From: Stenotrophomonas oahuensis
GTDB taxonomy: Bacteria > Pseudomonadota > Gammaproteobacteria > Xanthomonadales > Xanthomonadaceae
Reading direction: 5' to 3'
DNA: 64,000 nucleotides
NCBI RefSeq assembly: GCF_031834595.1
Contig: NZ_CP115541.1
Coordinates: forward strand, 868,001 to 932,000
Shown: in pieces, positions 1-64,000 of the stretch
How the letters are laid out: each line of letters begins with the position of its first letter
Position numbering within the stretch: the stretch's first letter is position 1
Position numbers and translations under genes: made by a program
The notes under the pieces: generated by a model
Database searches by the model: none
Seen by the model: only the letters and a program-made list of their open reading frames with translations
Told to the model about the DNA's origin: nothing

Positions 1-255
1 ATCTGGATGGCGCGCGTAATGCACGCGCCATGGATCGCGTTCGCGTTTCCGGCCGTGGTTGCGCTGATTCCCGGGTCGTACGCCTTCCGTGGCCTGATCG
101 GTTCGCTGGCCATCATGAACAGCGGAGGCACGCTGCCGCCGTATCAGCTGGGTGCCACCCAGGCGGACCTGATCACCTTCGTGCTGCTGACCTGCGCGAT
201 TGGCAGCGCGCTGCTGGTAGTAGCCTCGTTGGCTCGAACGACTCCGCGCCGGTAG
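1..255 (+). CDS. Threonine/serine exporter-type membrane protein, C-terminal part
   Basis: The reading frame is open to the first base of the window, so the 5' end lies outside. The visible 84 residues are hydrophobic, with two or three probable membrane segments. A central stretch with ALIPGSYAFRGLIG resembles the C-terminal domain of the YjjB/ThrE2 family, the small partner of a split threonine/serine exporter. The family's role is amino acid or organic acid export across the inner membrane. The larger ThrE1-like partner would be expected upstream, outside the window. The next gene converges on it 14 bases downstream. The family assignment rests on a short fragment. Confidence 0.6.
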   Translation: MWMARVMHAPWIAFAFPAVVALIPGSYAFRGLIGSLAIMNSGGTLPPYQLGATQADLITFVLLTCAIGSALLVVASLARTTPRR

Positions 256-269
256 TGGCGACGCTCCGC

Positions 270-521
270 TCAATGCCCGGTAAACAGGCTCCGTATCCGA
301 CTGCAGAGCGGATGCAGCACCCAGGTATCAAACGCCGCCCAATGCTGGCGAAACTGGATGACCAGTAGCAGCACGAACACATCGATGCCGATCATATCGA
401 CCAGCAGAATCCCGGACAGCAGTTCGGGGTTCAGCACGAACAGCAGCAGCACTCCGAATCCAAGCAGTGCTGCCCACCGCTTCGCGACGGGCGAGTTCAG
501 CCTGGCAAGCAGGAAACGCAT
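270..521 (-). CDS. Small hypothetical membrane protein
   Basis: Eighty-three residues with two hydrophobic stretches (about residues 16-30 and 38-57) and positively charged ends, consistent with a small inner-membrane protein. No family was recognised. It starts 10 bases after the stop of the DUF2845-like gene on the same strand, with no strong ribosome-binding site of its own, so translational coupling is likely. It is the last gene of a probable three-gene leftward unit (1292 to 270). It could be a chance frame, but position and hydrophobicity favour a real gene. Confidence 0.5.
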   Translation of the reverse strand: MRFLLARLNSPVAKRWAALLGFGVLLLFVLNPELLSGILLVDMIGIDVFVLLLVIQFRQHWAAFDTWVLHPLCSRIRSLFTGH

Positions 522-531
522 CGCGCCGTTA

Positions 532-801
532 TCAGTTGAACATCTCGCGGATGCCGGTCACCTTGCCATCCTCGAAGGTGATGAGAATGGTCTTGCTGGA
601 CTTGTAGTACTCCCAGCGCTCACCCGTATTGGCACCAAACCGGTTCTCCAGCTGGACAACCCGGTCCGGCTTGCCGGCGACCTGGTTCACCTTGCCTGCG
701 GTATCACCGCTGGACACCAGCCGACCGCCGAACTCCACACTGCTGGCCACGGCAGTGCCTGCAAGCAGGCAGAGGGCCAACGACAGAATAATCCTGTTCA
801 T
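532..801 (-). CDS. Secreted DUF2845-like protein
   Basis: Eighty-nine residues starting with a clear Sec signal peptide (MNRIILSLALCLLAGTAVAS). The ATG at 801 was chosen because AAGGAG stands 7 bases upstream; an in-frame start further upstream would spoil the signal peptide. The mature part has the pattern of small periplasmic DUF2845 proteins: a Gly-Asp-Thr turn, a WEYYK motif and a C-terminal beta strand ending GKVTGIREMFN. This fold resembles BamE/SmpA-like small beta-rich proteins. The biochemical role is unknown. It lies between two small membrane-protein genes on the same strand. Confidence 0.65.
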   Translation of the reverse strand: MNRIILSLALCLLAGTAVASSVEFGGRLVSSGDTAGKVNQVAGKPDRVVQLENRFGANTGERWEYYKSSKTILITFEDGKVTGIREMFN

Positions 802-875
802 TTTGCTTCTCCTTGAAGCGTCGCGGGTAATGTCTGACGCTACTCTGCCACACTGCGAGCGACTCAGCATCCTCC

Positions 876-1292
876 CTAGATCGCGTAGCCCAGGGTGCGC
901 AGATACGACTCAAAGTAGTGCGCGAAAGCAAACCCGGCACCCGCCCCCGCCAGCACGAACAGCCATCCCCACAAGGAGGGCCGGGTAGTAGGCCCCAGCA
1001 CCCGGGAGGTCTTTCCGCCGAACACGGTGTAGGTGATGCCAGTCAGCAGGAAGAGCGGCAGAAGAAAGACAAACTTGCTGTCATAGGCCACGCGCTCGGC
1101 ACCTGCACGTGCGTCCGTCAGCGGCAGGTAGACGTCCATGATGAATATAACAAGCGCTGCCACCAGCGCGACCAGGCCGTAACCTCTGCTGGCAAAATCC
1201 AGCGGCCCCTCCTTGCCCTTCAATGACGGATCCTTTCGCCGGGCTTCCATCGCCTGCAAAAACGCGTCCGGTCGCTCCTGTTCAGCCGCCAT
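876..1292 (-). CDS. Hypothetical inner-membrane protein
   Basis: A 138-residue protein with a charged cytoplasmic-looking N-terminus (about 35 residues) and three probable transmembrane helices (about 36-56, 73-91 and 107-127). No domain was recognised. It is the first gene of the leftward group 1292-270; 74 bases separate it from the DUF2845-like gene. Nothing in the sequence indicates a substrate or partner, and it may be restricted to this lineage. Confidence 0.55.
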   Translation of the reverse strand: MAAEQERPDAFLQAMEARRKDPSLKGKEGPLDFASRGYGLVALVAALVIFIMDVYLPLTDARAGAERVAYDSKFVFLLPLFLLTGITYTVFGGKTSRVLGPTTRPSLWGWLFVLAGAGAGFAFAHYFESYLRTLGYAI

Positions 1293-1376
1293 GCCTGCAC
1301 TCCCCCTTGTATGCTTGGTTGCCGATAGTAGGCAGCTGAATGGCGCGATTCAAGAGACTTCAGGGTGAGGAGCGCG

Positions 1377-1784
1377 ATGGATTTTCTGGTCAACATCGAC
1401 GTGGACAATCTGGCCTCGGCAGAGGCGTTCTACACACGTGCCTTCGGGCTGACCCCGGGCCGCCGGTTCGCTGCCGATGGTGTGGAACTGCTGGGCGGCC
1501 CTGCCCCCATCTACCTGCTGGTGAAGCCGTCTGGCACGTCAGCCACGCCGCAGGTGCGGGATCGCCGCGACTACCGTCAGCACTGGACGCCGGTGCATCT
1601 GGACTGGGTGGTTGACGATCTGGACGCCGCACTGGACCGGGCCGTGGCCGCCGGGGCGCGGGTGGAACAGGCACCGGCGACCCATGCCTGGGGCCGGATC
1701 GCACTATTGGCCGATCCCTTCGGGCATGGCTTCTGCCTGCTGCAGTTCCTCGGCCGGGGCTACGACGAGATCGCCGATACCTAA
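1377..1784 (+). CDS. VOC-family (glyoxalase-fold) protein
   Basis: A 135-residue single-domain VOC protein. It begins MDFLVNIDVDNL and shows the beta-alpha-beta-beta-beta halves of the fold, with HLDWVVDDLDAAL at the start of the second half and DPFGHGFCLLQF near the end, typical of glyoxalase/bleomycin-resistance proteins. The ATG at 1377 follows GAGGAG at a good distance; a GTG four codons upstream is less likely. VOC proteins bind a metal and act in isomerisation, dioxygenation or drug binding, and the substrate cannot be read from sequence. It stands alone, 60 bases before the next gene on the same strand. Confidence 0.8.
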   Translation: MDFLVNIDVDNLASAEAFYTRAFGLTPGRRFAADGVELLGGPAPIYLLVKPSGTSATPQVRDRRDYRQHWTPVHLDWVVDDLDAALDRAVAAGARVEQAPATHAWGRIALLADPFGHGFCLLQFLGRGYDEIADT

Positions 1785-1844
1785 CGACGGGTGTAGGATC
1801 GACGGCAGGGAGACATCCTGCTTACCGCTGGCGGAGGCAGGTAC

Positions 1845-2705
1845 ATGCAGGACCTTCATATCGTCGACGGCGACAGCGCAGCGGCCTGTCTCAGGCATGC
1901 CATCGTCACTGGCCAGATGTCCGGCGAGGTATTCGCGCTCAACGACTGGCTGTCGGTTGGCCCGCTGGGAAGCGCCGCCGAACGCAACGCCTTTCTGAGT
2001 ACGCTCTACTTGCCGCCACCCTCCGCTGCCGGCGAGTTCGATGATCTCGAGCCAGGCGAAGACGCGTTCGCACGCTGGGTTGCGTTGAAGGCGCGCTTCC
2101 AGATTCCGGGCAGGGCAATCCTGTGGATCAGTGGAAACGCGTCGGATCATGTCCTGTTGCGAATGGCCTGCCACATGCTGAAGGCAACTCGCGCCATGCT
2201 CTGGCAGGTATCGGTTCCCGCATTCGAGGGCTGGTTCGAATCAGTGGCCGCGCATCCGCCTGAGGCGCTGGCGCGCTTCGCGCCATCTGCCCGACCCTTG
2301 AGCTCAGCCACAGCTGCGGCGTTGGCACGGGAATTCATCGCCATCGCCGCCCATCCAGAACCCGTACGCCACCTGGATGGCGACGGCACGCTTCGCTACC
2401 GCCCGATCGACCTGCACGATGCGCTGCTGCTGACCTGCTGTCCCTATCAGTGGACGCCAGCCAACTACGTGGCCGGCAATGCCATGTCACGCTGCGAACG
2501 GCGCAACGGTCTGAGTGACCACTTCTTCGCAGCGCGGTTGCGTGCACTGATCAAGAGCGGGCAGGTTGAGAGCCACATGCCGTTGTCGGATGCGGCGTGG
2601 GACTGGCGAATCAACGTGCGCCGCGTGGGCGGCACGGACCTGCCCAAAGTCAATCAGCGATTGCGGAACCGGTATGCCACCGATTCCGACGACGGACGTG
2701 CATAA
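1845..2705 (+). CDS. DUF1835-family protein
   Basis: A 286-residue soluble protein. The N-terminus (HIVDGDSAAACLRHA, then NDWLSVGPL) carries the hallmark GDSAA and D-x-LSxGP motifs of DUF1835. The C-terminal half has the arginine/aspartate-rich helices of the DUF3658 domain that often accompanies it. Function is unknown; members are cytoplasmic and often described as of possible regulatory role. GGAGG lies 8 bases before the ATG. Its last 52 bases overlap the end of the convergent glutaredoxin-like gene. Confidence 0.75.
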   Translation: MQDLHIVDGDSAAACLRHAIVTGQMSGEVFALNDWLSVGPLGSAAERNAFLSTLYLPPPSAAGEFDDLEPGEDAFARWVALKARFQIPGRAILWISGNASDHVLLRMACHMLKATRAMLWQVSVPAFEGWFESVAAHPPEALARFAPSARPLSSATAAALAREFIAIAAHPEPVRHLDGDGTLRYRPIDLHDALLLTCCPYQWTPANYVAGNAMSRCERRNGLSDHFFAARLRALIKSGQVESHMPLSDAAWDWRINVRRVGGTDLPKVNQRLRNRYATDSDDGRA

Positions 2706-3058
2706 GAGCGCCCGCCCACTTCCACCACGGGCAACTCATACATGCCATTGCGCAGCAACCCGGCGTGTCGGAACCGGCTGTCGAACTGCGCCTCAATCGC
2801 CGGCACATCGATGTCGTAGTAGCGCACCGGAATACCATCGCTCTGCAGGTCGGCCAGCATGCGGCGGGTGAAGCCGCAACCGGTGCGTCCGTAAACATCG
2901 ACGGCGGGGCCGGTCACCTGGTCCGCAGGCGTTGCCGGGATAGGATTGGCCATCAGCGCTTCGGCCTGCTGCGCACGGCTCGGGAAGAAGGTGCGCTTCG
3001 CGTGCAGCACGCCGCCCAGCAGGCTGAGAATCATCAGCAGAACAAACACGCGGTTCAT
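2654..3058 (-). CDS. Membrane-anchored or secreted glutaredoxin-like protein
   Basis: A 134-residue protein with an N-terminal hydrophobic segment (about residues 4-20, signal peptide or anchor) and a thioredoxin-fold domain from about residue 50. The active site is CGFT, where classical glutaredoxins have CPYC or CGFS; the second cysteine is missing, so a monothiol mechanism is expected. ELPVVEVGG gives the conserved cis-proline region. The ATG at 3058 has AGGG six bases upstream; an ATG two codons earlier directly abuts that site and is less likely. It lies 61 bases downstream of the AraC-type gene and overlaps the end of the convergent DUF1835-family gene. Confidence 0.7.
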   Translation of the reverse strand: MNRVFVLLMILSLLGGVLHAKRTFFPSRAQQAEALMANPIPATPADQVTGPAVDVYGRTGCGFTRRMLADLQSDGIPVRYYDIDVPAIEAQFDSRFRHAGLLRNGMYELPVVEVGGRSYARPSSESVAYRFRNR

Positions 3059-3119
3059 GGACATCCCTGTCAGACGGGCGTTGTGCCCGCGCGCACGCTA
3101 CCACGCCGCCTTGCAGCAC

Positions 3120-4004
3120 TCAATCGGGCTGACGCAGTCGCTGCGCGTCGCGAGCCGGCGGCAGCCCAAACAGGCGCGCGTACTCGCGGCTGAACTGCGA
3201 AGGACTGTCATAGCCCACCCGGTGCCCCGCCGTCGCGGCATCCAGGCCCTCGCCCACCATCAGCCGACGCGCTTCCTGCATGCGCAGCTGGCCACGGAAA
3301 TCCAGTGGACTCATGGCGGTGACCGCCTTGAAGTGCGCGTGAAAGCTGGAACGGCTCATGCCCGCCACCTCGGCCAGCATCTCGATGCGGCTGGCATCGC
3401 GATAGTTCGCACGCAACCACAGGATGGCGCGGGCGATCTGTGCCTGGCGGGTATCGGTGCGCGCCATGAGGTGGAACACTTCACCGTGTTCGCTGCTGAT
3501 CAGGCGGTAGAGCAGTTCGCGCAGCGCCAGTGGTGCCAGCGGGGCGATGTCCTGTGGCGTGTCGAGCAGCTTCAACAAGCGGGTCGCTGCCTCAAGCAGC
3601 GGGGAAGTCATTGCACCGAGCGTCAGCCCGGCGCTGTCATCCATCGCCGCGGGCAGCGGGCGTGGATGCTGCAGCGTCAGCTCACCCAGCAGGGCCGGAT
3701 CCAGATCCAGCTGCATGCACAGGTACGGGGCGGCTTCGCTGGCCTCCACCACCGCGCCCATCACCGGCAACCCCACCGTGGCCACCAGGTAACTGGCCGG
3801 ATCGTAGTGAAACACCCGTTCGCCCAAGGCCGCGCGCTTGCGGCCCTGCGCCACGAAGCACACCGTGGGTTCGTAGATCACCGGCATCGGCAGCGTCGGA
3901 CTGGCGCAGCGGATCAGGGTCACGCCCGGCAACGCGGTGGCGAAAGTGCCGTCACCGTGCGCATGGCGGGCAATGGCATCGCGGAAGGTAAGCAGCGCGG
4001 TCAT
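3120..4004 (-). CDS. AraC-family regulator with AraC_N (cupin-type) domain
   Basis: About 294 residues. The first two thirds match the AraC_N/type-I effector domain (VCFVAQGRKRAALGERVF is typical). The last ~100 residues form the double helix-turn-helix of AraC/XylS regulators, with SRSSFHAHFKAVTAMSPLDF in the first and DSPSQFSREYARLFG in the second. It is divergently transcribed from an aldo/keto reductase across a 117-base gap, the usual arrangement for a local activator and its target. The ATG at 4004 is preferred; a TTG twelve codons upstream is possible. The inducer is unknown. Confidence 0.88.
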   Translation of the reverse strand: MTALLTFRDAIARHAHGDGTFATALPGVTLIRCASPTLPMPVIYEPTVCFVAQGRKRAALGERVFHYDPASYLVATVGLPVMGAVVEASEAAPYLCMQLDLDPALLGELTLQHPRPLPAAMDDSAGLTLGAMTSPLLEAATRLLKLLDTPQDIAPLAPLALRELLYRLISSEHGEVFHLMARTDTRQAQIARAILWLRANYRDASRIEMLAEVAGMSRSSFHAHFKAVTAMSPLDFRGQLRMQEARRLMVGEGLDAATAGHRVGYDSPSQFSREYARLFGLPPARDAQRLRQPD

Positions 4005-4121
4005 GTCCGCATCATCGACCACCTTTGGACAATCGTGCAAGCATGCCGGCGAGGTGTTCTACCGCCTGCCGTGGATGGCTGCCGAGAATGTCCCCCATCA
4101 CCTGACGATGGGAACTGCGCC

Positions 4122-5195
4122 ATGCACACCGCCACATCACTGGACCACTACCGCCTGCTCGGCCGCTCCGGCCTGCGCGTTTCGCCGCTGTCGCTGGGCA
4201 CCATGACCTTCGGTGCTGACTGGGGCTGGGGCGCGGACGAAAGCGAGGCCCGCCGCATCTTTGATGCCTACGTGGATCGCGGCGGCAACTTCATCGACAC
4301 CTCGGTGAACTACACCAACGGGGCAGCCGAACAGATCCTGGGCCGCTTCGCCAAGGCCAAGCGCGACCAGCTGGTGCTGGCGACGAAGTACACCATGGCG
4401 CGCGATGCGGCCAACATCAATTCCGGCGGCAACCACCGCTACAACCTGGTGCGCTCGGTGGATACCAGCCTGCGTCAGCTGGATACCGACCGTATCGACC
4501 TGATGTACGTGCACGCCTGGGATTTCACCACCCAGCCGGAGGAAGTGATGCGCGCCCTGGACGATCTCGTCCGCGCCGGCAAGCTGCTGTACCTGGGCAT
4601 CTGCAATACCCCCGCGTGGCGGGTGGCGCAGATGCAGACCCTGGCCGACCTGCGCGGCTGGTCGCCGCTGGTGGCACTGCAGATCGAGTACAGCCTGGTC
4701 GAGCGCACGGTGGAACACGAGCTGCTGCCGATGGCGCAGGCGTTGGGCCTCGGCGTATTGCCTTGGTCGCCGCTGGGCGGCGGCATTCTCACCGGCAAGT
4801 ACAGCACCGCGGATCTGTCCGATGACAACAGCGCGGAAGTGTCGGGTGACCGCAAGGGCGTGATCGCCTCCATCGGTCACCTCAACACGCGTTCGCTGGC
4901 GATTGCGGACGTGGTCGGCAACGTTGCTGACGAGCTGGGGGCTTCGCGCGCGCAGGTGGCGCTGGCATGGACACTGGCACAGGCTGGCGTGGTGTCGCCG
5001 ATCATCGGCGCGCGCACGCTGGCACAGGCCGAGGACAATCTGGGCGCGCTCGCGGTATCACTGAGCACCGACCAGCTGCATCGCCTGCAAGCCGTCAGCG
5101 CCCCTGCACCGATCTTCCCGGAGCGCTTCATCGGCCGCCCGATGGCGCAGCAGCTGATCTTTGGTACCGCCACGCTCGGCGGCAGGCACGGATGA
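4122..5195 (+). CDS. Aldo/keto reductase
   Basis: A 357-residue (alpha/beta)8-barrel oxidoreductase. It begins with YRLLGRSGLRVSPLSLGTM, the usual first strand of the family. The catalytic Asp, Tyr and Lys fall in NFIDTSVNYTNG and LATKYT, and the NADPH-binding end is GARTLAQAEDNLGAL. The family reduces aldehydes and ketones with NADPH in the cytoplasm, and the physiological substrate is not predictable. The reading frame is open far upstream, but ATG 4122 is where homology begins and it has a moderate ribosome-binding site. It is probably controlled by the divergent AraC-type regulator. Confidence 0.9.
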   Translation: MHTATSLDHYRLLGRSGLRVSPLSLGTMTFGADWGWGADESEARRIFDAYVDRGGNFIDTSVNYTNGAAEQILGRFAKAKRDQLVLATKYTMARDAANINSGGNHRYNLVRSVDTSLRQLDTDRIDLMYVHAWDFTTQPEEVMRALDDLVRAGKLLYLGICNTPAWRVAQMQTLADLRGWSPLVALQIEYSLVERTVEHELLPMAQALGLGVLPWSPLGGGILTGKYSTADLSDDNSAEVSGDRKGVIASIGHLNTRSLAIADVVGNVADELGASRAQVALAWTLAQAGVVSPIIGARTLAQAEDNLGALAVSLSTDQLHRLQAVSAPAPIFPERFIGRPMAQQLIFGTATLGGRHG

Positions 5196-5210
5196 GCGTG
5201 CGCCTCGCGG

Positions 5211-5855
5211 TCAGTTCGACAGGTACTGCTCGGCGTAGAAGCTTTGCAGGAATTCGTCGGCCCGCTGCGCAGACAACCCCTGCTCGCGCGCCTTCGCCAG
5301 CTCCCGCTGATAGTCAGGGGTCTGCCGGTACGCATCGAACTGCTTCTTTTTATAGGCAGCGAACGCCTCGGCATCCAGTGCGAGGTGTTCAGTGACCTTG
5401 CCTGCCTTGACCTTGATCAGCTGGTAGTGGTCGTACATGGAGCCATAGCCCATGTGAACGTACTCGGTCATGCGACCGTCCGGTATCACCAGGGCACCGG
5501 TGTACCACCGCGCGGCCACCGGTGATGATGCATCGGGGAAGATCGTCGACATCACGCTCTTGACCTCCGGTTCAGCGCTGTTTCGCTGATAGATGTCGAT
5601 GGTCACGTCGGCCAGCACCAGTTCGCCGTTCTCGATCCGCCAGTGCGCCACATAGCCGCGCCAGCTGGCCGTGGACTGGCCTTCTGCCGGCGAGCGCGAG
5701 CCGATCTTGTCGAGATGCGAGGCCAAAGGGTTCGTGTTCAGCGACAGCGTCTTGCCGTCGATCTCGATCCGATCCGGGATCTGCGCCGTGGCCGAGGCCA
5801 TCCGAGGCAGGCACACGGCCAACAGGCCAATCAACAGGAAGTTCAGGTAGCGCAT
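5211..5855 (-). CDS. Hypothetical secreted protein
   Basis: A 214-residue protein with a signal peptide (MRYLNFLLIGLLAVCLPRMASA) and no recognised domain. The mature part is mixed alpha/beta with a lysine/glutamine-rich helical C-terminus (YKKKQFDAYRQTPDYQREL). AAAGGAG lies just upstream of ATG 5855 and fixes the start. It begins 17 bases after the LysR-type gene on the same strand, so the two are probably one transcript. It could be a periplasmic accessory, but no function can be assigned. Confidence 0.6.
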   Translation of the reverse strand: MRYLNFLLIGLLAVCLPRMASATAQIPDRIEIDGKTLSLNTNPLASHLDKIGSRSPAEGQSTASWRGYVAHWRIENGELVLADVTIDIYQRNSAEPEVKSVMSTIFPDASSPVAARWYTGALVIPDGRMTEYVHMGYGSMYDHYQLIKVKAGKVTEHLALDAEAFAAYKKKQFDAYRQTPDYQRELAKAREQGLSAQRADEFLQSFYAEQYLSN

Positions 5856-5872
5856 GCGATCTCCTTTCGCCC

Positions 5873-6763
5873 TCACACCGGTTCGTGAAGCATGTCGACG
5901 AACGCGCGCAGGGCCGAGGACATCTGCCGCTGGCGGGGGTAGTACAGCACGAAACCGGGAAACGGTTCACTCCACTCCTCCAGCACGGCCTGCATCTGGC
6001 CGGCATCGAGCCAGGGGCGGGCTGCGTCTTCCAGCACGTACGCCAGCCCGAAGCCATCCAGCACGGCGCGGATGATCGTGGTCTGCTCACTCAAGGTCAG
6101 CCGGCCCTGCACGTCCAGTTCCAGCGACTGCCCGTCGCGGTCGAACTGCCACTTGTACAGATGCCCACTGGCAAACCGGAAGCGGATGCACTCGTGCTGC
6201 AGCAGGTCGCGCGGATGCTGCGGAGCCGGGTGGCGTTCCAGATACGCCGGCGAGGCCACGATCATCCCGCGCAGTGGCCGCCCCAGCGGTACTGCCACCA
6301 TGTCCTCGGGCACAAACTCATGTAGCCGCACCCCGGCGTCGAACCCTTCGGAGACGATGTCGACCAGACCGTCGTTCTCGGTTAGCTCCAGGCGCACGTC
6401 CGGGTGGGCATGCAGAAAGCGGGTCAGGCGCGGGCCCAGCTGGGTCGGCACGGCGGCGCGCGCCGCGTTGATCCGCAGCAGCCCGGCCGGGGCGGCGCGG
6501 AAGTGATTCATTTCTTCCAGCGCGTCGCTCACCTGGTTCAGTGCCGGCTGCAGCCGGTCCAGCAGCCGTTGGCCGGCCTCGGTCAGCGCCACGCTGCGGG
6601 TGGTGCGGTGGAACAGCCCCACCCCCAGGCGTTCCTCCAGCGCGCGGATCGCGTAGCTCACGGCCGACGTGGACAGGGTCAGCTCGGCCCCGGCCTTGCG
6701 GAAGCTGCGATGGCGGGCCACGGCGGCAAAGGCGGCGAGGTGGGTGAGATTGTCAGTGGCCAT
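5873..6763 (-). CDS. LysR-family transcriptional regulator
   Basis: A 296-residue protein with the LysR layout. A winged helix-turn-helix occupies residues ~5-62 (FRKAGAELTLSTSAVSYAIR, then ALEERLGVGLFHRTTRSVAL). A periplasmic-binding-protein-like effector domain follows from ~90. It is divergent to the zinc alcohol dehydrogenase gene with a 104-base shared promoter region, so it most likely regulates that gene and itself. ATG 6763 starts just before the HTH; upstream in-frame codons have no homology character. The effector is unknown. Confidence 0.9.
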   Translation of the reverse strand: MATDNLTHLAAFAAVARHRSFRKAGAELTLSTSAVSYAIRALEERLGVGLFHRTTRSVALTEAGQRLLDRLQPALNQVSDALEEMNHFRAAPAGLLRINAARAAVPTQLGPRLTRFLHAHPDVRLELTENDGLVDIVSEGFDAGVRLHEFVPEDMVAVPLGRPLRGMIVASPAYLERHPAPQHPRDLLQHECIRFRFASGHLYKWQFDRDGQSLELDVQGRLTLSEQTTIIRAVLDGFGLAYVLEDAARPWLDAGQMQAVLEEWSEPFPGFVLYYPRQRQMSSALRAFVDMLHEPV

Positions 6764-6867
6764 GATTGTGCAGTCCGCCTTGATGACACATGCCGATATC
6801 GGGACTCCCGGTGGCCCGGGTGCGGGGGTATTGTAAAGCGCCTTTCCACAAACCCCAGGAGACCCCC

Positions 6868-7920
6868 ATGTCACTTGCCCATGGCTATGCCGTGCATGAC
6901 AACCAGGCCCCGCTGGTGCCGTTCACCTTCGAACGCCGCGCGGTCGGTGCCGATGACGTGCGCATCCAGATCCTCTACAGCGGCATCTGCCACTCCGACC
7001 TGCACCAGGCCCGCGACGACTGGGGCGGCGCGCTGTTCCCGATGGTCCCGGGCCACGAGATCATCGGCCGGGTCACCGAGGTCGGTGCAAACGTCACCCG
7101 CTTCAAGGTCGGCGATTTCGCCGGCGTGGGGTGCATGGTCGACTCGTGCCGTCACTGCGATGCGTGCGAACACGACCTGGAGCAGTACTGCGAAAAGGGC
7201 CCGACCTACACCTACAACAGCAAGGAACGCGGCGCCGACCAGCTGACCTACGGCGGCTATTCCGACCACGTGGTGGTGGAACAGCGCTTCGTGGTGAAGG
7301 TCTCTGAAAAGCTCGACCTGAAGGCCGCTGCACCGCTGCTGTGTGCGGGCATCACCACCTACTCGCCGCTGCGTCACTGGAAGGTCGGTCCCGGCCAGAA
7401 GGTCGGCGTGATCGGTCTGGGTGGCCTTGGCCACATGGGCGTGAAGTTCGCCAAGGCGATGGGTGCGACCGTGGTGATGATCACCACCACCCCGGAAAAG
7501 GGTGCGGACGCCAAGCGTCTTGGCGCGGATGAAGTCCTGGTCTCGCGCGACCCGGCGCAGATGAAGGCACACGCGGGCAGCTTCGATTTCCTGCTCAACA
7601 CCATCCCGGTCAGCCACGACACCAACCCGTACATGTCGCTGCTCAAGCGTGACGCCACCATGTGCCTGGTCGGCGTGATCACCGAACTGGACCCGCCGCT
7701 GTACGGCTCCAGCGTGATCTTCGGCCGCAAGCACGTGACCGGCTCGGCGATCGGCGGCATGGCCGAAACCCAGGAAATGATGGACTTCTGTGCCGAACAC
7801 AACATCGTCAGCGACGTGGAAGTGATCGACATCAAGACCGTCAACGAAGCCTGGGCGCGCATGGCGAAGAACGACGTGCGTTATCGCTTCGTGATCGATA
7901 TGGCGACATTGGCGGCATGA
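6868..7920 (+). CDS. Zinc-dependent NAD(P) alcohol dehydrogenase (YahK/CAD-like)
   Basis: A 350-residue medium-chain dehydrogenase. Catalytic zinc ligands lie in GICHSDLHQ and VPGHEIIG. The structural zinc site is the four-cysteine cluster CRHCDACEHDLEQYC. The cofactor site is GLGGLGHMGVKFAKAMGA. The pattern is that of cinnamyl-alcohol-type and YahK aldehyde reductases, which reduce a broad range of aldehydes with NADPH in the cytoplasm. CAGGAG lies upstream of ATG 6868. The divergent LysR-type regulator is the likely controller. A SMAG-unlike palindromic repeat and a strong terminator follow. Confidence 0.92.
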   Translation: MSLAHGYAVHDNQAPLVPFTFERRAVGADDVRIQILYSGICHSDLHQARDDWGGALFPMVPGHEIIGRVTEVGANVTRFKVGDFAGVGCMVDSCRHCDACEHDLEQYCEKGPTYTYNSKERGADQLTYGGYSDHVVVEQRFVVKVSEKLDLKAAAPLLCAGITTYSPLRHWKVGPGQKVGVIGLGGLGHMGVKFAKAMGATVVMITTTPEKGADAKRLGADEVLVSRDPAQMKAHAGSFDFLLNTIPVSHDTNPYMSLLKRDATMCLVGVITELDPPLYGSSVIFGRKHVTGSAIGGMAETQEMMDFCAEHNIVSDVEVIDIKTVNEAWARMAKNDVRYRFVIDMATLAA

Positions 7921-7962
7921 AGCGCAAGGCGTAGAAGCCTTCGTCTGCTGTTCTACGTGCTT

Positions 7963-8068
7963 GGGGCGGCGGGCACGGGGGTACGGGACACGCCGTGAAC
8001 CCATCCATGGGGGCTCGTCGAAAACATCCATGTTTTCAACGGTCCCGTACCCCCGCACCCGCCACCCC
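7963..8068 (+). repeat. Long-arm palindromic element, copy 1
   Basis: Arms at 7963-7989 and 8042-8068 are inverted repeats matching at 25 of 27 positions. Between them are a core beginning GACACGCCGTGAACCCATCC and a small hairpin whose loop reads CATCCATG. The 395-base gap 7921-8315 between the convergent dehydrogenase and gshA genes holds this element, a terminator and a second copy in opposite orientation. No coding potential is seen in the gap. Confidence 0.75.
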
Positions 8069-8098
8069 GAGAGAGTTGGTCGGTAGCCTAAGAACAGC

Positions 8099-8128
8099 AA
8101 AAAGCCGGCCATTGGCCGGCTTTTTTTT
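8099..8128. terminator. Rho-independent terminator
   Basis: Seven-bp perfect stem GCCGGCC/GGCCGGC with a three-base loop (8104-8120), flanked by five A on the left and eight T on the right. It can therefore act in both directions, for the alcohol dehydrogenase (rightward) and gshA (leftward). Confidence 0.85.
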
Positions 8129-8158
8129 GCAATTCGATCCGCATTGCGCGATCCATCG

Positions 8159-8273
8159 GGGGAGGCCATCGGGTAGCCCCCGGAGAGACACTCCACGGCA
8201 TGGATGCCGTGGAGTAGCCTACATGGACGTACTTGCGGCGTGTCTCGGAGCGGGGCTGCCCGATGGCCTCCCC
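8159..8273 (-). repeat. Long-arm palindromic element, copy 2
   Basis: Outer arms 8159-8180 and 8252-8273 match at 21 of 22 positions as inverted repeats. The inner arms GAGACAC/GTGTCTC (8185-8191, 8240-8246) extend the pairing. Read on the minus strand, the core resembles copy 1 (GACACGCCG..., TCCATG, GGCT) and has the same CATCCATG-loop hairpin with a different stem. Arms are compensatory within each copy but unrelated between copies. Confidence 0.7.
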
Positions 8274-8315
8274 ACACTGAACAATGAAAACGCTGCTTTT
8301 GTTGCAGAGACCAAA

Positions 8316-9680
8316 TCAGTACGCGAACTGCGAGAACACCGGGTCCACGTTCTGGTTCCACTCGCCGTGGTACAGCGCCAGCTTGCGTTCGGCCGGGGTC
8401 AGGCCGGACTCGACGATTTCCTGCAGGACGTCGAGGAAATGGCTCTCATCCTGGCCGTCGGCATTGCGTGCGGCGCGGCGCTGCAGGCCGGCCACTGCGA
8501 TCTTCACTGCCTCGCGGGCCAGGTCGCGCACGGTGCCGTTGCGGAACGGCAGGTTCATGGCCTGGCGCGGCACGCCGTCGCGTAGCGCATGACGCTCGAG
8601 CAGACTGAAGTCCTTGACCAGATCCCACGCCGCGTCCAATGCAGTCTCGTCGTACAGCAGGCCCACCCAGAACGCCGGCAACGCACACAGGCGGCTCCAC
8701 GGGCCGGCGTCGGCACCGCGCATTTCCAGGTACTTCTTCAGGCGCACTTCCGGGAACGCGGTGGTCATGTGGTCGGACCAGTCGCGCAGCGTCGGCAGCG
8801 CACCCGGCAGCACCGGCAGCTTGCCCTGCATGAAGTCGCGGAAGCTCTGTCCACTGGCATCGTGATAGACGCCATCGCGGTAGGAGAAGTACATCGGCAC
8901 GTCGAGCAGGTAGTCCACATAGCGCTCGTAACCGAAACCGTCTTCGAACACGAAGTCCAGCATGCCGGTGCGGTCGGCGTCGGTGTCGGTCCAGATGTGC
9001 GAACGGTAGCTGAGGTAACCGTTCGGCTTGCCCTCGGTGAACGGCGAATCGGCGAACAGCGCCGTGGCAATCGGCTGCAACGCCAGCGACACGCGGAACT
9101 TCTTCACCATGTCCGCTTCGGTGGCGTAATCCAGGTTGACCTGCACCGTGCAGGTGCGGGTCATCATGTCCAGGCCCAGCTGGCCCACCTTCGGCATGTA
9201 CTCGCGCATGATCCGGTAGCGGCCCTTCGGCATCCACGGCATGTCCGCACGCGACCACTTCGGCTGGAAGCCCATGCCCAGGAAGCCCAACTGCAGTTCC
9301 GCCGCCACCTGTGCCACCTCGTTGAGGTGGGTGCCGGTTTCCACGCAGGTCTGGTGGATGCTTTCCAGTGCCGCGCCAGACAGCTCCAGCTGGCCTGCCG
9401 GTTCCAGCGTCACCGATGCGCCGTCACGGACCAGCGCGATGGTGCGGCCGCCTTCCTGCACGGGCTCCCAGTTGAAGCGGGTCAGCCCGTTGAGCAGCGC
9501 CTCGATGCCGCGGTCGCCGTCGAACGTCGGCGGACGCAGGTCATCCAGGCGGAAGCCGAACTTCTCGTGTTCGGTGCCGATGCGCCAGTGCGCCTTGGGC
9601 TTCTCGCCGGAGGCCAACGTGGCGACCAGTTCATTGCGGTCGGTGATCGGCGTCTCGGCGACGTGGCTGGGGCTCGACAA
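8316..9680 (-). CDS. gshA: Glutamate-cysteine ligase (plant/proteobacterial GCS2 type)
   Basis: About 454 residues. The protein joins glutamate and cysteine with ATP, the first step of glutathione synthesis, in the cytoplasm. [16 protein letters not shown] at the N-terminus and [12 protein letters not shown] are signatures of the class shared by plants and many proteobacteria, distinct from the E. coli GshA class. Length fits the family. Homology begins at about [13 protein letters not shown]; the nearest start is TTG at 9680 ([11 protein letters not shown]), with an ATG at 9800 the alternative, which would add a low-complexity extension. The gene is followed by palindromic elements and a terminator. 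Confidence 0.93.
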
Positions 9681-9858
9681 GGGCAGGCTCGCAGAATTCG
9701 GGGCGGGGGAACGGGATGTGGGGCTGGGGGCCCGGCATCGCAAGGGCGCACTATATCGTGGTGCCCGCGTGCATCGTGTCACCGTGGCGGGTTGCTGCAT
9801 TCCACCGGATGCCCCTTGACGCTGCCCCGGGCCGCGCCGGGCCGCCTACACTGTGGGC

Positions 9859-10695
9859 ATGGCACTCACTCCCACCCTGCCCGACCCCGGCCTGCTGGCC
9901 GAGATTGCCACCCTGGCCGACTGCCAGCGTGCCGAGGGCTATGCCTGCATCACCGCCCGGCGCGAACACGGCGCGTCATCGGTGGAGATTCCACAGCCGC
10001 AGTTCGCCATTCTGCTGCAGGGGCGCAAACAGGTCAGTACCGCGCAGCAGTCAATGACCTTCGTGCCCGGCGATCTGTTCCTGATCACCCAGCGCTGCCG
10101 TATCGATGTGGTCAACATCCCCGACCCGGCCAGCGGCCTTTACCTGAGCGCGATTGTGCCGCTGTGCAGTGAAGCGCTGAGCGCGGCGCGCACGCTCTGG
10201 AACGAACCGCTGCCCGCTGCCGGCCTGCCGCTGGCACAACTGGCGCTGGATGCACATGCCGACACCCTGCGACAGTGGCGTGCGGCACTGGAACGTGGCC
10301 ACTACACCGAAGCACGGCTGGCCTTGGCTACCTTGATCGTGGCGTTCTGCCGCGGTGGCCACGGCAGCCTGCTGCTGGCCCCGGAGCCGAGCCTGGGCGA
10401 ACGCCTGCGTGATCTGATCGCTGCCCAGCCCGAGCGCGACTGGCAGTCGCATGACTTTGAAAGTCACCTCGGCATGAGCGGGGCCACCCTGCGCCGACGC
10501 CTGGCCAGCGAGCAGCTGAGCGTGCGTGAACTCATTGCCGACGCGCGCCTGGCCTATGCCATGCAACTGCTCTACACCACCCGCCTGCCGCTGAAGACGG
10601 TGGCCGCGCGCGTAGGGTATCGCTCGCTGGGCAGTTTCAACCGGCGCTTCGCTGCCCGCTATGGACTGGACCCGGCGGAGATTGGCAACAGCTGA
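9859..10695 (+). CDS. AraC-family regulator with AraC_N domain
   Basis: A 278-residue regulator. The N-terminal effector domain contains FAILLQGRKQV and FVPGDLFLITQ, resembling AraC_N proteins. The C-terminal ~100 residues form the AraC DNA-binding unit (LGMSGATLRRRLASEQLSV and AARVGYRSLGSFNRRFAARY). ATG 9859 is preferred to a GTG two codons earlier. It is followed 99 bases later on the same strand by an exported MBL-fold hydrolase, a plausible but unproven target. It is diverged from gshA across 178 bases. Confidence 0.87.
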   Translation: MALTPTLPDPGLLAEIATLADCQRAEGYACITARREHGASSVEIPQPQFAILLQGRKQVSTAQQSMTFVPGDLFLITQRCRIDVVNIPDPASGLYLSAIVPLCSEALSAARTLWNEPLPAAGLPLAQLALDAHADTLRQWRAALERGHYTEARLALATLIVAFCRGGHGSLLLAPEPSLGERLRDLIAAQPERDWQSHDFESHLGMSGATLRRRLASEQLSVRELIADARLAYAMQLLYTTRLPLKTVAARVGYRSLGSFNRRFAARYGLDPAEIGNS

Positions 10696-10794
10696 GGTCG
10701 GCGAGCAGTTTGCGCGGCATTGTGAGCGCATCACGCGAAAGGATGCCGGCAGCATGGGGCTGTCGCGGCGGTGCCGCATTGCCAGGAGGCTTTC

Positions 10795-11781
10795 ATGGCC
10801 GGTTTTTCAATTCGTGGGTTGGTCTGCTTTGTTGCCGGGCATGGCCCGGCACTACTGTTGGCGGGGGTGGCACAGGCTGCGACAGGCCATGTGGTCGAAC
10901 AGCAGGTGCCAGGTGTTTACCACCAGCAGATCGGCACCTTGCAGGTCACGGCCCTGTTCGATGGCACCGTGGCGCTGGGCCGGCAGGAACTGGTCGGCAT
11001 TGAACCCGGCGCGGTGACCCGCCTGCTCGATCACCGCTACGTGCCCGAAGACGGCAAGGGCCTGCAGACCGCGGTCAATGCCTATCTGGTGCAAAGCGGC
11101 CGGCATCTGACCCTGGTCGATACGGGCACAGCACAGTGCTTCGGTCCCGGCCTGGGCCAGGTGCTGGGCAATCTACGCGCGGCCGGTTATGACCCGGCCG
11201 AGGTCGACGATGTGCTGCTGACCCACGCCCACCCGGACCACCTGTGTGGCCTGCTCGATGCCAATGGCAAAGCGGCCTACCCCAACGCCACGGTGTGGCT
11301 GTCGCAAACCGACGCGGACTATTGGTTGAACCCGGCCAGCGAGGCGACCGCACCGCAAGGGGTGCGCTTCGCCTTCGCCCTGGCCCGCAAAGCCGTCGCG
11401 CCGTATGACGCCGCCGGCAAGGTCAGGCGCTTCAGCGCAGGGCAGGCACTGCCTACCGGTGTGACCGCACTGGACAGCCAGGGCCACACCCCCGGCCATG
11501 TGTCCTGGCAGCTGGACGGCGGCAGCCAGCAGCTGCTGGTGTGGGGCGACATCGTGCACTTCCACGCGGTGCAGTTCGCGCAGCCAACGGCCAGCTATGA
11601 GGCTGATAGCGACAGGACTGCGGCGATTGCCAGCCGCCGCGCGATGATGACGCAGGCGGCCGACCACGGCTGGTGGGTGGCGGGTGCGCACCTGCCCTTC
11701 CCGGGATTGGGTCATGTGCGACACGAAGGCGACGCCTTCGCGTGGGTCCCGGGCGAATTCGCGCCGTTGCCGGCGCGGTGA
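10795..11781 (+). CDS. Exported MBL-fold metallo-hydrolase (methyl parathion hydrolase-like)
   Basis: A 328-residue protein starting with a hydrophobic signal-like segment ending AGVAQAA, then a metallo-beta-lactamase domain. The zinc motif is H144-A-H146-P-D148-H149, with DSQGHTPGHVSW and WGDIVHFH supplying the further metal ligands. The pattern resembles the exported methyl parathion hydrolase branch of the superfamily, which also contains lactonases. GGAGG precedes ATG 10795. The substrate is unknown; a lactone or ester is most likely. SMAG repeats follow the gene. Confidence 0.85.
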   Translation: MAGFSIRGLVCFVAGHGPALLLAGVAQAATGHVVEQQVPGVYHQQIGTLQVTALFDGTVALGRQELVGIEPGAVTRLLDHRYVPEDGKGLQTAVNAYLVQSGRHLTLVDTGTAQCFGPGLGQVLGNLRAAGYDPAEVDDVLLTHAHPDHLCGLLDANGKAAYPNATVWLSQTDADYWLNPASEATAPQGVRFAFALARKAVAPYDAAGKVRRFSAGQALPTGVTALDSQGHTPGHVSWQLDGGSQQLLVWGDIVHFHAVQFAQPTASYEADSDRTAAIASRRAMMTQAADHGWWVAGAHLPFPGLGHVRHEGDAFAWVPGEFAPLPAR

Positions 11782-11788
11782 TTGCGAG

Positions 11789-11844
11789 GGTATCGACCAA
11801 CGGTCGATACCTACCGGTGGTAGCGCCCGACCGTTGGTCGGGCG
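11789..11844. repeat. SMAG-type inverted repeat pair
   Basis: A minus-oriented GTAG hairpin (11789-11815, loop around CGACCAACGGTCG) is followed by a plus-oriented GTAGCGCCCGACCGTTGGTC hairpin (11820-11844). This is a typical tail-to-tail REP dimer in a convergent intergenic gap. Confidence 0.85.
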
Positions 11845-11851
11845 GTCACGG

Positions 11852-12475
11852 TCATGCGGCCTCGGGGGCCGGCTTGTTCAAACCCAGCCAGCCACCGATG
11901 ATGCCGCGCGCCTCGTCCACGCCCTGGCGGGCCGGGCCGGAGAAGGTCTGCACGCTCACGGTGTCGCCGAACGAGGACTGCAGGTCCTTGCGGACCTTCT
12001 GCAGGGCAATGCCCTGCTGGCCACGGCCGAGCTTGTCGGCCTTGGTCAGCAGCGCGTGCGCCGGCAGGCCGCGCTGCACGGCATAGCCCAGCATCTGCCG
12101 GTCGTAGTCCTTCAGCGGGTGACGGATGTCCATCACCACCACCAGCCCGCGCAGGGCCTCGCGGGTGCGGAAGTACTGGTCGATGAAGGCCTGCCAATGC
12201 GCCTGCAGGTCCAACGGCACCTTGGCATAGCCGTAACCGGGAAGATCGACCAGCTTGGCCTCCGGGGTGACCTCGAAGAACACCAGCTGCTGGGTGCGGC
12301 CGGGGGTCTTGGAGACCCGGGCCAGGCTGTTCTGGCGGGTCAGGGCATTGAGGGCGCTGGACTTGCCAGCATTGGAGCGACCGGCAAAAGCCACTTCGGC
12401 CCCGACGTCGTCCGGCAATTGCCGGATGTTGTGGGCCGAAAGCAGGTAATGGGCGCGTTCTAGGAGCAGTGACAT
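11852..12475 (-). CDS. engB: Ribosome-biogenesis GTPase EngB/YsxC/YihA
   Basis: A 207-residue TRAFAC GTPase needed for assembly of the large ribosomal subunit. Motifs are G1 GRSNAGKSS (residues 32-40), G2 threonine in KTPGRTQ, G3 DLPGYGYAK (77-85) and G4 TKADK. Length is typical. ATG 12475 starts at MSLLLERAHYLL; a further ATG two codons upstream is possible. The gene is divergent to cytochrome c4, an arrangement common in pseudomonads and xanthomonads. Confidence 0.95.
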   Translation of the reverse strand: MSLLLERAHYLLSAHNIRQLPDDVGAEVAFAGRSNAGKSSALNALTRQNSLARVSKTPGRTQQLVFFEVTPEAKLVDLPGYGYAKVPLDLQAHWQAFIDQYFRTREALRGLVVVMDIRHPLKDYDRQMLGYAVQRGLPAHALLTKADKLGRGQQGIALQKVRKDLQSSFGDTVSVQTFSGPARQGVDEARGIIGGWLGLNKPAPEAA

Positions 12476-12629
12476 GTGCATAGGATCGCATGTCCGGGCC
12501 GGATGCGCCGCTGCCGGGCGGTTTTTGCCGCACTGCCGCGTTGACCCCGGCGCAAACCGGCATGGATAATCGGCCGATCCCCGCGGGTGCACCCTGTACC
12601 TGCCAGGCCGGTCCACACGGAGCTTCCGC

Positions 12630-13412
12630 ATGCGCCATGCTCGCGTTCTTGCCGTTTCCGCTGTTGCTGTATCGCTGTTGGCCGCTGTTGCGGTCGCCCA
12701 GACCTCGATCACCCCGTTGCCCGACAACGCGCCGGTGAAGACCGCCTCGCTCGAGGTTGATTTCAGCAAGACCACCTGGGGTGACCCCAAGGCCGGCCAG
12801 ACCAAGGCCGCGGCCTGTGCGGCCTGTCATTCGGCCGACGGCAACTCCACGGTGGAGATGTACCCCAGCATTGCCGGCCAGAGCGAACGCTACGTGGCCC
12901 AGCAGATCGCGCTGATCGCCAACGGCCAGCGCAGTTCCGGTGCCGCGGCAGCGATGGTGCCGTTCGTGCAGGACCTCACCCCGCAGGACATGCGCGACAT
13001 TGGTGCCTTTTTCTCCACGCAGAAGGCCAGCGCCGGGCTCGCCGACGACGGCGTGGTCGCCGAAGGCCCCTACAAGGGCCTGAAGTTCTACGAGATCGGC
13101 CAGCAGCTCTATCGCGGCGGCGACGCCCAGCGCGGCATTCCGGCCTGCATGGCCTGCCACGGGCCCACCGGGGCCGGTAATCCGGGCCCGGCCTACCCGC
13201 ACATTGGCGGCCAGCACGCCAGTTATGTGGCGCGCCGGCTGCAGGAGTACCAGGCCGGGGTGACCCAGGAAACCGACAAGGCCCACTTCCAGATCATGGC
13301 CAGCATTGCCAAGTCGTTGACCGAACAGGAAATCCAGGCACTGGGCAGCTACCTGCAGGGGCTGCACAACCGTGCCGACGACGTCGCTGGCGTGCCTGCC
13401 CGCGCGCCCTGA
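12630..13412 (+). CDS. Dihaem cytochrome c4
   Basis: A 260-residue periplasmic protein with a signal peptide (cleavage near AVAQ) and two c-type haem sites, CAACH (63-67) and CMACH (173-177), in two similar domains, the cytochrome c4 architecture. It carries electrons towards terminal oxidases. CGGAG precedes ATG 12630. The spacer after residue 24 and the methionine-bearing stretches fit the family. The gene ends before a strong terminator, and the dsbA pair follows, as is usual in related genomes. Confidence 0.93.
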   Translation: MRHARVLAVSAVAVSLLAAVAVAQTSITPLPDNAPVKTASLEVDFSKTTWGDPKAGQTKAAACAACHSADGNSTVEMYPSIAGQSERYVAQQIALIANGQRSSGAAAAMVPFVQDLTPQDMRDIGAFFSTQKASAGLADDGVVAEGPYKGLKFYEIGQQLYRGGDAQRGIPACMACHGPTGAGNPGPAYPHIGGQHASYVARRLQEYQAGVTQETDKAHFQIMASIAKSLTEQEIQALGSYLQGLHNRADDVAGVPARAP

Positions 13413-13473
13413 ACCGTTCGCCCGCGACCGACGGCAGGTGCGCCTGCCGCTTCGGCAGGGTATGTTCCCCTTC

Positions 13474-13502
13474 ACGCCGGCATCAGGCCGGCGTTGTTTT
13501 TT
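13474..13502 (+). terminator. Rho-independent terminator after cytochrome c4
   Basis: Perfect 8-bp stem ACGCCGGC/GCCGGCGT with loop ATCAG (13474-13494), followed by TGTTTTTT. It separates the cytochrome c4 gene from dsbA and overlaps the probable promoter region of the latter. Confidence 0.85.
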
Positions 13503-13515
13503 CCGATGGAGATGG

Positions 13516-14166
13516 ATGTTGAAGACGTTGATCCCGCGCCTGATGCTGTTGCTGCTGGCTGTGACCCCGCTGGCCGCACTGGCCACCCCCGCCGCGCCGC
13601 TGGTCGAAGGCACCGACTACAAGGTGCTGGCCCAGCCCGGCACGTTCGCCCCCGCTGCGGGCAAGATCGAAGTAGTGGAGGTGTTCGGCTATACCTGCCC
13701 GCATTGCGCGCATTTCGAACCGAAGCTGGAAGCCTGGGCGAAGAAGCTGCCCAAGGACGTCCGCTTCACTCCGGTGCCGGCCGCGTTCGGCGGGCCGTGG
13801 GATTCGTTCGCCCGTGCCTACTACGCCGCCGAAGAGATGGGCGTGGCCCAGCGCAGTCATGCGGCCATGTTCAAGGCACTGCACGAGCAGGGTTCGCTGC
13901 CGATGCAGAACATCGCGCCGGACGAACTGGCGACGTTCTACCAGGCGTATGGCGTTGAACCGGAGAAGTACATCGCAGCGCTGAAGAGCGATGCGGTGGA
14001 ACAGAAGCTGGCCGCTGCACGCGCCTTCGCCCGCCGCACCCAGATTCCCGGCACGCCGTCGATGATCGTCAACGGCAAGTACCTGGTTACCGGTGATACC
14101 TTCGACGACCAGCTGCGCATCGCCAGCGCCCTGATCGCCCGCGAACGCGCCGGCAAGGCTCGCTGA
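13516..14166 (+). CDS. dsbA: Thiol:disulfide interchange protein DsbA
   Basis: A 216-residue periplasmic oxidase with a signal peptide (LLLLAVTPLAALA) and a thioredoxin fold. The active site is C61-P-H-C64, the dipeptide of E. coli DsbA, and the cis-proline loop is GTPSMIV. It introduces disulfides into exported proteins. ATG 13516 has GGAG 5 bases upstream. A second DsbA-like gene follows after 109 bases with closely related sequence (VEGTDY, cis-Pro loop and NGKYLV motifs shared), indicating tandem duplication. Confidence 0.94.
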   Translation: MLKTLIPRLMLLLLAVTPLAALATPAAPLVEGTDYKVLAQPGTFAPAAGKIEVVEVFGYTCPHCAHFEPKLEAWAKKLPKDVRFTPVPAAFGGPWDSFARAYYAAEEMGVAQRSHAAMFKALHEQGSLPMQNIAPDELATFYQAYGVEPEKYIAALKSDAVEQKLAAARAFARRTQIPGTPSMIVNGKYLVTGDTFDDQLRIASALIARERAGKAR

Positions 14167-14275
14167 ACCGTCACACCTCCTGCACGCGGCGGTGCGCCGA
14201 CCGCGTGTCATCATTTCCCCCTGGCCGGCGCATGACGCACCGGCCTTCCCCTGCTCAATTGCTGGAGATGCTTCC

Positions 14276-15106
14276 ATGAAGACCCGTTTCGCCCTCGCCC
14301 TGATGGCTCTGCTGCCGATCCTGGCCGCCTGCCAGGCCAAGGACGGCACCGAGAACACCGCCACCCCGGCAGCCCCGGCCACCACCGAGGCCCCGGCGGA
14401 AGCCACCCCGGACACCACCGCGGCCAGCGGCGAGACGGCAGCAGCGGAAACCGCAGCGGCCGAAGCGGGCGCACAGGCTGAGACCACCGCGCCGGCAGCG
14501 GCACCGGCAGCGTCCAAGCCGGTCGGCCCGGAGCCGGTGGAAGGCACCGACTACGTGGCACTAAAAGCGGGCGCGCCGTTCGCCCCGGCCACCGGCAAGA
14601 TTGAAGTCGCCGAGATCTTCGGCTTCGTCTGCCCGGCCTGCAATGCGTTCCAGCCGAAGATCGCGGCGTGGAAGGCCGGCCTGCCGAGCGACGTCAACTT
14701 CGTCTATGTGCCGGCCATGTTCGGCGGCACCTGGGACAACTACGCCAAGGCCTTCTACGCTGCGCAGAACCTGGGCGTTGAAGAAAAGACCCACGACGCG
14801 CTGTACGCCGCGATCCACGTCACCCAGGAGCTGAAGGGCGAACGCGGTCGTGATTCCGTGGAAGACATCGCCGCCTTCTACGCCAAGCACGGCGTGGACG
14901 CGAAGAAGTTCCTGGCCGAAATGAACGGCTTCTCGGTCAACGGCCAGACCAACAAGGCCAAGCAGTTCGCGCAGCGCAGCGAGATCACCGGCACCCCGTC
15001 GGTCATCGTCAATGGCAAGTACCTGGTCAAGGGCAAGAGCTTTGACGACATGCTGCGCATTGCCGACCACCTGATCGCCCGCGAGCGCGCTGCCAAGGGC
15101 GGCTGA
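14276..15106 (+). CDS. DsbA-like lipoprotein
   Basis: A 276-residue protein with a lipoprotein signal (LLPILAAC, acylated Cys19), a ~65-residue linker rich in Ala, Thr, Pro and Glu (20-85), then a DsbA-type thioredoxin domain. The active site is C119-P-A-C122 instead of CPHC, which should alter redox potential. The cis-proline loop is GTPSVIV. The linker would let a membrane-tethered oxidase reach into the periplasm. GGAG lies upstream of ATG 14276. It is a tandem paralogue of the preceding dsbA. Confidence 0.88.
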   Translation: MKTRFALALMALLPILAACQAKDGTENTATPAAPATTEAPAEATPDTTAASGETAAAETAAAEAGAQAETTAPAAAPAASKPVGPEPVEGTDYVALKAGAPFAPATGKIEVAEIFGFVCPACNAFQPKIAAWKAGLPSDVNFVYVPAMFGGTWDNYAKAFYAAQNLGVEEKTHDALYAAIHVTQELKGERGRDSVEDIAAFYAKHGVDAKKFLAEMNGFSVNGQTNKAKQFAQRSEITGTPSVIVNGKYLVKGKSFDDMLRIADHLIARERAAKGG

Positions 15107-15129
15107 GTTCGAACGCAACAAGAGAAACC

Positions 15130-15900
15130 GTGGTGACAACCCCCAACACCCGGACCCTGCGTCTGCTGACGGCCAACATCCAGGCCGGCTCCAGTACCCG
15201 CCGGTACAGCGACTACGTGACCCGCAGCTGGTCACATGCGCTGCCGGCGGGACGCAAACGGTCCAGCCTGGATGCAATTGCCCAGCTGGCCCGTGGTCAT
15301 GACATCGTCGGCCTGCAGGAGGCCGACCCCGGCAGCCTGCGCTCGGGCTTCACCAACCAGACCCACTACCTGGCCGAGCGCGCCGGCTTCAACTACTGGA
15401 GCCACCAGCCGAACCGCCGCATGGGCGGGGTGGCCTCCAGTGCCAATGGCCTGCTCAGCAAGCTGGAGCCGGTCGAAGTCCAGGACCACGCCCTGCCCGG
15501 CCGCATTGGCGGGCGCGGCGTGTTGCTGGCCAAGTTCGGCGAAGGCAACGAAGGCCTGCTGGTGGCCGTGGCGCACCTGTCACTGGGCACGAATTCTCGG
15601 ATGTCGCAGTTGGCTTTCATCGGCGAGCTGTTGAGCGACCATCCCAATGCCGTGCTGATGGGCGACTTCAACTGCCTGGCCGACCGTCCGGAAATGCAGG
15701 CGCTGTACCAGAAGACCACCCTGCAGCCCCCGGGCTGCGCGGTGCCGACCTTCCCCAGCTGGCGGCCGGATCGGGCGATTGACCATATCCTGCTGAGCAG
15801 CAATCTGCAGCAGCGCAGCGCAGAAGCGGTACCGGCGGCGTATTCGGATCACCTGGCGCTGGCGATGGAGATTGAAGTGCCAGCGCACGTGGTGCGCTAG
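15130..15900 (+). CDS. Endonuclease/exonuclease/phosphatase-family protein
   Basis: A 256-residue protein of the EEP superfamily (DNase I fold). Visible motifs are LRLLTANIQAG near the start, DIVGLQEADPG with the metal-binding Glu, LMGDFNCLADRPE with catalytic Asp and Asn, and the closing YSDHLALAMEIE with the catalytic His. Members are phosphodiesterases acting on nucleic acids, phospholipids or inositol phosphates, and the substrate is not predictable here. No signal peptide is seen. The start is a GTG at 15130 or 15133, 24 bases after the DsbA-like gene. Confidence 0.88.
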   Translation: MVTTPNTRTLRLLTANIQAGSSTRRYSDYVTRSWSHALPAGRKRSSLDAIAQLARGHDIVGLQEADPGSLRSGFTNQTHYLAERAGFNYWSHQPNRRMGGVASSANGLLSKLEPVEVQDHALPGRIGGRGVLLAKFGEGNEGLLVAVAHLSLGTNSRMSQLAFIGELLSDHPNAVLMGDFNCLADRPEMQALYQKTTLQPPGCAVPTFPSWRPDRAIDHILLSSNLQQRSAEAVPAAYSDHLALAMEIEVPAHVVR

Positions 15901-15928
15901 GCAACGCCTGGATCTGGCATCGCGGCGG

Positions 15929-16798
15929 TCAGGTATTGATCGGCATCTGCGTCGGCTTTGCGGTCAACGTGCTGCCCACCGACGCCATGACCGTGCACCC
16001 AATCGCTGCCCACTGCAGCGCGGTCAGATGCTCGGCGAGCAACCCCATCGCCAGCAACGCGGCCACCGCCGGCTCCATGCTGATCAGAATGCCGAACGTC
16101 TCCTTCGGCAGCCGCTTGAGCGCCATCATCTCCAGCCACATCGGAATCGCGCTGGAGACAATCGCCACGCCGAGCCCGAACAGCAGGATCCTCGGGTCCA
16201 GCAACGCCGCACCCGCATGCGCCACGCCGACCGGCACCACCACCAGCGCGGCAGCACACATGCCCAGTGACACGGTGTGCCCGGCCGGCAGATGCCCGGC
16301 GCGCTTGCCGAAGATGATGTACATCGCCCAGCACGCCGCCGCGCCCAGCGCGAACATCACCCCGGTGGGGTCCAGCGGCTCGCCGTGACCCAGTGGCAGC
16401 AACAGCAGCAGCCCGGCCACCGCGCAAGCCACCCACACAAAATCGATCGGCCGGCGCGATGACCACATCGCCACCGCCAGCGGACCGCAGAATTCAATCG
16501 CCACCGCGATCCCGAACGGGATCGTACGCAGGGCCATGTAGAACAGCAGGTTCATCGCGCCGAGGGTCAGGCCATAGCGCAGAATCGCGCCGCCATCGGT
16601 GCGGCTGGTGGTCCAGCGCCACGGTCGGAATACCGCCAGCAGGACCAGTGCGGAGAAGCCGACGCGCAGCGCGCTGGTGCCTTGGGCACCGATCAAGGGA
16701 AACAGTTGTTTGGCGAACGAGGTGCCGACCGCGAGTGCGGTGACGGAGCCCAGGACGGCCAGAACGGGAAGCAGGGAGGCGTGGCGGGAGGTCGACAT
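15929..16798 (-). CDS. rhtA: EamA-family exporter, RhtA-like
   Basis: A 289-residue drug/metabolite-transporter protein with about ten transmembrane helices and two EamA repeats. Motifs such as FAKQLFPLIGAQGTSALRVG, MNLLFYMALRTIPFGIAVAI and ISMEPAVAALL are those of RhtA, the inner-membrane threonine/homoserine exporter. Actual substrate range may differ. ATG 16798 is used; an alternative lies 12 codons upstream without homology. The gene is convergent to the EEP-family gene and preceded by a palindromic repeat pair. Confidence 0.87.
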   Translation of the reverse strand: MSTSRHASLLPVLAVLGSVTALAVGTSFAKQLFPLIGAQGTSALRVGFSALVLLAVFRPWRWTTSRTDGGAILRYGLTLGAMNLLFYMALRTIPFGIAVAIEFCGPLAVAMWSSRRPIDFVWVACAVAGLLLLLPLGHGEPLDPTGVMFALGAAACWAMYIIFGKRAGHLPAGHTVSLGMCAAALVVVPVGVAHAGAALLDPRILLFGLGVAIVSSAIPMWLEMMALKRLPKETFGILISMEPAVAALLAMGLLAEHLTALQWAAIGCTVMASVGSTLTAKPTQMPINT

Positions 16799-16853
16799 CG
16801 CGGGAGGATAGAGCCGAATGGGTGGCTCGACCACATCTGGTGTCGGATCTGCC

Positions 16854-16922
16854 GTAGTGACACGCCATGCGTGTCATCGCGGTGCCAGATACCACGCGGT
16901 GACACGCATGGCGTGTCACTAC
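16854..16922. repeat. SMAG-type inverted repeat pair (GACACGC subfamily)
   Basis: Perfect 23-base inverted arms at 16854-16876 and 16900-16922, each GTAG followed by a TGACACGC/GCGTGTCA hairpin. The right arm contains the stop codon of the following VOC-family gene. Confidence 0.85.
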
Positions 16923-17401
16923 GGGCCTTTTACCGCCGCTTCGATGCCAGCCACATCAATCTTCGTCATTGTCATCATCGCCTCGAACGCGCGCTTGGCC
17001 ACCGCCGGATCGCTGCTGGTAAACGCCTCGGTCAGCGCTCGCGGGGTGATCTGCCAGGACAGCCCCCACTTGTCGCGGCACCAGCCACAGGCACTTTCCT
17101 GCCCACCGTTGCCGACAATGGCATCCCAGTAGCGGTCAGTCTCGGCCTGATCATCGGTGGCGACCTGGAACGAGAACGCCTCGCTGTGCTTGAACGCAGG
17201 CCCGCCGTTCAAGCCGATGCAGGGAATGCCCAGCACGGTGAAATCCACGGTCAGCACATCCCCCGCCTTGCCGGCCGGGTAATCCGACGGGGCGCGGTGT
17301 ACCGCGTTGACCGCGCTGTCCGGGAAGGTGGCTGCATAGAAAGTGGCCGCGTCCAGCGCGGTGCCGTCGTACCAGAGACAGATCGTGTTCTTGGCAATCA
17401 T
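16919..17401 (-). CDS. VOC-family protein (PhnB/3-demethylubiquinone-methyltransferase-like fold)
   Basis: A 160-residue VOC protein of the PF06983 type. Features are KNTICLWYDGTALDAATFY at the start, GLNGGPAFKHSEAFSFQV in the middle and CGWCRDKWGLSWQITP near residues 105-120, all signatures of that branch. Despite database names it is not a methyltransferase, and its role is unknown. The final residues and TAG stop fall inside a SMAG-type repeat, so the native C-terminus may have been altered. The gene stands alone on the minus strand. Confidence 0.85.
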   Translation of the reverse strand: MIAKNTICLWYDGTALDAATFYAATFPDSAVNAVHRAPSDYPAGKAGDVLTVDFTVLGIPCIGLNGGPAFKHSEAFSFQVATDDQAETDRYWDAIVGNGGQESACGWCRDKWGLSWQITPRALTEAFTSSDPAVAKRAFEAMMTMTKIDVAGIEAAVKGP

Positions 17402-17492
17402 CAGGGCGCTCCCGCCGGTGGAATGCCCGCCATCCTGCCCCCCAGGATGTTAAGACCGGGCCAGAAGCGCGACTGGGTGTCGCATTGCGCCT

Positions 17493-17511
17493 GACAATGA
17501 TTCGCATTAAC
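17493..17511. promoter_or_regulatory. Candidate Fur box
   Basis: Nineteen bases from 17493 (GACAATGATTCGCATTAAC) match the classical Fur consensus at 14 of 19 positions. The site is about 160 bases upstream of the siderophore-receptor start, where iron repression would be expected. Confidence 0.65.
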
Positions 17512-17673
17512 ATAGTGTGATCCCGTTCGCACCAGGAAGGCGCGGCGGCGATCAGTAGCGAGCCCGGTGCTTTGGATTCAAGGCCCAGCCACGACCTGCC
17601 CCCACCTATTTCGCGCACCGCCTGGCTCAGCGTGGAGAGTTGCCTGGCGCGCGCCGCTGCCCAGGAACCGCTG

Positions 17674-19845
17674 ATGACCCGTCGCACCGCTGTGCTGTCC
17701 CGCCGCCTGCCCCACCACCGCCTGCCGCAGGCGCTGCTGGTCGCGCTGGCCACCTTCGCTGCTGCCCCGGCCTTTGCCCAGGACAGCACCGACGCCACCA
17801 CCCTGGACAAGATCGTGGTCAAGGGCGAGCGCGCGGAAGGCTTCTCGGTTCGCCGCACCTCGGCCGGCACCCGCTTCAATCTCGCCCCGCGCGAGATTCC
17901 GCAGTCGATCAGCATCATCAGCCACCAGCGCATCGAGGACCAGAACCTCGACGACATCCTGGACGTCCTCAGCAACACCACCGGCGTGAGCAGCACCCAG
18001 TCCGACACCGAGCGCACCGAGTTCTACGCGCGCGGCTTCTACATCGACAGCTACCAGTTCGACAACCTGCCGACCCAGATGGTGCAGAACTGGAGCTACG
18101 GCGATTCCGGCCTGGATCTGGCCATCTATGACCGCGTGGAAATCGTGCGCGGCTCCACCGGCCTGCTGACCGGCGCGGGCAACCCGTCGGCCTCGGTCAA
18201 CCTGATCCGCAAGCACGCCGACAGCGCCGAGCTGACCGGCAGCGTGTCGGTCAACGTGGGCAGCTGGGGCCGCACCCGCAGCACCGTTGACGTGACCACC
18301 CCGCTGAACAAGAGCGGCTCGGTGCGCGCGCGCGTGATCGGCAGCTACCTGGACACCGAATCGCAGATGGACCGCTACGACCAGCACAAGACGCTGGGCT
18401 ATGCGGTGATCGACGCCGACCTGACCCCGGACACCCAGCTGAGCGTGGGCTACGACTACCAGCAGAAGCGCGCCAACGGTGCCACCTGGGGCGGCTTCCC
18501 GATGCTGTACTCCGACGGCAGCTCGACCGGTTACGACGAATCGTTCAATTCGGCCGCCAAGTGGACCTACTGGGACACCACCAGCAAGCGCGCGTTCGCC
18601 ACGTTGGAGCACGACTTCAATGAGGACTGGATGGTCCGCATCGGCGCGACCCACGACGAAACCAAGGCCGACGACAAGCTGTTCTACCCGGCCTACAACG
18701 ACTGGGTCACCGGTGCCTCGCTGTTCGACAAGAACACCGGTGCCGGCATCTCGCCGTCGGCGGGCTTCTACAACACCGAGCGCAAGGTCAGCGCGGTGGA
18801 CGGCTACTTCAGTGGCGCGTTCGAGCTGTTCGGCCTGAAGCATGAAGTCATGGGTGGCCTGAGCTACAACAAGCGCGACTACGCCAACTACGGCGACTAC
18901 CAGATCGATGGCGCGGGCCTGACCTGGGACCCGTTCTCCAGCTACCTGAACTGGAACGGCGACATCAGCGAGCCGAACTGGAACCCCCTGGCGCTGGCCA
19001 GCGAGGGCACCATCACCCAGAAGGCCGCCTACGCCGCGACCCGCCTGTCGCTGGCTGAGCCGCTGAAGCTGATCCTGGGCGCGCGCTACACCGATTGGAA
19101 GAGCGAAGGTGAAGGTGCGGACCGTTCGCACAAGGTCACCACCCCGTATGCCGGCCTGGTGTACGAGATCAATGACACCTGGAGCACCTACGGTTCGTAC
19201 ACCGAGATATTCCAGCCGCAGATGCTGAAGAACCAGCAGGGCGGTTTCCTGGATCCAGTGGATGGCAAGAGCTACGAAGTCGGCGTCAAGGCCGCGTGGT
19301 TCGACGATCGCCTGAATGCCTCGGCCGCCGTGTTCCGCATCGAGCAGGACAACGTCGGTCAGGCCACCAACATTCCGGTCAATGGCAGCTTGAATGAGTT
19401 CGCCTACATCGGCGCACGTGGCACCGTCAGCCGCGGCTTCGAAGTGGAAGTGAACGGTGAGCTGGCCCCGGGCTGGAACGCCAGCTTCGGTGCATCGCGT
19501 TACGTGGCCAAGGACATCAACGGCACCGACATCAACACCCGTCTGCCGCAGACTGCGATCAAACTGTTCACCAGCTACACCCCGCAGTCGATGACCGACC
19601 TGACCATCGGTGGTGGTGCCAACTGGCAGAACCGCATCTACTACCCGGTGCCGGCGTACGGCCAGATCGAACAGGGTGGCTATGCGTTGGTGAATGCCTT
19701 CGTGCGTTACCGCCTGGCTCCCCAGTTCAGCGTGCAGGCCAATCTGAACAACCTGCTGGACAAGAAGTACCTGTCGCAGGTGAATGGCTATGGTGCCTAC
19801 GGCGACGAGCGTAACGGTTCGATCACGTTCACCTGGTCGTTCTGA
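17674..19845 (+). CDS. TonB-dependent siderophore receptor
   Basis: A 723-residue outer-membrane receptor. The signal peptide ends AAAPAFA; the plug is about residues 45-190 (REIPQSISIISHQRIEDQ, DVLSNTTGVSS, then RVEIVRGSTGLLTGAGNPSA), and a beta-barrel follows to the terminal F (GSITFTWSF). The plug motifs and spacing are those of the FhuE/FpvA class importing ferric siderophores. ATG 17674 has CAGGA upstream and a good signal peptide; an upstream ATG has neither. A Fur-like box lies upstream. Two SMAG-type hairpins and a terminator-like stem follow. The cognate siderophore is unknown. Confidence 0.92.
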   Translation: MTRRTAVLSRRLPHHRLPQALLVALATFAAAPAFAQDSTDATTLDKIVVKGERAEGFSVRRTSAGTRFNLAPREIPQSISIISHQRIEDQNLDDILDVLSNTTGVSSTQSDTERTEFYARGFYIDSYQFDNLPTQMVQNWSYGDSGLDLAIYDRVEIVRGSTGLLTGAGNPSASVNLIRKHADSAELTGSVSVNVGSWGRTRSTVDVTTPLNKSGSVRARVIGSYLDTESQMDRYDQHKTLGYAVIDADLTPDTQLSVGYDYQQKRANGATWGGFPMLYSDGSSTGYDESFNSAAKWTYWDTTSKRAFATLEHDFNEDWMVRIGATHDETKADDKLFYPAYNDWVTGASLFDKNTGAGISPSAGFYNTERKVSAVDGYFSGAFELFGLKHEVMGGLSYNKRDYANYGDYQIDGAGLTWDPFSSYLNWNGDISEPNWNPLALASEGTITQKAAYAATRLSLAEPLKLILGARYTDWKSEGEGADRSHKVTTPYAGLVYEINDTWSTYGSYTEIFQPQMLKNQQGGFLDPVDGKSYEVGVKAAWFDDRLNASAAVFRIEQDNVGQATNIPVNGSLNEFAYIGARGTVSRGFEVEVNGELAPGWNASFGASRYVAKDINGTDINTRLPQTAIKLFTSYTPQSMTDLTIGGGANWQNRIYYPVPAYGQIEQGGYALVNAFVRYRLAPQFSVQANLNNLLDKKYLSQVNGYGAYGDERNGSITFTWSF

Positions 19846-19850
19846 TTCGT

Positions 19851-19915
19851 GGTTGCCGGGCACGGCCCGGCACTACGGAACGATCCACATGGTTGCCGGG
19901 CAAGCCCGGCACTAC
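19851..19915 (-). repeat. Two tandem SMAG-type hairpins
   Basis: Two minus-oriented copies at 19851-19876 and 19891-19915, each read on the minus strand as GTAGTGCCGGG...CCCGGCAACC, differing only in loop bases. Direct tandem rather than inverted arrangement. Confidence 0.85.
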
Positions 19916-19916
19916 G

Positions 19917-19949
19917 CAAGGCCGGGGACTTACCCGGCCTTGTGCATTT
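19917..19949 (+). terminator. Terminator-like stem after the siderophore receptor
   Basis: Perfect 10-bp stem CAAGGCCGGG/CCCGGCCTTG (19917-19942) with a six-base loop followed by TGCATTTT. The U-run is short, so termination is plausible but may be weak. Confidence 0.55.
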
Positions 19950-20051
19950 TCGGGCCGGTATTCTTACCGTCCCGGTGACAGCACTTCTTCGGATGCCTCC
20001 GGCATGCCCGCGCCCTACCCTGCCCGGACCTTCCCGCGCAGGATGATTCAC

Positions 20052-21560
20052 ATGGCCGCCCAGAAACCGAACATTCTGTTCGTGATGGCCGATGACATCG
20101 GCTGGTTCAACATCAGCTGCAACAACAACGGCGTGATGGGTTACCGCACGCCCAACATTGACCGCATCGCGCGCGAGGGGGCCAATTTCACCGACTTCTA
20201 CGGGCAGCAGAGCTGCACCGCCGGGCGCGCCGCTTTCATCACCGGGCAGTCGCCGATCCGGACCGGGCTGACCAAGGTCGGGATGCCCGGTGCCACCCTG
20301 GGACTCAGCTTTGAAGACCCCTCCATCGGCGAGGTCATGAAGCACTTCGGCTATGCCACCGGGCAGTTCGGCAAGAACCACCTGGGCGACCGCAACGAAC
20401 ACCTGCCCACCGTGCACGGGTTCGATGAGTTCTTCGGCAACCTGTACCACCTCAATGCCGAAGAAGAGCCTGAGTATCCGAACTATCCCAAGGACCCTGC
20501 GTTCCGCAAGAAGTACGGTCCGCGCGGCGTGCTCAAGTGCAAGGCCATCGACAAGGACGACGCCACTGTCGAAGAACAGTTCGGCAAGGTCGGCCGGCAG
20601 CAGATCGAGAACACCGGCCCACTCACCCGCAAGCGCATGGAGAACGTGGATGAGGAGTTTCTGGAATCGGCGCTGGACTTCATCACGCGCAAGTCGACCG
20701 CCAACGAGCCGTGGTTCTGCTACTTCAATCCCACTCGCATGCACGTTTTCACGCACCTCAAGCCGTCGTCTGTCGGAGTGACCGGTCTGGGCACTTATCC
20801 GGACGGCATGGTCGAGCTGGATGGCTATGTGGGTCAGCTGCTGGACAAGCTGGAGGAACTGAAGGTCGCCGACAACACCATTGTGGTGTTCACCACCGAC
20901 AATGGTGCGGAGGTCATGACCTGGCCCGACGGTGGCACCACCCCGTTCCGTGGCGAGAAAGACACCAACTGGGAAGGTGGCTGGCGCGTGCCGTGCGTGA
21001 TGCGTTGGCCAGGCGTGATTGAACCCGGCCGCGTGATCAATGACATTGCCTCATTGCAGGACTTCATCCCGACCTTCGCCGCGGCCAATGGCGAACCCGA
21101 ACTGGTGGAAAAGCTCAAGAAAGGCTTCAACATCGGCGGGCGCGCCTACAAGGTCCACCTGGATGGCTACAACCTGGTCCCGTTCCTTTCGGGCAAGGCC
21201 GAGGAATCTCCGCGCCAGGGCTTCATCTACTGGAGCGACGACGGCGAATGCATGGCAGTGCGTCTGGGACGCTGGAAGGTCGTGTTCTCCGAGCAGCGCA
21301 GCGAAGGCATCCATGTGTGGCGCGAGCCGCTGTCGGAAATGCGCATTCCCAAATTCTTCGACCTGCGCGCCGATCCTTTTGAACGGGGTGAAGTCAGCAT
21401 CAAGTACTACGACTGGTTCATGGAGCAGAACTTCCTGCTCTATGCAGCGCCGCCGATCCTTGCGCAGTGGCTGGAGAGCTTCAAGGAGTTTCCGCCGCGC
21501 GCGCGTGCAGCCAGTTTCAGCATCGACCGCGTAATGGACGCGATGCTTCCGAAGGCGTGA
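20052..21560 (+). CDS. Arylsulfatase (sulfatase family, FGly type I)
   Basis: A 502-residue sulfatase. Metal-binding Asp13 and Asp14 lie in VMADDIGW. The modification motif is C55-T-A-G-R59, in which Cys would be converted to formylglycine. Further signatures are GQFGKNHLGD and FTTDNGAEV. It hydrolyses sulfate esters; the natural substrate is unknown. No signal peptide is seen, so it may be cytoplasmic, unusual for scavenging sulfatases. ATG 20052 has GGA at -10; an ATG three codons upstream abuts that site. No formylglycine-generating enzyme gene is in the window. A convergent TonB-dependent receptor follows. Confidence 0.88.
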   Translation: MAAQKPNILFVMADDIGWFNISCNNNGVMGYRTPNIDRIAREGANFTDFYGQQSCTAGRAAFITGQSPIRTGLTKVGMPGATLGLSFEDPSIGEVMKHFGYATGQFGKNHLGDRNEHLPTVHGFDEFFGNLYHLNAEEEPEYPNYPKDPAFRKKYGPRGVLKCKAIDKDDATVEEQFGKVGRQQIENTGPLTRKRMENVDEEFLESALDFITRKSTANEPWFCYFNPTRMHVFTHLKPSSVGVTGLGTYPDGMVELDGYVGQLLDKLEELKVADNTIVVFTTDNGAEVMTWPDGGTTPFRGEKDTNWEGGWRVPCVMRWPGVIEPGRVINDIASLQDFIPTFAAANGEPELVEKLKKGFNIGGRAYKVHLDGYNLVPFLSGKAEESPRQGFIYWSDDGECMAVRLGRWKVVFSEQRSEGIHVWREPLSEMRIPKFFDLRADPFERGEVSIKYYDWFMEQNFLLYAAPPILAQWLESFKEFPPRARAASFSIDRVMDAMLPKA

Positions 21561-21564
21561 AACG

Positions 21565-21592
21565 CGGGGCACCGGGCATGGCCCGGTGCCCC
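21565..21592. terminator. Strong hairpin between convergent genes
   Basis: Stem CGGGGCACCGGGC/GCCCGGTGCCCCG spanning 21565-21592 in the 38-base gap between the sulfatase and TonB-dependent receptor genes. There is no clear U-run, but position and symmetry suggest a bidirectional terminator or transcript-end stabiliser. Confidence 0.5.
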
Positions 21593-21598
21593 GTTGCA

Positions 21599-24469
21599 TC
21601 AGAACCGCAGGTCCGCGCGCAGGTACCAGTAACGCCCACGCGGAATGTCATACGTGGACGCGTCATACCCGTTCAACGAGCACGACAGGCAGATCGGCGG
21701 ATCCTTGTCGAAGGCGTTGTTCAGACCCGCACTCAGCTGCAGCCCCTTCATCCAGTCGATCTTATAGCCGACCTGGAAGTCGTGATACGTGGTGGCCGAC
21801 AACGTGTTGGTGCCTGCCGCCTGGTCACTGCAAACGTCGAAGGTCGACGCATCGCCGCACTGTTCCTTCAGCTCGGAAATGTGCCGCACTGTCCACGATG
21901 CATTCCAAGCGCCCAGGCTCCAGCCCAGCGTTGCGTTGCTGGTCCATTCCGGAATCGAGCTGTTCACCACCTCGATACCCGGTTCCTGCGGCTGCCGTTG
22001 CCCGGCCGCACCCAGCGCCTCATAGCGGCCCACGAACGTGTTCTGCCAGCCGATCTTGAACTGGCCGATGTCGCTCTGCGGCAGCGTCCAGAACAGGTCC
22101 ACATCCCAGCCGTCGGTCTTGATCGAACCGAGGTTGGTCAGGCGGTTGTTGAAGGCGCTGACCGCGCCGGTGCTGGCGCGGCTGATGCCATCGCAGTACA
22201 CCGAATCCAGCGTGTCCACGCACAGATCCAGCTGGGTCTGTGCGTCGATGGCCTGGATCGCCCCTTCAATGTGGTGGCGATAGAAAGTCACTTCCACATC
22301 GAAGCGCTCGGACCATGTGGTGTTGCTGCCGAACCACGGGCTCCACACGAAGCCGGCACTGAAGCTGCGCGAACGCTCCGGGTCCAGTTCGGGGTTGCCA
22401 CCGGTGGTGACCGAGATCTGCGAGTTCGCTTGCTGGAAGCCGGTCGGCACACCCAGCGCGGCGCAGTTGGCCGCGCTGCCACGCGGCGGTGTCCCGCCCA
22501 GGCCCACCGAGCAGGGATCGAACAGCTGCAGGTCGGCACGCGCCGCCGAGCCGTACAGCTCACCGATGGACGGTGCACGGAAGCCTTCCGCATAGCTGGT
22601 GCGCAGCACGAAGTCGTTGGTCACCTGCCAACGCAGGCCGTACTTGGGCGTGAACTCGCCACCAAAGGTGGAGTAGTCCGAGTAGCGTCCGGCCAGGCTC
22701 AGGTCCATCTTCGAGCCGATCTCGGTGTTGGCGAAGATCGGAACGCTCAACTCCAGGTAGGCCTCGTTGACGTCATACGAACCAGAGGTCGGCAGTGAGG
22801 GCACGCCGTTGTAGTGGCCGATCACCGTGAGCGGATCGGGGTTGTAGGAGCCTTCGTACTTGCGGTACTCGTAGCCGGTAGCGAACGACACCGGGCCGGC
22901 CGGCAGGTTGAACAGGTCGCTGCTGAGGTTGGCGGTGAACAGGCTCAGCTCGTTCTCGCTGCGGTCACGCACCACCGGCTGGATCCACTGCAGCATCGCC
23001 GGGGTGATCGTGCCCGGGCCACCGAAGATGTTCAGCGGCACGCAGCCCGGCGTGGCCGCGCATACAGCGGGGTCGCCCAGCGCCATGTTCACCTTGTAGA
23101 TGTCATAGCTGCCGTAGTTGGTCTGCTCGGCCTTGTTCTTGCTGTACATGCCGTTGACGTCCCAGTACCAGCTGCGGCTGGCCGCCTCGAAATTGCCGAC
23201 CAGGCCGGTAGCGAAGTACTGGGTGTTCACTTCCTGCTCGAACACGCGCGCGCCGCCTTCAACCGGGCGGCGGCCGACCATGCTCAAGTTGCTGGACGAA
23301 TCCAGGTCGAAGCCGAACGGGTTGTACGGGTTCAGTGCGGAAATGACGATGTTGTCAGCCAGTGGGTTGCCGGTGGCACCGTCCGGCCCGAAGAACAGCG
23401 GTTCTGGTGCGGCCTGGTTGGTCGACTCGCGGCGGTTGCCCAGTGCCTTGATGTACCACTGCACGTTGTCGGTGATGTCAAAGCGGAACTGACCGAAGAG
23501 GCCCTTGCGCTCGGACGGGGTCAGCAGCAGGTTGTACTCGGCGAAGTTGAAGCGGTCCGCGGTGGCGAAGCAATGGTAGTCGTCGGTGCGATCACAGCCG
23601 CCCACGCCATTGAAGGTGGGGTTGGTGACCCCGCTGTTAGGCGTGATGTTGTAGGCGATGCCGGTGTTGGGATCGGTGAACATGAAACGCCCGGTGGGCG
23701 TGGCCGAACTGCCGAAGGTCAGTCCGGTGCCGGGAATCGGCACGCGTGACTGCTCACGGGTGCTGGCATACACCGGGTCCTGCTTGGTCCAGCTGGCACC
23801 GAGGAACAGGCTGTAGCGGTCGCCGCTGGTGCCCCAGGCGAGGTCAACGCCCTTCTGGGTGCCGTCGCCCTTGCTGTACTCGCCGTAATTCACGGTCACC
23901 TGGCCGCCGTCAAACTCGCGACGGGTGATGATGTTGACCACGCCACCAATGGCGTCAGACCCGTACAGCGAGGATGCGCCGTCTTCAAGCACTTCGATGC
24001 GCTCGACGATGGCCAGGGGGATGGTGTTGAGGTCGGTGGCCGCGCCCACGCCGGAGGCGGAGGACTCGTTGACCCAGCGGATGCCGTCCACCAGCACCAG
24101 CGTGCGCTTGGCCCCGAGGTGACGCAGGTCAACCTGGGCCGAACCCGCACCCACGCCGCTGCCGTCGGGGGGGAAGCCGAAGTTGCCGGAAGAGTTGAAC
24201 TTGGCATTCAGGGCCGAGCCGGAACCGGTCAGCTGCTGCAGCACTTCACCGATGGAGTTCAGGCCGGTCTGCTCGATCTGCTCGCGGCTGAGGGTCTGGA
24301 TCGGCACCTGGCCTTCGACTTCGGCGCGCTTGATGCGGGTGCCGGTGACGTCAACCCGGTCCAGTTCGGTGGTGGGGCGGGGTGATTCCTGGGCGCTGCC
24401 AAGCGCGGGTACAACCAACAGGCACAACGCGACAGCAACCGCCAAGGGGCGGTGATGCAGGGTGTTCAT
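21599..24469 (-). CDS. Large TonB-dependent receptor
   Basis: A 956-residue outer-membrane receptor. The signal peptide ends PALGSA; the TonB-box/plug region has [31 protein letters not shown] and [19 protein letters not shown], and the barrel ends [10 protein letters not shown]. The motifs belong to the xanthomonad/caulobacterial receptors with a TGTRI start and a glycine-rich plug, which take up carbohydrates, peptides or unknown nutrients. GGAGAG precedes ATG 24469. It is convergent with the sulfatase gene and lies downstream of exbD on the same strand after a terminator. The substrate is unknown. Confidence 0.9.
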
Positions 24470-24573
24470 TCGCTCTCTCTCCAAAGGAATGTTGGTTTTG
24501 GTGCTGGCCTGCTCCCCCTTAGAGTCGGCCAACCCTTCCTTTGTAAACAACCTGTAAAGATGAAGGCGTGATG

Positions 24574-24597
24574 AAAGCCCGCTTTCACGCGGGCTTT
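24574..24597. terminator. GC-rich stem-loop
   Basis: Perfect 9-bp stem AAAGCCCGC/GCGGGCTTT in the gap between exbD and the large receptor gene. It is a second, weaker terminator-like structure placed just beyond the stronger exbD terminator. Confidence 0.45.
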
Positions 24598-24599
24598 AC

Positions 24600-24626
24600 A
24601 AAAAAGAGCCGACCAATGGTCGGCTC
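24600..24626 (-). terminator. Rho-independent terminator downstream of exbD
   Basis: On the minus strand a 9-bp stem GAGCCGACC/GGTCGGCTC with a three-base loop is followed by six U (24605-24600). It is placed 40 bases after the exbD stop. Confidence 0.8.
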
Positions 24627-24629
24627 CCG

Positions 24630-24651
24630 GTAGCGCCGGCCGTTGGCCGGC
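24630..24651 (+). repeat. SMAG-type hairpin
   Basis: GTAG followed by CGCCGGCCGTTGGCCGGC. It sits between the exbD stop and its terminator, with the adjacent terminator stem acting as its inverted neighbour. Confidence 0.75.
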
Positions 24652-24665
24652 CCACGCAATGCCCT

Positions 24666-25076
24666 CTACCTCACGAACGTGATGCGGTCCAAATGGGTGT
24701 TGCTCGCCGCTGCCAGCACCTTGGCCATGACGTCGTATTCGGCATCCGCGCTGGTGTCGATACGCAGTACCGGCACGTTGCCAGCATTGGCCTGCGCGAC
24801 GTCCTGCATGCGCGCCTGCAGTGAAGACACGGCGACCGCCTGCCCGTTCCAGAACACCTGGTTGCTGGCATCCACCCGCAGCTCGATCGGCAGGGGTGGT
24901 TCGATGGGCGGCGCAATGTCGGTACGTTGCGGGAGATTGACAGGGATCGGGCGGGCGATCATCGGTGCGGTCACGATGAAGATGATCAACAACACCAGCA
25001 TGACGTCGACCAGCGGGGTGACGTTGATGTCGGCCAAGGGGCCGGAAGAGGTGGAGCCTGCTGCACTGAATGCCAT
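24666..25076 (-). CDS. exbD: ExbD-type biopolymer transport protein
   Basis: A 136-residue protein with a short cytoplasmic N-terminus, one transmembrane helix (about residues 23-42, [18 protein letters not shown], with the essential Asp in DVMLVLL) and a periplasmic domain ending LDRITFVR. It fits ExbD/TolR, the channel subunit that couples proton-motive force to TonB or TolA. ATG 25076 has AAGGGG upstream. No exbB or tonB is adjacent; those genes may lie elsewhere, or this copy serves a specific system. It is next to, but separated by a terminator from, the large receptor gene. Confidence 0.9.
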
Positions 25077-25113
25077 GGTGAAATCCCCTTTTGTCGAACG
25101 ATATGGATTCCCG

Positions 25114-25138
25114 GTAGCGCACGACCGTTGGTCGTGCG
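25114..25138 (+). repeat. SMAG-type hairpin
   Basis: GTAGCGCACGACCGTTGGTCGTGCG, upstream of exbD, single copy. Confidence 0.8.
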
Positions 25139-25250
25139 TCCCCGACATTACGCCTGGGCCAGTCACCTGTTCAGGGCGCGCTGAAGTTACGTTCATCCAC
25201 CGGTAGGTTTACCTACGCCGGCCTTCACCCCGGCCCGCTATCCTTTCCGC

Positions 25251-27224
25251 ATGAATCGACTTTCCCCGCTCCTGCTCAGCGCAGCCGCCGTCGCCCTGGC
25301 CGGCTCCCTTCCGGCCGCCGCACAGAACCTGGACGCGCAGCGCGCGCAGATCAAAGCCGCCATCGACAACGCCGAGCGCGGCCAGTTCGATGCCGGGCAG
25401 GCCCGCACCCTCAGCCAGCACCCGCTGTATGGCTGGCTGGAATACGCGAACCTGCGCCGCAACATCGACAGCGTGACCAGCGCACAGGCCCAGGACTTCC
25501 TGAAGCGCTACGACGGCCAAGCCGTGGCCGGCAGCTTCCGTAGTGTGTGGCTGCCTGCGGTAGCGCGCCGCCAGGACTGGCCGACCCTGCTGGCCAACTG
25601 GGCCCCCACCGACAACGTCGGTCTGCGCTGCGCGCGGCTCAACGCCCTGCAGGCGACCGGCAAGGCCGATGCCCAGTGGGTCAACGATGCCCAGGCACTC
25701 TGGAAGAGCACCGGCAAGTCGTTGCCCGATGCCTGCGACCCGGTGTTCGCGGTACTGGATGCCAAGGGGGGGCTGAGCGCGGAACTGCGCTGGGCGCGCA
25801 TCGACGCCGCCGCCGACGAGCAGCAGCCGGCGGTGATGCGCAGCGCCGCGCGCGGGCTGCCGGCTGCCGACCTGGCGCTGGCCAACACCTATGCAGCCTT
25901 CGTCGACAAGCCCAACGCCAGCGCACTGAACTGGCCGCGCAACGAGCGTAGCCGGCGCATTGCCACCGATGGCCTGGCCAAACTGGCCAAGGCCGACCCG
26001 GATGCCACCGAGCAGCAGCTGCCGCAGTACGCCAACGCGCTGCAGCTGAGCCCGGCCCAGCAGGCCCAGGTGCGCTACCAGATTGCGTTGTGGACGGTGG
26101 CTTCGTATGGCCCTGAGTCCGCACGTCGGCTCAACGCCGTGCCCGATTCGGCCTATGACGAGCGCCTGCACGAATGGCGCGCCCGCGAAGCGCTGTCACG
26201 CGGCGACTGGCCGGCGGCGCTTACCGCGATCCGCAAGATGGGTCCGACCCAGCGCAACGACTCGCGCTGGCGTTACTTCGAGGCGCGCATGCTGGACAAG
26301 ACCGGCAAGCGCGCCGAAGCGCAACCGCTGTTCCGCGAAGCGGCGCGCTCGGCCACCTTCCACGGCTTCCTGGCCGCAGACCAGCTGGGCTTGAACAGCT
26401 ACACCCTGTGCCCGCTGGAGCCGAACGACAGCGCACAGGCACAGGCTGCCATCGCCCGTGATCCGGCCATCGTGCGCGCCATGGAGCTGTTCAAGATCGA
26501 ACGCAACGGCTGGGCCGTGGCCGAGTGGAACGACGCGCTCAGCCGCTTCGACACCACCCAGCGCCGCATCGCGGTGGAGGTGGCACGCGACAACGGCTGG
26601 TTCGACCGCGCGGTGTTCTCGCTGGGCAAGACCCCGGACGAGCAGCGCCTGTACAGCCTGCGCTTCCCGCTGCATCACGACGCGGCGATCCGCCGCGAAT
26701 CGGCCAAGCATGCCATCGACCCGGCCTGGGTGGCCGCTGAGATCCGCGCCGAGAGCATCTTCAATCCGAAGGCACGCTCGCCAGCCAATGCGATGGGCCT
26801 GATGCAGGTGCTGCCTGCTACCGGGGCCAGCGTGGCCAAGTCGATCGGGCTGGTGAACTACGGCGGCGCGGCCAGCCTGTACGACCCGGACACCAACATC
26901 GCGCTGGGCACCGCGTATCTGCGCCAGCTGATGAACAAGTACGACGGCCTGCCCTACGTCACCATTGCCGCCTACAACGCGGGCCCGACCCCGACCGCAC
27001 GCTGGCAGTCGCAGCGCCCGGGCTTCGACCCGGACATCTGGATCGAGACCATCAGCTACAAGGAAACCCGCGAGTACGTGGCACGCATCCTGGCCTTCAG
27101 CGTGATCTACGACTGGCGCTTGAACGGCAACGCGCTGCCGGTGACCGACCGCATGAACGGCCGCCTGCAGGCCAAGCGCAAGCAGCTGACCTGCCCGACC
27201 AACGCCGAAAAAGCCGCCGATTGA
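25251..27224 (+). CDS. slt: Soluble lytic murein transglycosylase (Slt70-like)
   Basis: A 657-residue periplasmic protein. A signal peptide (residues 1-23) is followed by a long alpha-helical superhelical region (~25-470) and a C-terminal lysozyme-like domain. Catalytic Glu501 is in [19 protein letters not shown], followed by LMQVLPATG and AAYNAGP. It cleaves peptidoglycan glycan strands to 1,6-anhydro-muropeptides. Length fits Slt70. The cca gene follows after 34 bases on the same strand. Confidence 0.93.
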
Positions 27225-27258
27225 GGGCACATCGGCGCGATTCGGGCAGAATGGCCGC

Positions 27259-28488
27259 ATGAAGATCTATCTTGTCGGCGGCGCGGTGCGTGACCGCCTG
27301 CTCAATCGCACGCCCGGCGACCACGACTGGGTCGTGGTCGGTGCCACCCAGGCGCAGATGGAGGCGCAGGGCTACAAGGCCGTGGGCAAGGACTTCCCGG
27401 TATTCCTGCACCCGAAAACGGGCGAGGAATACGCACTGGCCCGCACCGAGCGCAAGTCCGGCCGTGGCTATCGCGGTTTCGTGGTCGACGCTGATCCATC
27501 GGTGACGCTGGAAGACGATCTGCTGCGCCGCGATTTCACCATCAACGCCATCGCCTGCGACGAAGCCACCGGTGCACTGGTGGACCCGTATGGCGGCACG
27601 CGTGACATCGAACAACGCGTGTTGCGTCATGTCGGCCCCGCCTTCGTCGAAGACCCCCTGCGCGTGCTGCGCGCGGCCCGCTTCATGGCGCGGTTCGCAC
27701 CGCTGGGCTTTACCGTGGCTCCGGAAACCATGGACCTGATGCGCCAGATCGCCGCCAGCGGCGAACTGGATGCCCTGGTGCCCGAACGGGTCTGGCAGGA
27801 ACTGCGGCGCGCCCTCACCTGCGCTCAGCCGTCGGCCTTCCTGCGCACCCTGCATGAGGCCAACGCGCTGGGTGCAGTGCTGCCGGAACTGGAAGCCCTG
27901 TATGGCGTGCCGCAGCGCGCGGAGTTCCACCCCGAAGTGGATACGGGTGTACACCAGGAAATGGTCAGCGACATGGCCGCGCAATTGGCACCGGGCGACG
28001 ATCTGGTCGGCTTCGCCGCGCTCACCCACGACCTGGGCAAGGGGCTCACCCCCGAAGCGGAGTGGCCACGCCACCTGATGCACGAGCAGCGGGGTCTGGA
28101 GCCGCTGCAGGCGCTCTGCGAACGACTGAAAGTGCCGCTGGAACACCGCCAACTGGCTGAAGCGGTGTGCCGCGACCACCTCAACGTGCACCGCATCGAC
28201 GAGCTGCGCGACGCCACGATTCTGGAACTGCTGGGCCGTTTCGACGCGTTCCGCCGACCCGAACGCGTCGCCCGCATCGCACTGTGCTGCGAAGCCGACA
28301 AGCGCGGCCGGCTTGGCTTTGAGGACAGCGACTACCCGCAGGGCGAAACGCTCAAGCGCGTGCATGCTGCTGCGCTGGCGGTGCAGACGCGCGACCTCGA
28401 CCTGACTCATCTGAAAGGGCCGGCCATTGGCGACGCGCTGAAGCGCGCCCGCGTGCAGGCCATCAAAGCCGCGCGTCAGAAGTCGTAG
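27259..28488 (+). CDS. cca: Multifunctional CCA tRNA nucleotidyltransferase
   Basis: A 409-residue class II CCA-adding enzyme. GGAVRDRLL and D21-H-D23 of the nucleotidyltransferase head are present, with [26 protein letters not shown], and an HD-type metal phosphohydrolase domain containing THDLGKG. The HD domain marks the gammaproteobacterial form that also has phosphatase and 2',3'-cyclic phosphodiesterase activity. It adds or repairs the tRNA CCA end. Its last 13 bases overlap the convergent autotransporter gene. Confidence 0.95.
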
Positions 28489-31454
28489 CGCAGCCCGATG
28501 TTGCCTTCGATCACCTTGCGCTCCTTCTGTGCGTCACTTTCCAGATCGCGGGTGTAGTCGGCCACGGCAAACGCACTGACGTTGGCGTTGAAGCGCGCCA
28601 CCACGCCCAGCCCGATCTCCAGCGCGCGCGAATCCTGATCGTTGCGGATCACGTCGCCACCAAAGTCGATGCGATCCTGGCCATCCAGTACCTGCCAGTA
28701 ATTGAGTTTGAAGTAAGGCTGCCAACCGTAGCCTGCAATGTCATAGTCTCCAGACAAGCGCACGCCCAGTCGCCCGGTCCACGCGTTGTCACTTGAGAAA
28801 CGCAGGGGTGACACCCGGTCCTGTGCATCGTCCAGCGAGCTGCGCTGCCAGATCACCTGCGCCTGCGGCTCCAACCACCAGGCGGATTCGCCGAACTGCA
28901 GCATCGGCTTTCCCACTTCAAGCGATGCGGTGGTGCCATCACCTTCAAAATCAATGCCCAATCCGCGTGACGACGTGGCGTCGCCATCGTAACGGCTCTG
29001 CATCACCACCACGTCCAGGTAACCGCCCGCACTGCCGACACTCGTCCAGTATGCGCCCAGATGCTTGTCATCCAGACGCGTGCGGCCAACGGCAACATTC
29101 TCCCAACCGATGGCAAGGCCAGTGACGTTGCCCTGGGCACGGGTGCGACCGACGAACAGCCCGAACTGATCGCGATGGCTGTCATCGGCATTGGCATACA
29201 GATCCAGTCCTGCCTGGATTCCCACCAGATCGCCATCGAAACCGGGGTGTGCGTCGCCTTTCCAATGCTGCTGATGACTTTGGCCAACCAGTCGCGCCCA
29301 CGTGGCGCGGATCCCGCCCTGCCCAGCCAGAATGCGCTGTTCACCGTGCCGCTCATGGAACGTACCCAGGCTGGCCGTACCCATCTCGCGCAGCAGCGGC
29401 GGCAACACGGAATAGAGCCCGGTTTCCAGGCGGTAGAGGGGAATGATGTCACCCTCAGCTGGGCGCGCACCCGGGGTGGGCGGTGCGGCCAACGGTCCAG
29501 GCAGGGCGGCTGCAATGGTCGGCACCGGCGGGGGCGGCTCTTCGGCAGCGGGAGGCACGTCCGGTGGTGCTGCCGGTTCCGGGGGCGGTGCCGGTTCGGC
29601 GGCCAGCGGGTCTGGATTCTCGGGTAGGTCTGGTGACGGGGGTGGGGCCAGGTCCGGCGGCGGCGTACCCAGCGCGTCCGGTGCGGGGGGTGCCGGCGTC
29701 ACCGAGCCCAGACCGAGCGGCGGGGCCGCTGCGGCGGCGGCCCCTCCGTTGACCAGCGTCGAACGCAGGTACCAGTTCTCGCCGCTGCCTGCGCTCACGC
29801 CCCCTTTGAACAGGAAATACTCGAATGCGCCGGCCGCAACCGGGTTGTACAGCGCAAAGGCATTGGCCGTGGTACTGCCACCGTTCAACGCCTGCACCAC
29901 CATAATGCCGTCCGCCGTGGTGGCTGCACCCGCCCCGCCCACGTTGAGGATGCCAATGCCGGTCGTGCCGCTGGCCACGCCGTTGCTGATCACCAGCCGG
30001 TCCGAGGCTGAACTGTCGTCGCCCAGTACGGTCTGCAGGTACAACGCGCCGCCATTGCCGACGTAGTTCCCCGCTATCGTAAAGCGGTCTCCGGTGCTGC
30101 TTCCGCCGTTGCTCAGGTCGATCCGGCCTGCGCTGGCAACATTGACGGGCAATGCGGCGTTGAACGCCTCAATGCCGTTGCTGCCACCGCCCCCGTAAAG
30201 GACGCTGGTGGCATCCACGTCCAGGCGGCCGGATCCTGTGCCGGTATCGCCCAGCTTCAATGTCCCGTCGAACGTCATCTGGCTGTCGTTGGTCAGCGCC
30301 ACCGACTCCCATCCGGAGAACCGCGCCACGCCGTTCGTCTTTACGTTATTCATCACCAGCGTGTCGGTGCCCAGCCCGGCATCGAAACCGGGCAGCGCGC
30401 CCAGATGCGACACATTGAGGCTGGTGAGCGTCGCGATGTCGTCGCCCTCGCCAAAGTCGACGAGACCGTGCACAACACCGCCACCGTCCCAGTCCAGACG
30501 GTCATTGCCGAAACTCAGCCGGATTTCTCCGCGCACGGTGCCACCGGTGATGGTGACCTTGTCGTCCCCGCCGCTCACACTGATGTTGCCGCCGATGTAA
30601 CCGTCGGACAGCACGATCGTGTCGTTGCCGAACCCGGTGACCAGATTCCCATCAATGGTTCCACCGGACATCAGGAAGGTATTGTCTTCCAGCTTCATGT
30701 TGACGCGACCGATCCGTCCTGCGGTCATCTCAGCGTAATCACCGTCATCGAAGGCGCCGACGATACGTCCGCCGGTCATCCGGAACGTATCCAGTCCGTC
30801 GCCCTGCAGCAGCGCACCGATGGTGCCGCCCGTCATCACGAAACTGTCGATGCCAGCCCCCTGCTGCACCGTGCCGGCGATGGTGCCACCGCTGACGCTG
30901 AGCGCGTCCTGCCCATCGCCCTGATCGAGGCTGGTCATGGTGCCGTCGCGTATGGTGGCCACGTCGTCGCCGCCGCCCTGCAGTACTGCACCGGTGATGG
31001 TGCCGCCCAGCATCTCCAGCTGGTCAGCCCCGGCCCCGGTGATGATGGCTCCGGTGGTACCGCTGATCGTGCCGCGGTTGACCACGCGGGTGGCCTGGTT
31101 GGACACGATCGCAATGCCCGCAGCGGTGCTGATGGTGCCGTCGTTGGTGATCACATGTCCGCCACCGCCGTCGAACAGCACCGCGCCGCCGGTGGGCACC
31201 GCCAGCTGTGCGCCGGACTGCACGTTCAGGGTGATCGTGGCCGACCCCACCACGCTCACCACGGGAGTGGTCTGCGGGTTGGGCGCACCGGGGGTGCAGG
31301 TGACGGTCTGGCCGGCGGTGGGGGCGCTGTTGTTGTCGCAGCCTGCCCAGACCGGCGCGCTGGCGGCGATCAAGGCGGCACTGCAGACCATTCGAAGGGC
31401 GTGGCCGGTACTGATGGCCAACGGGTGCCGCTGCAACGCGATCCTGGAGCACAT
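28476..31454 (-). CDS. Autotransporter with glycine-rich repeat passenger
   Basis: A 992-residue type Va secretion protein. A long signal sequence (to ~37, PVWAGC) precedes a passenger of beta-helix-like repeats with the periodic pattern D...GGTI.G...QG.G.D (~60-560). A proline/alanine-rich segment follows (~570-660), then an autotransporter beta-barrel (~690-992) ending in the aromatic YDF. The passenger begins with a two-cysteine stretch. Such proteins are surface adhesins or enzymes; no catalytic motif is visible, so adhesion or self-association is the better guess. It lies downstream of nagX on the same strand after a 130-base gap that carries a conspicuous inverted repeat. Confidence 0.88.
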
Positions 31455-31504
31455 AACCCGATCCTTGTTCCATAGGTGGGAATACGGCTGACGCGCGGTG
31501 CCGC

Positions 31505-31539
31505 AGTAAAACTACGCAGCACTGGTGCGTACTTTTACT
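31505..31539. promoter_or_regulatory. Inverted repeat upstream of the autotransporter gene
   Basis: Arms AGTAAAACTACGCA and TGCGTACTTTTACT match at 13 of 14 positions, with a seven-base spacer. The centre is about 68 bases upstream of the autotransporter start, the right place for an operator. No U-run follows, so a terminator is less likely. Confidence 0.5.
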
Positions 31540-31584
31540 GGCGTTGTGTGATGGACTGGTGGAGGAACTGTGAGGCTCGGGGCG

Positions 31585-32661
31585 CTAAATCTTCACGTAG
31601 ATGCGACGGTGGTCCAGCCACGCCACCACGCCCCACCAGAACAGAACGAAGCCGGAAGCGCACAGCAGCGAGGCCAGGCTGGGATGCGCCGGCATCAGGC
31701 CGACCAGCCCGCCATTGCAGGCCGCCCACGCGCCGCTGGCGATCATCACCAGCGCCATCACGCTCGAGCCGAGGTAGGCCGCAATCGCATTCACACCAAA
31801 ACGCCGGCCCAGTGCCGGCCAGCCCTGCCGGTCCACCAGTTGATGCGCCAGCAACAAGCCGGCAACCGAGAGCCCGCCAGTGACCAGTACGTAGGTGGGC
31901 GTCCACAGGTTCTTGTTCAAGGGCAGCCCGCCAGGAACACATGCGGCAACCACGCCCAGCACCAAGCAGCCCGCCCCCATCGCTGCCAGTGGGCCCAGCC
32001 TTCCCGCACGCAGCCAGCGGCCGGCGATCAGCCCCAGCAACGTGGTCGCCAATGCACCCAGCGTGCTGAGCAGGCCTTCGGGGTCGTGGCCCAGCCCGGT
32101 GACCGGGTTGTACTTGTACAGGTAGGGCGCAAACAGCGCGGTGTCCAGTCGGCTGACCGGGTTGCGCCACGGTTCCAGCGTGTCGGCGGCCAGCAATATG
32201 GCCGCATATCCCAGCAGCAGCGCCGTCAGCACCGCCCACTGCGCGCGCGGCCGCAGGTAGATGGCCAGCAGCCCCACCCCACCCACGCACAATGCGATCC
32301 GTTGCAGCACACCCCATGGCCGGTACGCCGGCAGCGCGAACAGCCACCACGCCAGCACATGCAGCAGCAGCCCCGCCACCAGAATGCGCAACGCACGCTT
32401 CAACAGCGCAGCGCGCAGCACAGGGCGAACCGATACGTCCTGCGCACGCGGCTCCACGCTGAAGGCCAGCGAGACCCCGGCAATGAACAGGAACAGCGGG
32501 AAGATCAGGTCGGTTGGGGTAAAGCCATGCCAGTCGGCATGCAGCAGGGGCGCATACACGTGCGCCCAATCGCCGGGATTGTTGACCAGCAGCATCGCCG
32601 CCACGGTCAAGCCGCGCAGGGCATCAATCGAGCCCATGCGCGAGGTGGCGGGGGCGTTCAT
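31585..32661 (-). CDS. nagX: NagX-type membrane protein (DUF5009)
   Basis: A 358-residue integral membrane protein with about ten helices. The N-terminal SIDALRGLTVAAMLLVNNPG and FPLFLFIAGVSLAFS are signatures of the heparan-alpha-glucosaminide acetyltransferase-like (NagX) family. In proteobacterial GlcNAc clusters NagX is thought to act on GlcNAc or its oligosaccharides at the inner membrane. Its start codon overlaps the nagA stop by four bases (ATGA), showing translational coupling. It is the last clear member of the leftward nag operon. Confidence 0.88.
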   Translation of the reverse strand: MNAPATSRMGSIDALRGLTVAAMLLVNNPGDWAHVYAPLLHADWHGFTPTDLIFPLFLFIAGVSLAFSVEPRAQDVSVRPVLRAALLKRALRILVAGLLLHVLAWWLFALPAYRPWGVLQRIALCVGGVGLLAIYLRPRAQWAVLTALLLGYAAILLAADTLEPWRNPVSRLDTALFAPYLYKYNPVTGLGHDPEGLLSTLGALATTLLGLIAGRWLRAGRLGPLAAMGAGCLVLGVVAACVPGGLPLNKNLWTPTYVLVTGGLSVAGLLLAHQLVDRQGWPALGRRFGVNAIAAYLGSSVMALVMIASGAWAACNGGLVGLMPAHPSLASLLCASGFVLFWWGVVAWLDHRRIYVKI

Positions 32662-33806
32662 GCGTCCTCGCGCTGGCCGGCAATCCAGGTCGTGCGCACC
32701 TGCAGCGCGTCATCCAGCAGCACCAGATCCGCCTGGTAGCCTTCGGCAATTTCGCCCAGGCGGTCATCCAGGTTGAGGAACTGCGCCGGATAACGTGCGG
32801 CCATGCGCGCGGCTTCTTCCAGCGGCAGGCCGAGCTGCTGCACGGCATTGCGCACCGCAGTGGCCATGTCCAGCGCGGAGCCCGCCAGCGAGCCGGCCGC
32901 ATTGCGCACCACCCCGTCCACCGCGGTGATCACCTCACCGTAGAGTTCATAGCTGGGGTCGTCCGCACCCACCGGCGGCATCGCGTCGGTGACCAGCATC
33001 ACCTTGCCGCGCGGCTTGGCCGCCAGCGCCACGCGCAGGCTGGCCGGATGCACGTGCACGCCGTCGGCAATGATGCCAACCCAGCTGTCGCGGTCTTCCA
33101 GCGCCGCGCCCACCGCGCCCGGCTCACGTCCGGTGAGCGGCGACATCGCGTTGTACAGGTGGGTGAAGCCGCGGATGCCGGCGTCCAGCCCCGCCCTCGC
33201 CTCTTCATAAGTAGCTGCGGTGTGTCCGGCCGCGACAATCACGCCGCGCTCAACCAGCGCACGGATGCTTTCCAGCGGCACCCGCTCCGGGGCCAGGGTC
33301 AGCAAGGTCACACCGTTGTCCAGCGACGCCGCCATTGCGATCTCATCTGCGTCAGGCGCCCGGAACTTGTCCGGGTTGTGCGTGCCTTTGCGCGCCGGGG
33401 CAATATACGGCCCCTCCAGATGGATGCCGAGCACACCCGGCACCTTGGTCTCGATGGCTTCGCGGGTCGCGGCAATCGCCGTGCGCATCACCTCGACGTC
33501 GTCGCTGATCAGCGTCGGCAGCAGACCCGTCGTGCCAAAGCGCCGGTGCGCGGCCGCCAGCGTACGCAGGCTTTCCACATCGGGCGTGTTGTTGAACAGC
33601 ACGCCACCGCCACCGTTGACCTGCGCGTCGATGAAACCCGGCAGCAGCCAGCCACCGCCCAGATCGACCTGTTCGTCTGCGCTGCCCAGCTGCGGCGCGG
33701 CGTCACTGACCAGTGCGGTGATCACACCGTCTTCGATCACCACAGCCAGGTCATCGCGGAACTCATCGCCAGCCAGAATGCGGGCATTGCGCAGTACGGT
33801 TTTCAT
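32658..33806 (-). CDS. nagA: N-acetylglucosamine-6-phosphate deacetylase
   Basis: A 382-residue amidohydrolase that converts GlcNAc-6-P to GlcN-6-P and acetate in the cytoplasm. GGGWLLPGFIDAQVNGGGG, HLEGPYIAPARKGTH with the metal-binding Glu, VAAGHTAATYEEA and HLYNAMSPLTGREPG are family signatures. LVTDAMPPVG holds the catalytic Asp. The start ATG 33806 overlaps the last base of the SIS-domain gene. The preceding TTG is also possible but would serve no purpose. Confidence 0.95.
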   Translation of the reverse strand: MKTVLRNARILAGDEFRDDLAVVIEDGVITALVSDAAPQLGSADEQVDLGGGWLLPGFIDAQVNGGGGVLFNNTPDVESLRTLAAAHRRFGTTGLLPTLISDDVEVMRTAIAATREAIETKVPGVLGIHLEGPYIAPARKGTHNPDKFRAPDADEIAMAASLDNGVTLLTLAPERVPLESIRALVERGVIVAAGHTAATYEEARAGLDAGIRGFTHLYNAMSPLTGREPGAVGAALEDRDSWVGIIADGVHVHPASLRVALAAKPRGKVMLVTDAMPPVGADDPSYELYGEVITAVDGVVRNAAGSLAGSALDMATAVRNAVQQLGLPLEEAARMAARYPAQFLNLDDRLGEIAEGYQADLVLLDDALQVRTTWIAGQREDA

Positions 33807-34834
33807 CAAACGGTTTCCGTAACCTTGTTCAGATGCGGCGGCAGATCTGGATTATGCCCGCGCCGCAGCGCCAACGCGTTGATCGCGCGGTAGAAGCTCT
33901 GCACCACCAGCAGCGGCGCACACGCCGGGTGCGGGGCCTGCGGCTGGGCCAGGTCGCCATCGGGCGCGGCCAGCCACACCTGCGCGTTGCGATTGGCAAA
34001 CTCGGCCGCCACCGCGCGGGTGCCGGCACCGGTTTCATCGGGCTGGGCAAAGGCCAACACCGGGAAGCCCGGGCCCACCAGCGCCATCGGGCCGTGCTTG
34101 ACCTCGGCCGAACTGTACGCCTCGGCGTGCAGGCCGCAGGTTTCCTTGAACTTCAGTGCCGCTTCCTGGGCGGCACCCAGGCCCAGCCCACGGCTGATCA
34201 CGAACAGGTTATGTGCCGGAACCAGACCTTCGGTCAGCGCGCTCCAGTCGCTGCTCCAAGCCTCGCGCAGGGCGGCCGGCAGCGCATCCAGCGCGGCAAC
34301 CAGCGCCTTGTCATCGCTCCAGTACGCCACCAGCTGCAGGATCGCCGACAGCGAAGCCAGGTAACTCTTGGTCGCAGCCACGCTGCGTTCGGCACCCGCA
34401 CCCAGCGGAATCACGGTTTCAGCCAGCTGCGCCAGCGGCGAGTCTTCCACGTTCACCAGCGCCACCACACGCGCACCAGCGGCACGCGCCGCTTCAGCGT
34501 TGCGCAGCAGGTCCGGGCTTTTGCCCGACTGCGAGATCACGATGTACAGCGCACCACGCAGCTGCAGCGGCGCTTCGTACACCGAGCCCACCGACGGCGA
34601 TGCCGAAGCAGTCACCAGCCCCAGCCGGGTTTCCAGCAGGTACTTGGCATAGGTGGCCGCGTGGTCGGAACTGCCGCGTGCACAGGTCACCACGAACGGC
34701 GGCGGGGCCGCGCGCAGGCTGGCGGCCAGGGTCTGTACCGCCTGCTGGTTGCGCGCGAACTGCGCGGCGATCACGTCGGCCGCTTCAGCGGCTTCGCGGA
34801 ACATCAGGGTGTCGTGGGGAGCAGGCAGTGACAT
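33806..34834 (-). CDS. nagB-II: SIS-domain glucosamine-6-phosphate deaminase (NagB-II)
   Basis: A 342-residue protein with two SIS sugar-phosphate isomerase domains. The first carries VTCARGSSDHAATYAKYLLE and VISQSGKSPDLLRNAEAARAAG; the second carries FKETCGLHAEAYSSAEVKHGP. It lacks the glutaminase domain of GlmS, as expected for NagB-II/AgaS deaminases, which convert GlcN-6-P to fructose-6-P plus ammonia. Operon position next to nagA supports this. It is separated from the repressor gene by seven bases. Confidence 0.93.
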   Translation of the reverse strand: MSLPAPHDTLMFREAAEAADVIAAQFARNQQAVQTLAASLRAAPPPFVVTCARGSSDHAATYAKYLLETRLGLVTASASPSVGSVYEAPLQLRGALYIVISQSGKSPDLLRNAEAARAAGARVVALVNVEDSPLAQLAETVIPLGAGAERSVAATKSYLASLSAILQLVAYWSDDKALVAALDALPAALREAWSSDWSALTEGLVPAHNLFVISRGLGLGAAQEAALKFKETCGLHAEAYSSAEVKHGPMALVGPGFPVLAFAQPDETGAGTRAVAAEFANRNAQVWLAAPDGDLAQPQAPHPACAPLLVVQSFYRAINALALRRGHNPDLPPHLNKVTETV

Positions 34835-34841
34835 GCAGGTC

Positions 34842-35909
34842 TCAGGGAATATCGGGCGTGGGAGGCCGTGCGCCGGCCGGGCGCATCGGGGCAGTGGAAC
34901 CGCGCACCACCAGTTGCGGCACGAAGCCCTGGTTGTGCAGCGGCGAAGCATTTTCGTCGTAAGCGTCACTGCGCAGCTGCGCGATCAGCAGACGCGCCGC
35001 GTGGCGGGCGATGTCTTCGGTGGCCTGTTTGGCGGTGGTCAGCGGCGGCCACGACTGGCGCGAGAACGGGCTGTCCTCGAATCCGGCAATGGAGAGGTCA
35101 TATGGCACGTTCATGCCGGCCGACTTGGCCGCCGCCAGCACGCCGGCGGCGATTTCGTCATTGGAGCCGAAGATTGCGGTGGGCGGCTCGCGCAGCGCCA
35201 ACAGCCGGCGCGCACCACGGAAGCCATCGTCGAAGGTGTAGTCGCCCGGCACCACCAGGTGCTTGTCCACGGTCATGCCGTAGTCCTTCAGTGCCGCCTC
35301 GTAGCCCGCGTAGCGCTCGCCCGAGGAGCGGTGCGAGGTGCCGCCCCACAGGAAACCGATGCGCTGGTGGCCGAGCTGGATCAGGTGTTCGGTGATTTCA
35401 TAGGCGGCTTCACGGTCGTCCACGAACACGCAGGCTCCGTCGGCCGGGTCTTCGGTAGCGGCGATGATGCGCACCAGCTTGATCCCACGCGCAGTGAGCG
35501 CGGCAACCAGGTCGCGGCGCTCGGACATCGGCGCGGTCAGCACCAGCCCGGCCAGCCGCGAACGCTGCACCCAGTCAGCCAGTTCTTCGGCCAGCATCGG
35601 TGAACTGGAATCACACGGGTGGATCTGCAGGCCGAAGCCGGTTTCGCGGCACGCCGCCAACACCCCGTTCTGCACCCCGATGATGTGGTACGGGTTCGGG
35701 TTGTCGTAGACCAGCCCCACCACCAGGGTGGTGCCAGTGCGCAGATTGCGCGCGGCCGGATCCGGTTCGTAGTCCAGCTCGGCAATGGCACGCAGCACGC
35801 GCGCACGCGTGGCCTGCATCACCGAGGGTTCATTGTTGATGACCCGGGATACCGTCTTCAACGACACTTTGGCCCGTTCGGCGACATCCTTGATGGTCGC
35901 TCTGCGCAT
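34842..35909 (-). CDS. nagR: LacI-family repressor of the GlcNAc genes
   Basis: A 355-residue LacI/GalR regulator. The HTH is at residues ~4-25 (ATIKDVAERAKVSLKTVSRV) with hinge helix ARNLRTG, followed by a periplasmic-binding-protein-like effector domain (IGFLWGGTSHRSSGERYAGY; NDEIAAGVLAAAKSAG). Position inside the nag operon matches the GlcNAc repressor described in Xanthomonas. A palindrome pair (37300-37311 and 37431-37442) in the divergent promoter region is its likely target. AGGAAA precedes ATG 35909. Confidence 0.9.
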   Translation of the reverse strand: MRRATIKDVAERAKVSLKTVSRVINNEPSVMQATRARVLRAIAELDYEPDPAARNLRTGTTLVVGLVYDNPNPYHIIGVQNGVLAACRETGFGLQIHPCDSSSPMLAEELADWVQRSRLAGLVLTAPMSERRDLVAALTARGIKLVRIIAATEDPADGACVFVDDREAAYEITEHLIQLGHQRIGFLWGGTSHRSSGERYAGYEAALKDYGMTVDKHLVVPGDYTFDDGFRGARRLLALREPPTAIFGSNDEIAAGVLAAAKSAGMNVPYDLSIAGFEDSPFSRQSWPPLTTAKQATEDIARHAARLLIAQLRSDAYDENASPLHNQGFVPQLVVRGSTAPMRPAGARPPTPDIP

Positions 35910-35951
35910 TGGGGTTTCCTGCGGGTTCCGTGGAGCGTCCATGATCGCCGA

Positions 35952-37244
35952 TCAGGCCGCGTCGCGGGGCAGGCCAATCCGATAGCCGCGCAGCGAATAG
36001 AACAGGATGTACAGGTAGCAGGGCACCATCAGCCCGGCGAACACCCATTGGAAGTCGAAGTGCTGCTTCAGCACCGCGAACGCCTGCGGAATGATCGCGC
36101 CTCCGGCGATGGCCATCACCAGCAGCGCCGAGCCGGTCTCGGTGAAGCGCCCGAGCCCACGGATCGCCAGCGGGAAGATCGCCGGCCACATCATCGCGTT
36201 GGCAAAGCCCAGTGCGGCCACGAAGCCCACCGACACATAGCCGTGGGTGAACAGCGCGCCAATGCAGAACAGCACGCCCAGCGTGGCGGAAATGCTCAGG
36301 TACTTCGACTGCGAGACCAGGTGCGGAATCACCAGCAGGCCGACAATGTAACCGGCCAGCATCGCCGCCAGGGTGATCGAGGTGAACAGCTTGGTCTGGT
36401 CCAGCGGCAGGTCGAAACCATGCCCGTAGGTGCCGATCGCATCACCGGCCATCACCTCTACGCCGACGTAGACGAACAGGCACATTACGCCCAGCCACAG
36501 GTGCGGGAACTGGAAGATGCTGGTGCGCTCACGCGTGCCCGGTGCCGCCGGCGGGGTGGCATTGGCTTCAGAGGTCTTCAGTTCCGGCAGCGGCGAAAAC
36601 AGCACCGCCACCGCCAGCACCACCAGCAGCCCGGCCATGCCCATGTACGGGGCCTGGATCTTGCTGGCAAAGCCGTCCAGCAGGGTGGCGCGGGTGGCGG
36701 CGTCGGCCGCGGCGACCTGGTCGGCCAGATCGCCGATGCCGTGCAGCACCAGCGAGCCGATCAGCAGCGGAGCCAGAATGCCGGCGATCTTGTTGCAGAT
36801 GCCCATCAGCGCGATGCGGCGCGCGGCGGTTTCAATCGGGCCGAGAATGCTGATGTACGGGTTCACCGCGGTCTGCAGCAGGGCGAGGCCACTGCCGATG
36901 ACGAACAGCCCGCTGAGCGCGCCCGGGTACCAGCGCTGCTGTGCGTAGTGCGCGAACAGCACCGCGCCGACCGCCATCACCAGCAGGCTCAGGCTCAATC
37001 CCTTCTTCATGCCGGTTCGCTTGAGGATCCACGCGGCCGGCAGGGCCAGGAAGAAGTAGGACAGGTAAAACACCATCAACACCAGGAACGCGCCCACCTC
37101 GTCCAGCTCGAAGGCCAGCTTGACGAAGGTGATCAGCGGCCCGTTGAGCCAGGTGAAGAAGCCGATCAGGAAGAACAACACCCCGATGATGAGGATCGAG
37201 GTGGTAACGCTCGAACGCGCGGAAGCGGCAGGCACGGCAGACAT
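35952..37244 (-). CDS. nagP: MFS sugar transporter, GlcNAc type
   Basis: A 430-residue inner-membrane transporter with twelve helices, of the FucP/GluP-type MFS branch: FFLIGFFTWLNGPLITFVKL, LQTAVNPYISILG and GFANAMMWPAIFPLAIRGLG are signatures. In proteobacterial GlcNAc loci this type imports GlcNAc with protons. AGGAG lies upstream of ATG 37244. It is the first gene of the leftward operon (nagP-nagR-nagB-II-nagA-nagX), with 42 bases to the repressor gene. The perfect palindrome lies 56 bases upstream of its start. Confidence 0.9.
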   Translation of the reverse strand: MSAVPAASARSSVTTSILIIGVLFFLIGFFTWLNGPLITFVKLAFELDEVGAFLVLMVFYLSYFFLALPAAWILKRTGMKKGLSLSLLVMAVGAVLFAHYAQQRWYPGALSGLFVIGSGLALLQTAVNPYISILGPIETAARRIALMGICNKIAGILAPLLIGSLVLHGIGDLADQVAAADAATRATLLDGFASKIQAPYMGMAGLLVVLAVAVLFSPLPELKTSEANATPPAAPGTRERTSIFQFPHLWLGVMCLFVYVGVEVMAGDAIGTYGHGFDLPLDQTKLFTSITLAAMLAGYIVGLLVIPHLVSQSKYLSISATLGVLFCIGALFTHGYVSVGFVAALGFANAMMWPAIFPLAIRGLGRFTETGSALLVMAIAGGAIIPQAFAVLKQHFDFQWVFAGLMVPCYLYILFYSLRGYRIGLPRDAA

Positions 37245-37299
37245 CGGAAGGGCTCCTGCATCGACGGTGCGCGAAGGCGGCGTCGGAAGAGTGGCTGGG

Positions 37300-37311
37300 A
37301 ACAACGTTGTC
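37300..37311. promoter_or_regulatory. Candidate NagR operator 1
   Basis: Perfect 12-bp palindrome GACAACGTTGTC in the divergent region between nagP and the kinase gene, 56 bases upstream of nagP. The size and symmetry suit a LacI-family dimer. Confidence 0.6.
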
Positions 37312-37430
37312 ACATTTATTCGACGGGGCACCCAGGTTTGTCAACAAGCGCCGCAACACGCCACACATGTAATCGATTTCACAAGGGCTCGGGCGTTGCA
37401 CTGCACAATCGAAAGTGAGAGGTTATCGTT

Positions 37431-37442
37431 GACATCGTTGTC
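37431..37442. promoter_or_regulatory. Candidate NagR operator 2
   Basis: GACATCGTTGTC, one base different from operator 1, 73 bases upstream of the kinase gene's GTG start. Each of the two divergent transcripts therefore has one copy. Confidence 0.55.
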
Positions 37443-37514
37443 AGAACGATTACAGACTCCGCCTCAATCGCCGGGTTTGTTACCTGGTCGTTACGAACCC
37501 TCAAGGGAGCCCGT

Positions 37515-38534
37515 GTGACCGCAGCCGCCCCAGCCGTACCGGCCAGTGCCGCCGCCCCTGCCCCGGTGCCGTTCCTGGCCGCCGACGTGGGCGGCACCCA
37601 TGTGCGCGTGGCCCGCGTGCAGGCCAGCACCGACCCGGCCCATCCGGTGCAGGTGCTGGAGTACCGCAAGTTCCGCAACGCCGAGTACCCCGGCCTGAGT
37701 GCCATCCTCGATACCTTCCTGGCCGACGGCCCGCGCCCCGCGCACTGCGTGGTGGCCACCGCCGGCGTGGCGCGCGAGGACGGCACCGTGATCACCGCCA
37801 ACGTGCCGTGGCCGCTGTCGGCTCGCCGCATCGAGCAGGACGTTGGCCTGGACCACGTATTCATCGTCAACGACTTCGAGGCCGTGGCCTACGCCGCCGC
37901 CCAGGTCGATGCCAGCGGCGTGCTGCAGTTGACCGGCCCGGCCACCGCCCCGCGCGGCCCGACCCTGGTGGTCGGCCCCGGCACCGGCCTGGGTGCGGCG
38001 GTGTGGATCCCCACCGCGCACGGCCCGGTGGTGTTGGCCACCGAAGCCGGCCAGCCGACCCTGGCGGTCAGTACCGAACTGGAAATGGCGATCGTGCGGC
38101 AGATGCAGCGCGAGCACGCGCATGTGTCGGTTGAGCACGCGCTGTCCGGACCCGGGCTGATGAATCTGTATCGCGCTCTGTGCGCGTTGAACGACCAGAC
38201 CTCCACCCTGGCCAGCCCGGATGCGATCACCGCCGCCGCCATGGCCAATACCGATGCAATGGCGCGCGAAAGCCTGCAGGTGTTCTGCGGGTTGCTCGGC
38301 AGCACCATTGGCGACATGGCCCTGCAGTACGGCGCGTCCGGCGGCGTCTACCTGGCCGGCGGCATCCTGCCGCAGATCCGCGAATTCCTGTTGAACAGCA
38401 CCTTCGTTGCCCGGTACCTCAACAAAGGACCGATGCGCGAGGCGCTGGAACGCATTCCCGTGAAGGTGGTCGAGCACGGGCAACTGGGCGTCATCGGCGC
38501 CGCCAGCTGGTACCTCGGCCGCAGCAACGCCTGA
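37515..38534 (+). CDS. glk: Glucokinase-family sugar kinase
   Basis: A 339-residue ATP-dependent kinase of the PF02685 type. AADVGGTHVRVARVQ is the phosphate-1 motif; VNDFEAVAYAA holds the catalytic Asp, and VVGPGTGLGAAVW and EAGQPTLAV are conserved. Position in the nag cluster suggests it phosphorylates GlcNAc or glucose released from it; the family is glucokinase-like, so glucose is the default assignment. The start is GTG 37515 with AGGGAG upstream. It is transcribed divergently from nagP. Confidence 0.85.
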   Translation: MTAAAPAVPASAAAPAPVPFLAADVGGTHVRVARVQASTDPAHPVQVLEYRKFRNAEYPGLSAILDTFLADGPRPAHCVVATAGVAREDGTVITANVPWPLSARRIEQDVGLDHVFIVNDFEAVAYAAAQVDASGVLQLTGPATAPRGPTLVVGPGTGLGAAVWIPTAHGPVVLATEAGQPTLAVSTELEMAIVRQMQREHAHVSVEHALSGPGLMNLYRALCALNDQTSTLASPDAITAAAMANTDAMARESLQVFCGLLGSTIGDMALQYGASGGVYLAGGILPQIREFLLNSTFVARYLNKGPMREALERIPVKVVEHGQLGVIGAASWYLGRSNA

Positions 38535-38653
38535 GCGCGCCTTACGGCGCACGGGACCTGCAACACGCTCCACGCAATGCCTGTTCGAACCACCACCACA
38601 GCTGCACACCGCACGCCGTCGCTGGCGCACATAGATTGATGAGGAGAGACATC

Positions 38654-41317
38654 ATGAACCACCGCAAGAGCCTGCTTTCGGCAGCCATCTTCAGCTGTAT
38701 CGCATTCAGCGCGCACGCGCAGGACGCCGCCCAGACCAGCCCGACCGACCTGGACACCATCCAGGTGACCGGTATCCGCGGCTCGATGGAAAAGTCGCTG
38801 GACACCAAGCGTGAGGCCAATGCCCGCCTGGAAGTGGTCACCGCCGAAGACGTGGGCAAGCTGCCCGCGCACAATGTGGCCGATACCCTGCAGCGCCTGC
38901 CCGGCGTGAACATCAGCTCGGCCAGCGCCGACGAAGGCGGCTTCGACGAAGCCGACCGCGTCAGCCTGCGCGGCACCAGCCCCAGCCTGACCCAGACCCT
39001 GATCAACGGCCACACCGTCGGCTCGGCCGACTGGTTCGTGCTCAGCCAGGGCAACAACGTGGGCCGCAGCGTCAGCTACTCGCTGCTGCCGTCCGAGCTG
39101 GTCAGCTCGGTGGAAGTGAACAAGTCCTCGCAGGCCAAGCTGCAGGACGGTGGCACCACCGGTACCGTCAACATCATCACCCGCACCCCGCTGCAGTTCT
39201 CCAAGCAGTTCAGCGCTGAGGCCTCGGTGGGTGCGGTGCGTTCGGACCAGGCTGAATCGACCGACCCGCAGTACTCGGCGCTGTTCAACTACAAGAACGA
39301 CGAAGGCAACTTCGGCGTACTGCTGCAGGCGTTCTACCAGAAGCGCGAACTGCGCCGTGAAGCGCAGGAAATTCCGGGCGGCTTCACCAAGATCGCCGCG
39401 ACCGATCCGGTGGCCGCCACCAATCCGGACCTGATCGGCGTCAGCGTGCCTGGCCTGCTGGGTTCGACCCTGTTCGAGCAGACCCGCGAGCGCAAGGGCG
39501 GCCTGCTGACCATCCAGTTCAAGCCGACCGATGCGCTTAACCTGTCGTTGAGCGGCTTCACCTCCGAGCTGGAAGCCAACAACTACAACCGCAACTTCAT
39601 GCTGTGGGGCGGCAACTTCGCCAAGTCGCAGGCACCGAACCCGGGCTACACCGTGGTGGACGGCGTGCTGACCAACGCGACCTACGCCGGCGTGCCGGGC
39701 ACCAACTACGGTGTCTACGACATGATCTACCGCGAAGCCACCGCCAAGACCAGCTACGTCACCTTTGATGCCGACTGGCAGATCAACGACACCCTGGATG
39801 CCAAGTTCCAGGCCGGTACCACCAAGGGCACCGGCGAGACCCCGCGCCAGTTCATCGCTGAAGTCACCCTGGGCCAGGGCGGCGGTGCCAGCTGGGCCAC
39901 CCACGGTGCGGGTTCGCCTGTGGACTGGAACATCGGCGGCGACATCAGCCCGAACGGCGTGACCAGCTTCGGCACCTGGGGCAACCAGCTGGTGAAGGCC
40001 GAGGACAAGGAAGACTGGGCCACCCTGGACTTCAGCCAGTACTTCAGCGCCGGCACCCTGAGCTCCATCGATTTCGGCGTGCGCTTCGCCGACCACGAAC
40101 GCGAAGCACTGTCGCCGGAAGGTGCCACCCCGGGCGACATCTGGGCCGCACTGGAAGGCAGCGCCACCGGCAACTACCCGAGCGGCTTCGCCGGCGATGT
40201 GGGCGGCACCTTCCCGCGCAACATCTGGTACTACACCCCGGATGCGCTGAAGACCGCCATCATCAACAACTCCACCTGGCTGGCCGGCAATGACGGCCCG
40301 ACCGGTCGTCACAACTACGGTGCCGAGTGGAAGGTGAAGGAAAAGAACTTTGCCGGCTATGTGCAGGCCAACTTCAGCGGCGACTGGTGGGCCGGTAACG
40401 TGGGCCTGCGCTATGTGAACATCAAGCAGGATATCAACAGCTACAACGCCGTGGCCAACGCCGCCGACGCTGATGTGAGCAGCCTGTTCGGCATGTGGGA
40501 GCGCACCGCGTTCGAAAACAAGCACGACCGCGTACTGCCTAGCGCCAACATCAAGTTCGACCTGGACGATGACCTGGTCCTGCGCGTAGCTGCTTCGCAG
40601 ACCCAGACCCTGCCGGACTACTCGGCACTGGGCGCATCCTCGTGGGGTTCGGACCTGAACCGCACCGGCGGCGGCGGCAACCCGAACCTGAAGCCCACCC
40701 TGTCGACCAACCTGGACGCCAACCTGGAGTGGTACTTCATGCCGCGCGGCCTGCTGTCGGTCGGTGCGTACCACATGGACATGAAGGACTACATTGCCTT
40801 CGACGTGGTCAAGCGCCAGCTGTACAGCGAGCTGACCAACCAGCTGGAAACGTATGACATCTCCACCCCGATCAATGCCGACGGCAAGGTCACCGGTGTG
40901 GAAGTGGCCTACGAACAGCCGATTGGCGACTACTTCGGCTTCAACGCCAACTACACCTATGCTGACGGCAACACCGACCACACCTGGTCGGACGGAACCC
41001 ACAACCTGCTCGGCACCTCGAAGAACACCTACAACGTGGGCGCGTACTTCGAAAACGAGCGCTTCGGCGCACGCGTCAGCTACACCCACCGTTCGTCGTT
41101 CCTGATCAGCCTGTCCGGTACCAACCCGTACTACCAGGATGATTTCGGCACGCTGTCGGCGTCGCTGAACTTCAAGGCCACCGACTGGCTGAGCATCAGC
41201 CTGGACGGCCTGAACCTCAACAACCCGACCTACAAGTACTACCAGAGTGCGGCGATTCCGACCTCGTTCTACTCCAACGGCCGCCAGTACTACCTGAACT
41301 TCCGCTTCAAGTACTGA
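38654..41317 (+). CDS. TonB-dependent receptor of the GlcNAc cluster
   Basis: An 887-residue outer-membrane receptor. The signal peptide ends AFSAHAQ; the plug contains LDTIQVTGIRGSMEKSLDTK, DTLQRLPGVNISS, DRVSLRGTSPS and QDGGTTGTVNIITR, and the barrel ends YLNFRFKY. These are hallmarks of the xanthomonad carbohydrate receptors; location suggests transport of GlcNAc or chitooligosaccharides across the outer membrane. GAGGAG precedes ATG 38654. It lies 119 bases downstream of the kinase gene and could share its promoter. A strong terminator follows. Confidence 0.9.
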   Translation: MNHRKSLLSAAIFSCIAFSAHAQDAAQTSPTDLDTIQVTGIRGSMEKSLDTKREANARLEVVTAEDVGKLPAHNVADTLQRLPGVNISSASADEGGFDEADRVSLRGTSPSLTQTLINGHTVGSADWFVLSQGNNVGRSVSYSLLPSELVSSVEVNKSSQAKLQDGGTTGTVNIITRTPLQFSKQFSAEASVGAVRSDQAESTDPQYSALFNYKNDEGNFGVLLQAFYQKRELRREAQEIPGGFTKIAATDPVAATNPDLIGVSVPGLLGSTLFEQTRERKGGLLTIQFKPTDALNLSLSGFTSELEANNYNRNFMLWGGNFAKSQAPNPGYTVVDGVLTNATYAGVPGTNYGVYDMIYREATAKTSYVTFDADWQINDTLDAKFQAGTTKGTGETPRQFIAEVTLGQGGGASWATHGAGSPVDWNIGGDISPNGVTSFGTWGNQLVKAEDKEDWATLDFSQYFSAGTLSSIDFGVRFADHEREALSPEGATPGDIWAALEGSATGNYPSGFAGDVGGTFPRNIWYYTPDALKTAIINNSTWLAGNDGPTGRHNYGAEWKVKEKNFAGYVQANFSGDWWAGNVGLRYVNIKQDINSYNAVANAADADVSSLFGMWERTAFENKHDRVLPSANIKFDLDDDLVLRVAASQTQTLPDYSALGASSWGSDLNRTGGGGNPNLKPTLSTNLDANLEWYFMPRGLLSVGAYHMDMKDYIAFDVVKRQLYSELTNQLETYDISTPINADGKVTGVEVAYEQPIGDYFGFNANYTYADGNTDHTWSDGTHNLLGTSKNTYNVGAYFENERFGARVSYTHRSSFLISLSGTNPYYQDDFGTLSASLNFKATDWLSISLDGLNLNNPTYKYYQSAAIPTSFYSNGRQYYLNFRFKY

Positions 41318-41341
41318 TCGCCGCATAACCCGCTGCACCCC

Positions 41342-41373
41342 GAAAACGGGCCCGGACCTCCGGGCCCGTTTTC
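41342..41373 (+). terminator. Strong terminator after the receptor gene
   Basis: Perfect 14-bp stem GAAAACGGGCCCGG/CCGGGCCCGTTTTC with an ACCT loop. It separates the receptor gene from the hexosaminidase gene, which would therefore need its own promoter. Confidence 0.8.
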
Positions 41374-41411
41374 ACAGGTAAGATCAAAACCGCACCAAAA
41401 GGAATGACCCG

Positions 41412-43748
41412 ATGCACACCCGCACCCGTCGTACCTCGCTGTCGCTGCTGTCGTTCGCACTGGCACTCTCTCTCGCCCCGCTGGCTCACGCCACCGACGC
41501 CCAGGCCCCGGAAGGCCCGCGCGCCCTGCCCGGCTCACTGCCGCTGCTGCCGGCACCGGCGCACCTGGAGAAACTGGCGGGAGCGGGCTACACCGTCACT
41601 GCTGCCACCCCGTTGCACGCCCAAGGCGACGCCGCGCAGCGCGTGGCCGGCCTGTTCGCCACGCAGCTGAAGAACAGCGGCGGCCCTGCGTTGACCGTAT
41701 CGTCGGCGCGCGGCAAGGACGGCATCCGCCTGGTGCTGGACACCACCCTCAAGACCGGTACGGAGGGCTACCAGCTGCGCAGCGATGCGCGCGGAGTCAC
41801 CGTGCAGGCCGCCACCGAAGCCGGCCTGTTCTACGGCGCGGCCACCCTTTCGCAGCTGCTCACCAGCGGCACCAGCGGCCAGCTGCCCGCGCTGAAGATC
41901 GACGACGCACCTCGCTTCAGCTGGCGCGGCCTGATGCTGGATTCGGCCCGCCATTTCCAGAGCCTGGACGAGATCAAGCGCGTGCTCGACGCAATGGCCG
42001 AGCAGAAGCTCAACACCTTCCACTGGCATCTGACCGATGACCAGGGCTGGCGCATGGAGATCAAGCGCTACCCGAAGCTGACCGAAGTGGGCAGCTGCCG
42101 TCTGCCGGCCGGGGATGGCGGCCGCGACCCGGCCACCGGCACAGAGCGCCCGTACTGCGGTTTCTACACGCAGGACCAGATCCGCGAAGTCATTGCTTAC
42201 GCAGCGGCCCGCCACATCCAGGTGATCCCGGAGATCGACGTACCGGGCCACGCCACCGCAGCGATTGCGGCGTACCCGGAGCTGGGCACGATTGACACGC
42301 CGCTGAAGCCGATCAGCGAATGGGGCGTGTTCCCGAACCTGTTCAACACGGAAGAAAGCACGTTCCAGTTCCTGGAGAACGTGCTGGAGGAAGTGATTGA
42401 ACTGTTCCCGGCCAAGTACGTCCACGTGGGTGGCGACGAGGCAGTGAAGGACCAGTGGGAAGCCTCTGCGCGCGTGCAGGCGCGGATGAAGGAAGTGGGT
42501 GCGGGCAACGAGAATGAAATGCAGGCCCACCTGATCAAGCGGCTGGAAAAGTACCTGGAACAGCACGACCGTCGTTTGATCGGCTGGGACGAGATTCTGG
42601 AAGGCGGCCTGCCGCCGGAAGCAACGGTGATGTCGTGGCGCGGCACCGAGGGCGGCCTGAAGGCGGCCAGCGAGGGGCATGACGTGATCATGTCGCCGGT
42701 GACCGACATGTACATGGACTACCTGCAGACGAACTCGGAGAACGAACCGCCGGGTCGCCCGCTGAGCACGCCGCTGGGCCGGGTGTACGGTTTCGAGCCG
42801 GTGCCGGACGCGCTGGCGCGCGACAAGCAGCAGCACATCCTCGGCCTGCAGGCGAACATGTTCACCGAGCACACGCGCAGCTATGCGCGCCTGCAGCACA
42901 ACCTGCTCCCGCGCCTTGCAGCGGTGGCGGAAACCGGCTGGTCGCCGCGCGAGCGCCGCGACTTCGCCGACTTCCTGGCCCGCCTGCCGACCCAGCTGCA
43001 GCGCTGGCAGGCGATGGGCATTGCGTACGCACAGACGCCGTTCGAGGTGGAAGCGGATGTCACCGACGACCGCAAGGCAGGCACGGCGACGTTGGCATTG
43101 CGCACGCCGCTGAACTACGAGATCCGTTACAGCGTGGACGGCAGCCCGGTGACAGCGCAGTCGCCGCGCTACACGGCTCCGCTGACCCAGCCGCTGCCGG
43201 TCGGCGTGCAGGCAGCCACCTTCTTCGACGGCAAGGCGCTGGCGAAGGCGGCGAGCCGCTTCGACATCACGGCCAGCTCGCTGCTGACCCGAAATGACGA
43301 GCATCTGGACCTCTGCCCGGCCGAGGGCAAGCTGCTGCTGCGACTGGAAGATGATGGTCCGGCGAACGGCCCGCGCGCGGTGTTCAACGTGAACATATTC
43401 AACCCGTGCTGGTACTGGCAGAACGCGAATGTGGACGGCATCGGCAAGGTGCGGGTGCGTGCAGGCAACATTCCGTACTACTTCCAGCTGGCCCACGACG
43501 AGCCGCAGCGCCGGTTCGAGAAGGCACGCAGCGCACATGGCGAGATGGACATCCTGAGCGGCCAGTGCGATGGCAAGCCGCTGGCAACGGTGCCGCTGCC
43601 GGCCAAGCCCGATGCGGACGGCTTCATCACGCTGGAAGCCGCCCTGCCGCGTTCGCTGAACGGCACACAGAACCTGTGCGTCCGCTTCACCGGCGACACC
43701 CGCCCGACGATGTGGGTCTTGGACGAGCTCACCTTGCTGCCGCGCTGA
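41412..43748 (+). CDS. Beta-N-acetylhexosaminidase (GH20)
   Basis: A 778-residue secreted or periplasmic enzyme that removes terminal GlcNAc from chitooligosaccharides or glycans. The signal peptide ends LAPLAHA. A GH20b domain (~50-165) precedes the GH20 TIM barrel (~170-520) with NTFHWHLTDDQGWR, IPEIDVPGH and the catalytic pair D342-E343 in HVGGDEA. A chitobiase C-terminal domain (~550-620) and an extra ~150-residue beta-rich C-terminal region follow. It supplies free GlcNAc to the nag transport genes upstream. Confidence 0.93.
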   Translation: MHTRTRRTSLSLLSFALALSLAPLAHATDAQAPEGPRALPGSLPLLPAPAHLEKLAGAGYTVTAATPLHAQGDAAQRVAGLFATQLKNSGGPALTVSSARGKDGIRLVLDTTLKTGTEGYQLRSDARGVTVQAATEAGLFYGAATLSQLLTSGTSGQLPALKIDDAPRFSWRGLMLDSARHFQSLDEIKRVLDAMAEQKLNTFHWHLTDDQGWRMEIKRYPKLTEVGSCRLPAGDGGRDPATGTERPYCGFYTQDQIREVIAYAAARHIQVIPEIDVPGHATAAIAAYPELGTIDTPLKPISEWGVFPNLFNTEESTFQFLENVLEEVIELFPAKYVHVGGDEAVKDQWEASARVQARMKEVGAGNENEMQAHLIKRLEKYLEQHDRRLIGWDEILEGGLPPEATVMSWRGTEGGLKAASEGHDVIMSPVTDMYMDYLQTNSENEPPGRPLSTPLGRVYGFEPVPDALARDKQQHILGLQANMFTEHTRSYARLQHNLLPRLAAVAETGWSPRERRDFADFLARLPTQLQRWQAMGIAYAQTPFEVEADVTDDRKAGTATLALRTPLNYEIRYSVDGSPVTAQSPRYTAPLTQPLPVGVQAATFFDGKALAKAASRFDITASSLLTRNDEHLDLCPAEGKLLLRLEDDGPANGPRAVFNVNIFNPCWYWQNANVDGIGKVRVRAGNIPYYFQLAHDEPQRRFEKARSAHGEMDILSGQCDGKPLATVPLPAKPDADGFITLEAALPRSLNGTQNLCVRFTGDTRPTMWVLDELTLLPR

Positions 43749-43848
43749 TCGCGCCGCTAACAACCCGCCGCCCACGCCCTCCCGGCTGGGCGGCCATGGG
43801 AACAACGATGTGCCGGCACCCTGGACGCCATGGGGCTGCTTGCGCTTT

Positions 43849-43905
43849 GGTGGGATCGGTCGACAGACGATCGCCGTGAATTGGTCAACGTCCTTTAACG
43901 CATGG
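43849..43905 (+). repeat. Left half of a 147-bp composite palindrome
   Basis: Fifty-seven bases collinear with the left part of the complete elements at 45642-45788 and 46218-46364, from GGTGGGATCGGTCGACAGAC to TAACGCATGG, without gaps. The matching right half is found 750 bases away (44656-44740). Confidence 0.65.
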
Positions 43906-44189
43906 ACCCCCAACCGAAATCGCGTCTCTCCGGGCCCAAATGTCGCCTCCGGCCCGTTCACGCGCCACCGCCACCCACCCAACGATCCGCTTCACAACAC
44001 ACGCCCCAAATCGGAACCACCCATCTTCTGGTGTCATCCACGACACCTCGCTACGCATTCAACTCTTCCGCAAATCGCCACGCGCCAATTACGTCGCACG
44101 ATTTGCGCATCCAGCACACAGCCGCGACGATGCGTAGGAATTATCTGATGTGCACCGCCCCTCATCTGCTGCAGTGTTGTCCCCGGAGC

Positions 44190-44372
44190 GTAGAAACTCC
44201 TAAGAGTTAGCAGTTGATGCCCTGCGTGGGAGATGTCGTGTCCTACGTCGGGAGGGTGGCTAATAAAACACCCCCGTAAGGGGGGAATACGCCCGCCGGC
44301 TTTTGCTGACTCTACGGTTTCTAACCTCCCGACCCCTCGTCGCCCTGACGGGGGTCGCATCTCACAGGAGGC
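44190..44372 (+). promoter_or_regulatory. Candidate structured 5' leader RNA
   Basis: Two groups of pairings exclude each other in a simple nested fold. Segments 44192-44197 and 44203-44210 can pair with 44317-44322 and 44306-44313 (14 pairs, one G-U). Segment 44247-44255 pairs perfectly with 44325-44333. A small CCCCC/GGGGG hairpin (44271-44284) and a GACCCC...GGGGTC hairpin (44331-44356) follow. The latter ends 9 bases before the AGGAGG of the next small gene. The CCTCCC at 44325-44330 could pair with that AGGAGG. Confidence 0.45.
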
Positions 44373-44377
44373 ATGCC

Positions 44378-44545
44378 ATGCAGACACACTGGCCAGACAC
44401 ACCCGCGAACGATGACGTCGCACCTGCGCGACCTGAAGCCACCACTGGTGCCGGCGAATCATCGCCAAATACCTGCGTACGCCACGTTGAAATCCTGCTC
44501 ATGCGCATAGGTTTCTGTAGCGACGCGCCATGCGCGTCGGCATGA
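44378..44545 (+). CDS. Small hypothetical protein with strong ribosome-binding site
   Basis: Fifty-five residues starting MQTHWPDTPANDD, with AGGAGG six bases upstream of the ATG. No domain or signal was recognised; it is acidic/Thr-Ala-rich first, then has two cysteines and a hydrophobic stretch (VEILLMRIGF). The last eight codons and the stop lie in a SMAG-type repeat (44517-44541), so the protein may be truncated from an older, longer form. An overlapping ATG five bases earlier is in a different frame. It is the only candidate target of the structured leader. Confidence 0.4.
   Translation: MQTHWPDTPANDDVAPARPEATTGAGESSPNTCVRHVEILLMRIGFCSDAPCASA
44517..44541 (+). repeat. SMAG-type hairpin (GACGCGC subfamily)
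   Basis: GTAGCGACGCGCCATGCGCG followed by TCGGC, overlapping the end of the 55-residue small gene. Confidence 0.75.
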
Positions 44546-44655
44546 AGCCAGCATCGTTCGCAATGCCCGCGTGTGCGGGGCACCGCGTACGTAAACGAGA
44601 ACAACCATGAACAACAACATCCCCCGGCGCAGTGCCCGGGCAGGTCGCCCGTGCG

Positions 44656-44740
44656 CGTTTAGATCGCGCCTATCCGTCAACGGTCATGCGTTACCGTGCC
44701 GATTACCGTTATCGGCGGTCGTCTGTCGACCGACCCTACC
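44656..44740 (+). repeat. Right half of a 147-bp composite palindrome
   Basis: Bases 44682-44740 (59 nt) align without gaps with the right part of the complete elements, from GGTCATGCGTT to GACCGACCCTACC. Similarity continues more weakly through the centre to about 44656. Confidence 0.65.
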
Positions 44741-44817
44741 GATTTTCAGGCATTTCGTGCGCGTCGTTTACACCGCCCGAGGCGTGCGCTCCCCAACGGT
44801 ACATCGCAGAGATTCCC

Positions 44818-45171
44818 ATGAACACTTCGCCACATCCGCGCGCAAAACGCCACAACCCAAAGACCTCACCCCGTAGCGAACAGCTTCCACCGCTACACCC
44901 CGGCGACATCCTCACCGAAGACTTCATGCGTCCACTGAAGCTCTCCGGTCGCGCCCTCGCCTGCGCCATTGGCGTCTCCCACTCCCGCATCGCCACCATC
45001 GCCTCACGCAAGGCCGCCATCACCGCGGACACCGCGATCCGTCTTGGCCAGTACTTCGACACTTCGCCGTGGTTCTGGATGAACCTGCAGGTCAGGTTTG
45101 ATCTTGAAACCGCGCAGGTACCGGCAGGCCGCATCGTGCCGCACAGCTGCGAGGAGGTGCGCACATGGTGA
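44818..45171 (+). CDS. higA: HigA-family antitoxin (XRE helix-turn-helix)
   Basis: A 117-residue protein with an ~30-residue basic/proline-rich N-terminus, then a domain typical of HigA: LHPGDILTEDFMRPLKLSG, IGVSHSRIATIASRKAAITAD (HTH) and TAIRLGQYFDTSPWFWMNLQ. HigA normally binds and neutralises the HigB mRNA interferase encoded upstream; no HigB-like gene is adjacent. It overlaps by seven bases the next gene, which encodes an unrelated 130-residue protein. Upstream sequence holds the right-half composite repeat. No clear ribosome-binding site is seen before ATG 44818. Confidence 0.85.
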   Translation: MNTSPHPRAKRHNPKTSPRSEQLPPLHPGDILTEDFMRPLKLSGRALACAIGVSHSRIATIASRKAAITADTAIRLGQYFDTSPWFWMNLQVRFDLETAQVPAGRIVPHSCEEVRTW

Positions 45172-45557
45172 TCAAGCGCTTTCGTCATATTCTTCCCGGC
45201 TACACGCGCCCCGCAACCACGCGGCCACGCCCGCCGCTTCCCCCGGTGCCGCGCAGCCTACGCTCCGCGCTGAAGAACCACCCAGATCACATCGAGCGCC
45301 TGCAGATGGCCCTGCATGGAGTGAGCGTGGCACCCACCACGCGCCTGCCGCGCATCGAAATGGCGGTATGGGCGATTGAGGATCGCCTGTCGCGATTTCT
45401 GGCCGAAGCCAAACAGGAGTTGGATTCCGCCCGCTGCAGCGGCGATGCCGAGCGTTTCGCACGCGCGGAGGAGGTCGAAGCATTGATGACACACCTGTGT
45501 CGCAAGAACACATGGATGGGCGACGAAGTCTTCGCCGCCTGGTTCCGCAGCCTGTAG
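45165..45557 (+). CDS. Hypothetical protein coupled to HigA
   Basis: A 130-residue protein with a basic, proline-rich N-terminus (residues 1-40) and a helical C-terminal region (~45-125: HPDHIERLQMALHG, MAVWAIEDRLSRFLAEAKQELD, ARAEEVEALMTHL). No toxin domain was recognised, including the RelE/HigB fold. The start ATGGTGA overlaps the HigA stop by seven bases, so translation is very likely coupled. The TAG stop comes from a SMAG-type repeat. It could be a HigA partner or a passenger; function unknown. Confidence 0.6.
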   Translation: MVIKRFRHILPGYTRPATTRPRPPLPPVPRSLRSALKNHPDHIERLQMALHGVSVAPTTRLPRIEMAVWAIEDRLSRFLAEAKQELDSARCSGDAERFARAEEVEALMTHLCRKNTWMGDEVFAAWFRSL

Positions 45558-45577
45558 AGACGCGCCATGCGCGTCTG
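45554..45577 (+). repeat. SMAG-type hairpin
   Basis: GTAGAGACGCGCCATGCGCG followed by TCTG. Contains the stop codon of the 130-residue protein gene. Confidence 0.8.
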
Positions 45578-45878
45578 GCGGCACCATGCCCATTGACGAC
45601 CGGATCGCACTCAACTGACCGCCTCCAACGCGCCATGCTCCGGTAGGGTCGGTCGATAGACGACCGCCGATAACGGTGATCCGCGCGGTAACGCATGACC
45701 TTGAACGTAGAAGCGCGCCTGCGTTCGATGGTCATGCGTTTTAGCAGCGATGACTGGTAGCAGCGGTCGTCTATCGACCGACCCTACCGCACCTTCCGCA
45801 TGGATCACGTGTCATTAACGCGCCCTGGGCGCAGCATCGGCGTGCGGGGGCGCGCGCAATAGTAAGCGGGGACTTGAT
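45558..45878. other. 321-base gap without a gene
   Basis: The gap between the HigA-coupled gene and the 109-residue protein gene holds a SMAG-type hairpin at its start and the first complete composite palindrome. Nothing else was recognised. Confidence 0.65.
45642..45788. repeat. 147-bp composite palindrome, copy A
   Basis: Outer arms are perfect 26-bp inverted repeats (GGTAGGGTCGGTCGATAGAC... at 45642-45667 and its complement at 45763-45788), each itself a small GTAG hairpin. Nested inside is a second inverted pair, AACGCATGACC/GGTCATGCGTT (45690-45700, 45730-45740). It is about 80% identical to copy B at the same length. Confidence 0.8.
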
Positions 45879-46208
45879 ATGCCAACCACTTTCGAAGGAC
45901 TGGACATCCAGCCGGCTTACCAACCGTCAGAGGACACAACCGTCGGCGAGCTGCAAGATCGCGAGATCAGCCGAAGGTTTTCACAGATGCTTGTAGAGCA
46001 GCTCATAGAAAGGTGGCAGACGGGTGATTGCATTGCACTGAAGGTTGAAACGACTCGCCGCATCATTCGCGTTACAGGTGCCGTTCGATCCCAAGCCCTG
46101 TATGACCAGATCCACGAGGTCATCAATCCCATCAATCAAGCCCAGGCGGGAGCTGTCGACAGTTCGGGAGTCAAGATCGATTCCGCACTGGCGCCCCGAG
46201 CGCGCTGA
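45879..46208 (+). CDS. Hypothetical protein between two composite palindromes
   Basis: A 109-residue soluble protein, acidic in the first 40 residues, with a mixed alpha/beta middle (QLIERWQTGDCIALKVETTRRIIRVTG). No family, signal or membrane segment was recognised. GGGGA lies upstream of ATG 45879. It is flanked on both sides by complete 147-bp elements (copies A and B), 90 and 9 bases away. The start is uncertain, and homologues, if any, should be sought. Confidence 0.5.
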   Translation: MPTTFEGLDIQPAYQPSEDTTVGELQDREISRRFSQMLVEQLIERWQTGDCIALKVETTRRIIRVTGAVRSQALYDQIHEVINPINQAQAGAVDSSGVKIDSALAPRAR

Positions 46209-46217
46209 ACGCGTAAT

Positions 46218-46364
46218 GGTAGCGTCGGTCGACAGACGACGGCCGACATCAATCGTGCGCACGGTAACGCATGACCTCCAACGTAGAAGCGCCTCTGCGT
46301 TCGATGGTCATGCGTTATGGCAGTGATGATTGTTGTCGGCGGTCGTCTGTCGACCGACCCTACC
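46218..46364. repeat. 147-bp composite palindrome, copy B
   Basis: Same length as copy A with no gap needed. The outer arms have two mismatches (46218-46243 against 46339-46364). The inner pair AACGCATGACC/GGTCATGCGTT is conserved exactly. Base changes in the arms are often paired, keeping the hairpins. Confidence 0.8.
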
Positions 46365-46419
46365 CGACCTCACAGTACAAGTGGTGCGGGAATTCCGCGC
46401 GCCTCCAATCGGCGTGCGA

Positions 46420-46812
46420 TTACCCCTTCAACCGCACCAGCAGATCCCGCAACGGGGTAAATCGGATCGCCATTCCAGCAATCACCCCAAGCGTATTAGC
46501 CACCGCGTCCGCCGGATCCGCACTGCGATTATCCGTCAACGCCCCCTGCGCAAACTCAACTCCAATTCCCATCAACACCAACCCGACCGCAGCCAACCAC
46601 AACGCCGCACGCGTGCGATAGATCTGCACAGCAGACCCTGCCAGCAGGAAGTACGCCAGGAAATGCTCCACCTTGTCGCTGTTCTTCGGCAGGTCCGGCA
46701 GCGGCGGCGGTGGAATCAGGCAGACCACGATCACGCTGATCACCGCCAGCCACCACACCCCCAGCCAGAACCGCGGCCGCCGCAGCGGCTTCAACATCCC
46801 TGTCATGGTCAT
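46420..46812 (-). CDS. VanZ-family membrane protein
   Basis: A 130-residue protein with three or four membrane helices and VanZ-like pattern: DKVEHFLAYFLLAG in the middle and GALTDNRSADPADAVANTLGVIAG near residues 90-115. VanZ-family proteins are widespread, and most have no known function, though the founder confers low-level teicoplanin resistance. One base separates its start from the stop of the MidA-type gene upstream, indicating co-transcription. A second in-frame ATG lies two codons in. Confidence 0.8.
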   Translation of the reverse strand: MTMTGMLKPLRRPRFWLGVWWLAVISVIVVCLIPPPPLPDLPKNSDKVEHFLAYFLLAGSAVQIYRTRAALWLAAVGLVLMGIGVEFAQGALTDNRSADPADAVANTLGVIAGMAIRFTPLRDLLVRLKG

Positions 46813-46813
46813 C

Positions 46814-47998
46814 TCACAGTCGCCAGGTCAGATCGCCGAGCAGGAACGAGGCATCCATGCTCACGTCACGCTGGAAACCCATCACCTGGAAGCGCTCGCC
46901 CATCTCGGTGGGCAGAGTCAGCTTTTTCACCTGATCGCGCAGACGCAGCTTGCCGACCTCATCGGTACGCTCTTCAGCCAGCGCCAGCAGCCGGTCAAGC
47001 CCGTTGCCGAGCAGGAAGCTGGACTGGGTGCAGTAACCGGCCAGCTCGAACCCTGCACCGGTGCCGGCCTCGGCCAAGGCGGTGAAATCCACCGAGGCGG
47101 TGATGTCCTGCAGGCCCGGCCACTTGTAGACGTCGTTGTGCACATGGTGGCGATAGAACGCACGCACCGTGCCGTCGTCGCGCTCGGGCTGGTAATACTC
47201 GTGGCGCGGGTAGCCGTAATCGACAAACAGCATGGCCCCGCGCTTCAGACCACCCGCCACCGCCTGGATCCAGTACGGCAGCTGCGGCAGCAATTCGGAA
47301 CGGTAGCCATCGGCAAACGGCTGGCCGAGGTAACGCTCGACATGGCGCACGGCGGCGCTGAGCAGCGCATCGGCCGGCTGCGCGCCACGCATGAAGGCCC
47401 CTTCGGCATCCAGTTCCACGGTTTCCTCGTGGACCATGCCATCCTTGGCCAGGAAGCGCGGCGTGGGCAGGGCGTCAATCACTTCATTGGCGAACACCAT
47501 GCCGTCCCAGTCGTCATCGAACGGACGGTCCAGCCATTCCACCAGTGCGAACACCGGCGGAATCAGCGCCTTCTCCAGCCGCTCGCGCTGGCGTTCACGC
47601 AGGTCGGCGCTGGGCTCCAGAATGGCGTAGCGCTCGGGCAGCGCATCCAGCTCCAGCAGGCGCTTGAGCATGATCTCGGCAAATGCACCGCTGCCGCCGC
47701 CCAGTTCCAGGAAGCGCGCCTGCGGGCCCAGCTGCTGCATCACCGGGGCCACAGCATTGGCCAGCGTGGCGGTGAACAGAGGGCCCATTTCCGGGGCGGT
47801 GGTGAAGTCGCCGGCCGGGCCGAACTTGCTGGCACCGGCGCTGTAATAGCCCCAGCCCGGCGCGTACAGACTCAGTTCCATGAAGCGCGAAAACGGCATC
47901 ACCCCGCCATTGGCAAGGATTTCAGCGCGCAGCGCTTCGCTGAGCTGGTCGCTGTGGGCCAGTGCGTCGGAGTCGGGAAGAGGCAGGGAAGAATGCAT
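46814..47998 (-). CDS. SAM-dependent methyltransferase, MidA/NDUFAF7 family
   Basis: A 394-residue protein of the DUF185 family. It shows MPFSRFMELSLYAPGWGYYS and GDFTTAPEMGPLF near the N-terminus, the SAM-binding FLELGGGSGAFAEIML at ~95-108, and FANEVIDALPTPRF. The mitochondrial homologue methylates an arginine of a complex I subunit, and the bacterial role is likely similar but unproven. It is divergent to the pteridine reductase gene with a 54-base gap. ATG 47998 begins the homology; the frame is open further upstream. Confidence 0.9.
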   Translation of the reverse strand: MHSSLPLPDSDALAHSDQLSEALRAEILANGGVMPFSRFMELSLYAPGWGYYSAGASKFGPAGDFTTAPEMGPLFTATLANAVAPVMQQLGPQARFLELGGGSGAFAEIMLKRLLELDALPERYAILEPSADLRERQRERLEKALIPPVFALVEWLDRPFDDDWDGMVFANEVIDALPTPRFLAKDGMVHEETVELDAEGAFMRGAQPADALLSAAVRHVERYLGQPFADGYRSELLPQLPYWIQAVAGGLKRGAMLFVDYGYPRHEYYQPERDDGTVRAFYRHHVHNDVYKWPGLQDITASVDFTALAEAGTGAGFELAGYCTQSSFLLGNGLDRLLALAEERTDEVGKLRLRDQVKKLTLPTEMGERFQVMGFQRDVSMDASFLLGDLTWRL

Positions 47999-48052
47999 GG
48001 CGCGGTCGATTGCGGTGACAATGCACAGCATAGCCGAGCAGGGAGACCCCCG

Positions 48053-48790
48053 ATGACCGAAAGCGCACCCGTGGTGCTGATCACCGGCAGCGCGCGCCGG
48101 ATTGGCGCGGCCATTGCCCGCCAGTTCCATGCCTGCGGCTGGTCGGTGGTGCTGCATGCCAATACCTCAACCGCCGAACTGCAGCAGGCCGCGTTCGACC
48201 TGGACATGGTGCGGCCGGGCAGCGTGCTGGCGCTGCAGGCCGACCTGCGCGACACCGCCGCCCTGCCCGACCTGGTGGAACAGGCGGTGGGCCAGTTCGG
48301 GCGGCTGGACGCGCTGGTGAACAATGCCTCCAACTTCTACCCCACCCTGCTGGGCCAGATCACCGCCGAGCACTGGGACGACCTGTTCGCAGTGAACGCC
48401 CGCGCGCCGCTGCTGCTGGCCCAGGCGGCCGCGCCGCACCTGCGCCGCCAGCAGGGCTGCATCGTCAACCTGACCGACCTGCACGGCACCGACCCGATGC
48501 GCGACCACGCGGTGTACAGCGCGGCCAAGGCGGCGCTGGAGATGATCACCCGCTCATTGGCGCTGGAGCTGGCCCCCAAGGTGCGGGTGAACGCGGTGGC
48601 CCCGGGCGCGATTCTGTGGCCGGAACAGGGCAAGGATGATTTCGCTCGCCAGGCACTGTTGGCGCGCACGCCGTTGGGGCGGATCGGCACGGTGGAGGAG
48701 ATCGCCGAGGCGGTGTACTGGCTGGCCAGTGATGCGCCGTTTGTGACCGGGCATACGTTGCGGGTGGATGGGGGGCGGCAGCTGTCGTAA
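48053..48790 (+). CDS. Short-chain dehydrogenase, probable pteridine reductase
   Basis: A 245-residue SDR. The cofactor site is ITGSARRIGAAIARQ, the NNASNF motif is present, and the active-site YSAAKAALE carries Tyr and Lys. The end VRVDGGRQLS and central LHGTDPMRD are typical of pteridine reductase/FolM-like enzymes, which reduce pterins or dihydrofolate with NADPH. The neighbouring folK gene supports folate-related function. The arginine in the G-x-x-x-G-x-G region (ARRIG) indicates NADPH preference. GGGAG precedes ATG 48053. Confidence 0.88.
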   Translation: MTESAPVVLITGSARRIGAAIARQFHACGWSVVLHANTSTAELQQAAFDLDMVRPGSVLALQADLRDTAALPDLVEQAVGQFGRLDALVNNASNFYPTLLGQITAEHWDDLFAVNARAPLLLAQAAAPHLRRQQGCIVNLTDLHGTDPMRDHAVYSAAKAALEMITRSLALELAPKVRVNAVAPGAILWPEQGKDDFARQALLARTPLGRIGTVEEIAEAVYWLASDAPFVTGHTLRVDGGRQLS

Positions 48791-48794
48791 GCCC

Positions 48795-48890
48795 GGTATC
48801 GACCAACGGTCGATACCTACCGAGGCATGCCACATTCAACGGGTTCCGGGCGCGGCATCCGCCGGTAGGTCACGACCGTTGGTCGTGACC
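48795..48890. repeat. SMAG-type repeat pair
   Basis: A minus-oriented hairpin (48795-48821, loop CGACCAACGGTCG) and a plus-oriented one (48865-48890, GTAGGTCACGACCGTTGGTC...) separated by 43 bases. The second overlaps the last codons of folK. Confidence 0.85.
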
Positions 48891-49385
48891 GCCGTCCGCC
48901 GGCACCAACTCCACCACCTCAAACACCTCATCCCACTGCGCATGCGCCCGCCACAGCGCCGCCAAGGTCAACCCACTCACCGGATCCACAAATTCCGGCG
49001 CGATATCCGCCAACGGCTTGATCACAAACGCATGCTTCAGCTCGGGGCGCGGAATGCGCAGGTGTCCCGGGCCTTCCACGATCAGGTCCCCGTAGAACAC
49101 CACGTCGATGTCCAGGGTGCGATCCGAGAAGCGCGGCCCGCTGCGGTCGCGCCCATGGGCATCCTCCAGCGCGTGAAGCCACGTATCCAGTGCCTCGAGC
49201 GGGACGTCGGTCTCGATCGCCACGGCGTTGTTCAGGAAGGCGGGGCCGTCAAAGCCCACCGCCGCCGTACGGTAGGCCGGCGAGACCTTGATCGCGCCAA
49301 ACCGCGCGCGCAGGGCCTCCACCGCGGCGTGAAGATACTGTTGCGGCTGCAGGTTGCTGCCCAGGCTCAGAAGCACAGTGGTCAT
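48870..49385 (-). CDS. folK: HPPK, 2-amino-4-hydroxy-6-hydroxymethyldihydropteridine diphosphokinase
   Basis: A 171-residue cytoplasmic enzyme transferring pyrophosphate from ATP to hydroxymethyl-dihydropterin, a step of folate synthesis. LLSLGSNLQPQQYL, FLNNAVAIET and GPRFSDRTLDIDV with its metal-binding Asp pair are signatures. It is slightly longer than E. coli FolK. The C-terminal GHDQRS and the stop are encoded by a SMAG-type repeat. It is convergent to the pteridine reductase gene and divergent to the protease gene. Confidence 0.94.
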   Translation of the reverse strand: MTTVLLSLGSNLQPQQYLHAAVEALRARFGAIKVSPAYRTAAVGFDGPAFLNNAVAIETDVPLEALDTWLHALEDAHGRDRSGPRFSDRTLDIDVVFYGDLIVEGPGHLRIPRPELKHAFVIKPLADIAPEFVDPVSGLTLAALWRAHAQWDEVFEVVELVPADGGHDQRS

Positions 49386-49469
49386 GGTGTTCAGCGTACG
49401 TGGGGCGAATCCACATGGTGCCGTCACGGCCACCGCATAGAATCGGGGTGCACATCATAGAGGGTTGTC

Positions 49470-50225
49470 ATGACCTATTGCGTCGGCATCGAGGTGGACG
49501 AGGGCTTGGTCTTCGCCGCCGATACCCGGACCAACGCCTCCCTGGACGATGTCCGCGTGCACCGCAAGCTGCACGAGTTCGAGTTTCCGGGCCAGGCCGT
49601 GTTCGTACTCATGGCGGCGGGCAACCTCGCCACCACCCAGCTGCTGGTGTCGCGGCTGCGCCGCGATGCCGAGGAACAGCGTCCTGAAAGCCTTGTCGGC
49701 TACCGCTACCTGTTCGAGGTGGCCGAATACGTGGGCCGGGTGCTGGTGGACAGCCAGGTCAAGAGCAACACCCCCGAGCACGGCCACGACGGGGTGAATA
49801 CCCAGGCCACGCTGATCCTGGGCGGCCAGGTCGGCAACGAGCGACCGGGCCTGTACATGATCTACCCGCTGGGCAACGCCATTGCCGCGTCGCCGGAAAC
49901 CCCGTTCCTGCAGATCGGCGAGTCCAAGTACGGCAAGCCGATCCTGGACCGCATCATCCGTTCGCACACGCGCCTGGACGATGCGGCGCGCACGGCGGTG
50001 GTGTCGCTGGATTCCACCGTGCGCTCCAATCTTTCGGTGGGCCTGCCGTTCGACCTGGTGCTGCTGCGCGCCGGCGACCTGCACATCACCCAGCGCATGC
50101 GCCTGGCCGCCGACAGCCCGTTGTACGCGGATATTCACGGCAACTGGTCGCGGCGGCTGGAGCAGGCGGTGGCGGCGTTGCCAAGGTTTCCGTGGGAATC
50201 AGGCGATCACGACCAACGGTCGTGA
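49470..50225 (+). CDS. Proteasome-type protease, Anbu family
   Basis: A 251-residue Ntn-hydrolase. After Met removal the N-terminal Thr would be Thr1 (MTYCVGIEVDEGLVFAADTR). ATLILGGQVG, IGESKYGKPILDR and SLDSTVRSNLSVGLPFDL are features of the ancestral beta subunit (Anbu/COG3484). The family forms self-compartmentalised or ring-like oligomers, and its function is unsettled. The usual Anbu operon partners (transglutaminase-like, alpha-E, ATP-grasp proteins) are not adjacent. The tail SGDHDQRS lies in a SMAG-type repeat. Confidence 0.88.
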   Translation: MTYCVGIEVDEGLVFAADTRTNASLDDVRVHRKLHEFEFPGQAVFVLMAAGNLATTQLLVSRLRRDAEEQRPESLVGYRYLFEVAEYVGRVLVDSQVKSNTPEHGHDGVNTQATLILGGQVGNERPGLYMIYPLGNAIAASPETPFLQIGESKYGKPILDRIIRSHTRLDDAARTAVVSLDSTVRSNLSVGLPFDLVLLRAGDLHITQRMRLAADSPLYADIHGNWSRRLEQAVAALPRFPWESGDHDQRS

Positions 50226-50282
50226 TCTACCGGACCACAGATTCACGCGATCATCGGGTAGCTCACGACCGTTGGTCGTGAG
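50205..50282. repeat. SMAG-type repeat pair
   Basis: A minus-oriented hairpin (50205-50230) overlaps the last codons of the protease gene. A plus-oriented GTAGCTCACGACCGTTGGTC hairpin (50258-50282) lies just before the stop of the kinase gene on the other strand. Confidence 0.85.
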
Positions 50283-50285
50283 TGG

Positions 50286-51797
50286 TTACCCCAACGCCTC
50301 AGCCACCGAACGGAATACCTGCTGCATCTCCAGCGGCTTGCGCAGCACATGAACAGGAATTCCTGCGGGGAAGCGCCCCCGCCGTACCGGCACGTCCTCG
50401 CTTTCCAACACCAGCACCGGGCCGTGATAACCCAACGCGGCCATTTCGCGCAGTAGCGAACTGGCCGACAGCAGTTTGGAACCGGCATCGGCAATCACCA
50501 GCGCCGGCATGGCCTCCTGCTGCATCCAGCGCAACGCCGCCGCGCCATCGCACGCCAACTGCAGGTGGTAGCCTTGGCTGGACAGTGCATTGCCCAGCAG
50601 CGACAGCCGCGTGGCTTCGCCGTCCACCACCAGAATGGACTGGCCGCTGCCGGGTGCCACCGGCGCTTCGGCGACCGGAGCGTCGGCAGGCACTTCATAC
50701 GCCGGCAGCAACAGATCGAAACGGGTGCCCTCGCCCGGCGCGCTCTGCACCTGGATCCTGCCCTGCGCACCTTCAATGATGCGCTTGCACGACATCAGCC
50801 CCAGTCCGGTGCCGTTGGGCTTGGTGGTGAAGAACGGATTGAACAGGTTCGACAGCACTTCCTGGCTCATGCCAGTGCCCTGGTCTGACACCGCGATGCG
50901 CAGCCACGAGAGGCCTTGAGCATCGCTGTCGGCCTGCGCCAGCAGGGTCAGCTTCCCGCCATCCGGCATCGCTTGAATGGCGTTCAAGGCCAGGTTCAAC
51001 AGCACCTGCTGCAGCTCGGTGTAATTGGCATGCACGGTGAGATCCGGGTCGGCCACTTCCAGCTCCAGCTCAACCTCCGGCGGCAGATTGCTGCGCAACA
51101 GCAACGCCACCGCTTCGAACAGCATGGCCATCCGGATCGGCTCGCTGGGCGTGCGTGACCCACGCACAAACGACAGCATGGACTCGGCCATCTCGTGCCC
51201 GCGCCGCCCGCACTCGGCGATCACGTCGGCCAAGTGTCGCAACTGCGGATCGTCGGTACGGGCCTTGAGCAGGTCCGGCATGATCAGCAGCGGCTGCAGA
51301 ATGTTGCGCAGGTCGTGGCTGAGGCCGGCGGCCAGCAGCGACAGGCTTTCCAGCCGCTGCGCGCGCATCAGCTCGGCCTCCACCCGGGCGCGGTCCAGCG
51401 CCCCGCGCGCATCGCGTACCGCTCGTGCCACCGCCGACGGCAGGCGCGCCGGCTGGTGCTTGATGATGTAGTCGTTGGCCCCCTCGCGTAGCGCGGCCAC
51501 CGCCGGCTCTTCACCCAGGGTGCCGGAGACGAAGATGAACGGCATGTCCGGATGGCTGTCGCGGACGATGCGCAGCGCGTCCAAGCCCGAAAAGCCCGGC
51601 AGGCTGAGGTCCGAGAGGACGATATCCGGGGTGCTGCGCGCCAGCGCTTCGCGCAGCTCGGCCGCGCTTTCCGCGCGCTCGAAACTGGCATCCAGACCAG
51701 CGGCCAGAATCTGCCCGCTCAGCAGTTCCGCGTCGCCGGGGGAATCTTCCACCAGCAGGATGCGCAGGTGCCCCAGAACCGGGCCGTTACGAGGCAT
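50286..51797 (-). CDS. Receiver-histidine kinase-receiver hybrid protein
   Basis: A 503-residue soluble signalling protein. The N-terminal receiver (10-125) has phospho-acceptor Asp63 in VLSDLSLPGFSG. The kinase follows with H161 in GLSHDLRNILQP, an N-box NLALNAIQAMP and a G-box NGTGLGLMSCK (ATP site). The C-terminal receiver (~385-500) has VVDGEATR instead of a DD acidic pair and is degenerate. There is no sensor domain or membrane helix, so input comes through the first receiver. GGAG lies before ATG 51797. No response-regulator gene is adjacent. Confidence 0.9.
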   Translation of the reverse strand: MPRNGPVLGHLRILLVEDSPGDAELLSGQILAAGLDASFERAESAAELREALARSTPDIVLSDLSLPGFSGLDALRIVRDSHPDMPFIFVSGTLGEEPAVAALREGANDYIIKHQPARLPSAVARAVRDARGALDRARVEAELMRAQRLESLSLLAAGLSHDLRNILQPLLIMPDLLKARTDDPQLRHLADVIAECGRRGHEMAESMLSFVRGSRTPSEPIRMAMLFEAVALLLRSNLPPEVELELEVADPDLTVHANYTELQQVLLNLALNAIQAMPDGGKLTLLAQADSDAQGLSWLRIAVSDQGTGMSQEVLSNLFNPFFTTKPNGTGLGLMSCKRIIEGAQGRIQVQSAPGEGTRFDLLLPAYEVPADAPVAEAPVAPGSGQSILVVDGEATRLSLLGNALSSQGYHLQLACDGAAALRWMQQEAMPALVIADAGSKLLSASSLLREMAALGYHGPVLVLESEDVPVRRGRFPAGIPVHVLRKPLEMQQVFRSVAEALG

Positions 51798-51981
51798 GGA
51801 GGCTCCTCTTCCTGCCGTCGGGGCCTTGCCCTGTATTGAGACCGTCACTGAACCACAGCGCCATAACCCCTCGTCAGTGTGCCCGCATCCCCTGCCTTCC
51901 ACCCCTGTGGAAAGCGAAGCGGTGAATATACTCCACACCAACGTGAATGGGACTCCATTCAGGACAAATTAAGAAAAGAAA

Positions 51982-52005
51982 AAGGCGCGCCGGGTGGCGC
52001 GCCTT
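51982..52005. terminator. Hairpin between kinase and small glycine-rich gene
   Basis: Perfect 10-bp stem AAGGCGCGCC/GGCGCGCCTT with a GGGT loop, preceded by an A-rich tract (51971-51981) that reads as a U-tract on the minus strand. It lies 57 bases beyond the stop of the minus-strand gene at 52062 and acts as that gene's terminator. Confidence 0.75.
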
Positions 52006-52061
52006 GGTTTCAATGGAGGAAACCGGTGGTCAGTTGAATATCGGCAGCGCGATGTCGGCGC

Positions 52062-52280
52062 TCACTTCTGGGTCTTCTTGTTCTTCGGAAGTGCACGCGC
52101 CGCCTTTGGCGTAGGTGCCCTTCCGATCGTGAAGCCTGTACCCACGCCGATCGTGCCCTCTCCCGTGCCACCAGGGCGGCCTCCAACGTAAATAAGGCCT
52201 CCCGCGCCGTGAGCTTCACCAAGATCCCCACCCACGAGTCCGGCGAAATCGTCTTCGCGCGTACGCGGCGACTTGTTCAT
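52062..52280 (-). CDS. Small glycine-rich protein
   Basis: Seventy-two residues beginning MNKSPRTREDDFAGLVGGDL. The ATG at 52280 has a near-ideal AGGAGGTG upstream. Residues ~12-52 are rich in Gly (GLVGG, GAGGLIYVGG, GTGEGTIGVGTG); the C-terminus is basic (KAARALPKNKKTQK). No signal peptide, membrane segment or known family was recognised. The short charged start before a GG-rich core recalls a precursor peptide, but no maturation genes are nearby. A terminator follows, so it is an independent transcript. Confidence 0.5.
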   Translation of the reverse strand: MNKSPRTREDDFAGLVGGDLGEAHGAGGLIYVGGRPGGTGEGTIGVGTGFTIGRAPTPKAARALPKNKKTQK

Positions 52281-52413
52281 TTCACACCTCCTGTTTGCAA
52301 GCAACGCTGAAACAAGCCCCCGCCGTCGCATGGTAGATTTCGCCCCCTTATGTAGGCGTCAACGCGCGGAAGTTCCGAGCGGCACCGCCACACTCACATG
52401 AGTGACTGTCTGC

Positions 52414-52502
52414 CTACGGCTTGCGAACCCCGCTGATGTCGACACTCTTTACTCCGGTGATCGCCTTCCCTTCCCCTGCCAACCCAACCACGGACCTGAA
52501 GC
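52414..52502 (-). pseudogene. Truncated C-terminal relic of a BON-domain gene
   Basis: Read on the minus strand, this frame gives LAGEGKAITGVKSVDISGVRKP and a stop, closely matching the C-terminal GVKSVDAS of the intact BON protein encoded 130 bases away. It lacks a start codon and the rest of the domain; upstream it meets a SMAG-type repeat. It looks like the end of an old tandem duplicate. Confidence 0.6.
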
Positions 52503-52534
52503 CATCGGATGATCGCGCTCCTGAAGCCAACCGC

Positions 52535-52556
52535 AGCCGGGCAAGCCCGGCTCTAC
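52535..52556 (-). repeat. SMAG-type hairpin
   Basis: AGCCGGGCAAGCCCGGCTCTAC, minus-oriented. It marks the break point of the BON relic. Confidence 0.75.
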
Positions 52557-52576
52557 GCTTGGCGGGTCCTTACTAG

Positions 52577-52606
52577 AAAAGGGCGCGCCCGCAGGCGCGC
52601 CCTTTC
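52577..52606 (-). terminator. Terminator downstream of the BON-domain gene
   Basis: Perfect 12-bp stem AAAGGGCGCGCC/GGCGCGCCCTTT with a CGCA loop (52578-52605), 24 bases after the stop of the BON gene on the minus strand. Confidence 0.75.
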
Positions 52607-52629
52607 TATCGAATCGCTACAGCGTTGGA

Positions 52630-53019
52630 TCAGCGCTTGGCCGCCGCCGCCGACACCTTCAGCATGCTGGCATCAACACTCTTCACGCCCTTGATGCCCT
52701 TGGCGGTGGTGATCGCCTTGTCGTGCTCGGCCTTGGTGGCCACGTTACCCTTCAAGGTAACAACGCCGTTCACTGTTTCAACTTCCACTTTGGTGCCCGG
52801 CACGTTGCTGCTGGTCATCATGTCTGCCTTCACCTTGGTGGTGATCCAGCTGTCAGACACCGGCTCGTTGGAATCGTGGGTATCAGCATGGGTCATGGCG
52901 CTGTGGTCCATGGCCTTGTCACCCGTCTTCGGCGGGTCCTTGGCCATCACCGCAGTGCTGGCGAACACCATACCGAGGGCGAGCGAAGCGGCAAGCAGAT
53001 TGCGGGTCTTGTTGGTCAT
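52630..53019 (-). CDS. BON-domain periplasmic protein (OsmY-like)
   Basis: A 129-residue protein with a signal peptide (LLAASLALGMVFASTAVMA), a histidine/aspartate-rich spacer (~28-55: DHSAMTHADTHD), and one BON domain (~58-120) with DSWITTKVKADMM, VEVETVNGVVTLKGNV and GIKGVKSVDASML. OsmY-like BON proteins are periplasmic, bind membranes and respond to osmotic or envelope stress. GGGAG precedes ATG 53019. A truncated homologue of its C-terminus lies just downstream. Confidence 0.88.
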   Translation of the reverse strand: MTNKTRNLLAASLALGMVFASTAVMAKDPPKTGDKAMDHSAMTHADTHDSNEPVSDSWITTKVKADMMTSSNVPGTKVEVETVNGVVTLKGNVATKAEHDKAITTAKGIKGVKSVDASMLKVSAAAAKR

Positions 53020-53187
53020 GCGGATGTCTCCCGTGTTTGTGATTCCACTATGGGAGGTCATGCGTGGAAGCCACGTCGGTTTGGAATAACGCTGCCGTGA
53101 ATCGTAGGAATTGATTCAGAACGGTTCATATTTCCGCACCGCACCAACCGGGTTTACGATGGCGGCGACATTCTCAGGGTTAGTCCG

Positions 53188-54228
53188 ATGAACACGGCAA
53201 CGCAGGTGGGTTTGATTGGCTATGGGCTGGCTGGAAGCGTTTTCCATGCGCCGTTGCTGCAGCACACACCCGGTTTGGCCTTGCACAGCATCGTGAGTTC
53301 GCAGCGCGACACGCTGATGCGGCGATTCACCGACGTGCACATTCATGCGGATGTTGAGCCGTTGCTTGCCGACCCGGCGGTCGATGCCGTGGTGATCGCC
53401 ACGCCGAATGCGCAGCATGCGCCGTTGGCAATTGCGGCGCTGCGTGCAGGCAAGCATGTGCTGGTGGACAAGCCATTTGCATTGAGCGTGGCCGAAGCCG
53501 AGGCCGTGATCGCGGCGGCACGCGAAGCGGATCGTGTGGTGACGGTGTTCCAGAACCGGCGTTTCGATGCGGACTTTCTAACCCTACAGCGGTTGATCGC
53601 CGATGGAACGCTGGGCGGGATTTCAGAATGCCATTCGCACTTTGATCGCTTCCGCCCACAGGTACGCGAGCGCTGGCGCGAAAGTGATGTACCGGGTGCG
53701 GGTTTGTGGATGGACCTGGGGCCGCATCTGCTTGATCAGATGCTGGTGCTGTTTGGTTGGCCGCAGGCGATTACCGCCGATATTGTTTCGCAGCGCGAGG
53801 GGGCTTTGAGTAACGACTACTTCCATGCGGTGCTGCATTACCCGAGGATGCGCGCGATCGTGCATGCGGGGTCTTTGGTGAGTGCATCTGCACCGCGCTT
53901 TGCGGTGCATGGCACGCGCGGCAGCTACCTCAAGGAAGGGCTGGATGTGCAGGAGGAGCAGCTGCGTGCCGGGGTTGCGCCGGGTGCGCCGGGGTATGGG
54001 GTGGACCCGGTGCATGGGGTTGTGGTGCGGCAGGATGCGGAGGGGCGTGTCAGCCGGAGTACGGTGGATAGTGAGGTGGGGGATTACCGGCGTTTGTATG
54101 CGGCGTTTGCGTCTGCGGTGCGTTGTGAGGGGGAGGCCACGGTGAGTGCGGCGCAGGCGATGCAGGTGATGCGGTTGTTGGAGGCGGGGGTTTGCAGTTC
54201 GGCCGACGGGCGGCGGGTGGATTTTTAG
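53188..54228 (+). CDS. Gfo/Idh/MocA-family oxidoreductase (YdgJ-like)
   Basis: A 346-residue NAD(P)-dependent oxidoreductase. The Rossmann site is LIGYGLAGSVFHAPLL near the start, followed by VVIATPNAQHAPLAIAALRAG and KHVLVDKPFAL with the conserved Lys, then an alpha/beta substrate domain with SHFDRFRPQVRERW and DLGPHLLDQM. The closest named relative by motif is the E. coli YdgJ scyllo-inositol dehydrogenase type, but the substrate is uncertain. Its stop codon sits at the edge of a SMAG-type hairpin. Confidence 0.88.
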   Translation: MNTATQVGLIGYGLAGSVFHAPLLQHTPGLALHSIVSSQRDTLMRRFTDVHIHADVEPLLADPAVDAVVIATPNAQHAPLAIAALRAGKHVLVDKPFALSVAEAEAVIAAAREADRVVTVFQNRRFDADFLTLQRLIADGTLGGISECHSHFDRFRPQVRERWRESDVPGAGLWMDLGPHLLDQMLVLFGWPQAITADIVSQREGALSNDYFHAVLHYPRMRAIVHAGSLVSASAPRFAVHGTRGSYLKEGLDVQEEQLRAGVAPGAPGYGVDPVHGVVVRQDAEGRVSRSTVDSEVGDYRRLYAAFASAVRCEGEATVSAAQAMQVMRLLEAGVCSSADGRRVDF

Positions 54229-54249
54229 GCGACACGCCTTGCGTGTCGC
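54226..54249 (+). repeat. SMAG-type hairpin
   Basis: TAGGCGACACGCCTTGCGTG followed by TCGC, a GTAG-type unit whose first G is lost. It supplies the stop codon of the preceding oxidoreductase gene. Confidence 0.7.
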
Positions 54250-54269
54250 CGTGCATCCGGATGCGCGGG

Positions 54270-55175
54270 TCAGTCGGTTTTCATCTGGTGGCCGCCGAAC
54301 TGGTTGCGCAGGGCGGACAGCATGCGGTCGCTGTAGGAATTGCCTTCGCGTGAACGCAGGCGCTCGAGCAGCGAGAGCGTGATCACCGGAGCGGACACAT
54401 CGAGGTCGATGGCCTCGGCGACGGTCCAGCGGCCTTCGCCGGAATCGGGAACGTAAGGCGCAATGCCGTCCAGCTGCGGGTTCTTTTCCAGCGCTTCCAC
54501 GCTCAGGTCGAGCAGCCAGGAACGCACCACGCTGCCGTGCTGCCAGGTGCGTGCCACTTCGGCCAGATCCAGATTGAACTCGGCCTTGCGCTGCATCAGC
54601 GCGAAGCCTTCGGCATACGCCTGCATCATGCCGTACTCGATGCCGTTGTGAATCATCTTGCAGTAATGCCCTGCCCCGCTCGGGCCCACATGCGACCAAC
54701 CGCGATCGGCCGCCGGGGCCAGGGTGCGGAAGATGTCGCCGATGCGCTCGACCGTGGCTTTGTCACCGCCGATCATCAGGCTGTAACCCTCCTGCAGGCC
54801 CCACACGCCACCGCTGGTGCCGCAGTCCAGGTAGGTGATGTCGTCCTGCAGCAGCTGTGCGGAGCGGCGGACGCTGTCCTTGTAGTACGAGTTGCCGCCG
54901 TCGATGACCACGTCGCCCTCTGACAGGTGCGGAGCCAGCGCGGCCAGGGTCTGGTCGACCACCTCACCGGCCGGCACCATCAGCCACACCACGCGCGGCA
55001 CCGGCAGTTTGGCCAGCGCGTCGGCCAGCGAGGCACTGACCTCGAAGCCGCGTGCGGCGGCGGCGTTGCGCGCCGCCTCGCCCGGGTCCACACCGATCAC
55101 GCGGTGGCCGCCGCGGTGCAGGCGCTCGGCCATGTTGGCGCCCATGCGCCCCAGTCCAATCATTGCAATGTCCAT
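54270..55175 (-). CDS. gnd: 6-phosphogluconate dehydrogenase (decarboxylating), short NAD type
   Basis: A 301-residue enzyme of the YqeC/GndA-like short class; the long pentose-phosphate Gnd is about 470 residues. AMIGLGRMGANMAERL is the cofactor site, with VIDGGNSYYKDSVRR, DCGTSGGVWGLQEG, GPSGAGHYCKMIHNGIEYG (catalytic Lys) and IDLDVSAPVITLSL. It converts 6-phosphogluconate to ribulose-5-phosphate and CO2. ATG 55175 is preceded by a weak site; a TTG is just upstream. The next gene upstream ends only three bases away. Confidence 0.92.
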   Translation of the reverse strand: MDIAMIGLGRMGANMAERLHRGGHRVIGVDPGEAARNAAAARGFEVSASLADALAKLPVPRVVWLMVPAGEVVDQTLAALAPHLSEGDVVIDGGNSYYKDSVRRSAQLLQDDITYLDCGTSGGVWGLQEGYSLMIGGDKATVERIGDIFRTLAPAADRGWSHVGPSGAGHYCKMIHNGIEYGMMQAYAEGFALMQRKAEFNLDLAEVARTWQHGSVVRSWLLDLSVEALEKNPQLDGIAPYVPDSGEGRWTVAEAIDLDVSAPVITLSLLERLRSREGNSYSDRMLSALRNQFGGHQMKTD

Positions 55176-55178
55176 CAA

Positions 55179-56429
55179 TCACCTATGCTCGGGTTGCGAA
55201 TGCGATGCCGACCCCGCCGCGCACTGGCGCAGGCGGGCGTCGATCCAACGGCGGTACAGCGTGGTATGCAGATTGTGCAGCCCCAGCTCGAAGGCGAATG
55301 GCGTCCGCGGATTGCGGTCGAGCAGGCGCACCACGTGGTAGCCCACAGGACGTATACCGCGTGGGTGCACATAAATCAGGAACCCCTGATAGAACGGATC
55401 GTCCAGCAAGGCGTCCAGTTCAGCAAGCACTGGCTGCTGGGCGGCCGGCAGCGCCCGCCTCAGCCCCGCGTCGCGCTCGAACAGCAGCCGCTCGAAGCGG
55501 CGGGCGCTGTGGCCGGGAAGCTGCGCGGCCAGCTCCCAGATGCGCCGGTTGATGCGGTCGTAATGGGCGAAGCCACCGTGCTCGCGCAGCGCCTGCGCGG
55601 CGGCGGCGCTGACATCGACGATCACGAAGTTCTCAGCCTGGTTGTTGATGTCGTCCAGGTAGGTCTTGTCGAATACATGCTCGATGAAGCCCGGTGCGCC
55701 GACGAAGGCCTGGCGGCCGCGCTGCGAGGTGCGCACCGCCTTGCCGTCGGCGAGGAACGTGCCGGCGTGATGCCCGAGCAGGATGCTGTCGGTGTCGTGC
55801 AGGCTCAGGAAGGTGCCGATGGACAGCTCGCGGGGGCTGAACTCCGCATCAAAGGCGGCGTCGCCGTACAACTCGCGCTGGGTGGCCAGTTGGGCCACCT
55901 GTCGCCCTACCCCGCATTCGCTGCGTACGTTGCCGTTGTAGAAGGCGTCCAGCGCAGTGCTGTTTCTTCCTGCCGGCTGGTAGCCGCGCCCGAAGCTTCG
56001 AAAGCCCTTCCAGCCTTGCGCACGACTACCGCCGATACCGAAGCCGATCCATCCCAGCTGCAGCGCGGAGAAGCGATAGCCGGGGTTGTCCTGCAGTTTT
56101 GTGGCAGCGCGGTGCGTCGCCTTGCCCAGTTCAAAAGCATAGGCGCACACCGTGGCCGGATCATCGAACAGCGTCTGCAGGAAGGCCTGCCGTTGCGGCG
56201 CATTCCACTGCTGCGGCAACTGCACCCGCAGGTCGCCGGCAGCGCGCGCCTCGTCCAGGCCAGCGCGCTCGCAGACTGCGCCGCCGTGCACCTCGGGTGT
56301 CGAAGTGGAGGTGGATCCTATCTGCCAGCCCAGCTCATGCAGCAATGCTTCGGTGCAGTCGGCTGCCGAGGCTGCGGGCACCATAGTGCCCAGCGCCACG
56401 GTGACGAGCAGCCGACGCAGACGTTGCAC
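55179..56429 (-). CDS. Hypothetical exported protein
   Basis: A 416-residue protein with a signal peptide-like start (LLVTVALGTMVPAASAAD) and no recognised domain. It contains paired Cys residues near the start, a WIGFGIGGSRAQGWKGF stretch, FLSLHDTDSILLGHH and a long C-terminal helical region. The frame is open far upstream, but the GTG at 56429 gives a clean signal peptide and follows the upstream lipoprotein gene's stop by 16 bases. The downstream gnd gene is separated by three bases, so the three may be co-transcribed. No function can be assigned. Confidence 0.6.
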   Translation of the reverse strand: MQRLRRLLVTVALGTMVPAASAADCTEALLHELGWQIGSTSTSTPEVHGGAVCERAGLDEARAAGDLRVQLPQQWNAPQRQAFLQTLFDDPATVCAYAFELGKATHRAATKLQDNPGYRFSALQLGWIGFGIGGSRAQGWKGFRSFGRGYQPAGRNSTALDAFYNGNVRSECGVGRQVAQLATQRELYGDAAFDAEFSPRELSIGTFLSLHDTDSILLGHHAGTFLADGKAVRTSQRGRQAFVGAPGFIEHVFDKTYLDDINNQAENFVIVDVSAAAAQALREHGGFAHYDRINRRIWELAAQLPGHSARRFERLLFERDAGLRRALPAAQQPVLAELDALLDDPFYQGFLIYVHPRGIRPVGYHVVRLLDRNPRTPFAFELGLHNLHTTLYRRWIDARLRQCAAGSASHSQPEHR

Positions 56430-56445
56430 GGCGATGCGCGACCGT

Positions 56446-57117
56446 TCAGGCCTGCGGCGCAGGAACGTCAGTGGTGGGGGTGGCCTCCGGGACCGGCTCT
56501 GGCGGGGTCGGTACCGCCGCGGGGGCCGGAGGGGCCGGCGGCGTGGCCGGAATGGCGTCTGACGGCACCTCAGCGGGTGTGGGCGGCGGCGGCGTGCCGG
56601 CAGCGGCCGCCGGCAGGTACTGCTGCAGGCGCGCGAAGAAGCGGCGATAGAAGTCCGCATCCTGCACGGTGCTGCTGGCCACTTTCACTAGCGAATCGTC
56701 ATTGCTGCCGAACGGCAGCGACACCGAACCCAAGGCCCCGACACCGACACTGGCCGAGGTGGGGCTCTTTTTCAGCGCATAGCGGTCCTGCACCGCGCTG
56801 ATGAACACCAGCGCCTCGTCACCGCGCGGCGCGCAGGAAATGCGCAGTACCAGTTGTTCGTGCTCGTCATCGCGCGGCTGGAAGTTCTTGTTGGCTTCAA
56901 CAGCATCGCTGCCGTAGCGGGCAATCGCGTAGCCCTGGCTGAGCAGGGTGCGGCGCGCGGCTTCGCACGCCGTCGCCGGCGAACCGGGTACGGTGCGCGA
57001 ATAGGTATCGCCAGAGTCGAACGATTCGCGCAGCAGCGTGCTGTCGGCGGCGCGTCCGCCGCAGGCGCTGAGTGACACGGCCAGCAGGCCGGCCGGAAGT
57101 GCGTGGGACAGCCGCAT
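56446..57117 (-). CDS. DUF2242-family lipoprotein
   Basis: A 223-residue protein with a lipobox (LLAVSLSAC, Cys19) and a DUF2242 domain: SFDSGDTYSRTVPGSPATAC near 32-52, NFQPRDDEHEQLVLRISC and ALGSVSLPFGSNDDSLVKVAS. The last ~55 residues are almost only Pro, Ala, Thr and Glu, likely a periplasmic spacer. Members are proteobacterial outer-membrane or periplasmic lipoproteins of unknown role. CAGGAG precedes ATG 57117. Confidence 0.8.
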   Translation of the reverse strand: MRLSHALPAGLLAVSLSACGGRAADSTLLRESFDSGDTYSRTVPGSPATACEAARRTLLSQGYAIARYGSDAVEANKNFQPRDDEHEQLVLRISCAPRGDEALVFISAVQDRYALKKSPTSASVGVGALGSVSLPFGSNDDSLVKVASSTVQDADFYRRFFARLQQYLPAAAAGTPPPPTPAEVPSDAIPATPPAPPAPAAVPTPPEPVPEATPTTDVPAPQA

Positions 57118-57186
57118 GGGCGCTCCTGCAATAACGGGATCGTCCCAGCTTAGTGAGCCAGGCGTATGCGCAGGGTCTAAATAGCA

Positions 57187-57212
57187 AAGGGCCGGCGCAT
57201 GGCCGGCCCTTC
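57187..57212. terminator. Terminator-like stem
   Basis: Ten-bp stem AAGGGCCGGC/GCCGGCCCTT with a short loop, between the Prc protease and lipoprotein genes. The run of T after it is weak. Confidence 0.55.
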
Positions 57213-57233
57213 GTTATCGGTTGGTTCACCCCC

Positions 57234-57290
57234 GGTCACGACCAACGGTCGTGACCTACCGGCTGGTAGCGCACGACCGTTGGTCGTGCG
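57234..57290. repeat. SMAG-type repeat pair
   Basis: A minus-oriented hairpin (57234-57260, loop CGACCAACGGTCG) and a plus-oriented GTAGCGCACGACCGTTGGTC hairpin (57266-57290), just downstream of the prc stop. Confidence 0.85.
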
Positions 57291-57300
57291 TGATCCGTGA

Positions 57301-59490
57301 TCAATCGGCCCAGCGGCCTGCGGCGGTGGACTGCGGCAGCACCTGCGCCGACAGCGGACGGTCCTCGGCCAGCAGGTTCACCGCATCGGCCAGAATCGAG
57401 GCCGATTCACGCAGCAGCGGGTCCGGGCGTTTTTCAGCGGCCTTTTCACGGGCGGCGTCCTTCACGATGTCGCGCTCGTTGCCGGTCAGGCCGTCGTCAT
57501 TACTGTCGTCGGCCAGCGGGTCCAGGTCCAGGCCCAGTTCCTTGCGGATGGCCTGGCGGTCCTTGCGCTGCTTTTCCTGGCGCTCACGCTCGGCACGACG
57601 CTCGCCTTCATTGAGCGAGATGTACTTCTTCGCGGCTTCGGTGCGGAACTGCTGCACGTCCTCGTTCCACCACTGGAATTCCTTGTCGGCGGCAATACGC
57701 GCGGCATGGCGGGTTTCCAGCTTGGGCAGCAGCGGGCCGAAGTTGCCGTACTGGGTGTGCGGCACGGCGGCGATGCGGGTCCACGGCAGGGCGTTGTCGT
57801 AGGTGCTTTCGCCGTACTCGGTGGCGTCCACGCTGGCCGGGAAGGCCAGGTCGGGGACCACGCCCTTGTGCTGGGTGCTGCTGCCGCTGACGCGGAAGAA
57901 CTGGGCGATGGTCAGCTTCACCTGGCCGAAGCGCTGGGTCTCACCGCTGGGCCAACGGTCCAGATCGACGATGTTCTGCACGGTGCCCTTGCCGAAGGTG
58001 GTTTCACCAATGACCAGGCCACGGCCGTAGTCCTGGATGGCACCGGCGAAGATTTCCGAGGCCGAGGCCGAGCCACGGTTGATCAGCACCGCCAGCGGAC
58101 CGTCCCACGCGACCGCTTCGCTGCGGTCGTTGTTGACGGTGACGCGGCCGCCGGATTCACGCACCTGCACCACCGGGCCCTGCTCGATGAACAGGCCGGT
58201 GAGTTCAATGGCTTCGTCCAGCGAACCACCGCCGTTGTTGCGCAGGTCCAGCACCACACCGTCGAGCTTGTCGTTCTTGAAGCCAGCCAGCAGCTTGGCC
58301 ACGTCGCGGGTGGCCGAGGCGTAGTCGGTGGCGTTGCGGCGGCGGCCTTCGAAGTCCTGGTAGAAGGTGGGCAGCTTGATCACGCCGACCTTGCGCTCCG
58401 GTTCGCCTTCCTTGCCGGGAATGGTGAGGGTTTCGCCCTTGGCGGCCTGTTCGGCCAGACGCACCTTCTGGCGGGTCAGCACCAGCATGTGGTGCTTGCC
58501 GTCGACACCTTCCTCGGCCGGGATGAACTCCAGGCGCACCTGGGTGTCCTTCTTGCCGCGGATCTTGGCGACCACGTCGTCAATGCGCCAGCCGATCACG
58601 TCTTCGACCGGGCCAGACTTGCCCTGGCCCACGCCGACGATGCGGTCACCGGGCTTGAGCGTGCCGTTCACCGCAGCCGGACCACCGGCGATGATCTCGC
58701 GGATCACCACCATGTCGTCCTGGCGCTGCAGCTGCGCGCCGATGCCTTCCAGCGACAGCGACATCGCCTGGTTGAAGTTCTCGGCGGTACGCGGGGTGAA
58801 GTAATCGGTGTGCGGATCGACCGCGCTGGTGTAGGCGTTGAGGAAGAACTGGAAGACGTCTTCGCCCTTCAGTTCATTGACCGACTTTTCCAGCGTGGCG
58901 TAACGCTTGTCCAGCGTCTTGCGGATGTCGGCCGGCTGCTTGCCGGCCAGCTTCAGACGCAGCCAGTCGTTCTTGACCGACTTGCGCCACAGGTCGTCCA
59001 GTTCGGCGGTGCTGGCCGCCCACGGCACGTCCTTGCGGTCGTAATCGAAGCGCTCGTCACTGCTGAAGTCGAAATCCTGCTTGAGCAGCTTGCGCGCGTA
59101 GCCGACACGCTCGCCCACGCGCTGCTTGTACACCGCGAACACCTGGAAGGCCGGTTCGAGCTCGCCGCCACGGATGGCATTGGCGATGTTGGCCTCGAAC
59201 GGGGCGAACTTGGCGATGTCGGCCTGGGTGAAGAACTGCTTGCTGCCGTCCAGCGACTCCAGGTAGCGCTTGAACACGTCCTTGGAGGTGGCGGCATCCA
59301 GCGCGCGCGGCCGGTAGGCGTAGCGGCTGTCCGAAAGCAGGCCATACACCAGCTTGGAGGTGGTGGCCTGGTCGGCGGTGGCGGCCGAGGGCAGCGCCGG
59401 CGAATCGGCATAGGCGGCCAGGGCCAGCGGCGCGGTCAGCGCCAGGGCCATCAGGAATGCGGGAACTTTAAGTTTCATCAACTTGCTCAT
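57301..59490 (-). CDS. prc: Tail-specific protease Prc (S41 family)
   Basis: A 729-residue periplasmic C-terminal-processing peptidase. A signal peptide (to ~28) is followed by an N-terminal helical domain, a PDZ domain (~230-330: SLEGIGAQLQRQDDMVVIREI) and the S41 catalytic core. The active site is the serine of RGSASASEIFAGAIQDYGRG (around residue 475) with the lysine of TFGKG. It degrades proteins with non-polar C-termini and processes penicillin-binding proteins. Length is close to E. coli Prc (682). SMAG-type repeats lie beyond both ends. Confidence 0.93.
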   Translation of the reverse strand: MSKLMKLKVPAFLMALALTAPLALAAYADSPALPSAATADQATTSKLVYGLLSDSRYAYRPRALDAATSKDVFKRYLESLDGSKQFFTQADIAKFAPFEANIANAIRGGELEPAFQVFAVYKQRVGERVGYARKLLKQDFDFSSDERFDYDRKDVPWAASTAELDDLWRKSVKNDWLRLKLAGKQPADIRKTLDKRYATLEKSVNELKGEDVFQFFLNAYTSAVDPHTDYFTPRTAENFNQAMSLSLEGIGAQLQRQDDMVVIREIIAGGPAAVNGTLKPGDRIVGVGQGKSGPVEDVIGWRIDDVVAKIRGKKDTQVRLEFIPAEEGVDGKHHMLVLTRQKVRLAEQAAKGETLTIPGKEGEPERKVGVIKLPTFYQDFEGRRRNATDYASATRDVAKLLAGFKNDKLDGVVLDLRNNGGGSLDEAIELTGLFIEQGPVVQVRESGGRVTVNNDRSEAVAWDGPLAVLINRGSASASEIFAGAIQDYGRGLVIGETTFGKGTVQNIVDLDRWPSGETQRFGQVKLTIAQFFRVSGSSTQHKGVVPDLAFPASVDATEYGESTYDNALPWTRIAAVPHTQYGNFGPLLPKLETRHAARIAADKEFQWWNEDVQQFRTEAAKKYISLNEGERRAERERQEKQRKDRQAIRKELGLDLDPLADDSNDDGLTGNERDIVKDAAREKAAEKRPDPLLRESASILADAVNLLAEDRPLSAQVLPQSTAAGRWAD

Positions 59491-59606
59491 GGCACCTTGC
59501 CAAGGGGGAGACTGCGTGCAGATCAGACAACACGACAGTGCCGAAAGTTGCGGCGGATTTCCAGCCTAAACCGAGGTCCGTATCGATTTGTGAACGGCGA
59601 TGCGCC

Positions 59607-59661
59607 GTATCGACCAACGGTCGATACCTGCCGGGTAGCCGCCGACCGTTGGTCGGCGGTA
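59607..59661. repeat. SMAG-type repeat pair
   Basis: A minus-oriented hairpin (59607-59632) and a plus-oriented GTAGCCGCCGACCGTTGGTC hairpin (59635-59661), upstream of prc and just before the lipA stop. Confidence 0.85.
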
Positions 59662-59664
59662 GCT

Positions 59665-60675
59665 TCAGGCGACGCCTGCCCCTTTTGCCTGAACGTCGGC
59701 GTGGTACGAGGAGCGCACCATCGGGCCGGAGGCCACGTGGCTGAAGCCCAGCTCGTAGCCGTACTCCTCCAGCGCCTTGTATTCCTCGGGGGTCCAGTAG
59801 CGCAGCACCGGGTGGTGGTGGGCGGTCGGCTGCAGGTACTGGCCGATGGTGATCATGTCCACATCGTGGGCACGCAGGTCACGCATGGTGGCGCGCACCT
59901 GGTCCATGTCCTCGCCCAGGCCCAGCATGATGCCGGACTTGGTGGCGATGGCCGGGTGCTGGGCCTTGAAGTTCTTCAGCAGGGTCAGCGACCACTGGTA
60001 GTCCGCGCCCGGGCGTACGTTGCGGTACAGGTCCGGCACGGTTTCGATGTTGTGGTTGAACACGTCCGGCGGGTTGGTCGCCAGGATGTCCAGCGCGCGC
60101 TCCATGCGGCCCTTGCCACGGAAGTCCGGGGTGAGCACTTCAATGCGGGTGTTCGGCGACTTGGCGCGGATCGCGCCGATGCAGTCGGCGAAGTGCTGGG
60201 CACCGCCGTCACGCAGGTCGTCGCGGTCGACGCTGGTGACCACGACGTACTTCAGGCCCATGTCGGCCACGGTCTGGGCCAGGCTGGCCGGTTCGCCGGC
60301 GTCCGGCGGCTTGGGCCGGCCGTGGGCGACGTCGCAGAACGAGCAGCGGCGGGTGCAGACCTCGCCCAGGATCATGAAGGTGGCGGTGCCGTGGCTGAAG
60401 CACTCGTGGATGTTCGGGCAGCTGGCTTCCTCGCAGACCGTGACCAGGCGGTTTTCGCGCAGCTTGGCCTTCAGGGTCTGCACGGCATTGCCCGAGGGAA
60501 TGCGCACGCGGATCCAGGAGGGCTTGCGCAGCACCGGCGCGTCGGCGAACTGCACCGGCGAGCGGCCGATCTTGTCACCGCCCAGCTGTTTGACGCCCGC
60601 CTGCAGCGGGGCGGCGGACGGCGTGTCACCCTGCACAACCTGCAGGGGAATGATGCGAGCGGTGGTTTCAGTCAT
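59665..60675 (-). CDS. lipA: Lipoyl synthase
   Basis: A 336-residue radical SAM enzyme that inserts sulfur into octanoyl groups to make lipoyl cofactors. The auxiliary iron-sulfur cluster is C81, C86 and C92 ([12 protein letters not shown]), and the radical SAM motif is C107-x3-C111-x2-C114 (CTRRCSFC). [10 protein letters not shown] and the end [12 protein letters not shown] are typical. It is co-transcribed with lipB (18-base gap), which supplies its substrate. Confidence 0.96.
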
Positions 60676-60693
60676 GGCCTTGGTCGGCGGCGG

Positions 60694-61404
60694 TCAGGCC
60701 GCGTCAGTCAGATCGGGCAGTTCAGAGGTGGGCTGGAGGTCCAGGCCGAACTGGCGGGCCAGATGGCCCAGCAGTACCGGCTTCACGGCCGCCATGCCGG
60801 ACGGTCCCCCCAAGTCTACCACCGAGGTCACCTGCAGCCCTTGGTAGCCACAGGGGTTGATGCGGCGGAACGGCTCCAGGTCCATGGCCACGTTGAAGGC
60901 CAGGCCGTGGAAGGTGCAGCCACGACGGACGCGGATGCCCAGTGCGGCGATCTTGGCCCCGGCCACATACACGCCGGGCGCGCCGTCCTGTCGTTCAGCG
61001 CCGATATTCCATTCGTCCAGGGTGTCGATGATGGCCTGTTCGATCCGGCAGACGTAATCGCGCACGCCAATGCCCAGCCGGCGCACCTGCAACAGCGGGT
61101 AGATCACGATCTGGCCCGGGCCGTGGTAGGTCACCTGGCCGCCGCGGTCGACGTGCAGCACCGGAATGTCGCCGGGGGCGAGCACGTGCTCTTCCTTGCC
61201 GGCCTGACCCAGGGTGAAGACCGGATCGTGCTCGACCACCCACAGCTCGTCAGCGCTGTCGTCGGTGCGCGCATCGGTGAAACGCTGCATTGCATGCCAG
61301 ACCGGGGCGTAGGGCTGGCGGCCCAGGTCACGCACCACGGCCGGGCGGGCGACGCGCTGCCCGGGGGCAGCGGCTTCGAGGGAGCAGTCGCTTACAGCGT
61401 CCAC
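60694..61404 (-). CDS. lipB: Octanoyltransferase LipB
   Basis: A 236-residue enzyme that moves octanoyl from acyl-carrier protein to lipoate-dependent proteins. [20 protein letters not shown] is the signature; the catalytic dyad is Lys151 (GAKIAALG) and Cys185 ([10 protein letters not shown]). The GTG at 61404 lies inside the end of the upstream ybeD-like gene (13-base overlap), indicating translational coupling; a later start is possible because homology begins around residue 22. Confidence 0.94.
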
Positions 61405-61670
61405 TTCACTTCCGGGTGGTCGCGCAGGGCCTCGTGGGCGCTGTCGTACTGTTCGCGGCTGTCGGCCTTGAACACCAGCCGTACGGACACGTATTTGCCA
61501 TTGGACGAGGTCTTCCAGCTGATGCGCTCTTTCAGCACATCGACGCCGGCGGCCTGCAGCAGGCGGGGAAGTTCATGCTCCAGCCCGATGTTGGCCGCGC
61601 CCATGGCGCTGAGCTCGAACTGACCGGGGAACTGGAAGCCGTGTTCAGGGTTGTCAGACTTGATTTCCAT
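61392..61670 (-). CDS. ybeD: YbeD-family protein (DUF493)
   Basis: A 92-residue small protein with ferredoxin-like fold, starting [16 protein letters not shown] and ending DHPEVKWTL. It contains [17 protein letters not shown] and [16 protein letters not shown], standard for YbeD. The family neighbours lipB and dacA-type genes in many gammaproteobacteria and is thought to have a regulatory, possibly ACT-like, role. It overlaps lipB by 13 bases. The chosen ATG 61670 gives the typical family length. Confidence 0.92.
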
Positions 61671-61862
61671 GGCGCGATTATGGGGACGAAAACGACGAAA
61701 CCCAAGCAGGGCGGGATCATGTGCACAGCGTCGCCCAACCGGACATGAAAATCCGGCTTCATTCACAGCACAGTCCAGTGCATGCGCGGCGTTGAGGCCG
61801 CCTCACGTCTTCACTACGCTGTCTGCGCATAAAAAGAAGCCAATTCAGTCAGCGGATCAATC

Positions 61863-62927
61863 ATGCGTTTGAAGCCTTTTGCGTTGCCGGCCGCGCTTGC
61901 CGGTGTGCTTGCCGTGGCCGCGCCTGTCGCACGGGCGGCCGAACAATGTGGTCCTGACGCCATGCGCGACCACCCGCCCCAGGTCAACTTCCGCGTCGAC
62001 AACGACCTGTTCGGGGGGGCCGACCAGGACCAGGGCTACACCAACGGGGCCCAGATCACCCTGGTGTCGCCGAACCTGGTGGACTACACCGACGACCCCT
62101 GCCTGCCGCGCCTGGCGCGCTGGGTGAACCGCCATCTGGAACGGCTGGCTCCGGGCGAGTTCGAGCAGCAGAACATGATCTTCAGCTTCGGCCAGGCGAT
62201 CTACACGCCGAAGGACTTCACCCGCAAGGACCTGATCGAGGACGACCGCCCCTACGCCGGCGTGCTGGTTGGCAGCTTCGGCTATAACGCCCGGCGGGGC
62301 GACCGCCTGCAGACCACCCAGCTGACCCTGGGCGTGGTCGGACCGTGGGCGCTGGGCGAAGAGGTCCAGGACGCGGTACATGACGCGCTGGGCGACGAGA
62401 AATTCCAGGGCTGGGACAACCAGCTGCACAACGAGCCGGTAATCATGCTGACCCACGAGCGCATGCGCCGCTGGCCGGCCGATGCCAGCGAGAATCTGGG
62501 TGGCTGGGGCTGGGATGCGATCAGCCACTACGGCGGTGCCGTCGGCAACCTGGCCACCCACCTCAATGGCGGCGGCGAAGTACGCTTTGGCTGGAAACTA
62601 CCGGACGACTTCGGCAGCACCCCGCTGCGCCCGGCCGGCGAAAACACCGCGCCGACCCGTGGCGGCAAGCCCAGCGGCTGGTCATTCCACCTGTTTGCCA
62701 CCACCGACGCCGCCTGGGTGATCCGCGACATCACCCTGGATGGCAACACCTTCCGCAACAGCCACAGCGTGGACAAGCGTCCGTTCGTGGCCCAGGCCGG
62801 TTACGGCCTGGCGATCATGTACAACCGCTGGAAGTTCGCCCTTGCCCGCTACCACAGCACCCGCGAGTTTGATGGGCAGGAGCAGTCGCCGATCTATGGG
62901 TCGTTTACGATTTCCAGGTCGCTGTAG
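61863..62927 (+). CDS. lpxR: LpxR-type lipid A 3'-O-deacylase (DUF2219)
   Basis: A 354-residue outer-membrane barrel protein. The signal peptide ends VAAPVARAA; family motifs are VNFRVDNDLFGGADQDQGYTN, DDRPYAGVLVGSFG and HNEPVIMLTHER, and the C-terminus ends in a barrel strand. LpxR removes 3'-acyloxyacyl chains from lipid A in the outer leaflet. Catalytic residues by analogy are the conserved Asn, Asp, Glu, Ser and His in those motifs. It is transcribed oppositely to ybeD and the carboxypeptidase gene, between a SMAG repeat and a terminator. The stop codon is in the SMAG repeat. Confidence 0.88.
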   Translation: MRLKPFALPAALAGVLAVAAPVARAAEQCGPDAMRDHPPQVNFRVDNDLFGGADQDQGYTNGAQITLVSPNLVDYTDDPCLPRLARWVNRHLERLAPGEFEQQNMIFSFGQAIYTPKDFTRKDLIEDDRPYAGVLVGSFGYNARRGDRLQTTQLTLGVVGPWALGEEVQDAVHDALGDEKFQGWDNQLHNEPVIMLTHERMRRWPADASENLGGWGWDAISHYGGAVGNLATHLNGGGEVRFGWKLPDDFGSTPLRPAGENTAPTRGGKPSGWSFHLFATTDAAWVIRDITLDGNTFRNSHSVDKRPFVAQAGYGLAIMYNRWKFALARYHSTREFDGQEQSPIYGSFTISRSL

Positions 62928-62990
62928 AGACGCGCCATGCGCGTCTTCGCGGTACCCGGACGTTCGCGGACACGCATGGCGTGTCCCTAC
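62924..62990. repeat. SMAG-type repeat pair
   Basis: A plus-oriented GTAGAGACGCGCCATGCGCG hairpin (62924-62946) and a minus-oriented GGACACGC...GTGTCCCTAC hairpin (62969-62990). The first contains the stop codon of the lpxR gene. Confidence 0.85.
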
Positions 62991-63018
62991 AAAAAAGGCC
63001 CGCATCGCGGGCCTTTTT
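62991..63018. terminator. Bidirectional rho-independent terminator
   Basis: Stem GGCCCGC/GCGGGCC with loop ATC, flanked by six A on the left and five T on the right. It lies between the convergent lpxR and carboxypeptidase genes and should serve both. Confidence 0.85.
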
Positions 63019-63019
63019 C

Positions 63020-64000
63020 TTACTCCGATTCCCACCACATCAGGAAGCTGTGCCACAGGCGCTTGAAGAAGCCAGCTTCTTCCACCGCAGCCACGGCCAC
63101 CAGCGGAGCTTCCGCCACCACCTTGCCGTCCAGGGTCACCTTCAGCGTGCCGATCGGCTGACCCGCAGTGAACGGCGCTTCCAGGGTCTTGGGCACGTCG
63201 ATGGTCGGCTTGAGATCGTTGTAGCGACCGCGCGGCACGCTCACCAGCAGCGGCTGGGCCACGCCCAGCTGCACGTTGTCGGCCTGCCCCTTCCACACCT
63301 TGTGTTCGGCCACGGCCTTGCCCGGCTCGTACATGCGGTGGGTTTCGAAGAAGCGGAAGCCCCAGTTGAGCAGGGCGAGGCTGTCATCGGCACGCTGCTT
63401 CTCCGAAGCACCGCCCAGCACGACGGCGATCAGGCGCTGGTCACCGCGCTGGGCCGAGCTCATCAGGCAGTAGCCGGCTTCCGAGGTGTGGCCGGTCTTG
63501 ATGCCGTCAACGCTGGCGTCGCGCCACAGCAGCAGGTTGCGGTTGGGCTGGGTGATGCTGCCCACGGTGAATTCCTTCACCTTGTTGTAGGCATAGGTTT
63601 CCGGGTAGTCACGCACCATCGCCCGGCCCAGCAGTGCCAGGTCGTAAGCGGTGGTCTGGTGTCCCGGCGCGCTGAGGCCGTGGGCGTTGACGAAGTGCGA
63701 GTCCTTCATGCCGATCTTGGCGGCATAGCTGTTCATCAGCGACGCGAAGGCTTCTTCGCTGCCCGCCACGTGTTCGGCCAGCGCGATGGCGGCGTCGTTG
63801 CCGGACTGGATCGCCATGCCCTTTTCCATGTCTTCCAGACGCGCGGTCTGGTTGACCGGGAAGCCGCTGTAGCTGCCATCGGTGCCGGCACCGCCTTCGC
63901 GCCAGGCACGTTCGCTCATCATCACCTGGTCGTCCGGACGCACCTTGCCGTTCTTCACTTCGGCGGCGATCACGTACGAGGTCATCACCTTGGTGATGCT
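63020..64000 (-). CDS. dacC: D-alanyl-D-alanine carboxypeptidase, PBP5 type (5' end outside window)
   Basis: The visible 327 residues run from the catalytic motif to the stop. The first visible residues are S-I-T-K (S-x-x-K), then SGN (IQSGNDAAIALAEHVAGS) and KTG (SVDGIKTGHTSEAGYC), the three motifs of low-molecular-mass penicillin-binding proteins. A C-terminal beta domain (~230-300) and an amphipathic membrane anchor (FFKRLWHSFLMWW) follow. It trims the terminal D-Ala of peptidoglycan pentapeptides. The start lies beyond the right edge. In related genomes it neighbours ybeD, lipB and lipA. Confidence 0.92.
   Translation of the reverse strand, partial: SITKVMTSYVIAAEVKNGKVRPDDQVMMSERAWREGGAGTDGSYSGFPVNQTARLEDMEKGMAIQSGNDAAIALAEHVAGSEEAFASLMNSYAAKIGMKDSHFVNAHGLSAPGHQTTAYDLALLGRAMVRDYPETYAYNKVKEFTVGSITQPNRNLLLWRDASVDGIKTGHTSEAGYCLMSSAQRGDQRLIAVVLGGASEKQRADDSLALLNWGFRFFETHRMYEPGKAVAEHKVWKGQADNVQLGVAQPLLVSVPRGRYNDLKPTIDVPKTLEAPFTAGQPIGTLKVTLDGKVVAEAPLVAVAAVEEAGFFKRLWHSFLMWWESE

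Follow-up and report, generated by a model that had tools for sequence, protein, structure and literature searches.

The interval at positions 43849-46364 of the window, the 64,000-nucleotide stretch of the Stenotrophomonas oahuensis genome analysed here, most likely resembles a gene-cassette array without being one. We estimate at about 70% the probability that it represents REPIN/TIR-type repeats that were spread by a RAYT, have now lost their mobilizer in this genome, and occupy gaps within an accessory module on a hotspot of gene turnover.

A palindromic repeat family with covarying hairpins

The unit of the repeat family is 147 bp long and consists of an inverted pair of 59-bp arms. The two complete copies in the interval, copy A (45642-45788) and copy B (46218-46364), both on the plus strand, are each 147 bp long; one arm has 60 nt, the other 59 nt, and 29 nt lie between them. 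This bears out the first-pass annotation, which had described borders made of one repeat family with complete copies of equal length. The arms are complementary at 82% of positions in copy A and 81% in copy B, and both copies fold much more stably than shuffles do (z-scores of -11.1 and -11.5, respectively), so that two inverted REPs with hairpin-forming ability are present. An own-genome search returned 78 rows over both strands, from 40 scored of 154 candidates; merged by hand with matches in extracted regions, and with partial copies counted, these correspond to at least 43 places in the genome. Near-complete copies number 31 (135-149 bp; window and 20 other regions, 2 added by hand). The repeat places are strongly clustered, with 11 neighbouring pairs less than 1.5 kb apart against 0.59 expected under uniform placement (maximum of 4 in 5000 simulations). 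The family is present in 16 of 91 genomes of the genus, and a search with copy A against phage sequences gave no match.

Every arm carries a GTAG-tagged hairpin, which is backed by covariation. Across 30 copies, 98.8% of 420 hairpin cells are paired, and 41 cells are altered on both sides, compared with 9.6 (sd 2.5) in shuffles. Three different pair types are seen for the tag-proximal pair, which is broken in none of the 30 left arms and 1 of the 30 right arms. The structure was picked after the alignment had been viewed, and 2 of the 5 measures barely exceeded the shuffles or did not exceed them: pairs altered on both sides numbered 5 against 3.7 (reached in 7 of 500), and further pair types 10 against 10.0. 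For the pairing of one arm with the other, separate covariation is slight, being seen at 2 of 22 predicted pairs.

A RAYT gene intact in sister species, with only a tail in this genome

In the two nearest relatives, the sister species G030 and G077, variants of the element adjoin a RAYT gene, whose product matches NF047646 with 144.3 bits against a cut-off of 80; the element scan around RAYT genes covered the best 30 RAYT loci of the genus and 2 of this genome. At the orthologous aminopeptidase site in S. oahuensis, an element variant is kept, and the RAYT remnant amounts to a 77% match to residues 135-156 only. The RAYT is intact in both sister species and deleted in this genome, and has therefore probably ceased to mobilize the copies found here. 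We class the element as a REPIN/TIR-type repeat whose presumed mobilizer is gone from this genome. The RAYTs of this genome were rejected as substitutes, since neither of the 2 loci has the element, the neighbouring repeats there being judged by eye.

A recurrent accessory module

The genes of the interval belong to a module which, more or less complete, was found at eight examined places in the genome, in the order solo left arm, sRNA-Xcc1 leader, symE-like gene, antitoxin-like gene, higA, and 130-residue gene. Elsewhere in the genome, these genes again accompany the element, which supports the earlier interpretation to that extent. Homology between module copies begins at the outer base of the left arm or no more than 27 bp from it, and a left arm of the window's type forms the left end of the module at four more loci in this genome. 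Elements and module genes nevertheless vary independently. At 76k, G030 is without the 147-bp element, with the two genes before it 92-97% alike, and at 1024k, where this genome and G030 are 94% alike in the module DNA, the arm and the 147-bp element are present in G030 but missing from this genome. The presence of the same genes without repeats in relatives had been named as an argument against an array; such relatives do occur, which speaks in part against the array, even though genes are gained and lost between the borders.

In the window, all features lie on the plus strand unless stated otherwise. The module starts with the solo arm (43849-43907), which belongs to a separate arm subfamily (GGTGGGATCGG...). 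The leader that follows is repeated in the genome (44160-44400), the region 44100-44400 having 26 matches in it, many of them partial; the single matching record in a plasmid search, from Xanthomonas, covers 60 bases of this leader. The leader contains sRNA-Xcc1 (RF02221; 44247-44341; 56.2 bits, above the gathering score of 53). The 55-residue reading frame (44378-44545, inside a frame at 44303-44545) has no match in Pfam or NCBIfam, and at several paralogous loci its position is taken by symE-like and antitoxin-like genes; it is likely the remnant of a symE-like gene running into a SMAG-type repeat. Two SMAG-type monomers, recognised by sequence and forming direct repeat D4, are located at 44517-44541 and 45554-45576. 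The truncated 147-bp copy (44665-44740, minus strand) spans 76 nt with 87% identity to copy A inverted. It is followed by a higA-type antitoxin gene (44818-45171; TIGR02607, 94.4 bits, cut-off 47.7) and, overlapping it, the 130-residue gene (45165-45557), which was assigned to no family. The model of its product is all-helical (mean pLDDT 81.7) and has no match in the PDB at an E value of 0.001 or better. The 109-residue frame between copies A and B (45879-46208) may not be a gene: a homolog search returns only the frame itself, and a simple codon caller favours the opposite strand across it. Hence, from the gene list of the first-pass annotation, higA and the overlapping 130-residue gene stand, whereas the 55-residue frame is likely a remnant and the 109-residue frame is perhaps no gene. 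Copy B is orthologous to the sole complete copy at the corresponding locus of G077 (L044), within an unbroken alignment over 46217-48788 (87.5%).

Gene turnover at element borders

Gene turnover between borders, by gain as well as loss, is seen between sister species, in the window and elsewhere, as the array reading requires, with alternative genes between conserved flanks at the 2016k locus and at the window site. At 2016k, this genome and G030 have orthologous outer copies and share a 96-residue gene, but where the former has a GNAT gene the latter carries four different predicted genes plus one more copy; G077 has 14 bp in place of the whole block, and the left homology block stops 3 bp past the first copy. 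At 158k, G030 has one extra gene and one extra copy, and the element interior, as judged by eye, is inverted relative to that in S. oahuensis. The changed segments at both loci terminate at or beside element edges. Together with the clustering of copies, this is not predicted by a purely passive role of the repeats.

These observations bear on the possibility that the copies act as cassette borders, between which genes are swapped, gained, or lost through homologous recombination, in the manner of the minimal mobile elements of Neisseria, or are moved as RAYT-handled composites. The two loci favour such a reading, as does the frequency of change: of 13 determinable comparisons of intervals with the element or module, 10 showed an alteration, and for controls free of the 147-bp family the figure was 7 of 18 (one-sided p 0.04), with the test intervals being longer on average and selected for clusters or modules. 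However, when only loci holding a 147-bp copy in this genome are considered, the count is 7 of 10 (p about 0.12, hand-computed), and the comparisons, made between species with one genome each, cannot date the events. None of the five junctions read is a clean 147-bp difference: no clean gain of the element at an intact empty site was seen, and the differences extend into non-element flanking bases, so these junctions give no sign of movement as a 147-bp unit. Furthermore, the bounded gene at 4250k is the same in all three species, and at 158k, G027 and G077 carry more genes and either a single copy or none, making loss as likely as gain. We regard such repeat-mediated cassette exchange as possible but unlikely. 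The broader proposition, that RAYT-type long palindromes border gene-plus-element units in this clade, with the repeat and perhaps the transposase driving exchange of single-gene cassettes, including toxin-antitoxin-like modules, is slightly less likely still.

It is considerably less probable that ordinary REP-type repeats are simply scattered in gaps, with gene differences at background level. The ordinary REP dimers of several relatives in the GH20-VanZ gap, the window site, fit this explanation, as do the changes among the controls, but the clustering of copies, the recurrence of the repeats with one module, and the border-coincident changes at two loci do not.

Probably neither a split element nor an integron

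The first-pass annotation had read the left and right pieces as halves of a single 147-bp element interrupted by an insertion of roughly 750 bp. Both pieces exist, and their lengths add up (57 + 31 + 59). One intact relative of the element, about 70% identical, does stand at this site in 2 of 18 relatives measured (L046 and L051), where the same flanking genes enclose it and no gene, as the note had anticipated. The claim fails nonetheless because the pieces come from different arm subfamilies. Identity of the left piece with 11 other module left arms ranges over 78-92%, exceeding 80% for 8 of them; with 62 arms from intact copies it does not go above 80%, and the median is 71%. The right piece shows up to 95% identity with intact arms but 73-76% with left arms. 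The right piece also retains 17 nt of the loop beyond its 59-nt arm, and left arms stand at other module copies where the internal 147-bp element is complete or absent. In the paralogous modules at 76k and 4458k, the antitoxin-like gene is separated from higA by an intact copy, which explains the right piece. We reject the split element as exceedingly improbable.

The core motifs of attC sites are RYYYAAC and GTTRRRY, and a motif scan found neither in copies A and B. A degenerate integron array deserves next to no credence, for although RF02221 is matched in the window and the symE/sRNA-Xcc1 cassette is described as the most widespread in Xanthomonas integrons (PMC12444791), these cores are absent from copies A and B and the integron integrase TIGR02249 scored above its cut-off in none of three genomes. 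The module shares with that cassette sRNA-Xcc1 upstream of a symE-like gene, but continues with the antitoxin-like gene, higA, and the 130-residue gene.

Relation to known repeats

REPINs are REP doublets that form hairpins (PMC3116915). Similarly, the 147-bp element has two tagged hairpins in inverted orientation and a spacer that pairs, and a RAYT adjoins a copy in the sister species. It differs in its arms of about 59 bp and its unit of 147 bp, the commonest spacings in SBW25 being 71 and 110 bp, and in its tens of copies rather than hundreds (PMC3116915). The TIR repeats that accompany TIRYT genes in S. maltophilia K279a (PMC3733652), including the TIR of ORF 1152, were compared by description rather than sequence; the 147-bp family differs in its occurrence in 16 of 91 genomes of the genus. 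With SMAG repeats (consensus GTAGTGCCGGCCGCTGGCCGGCA), the element shares the GTAG tag, pairs in gaps, and the genus, but its palindrome departs from the consensus, and SMAG-type monomers stand separately in the interval (PMC2613905). Minimal mobile elements and NIME/Correia repeats of Neisseria likewise involve different genes inside conserved flanks and repeats beside variable genes, although our element is RAYT-type, not Correia or dRS3, and the comparison here is at the species level only (PMC3898611).

Origin and implications

Under the favoured reading of RAYT-spread repeats in a gene-turnover hotspot, a RAYT recognising GTAG-tagged hairpins in single-stranded DNA would have spread the element in the past, and the elements would have settled in gaps within the accessory module. 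The window has probably lost its symE-like and antitoxin-like genes along with the left part of the internal element, leaving the truncated right piece. Copies A and B and the orphan frame lie further along. Changes at the borders would arise through ordinary deletion, insertion, and recombination between copies.

This kind of repeat is already known; the palindrome family described here contributes long arms, a link to a RAYT, and covariation within each arm. Candidates for gene exchange between REP-type borders are found at 2016k and 158k. Finally, the contrast between sister species, with the RAYT kept or deleted beside the same repeats, makes the model in which REPs decay after RAYT loss testable.

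The two supposed half-elements

The 147-bp element is an inverted pair of arms of about 59 bp, and the first-pass annotation had read the pieces at 43849–43907 and 44665–44740, upstream of copies A (45642–45788) and B (46218–46364), as the halves of one element split by an insertion of about 750 bp. The repeat borders that it described are present: copies A and B are each 147 bp long, with arms that are 82% and 81% complementary, and sequence comparison identifies both pieces as their relatives. The split itself was not borne out. Compared with 11 further module left arms, taken from three genomes, the left half shows 78–92% identity (above 80% for 8 of the 11); its identity to the 62 arms of 31 intact copies does not exceed 80% and has a median of 71%. 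The right half reaches 95% identity to intact arms and 73–76% to left arms. When the window is aligned with other copies of the module, homology starts at the left arm's outer base or no more than 27 bp outside it, with some module copies sharing a further repeat upstream. The right half retains 17 loop bases in the window, but its orthologue in the sister species G030 matches over 60 nt only. The left half is thus a solo arm standing at the end of a module and the right half a truncated ordinary copy; the two do not make up one split element.

Upstream of the left arm in L044, L174 and L177, three of the six loci with a left arm that were compared, lies another interspersed repeat (palindrome GGCGGGTCGGGG...CCCCGACCCGCC, then GGTGGCCATGGGAAA); a fourth locus shows partial similarity.

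The module and the window site

In its fullest form, the module comprises the left arm, an sRNA-Xcc1 leader (RF02221, 56.2 bits), a symE-like gene, an antitoxin-like gene, sometimes a 147-bp element, higA (TIGR02607 match), a 130-residue gene and sometimes another element. It occurs in varying completeness at eight examined places of the S. oahuensis genome (G000), five of them with the left arm; the loci 582k, 1310k and 3154k hold the leader and antitoxin-like gene only. At 4458k, the left arm is interrupted by a 419-residue frame (L173:3077–4514, module orientation), which we take to be IS256-like. The symE label comes from relatives, which score 35.4 and 17.9 bits behind leader matches and 27.1 bits elsewhere (PF08845, cut-off 29), and the antitoxin-like label from one relative's sub-threshold RelB match (21.8 bits, cut-off 22.4); the 116-residue symE-like and 102-residue antitoxin-like forms matched no Pfam or NCBIfam family. 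The 130-residue family numbered 13 proteins in a large search, and of 91 genomes of the genus, 19 contained a match. Among the loci returned from other species, its genes are either solitary or grouped in twos, threes or fours, and neither a higA relative nor the element was detected in the 1.5-kb flanks. Tandem runs of three or four occur in L146, L149, L152, L155 and L167 of other Stenotrophomonas. The 3154k locus contains three tRNA matches (L177:3457–4659), and L178 and L179 each have one near their 76k orthologue; L026:4525–4942 is 100% identical to L041:1–418.

A search for the VanZ neighbour of the window site, the GH20–VanZ gap, found 23 loci, of which 18 were measured, two were occupied and three were unmeasured (L054, L056 and L066). 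The gap spans 49–398 bp in 17 of the 18 and 1385 bp in one; two of them (L046 and L051) contain no gene and a single intact relative of the element, as the annotation had predicted. The occupied locus of the sister species G077 (L044) carries the left arm, leader, antitoxin-like gene and copy B orthologue; that of G030 (L045) carries the leader, right half, higA and 130-residue gene, without the left arm, copy A, 109-residue frame or copy B. The contents of these two and of the emptier loci differ, and therefore genes have been gained and lost between borders at the window site, as had been proposed. One such Stenotrophomonas-type locus (L062) stands in JAHREJ010000014.1, a record that bears the title Bacillus subtilis and probably represents a mixed or mislabelled assembly.

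Independent variation of elements and genes, and changes at element borders

Elements and module genes vary independently of each other. At 76k, G030 keeps the genes (symE-like 97%, antitoxin-like 92%) without the element between the antitoxin-like gene and higA. At 1024k, an arm and an element are present in G030 and neither in G000, with module DNA 94% identical, and the G077 site is empty; at 4458k, the internal element is absent from G077 and most module genes from G030. At 2016k and 158k, where genes were called with a simple codon caller, changes coincide with element borders. The 2016k block of G000 (2014–3836) consists of three elements separated by a GNAT gene and a 96-residue gene. 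In G077, 14 bp stand in its place. The outer copies and the 96-residue gene are shared by G030, which in the position of the GNAT gene has an additional copy and four different genes; homology on the left stops 3 bp beyond the first copy. At 158k, G030 has one gene and one element copy more than G000, and more genes are present in G077 (one copy) and G027 (no copy); read by eye, the interior of one copy has opposite orientations in G000 and G030 (L030:2046–2190 versus L194). No clean 147-bp unit difference was found at 4250k, 76k, 4458k, 1024k or 2016k, because the differences take in non-element flanks. At 1880k, G030 has an extra part-copy and a 155-residue gene (L196:555–1680); the stretches on either side of them each align with about 116 bp at the end of the neighbouring gene. 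In the mostly open-access literature searched, gene exchange between REP borders was not found reported for Stenotrophomonas.

Flank-to-flank distances in G030 and G077 were compared by hand for ten chosen loci, a difference above 300 bp counting as change and G074 and G027 being left out. Of 20 comparisons at element or module loci, 13 were determinable and 10 changed; 3154k-G030 (about +289), 4250k-G077 (-72) and 1880k-G030 (about +289 net, with one loss and one gain inside) counted as unchanged. Twelve window intervals without the element family served as controls, with 7 changes in 18 determinable comparisons of 24, one of the seven (9595–10875 in G030) having lost its right flank and being scored by the next flank. 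For test loci against controls, one-sided p is 0.04. Without 1024k, 582k and 1310k, which lack the element in G000, 7 of 10 changed, with a hand-calculated p of about 0.12. The excess is no more than suggestive, since test loci are longer on average than controls and were selected for clusters or modules. A predicted 214-residue gene at window positions 5211–5855 lies in an interval that both G030 and G077 have in a form shorter by about 680 bp, and the gene was therefore probably gained in G000 or lost in both relatives.

Copies and structure of the element

Searching both strands of G000 gave at least 78 rows (40 of 154 candidates scored); merged by hand with matches in fetched regions, these make 43 element places, including partial copies and excluding some solo arms. 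The window and 20 fetched regions supplied 31 near-complete copies, two entered by hand. The copies are clustered: eleven adjacent pairs lie within 1.5 kb, against 0.59 expected under uniform placement, a model that takes no account of preference for gaps. The element was found in 16 of 91 genus genomes, with best matches in G000, G030 and G077 and, at no more than nine candidates scored per genome, counts that are floors. Short tandem runs (ATTGGGAT-like) abut a copy at L029:2220–2272, and other short runs adjoin a copy in L185.

Copies A and B fold at about -59 kcal/mol (z -11.1 and -11.5). In 30 aligned copies, each arm forms its own hairpin behind a GTAG tag, with pairing in 98.8% of 420 cells. 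Changes on both sides affect 41 cells; shuffles, which do not preserve relatedness of copies, give 9.6 (sd 2.5), and sliding the partners gives 0 to 2. The structure was picked after inspection of the alignment. The tag-proximal pair is G-C, C-G or A-T in 16, 9 and 5 left arms and in 16, 7 and 6 right arms, with one broken. Among five covariation measures, 'further pair types' did not exceed shuffles, and the excess of 'pairs changed on both sides' was weak (reached in 7 of 500). In the long arm-to-arm stem, covariation was confined to 2 of 22 predicted pairs.

Link to a REP-associated tyrosine transposase

A search with PF01797 for REP-associated tyrosine transposase (RAYT) genes gave a match in 88 of 91 genus genomes. 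Among the best 30 loci and the two of G000, the element adjoins a RAYT gene only in G030 and G077, the nearest relatives by VanZ protein; its absence beside the others is little informative, because only those 16 genomes hold it at all. NCBIfam assigns the element-linked protein to the REP-associated tyrosine transposases (144.3 bits, cut-off 80). At the orthologous aminopeptidase site, G000 keeps an element variant and, of the RAYT, only a stretch matching residues 135–156 (77%), from which we infer a deletion in G000. For S. maltophilia, PMC3733652 reports TIR repeats that are self-complementary and belong to a tyrosine transposase gene. REPs are described as decaying once their RAYT is lost (PMC3686654), and the state of S. 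oahuensis fits such decay.
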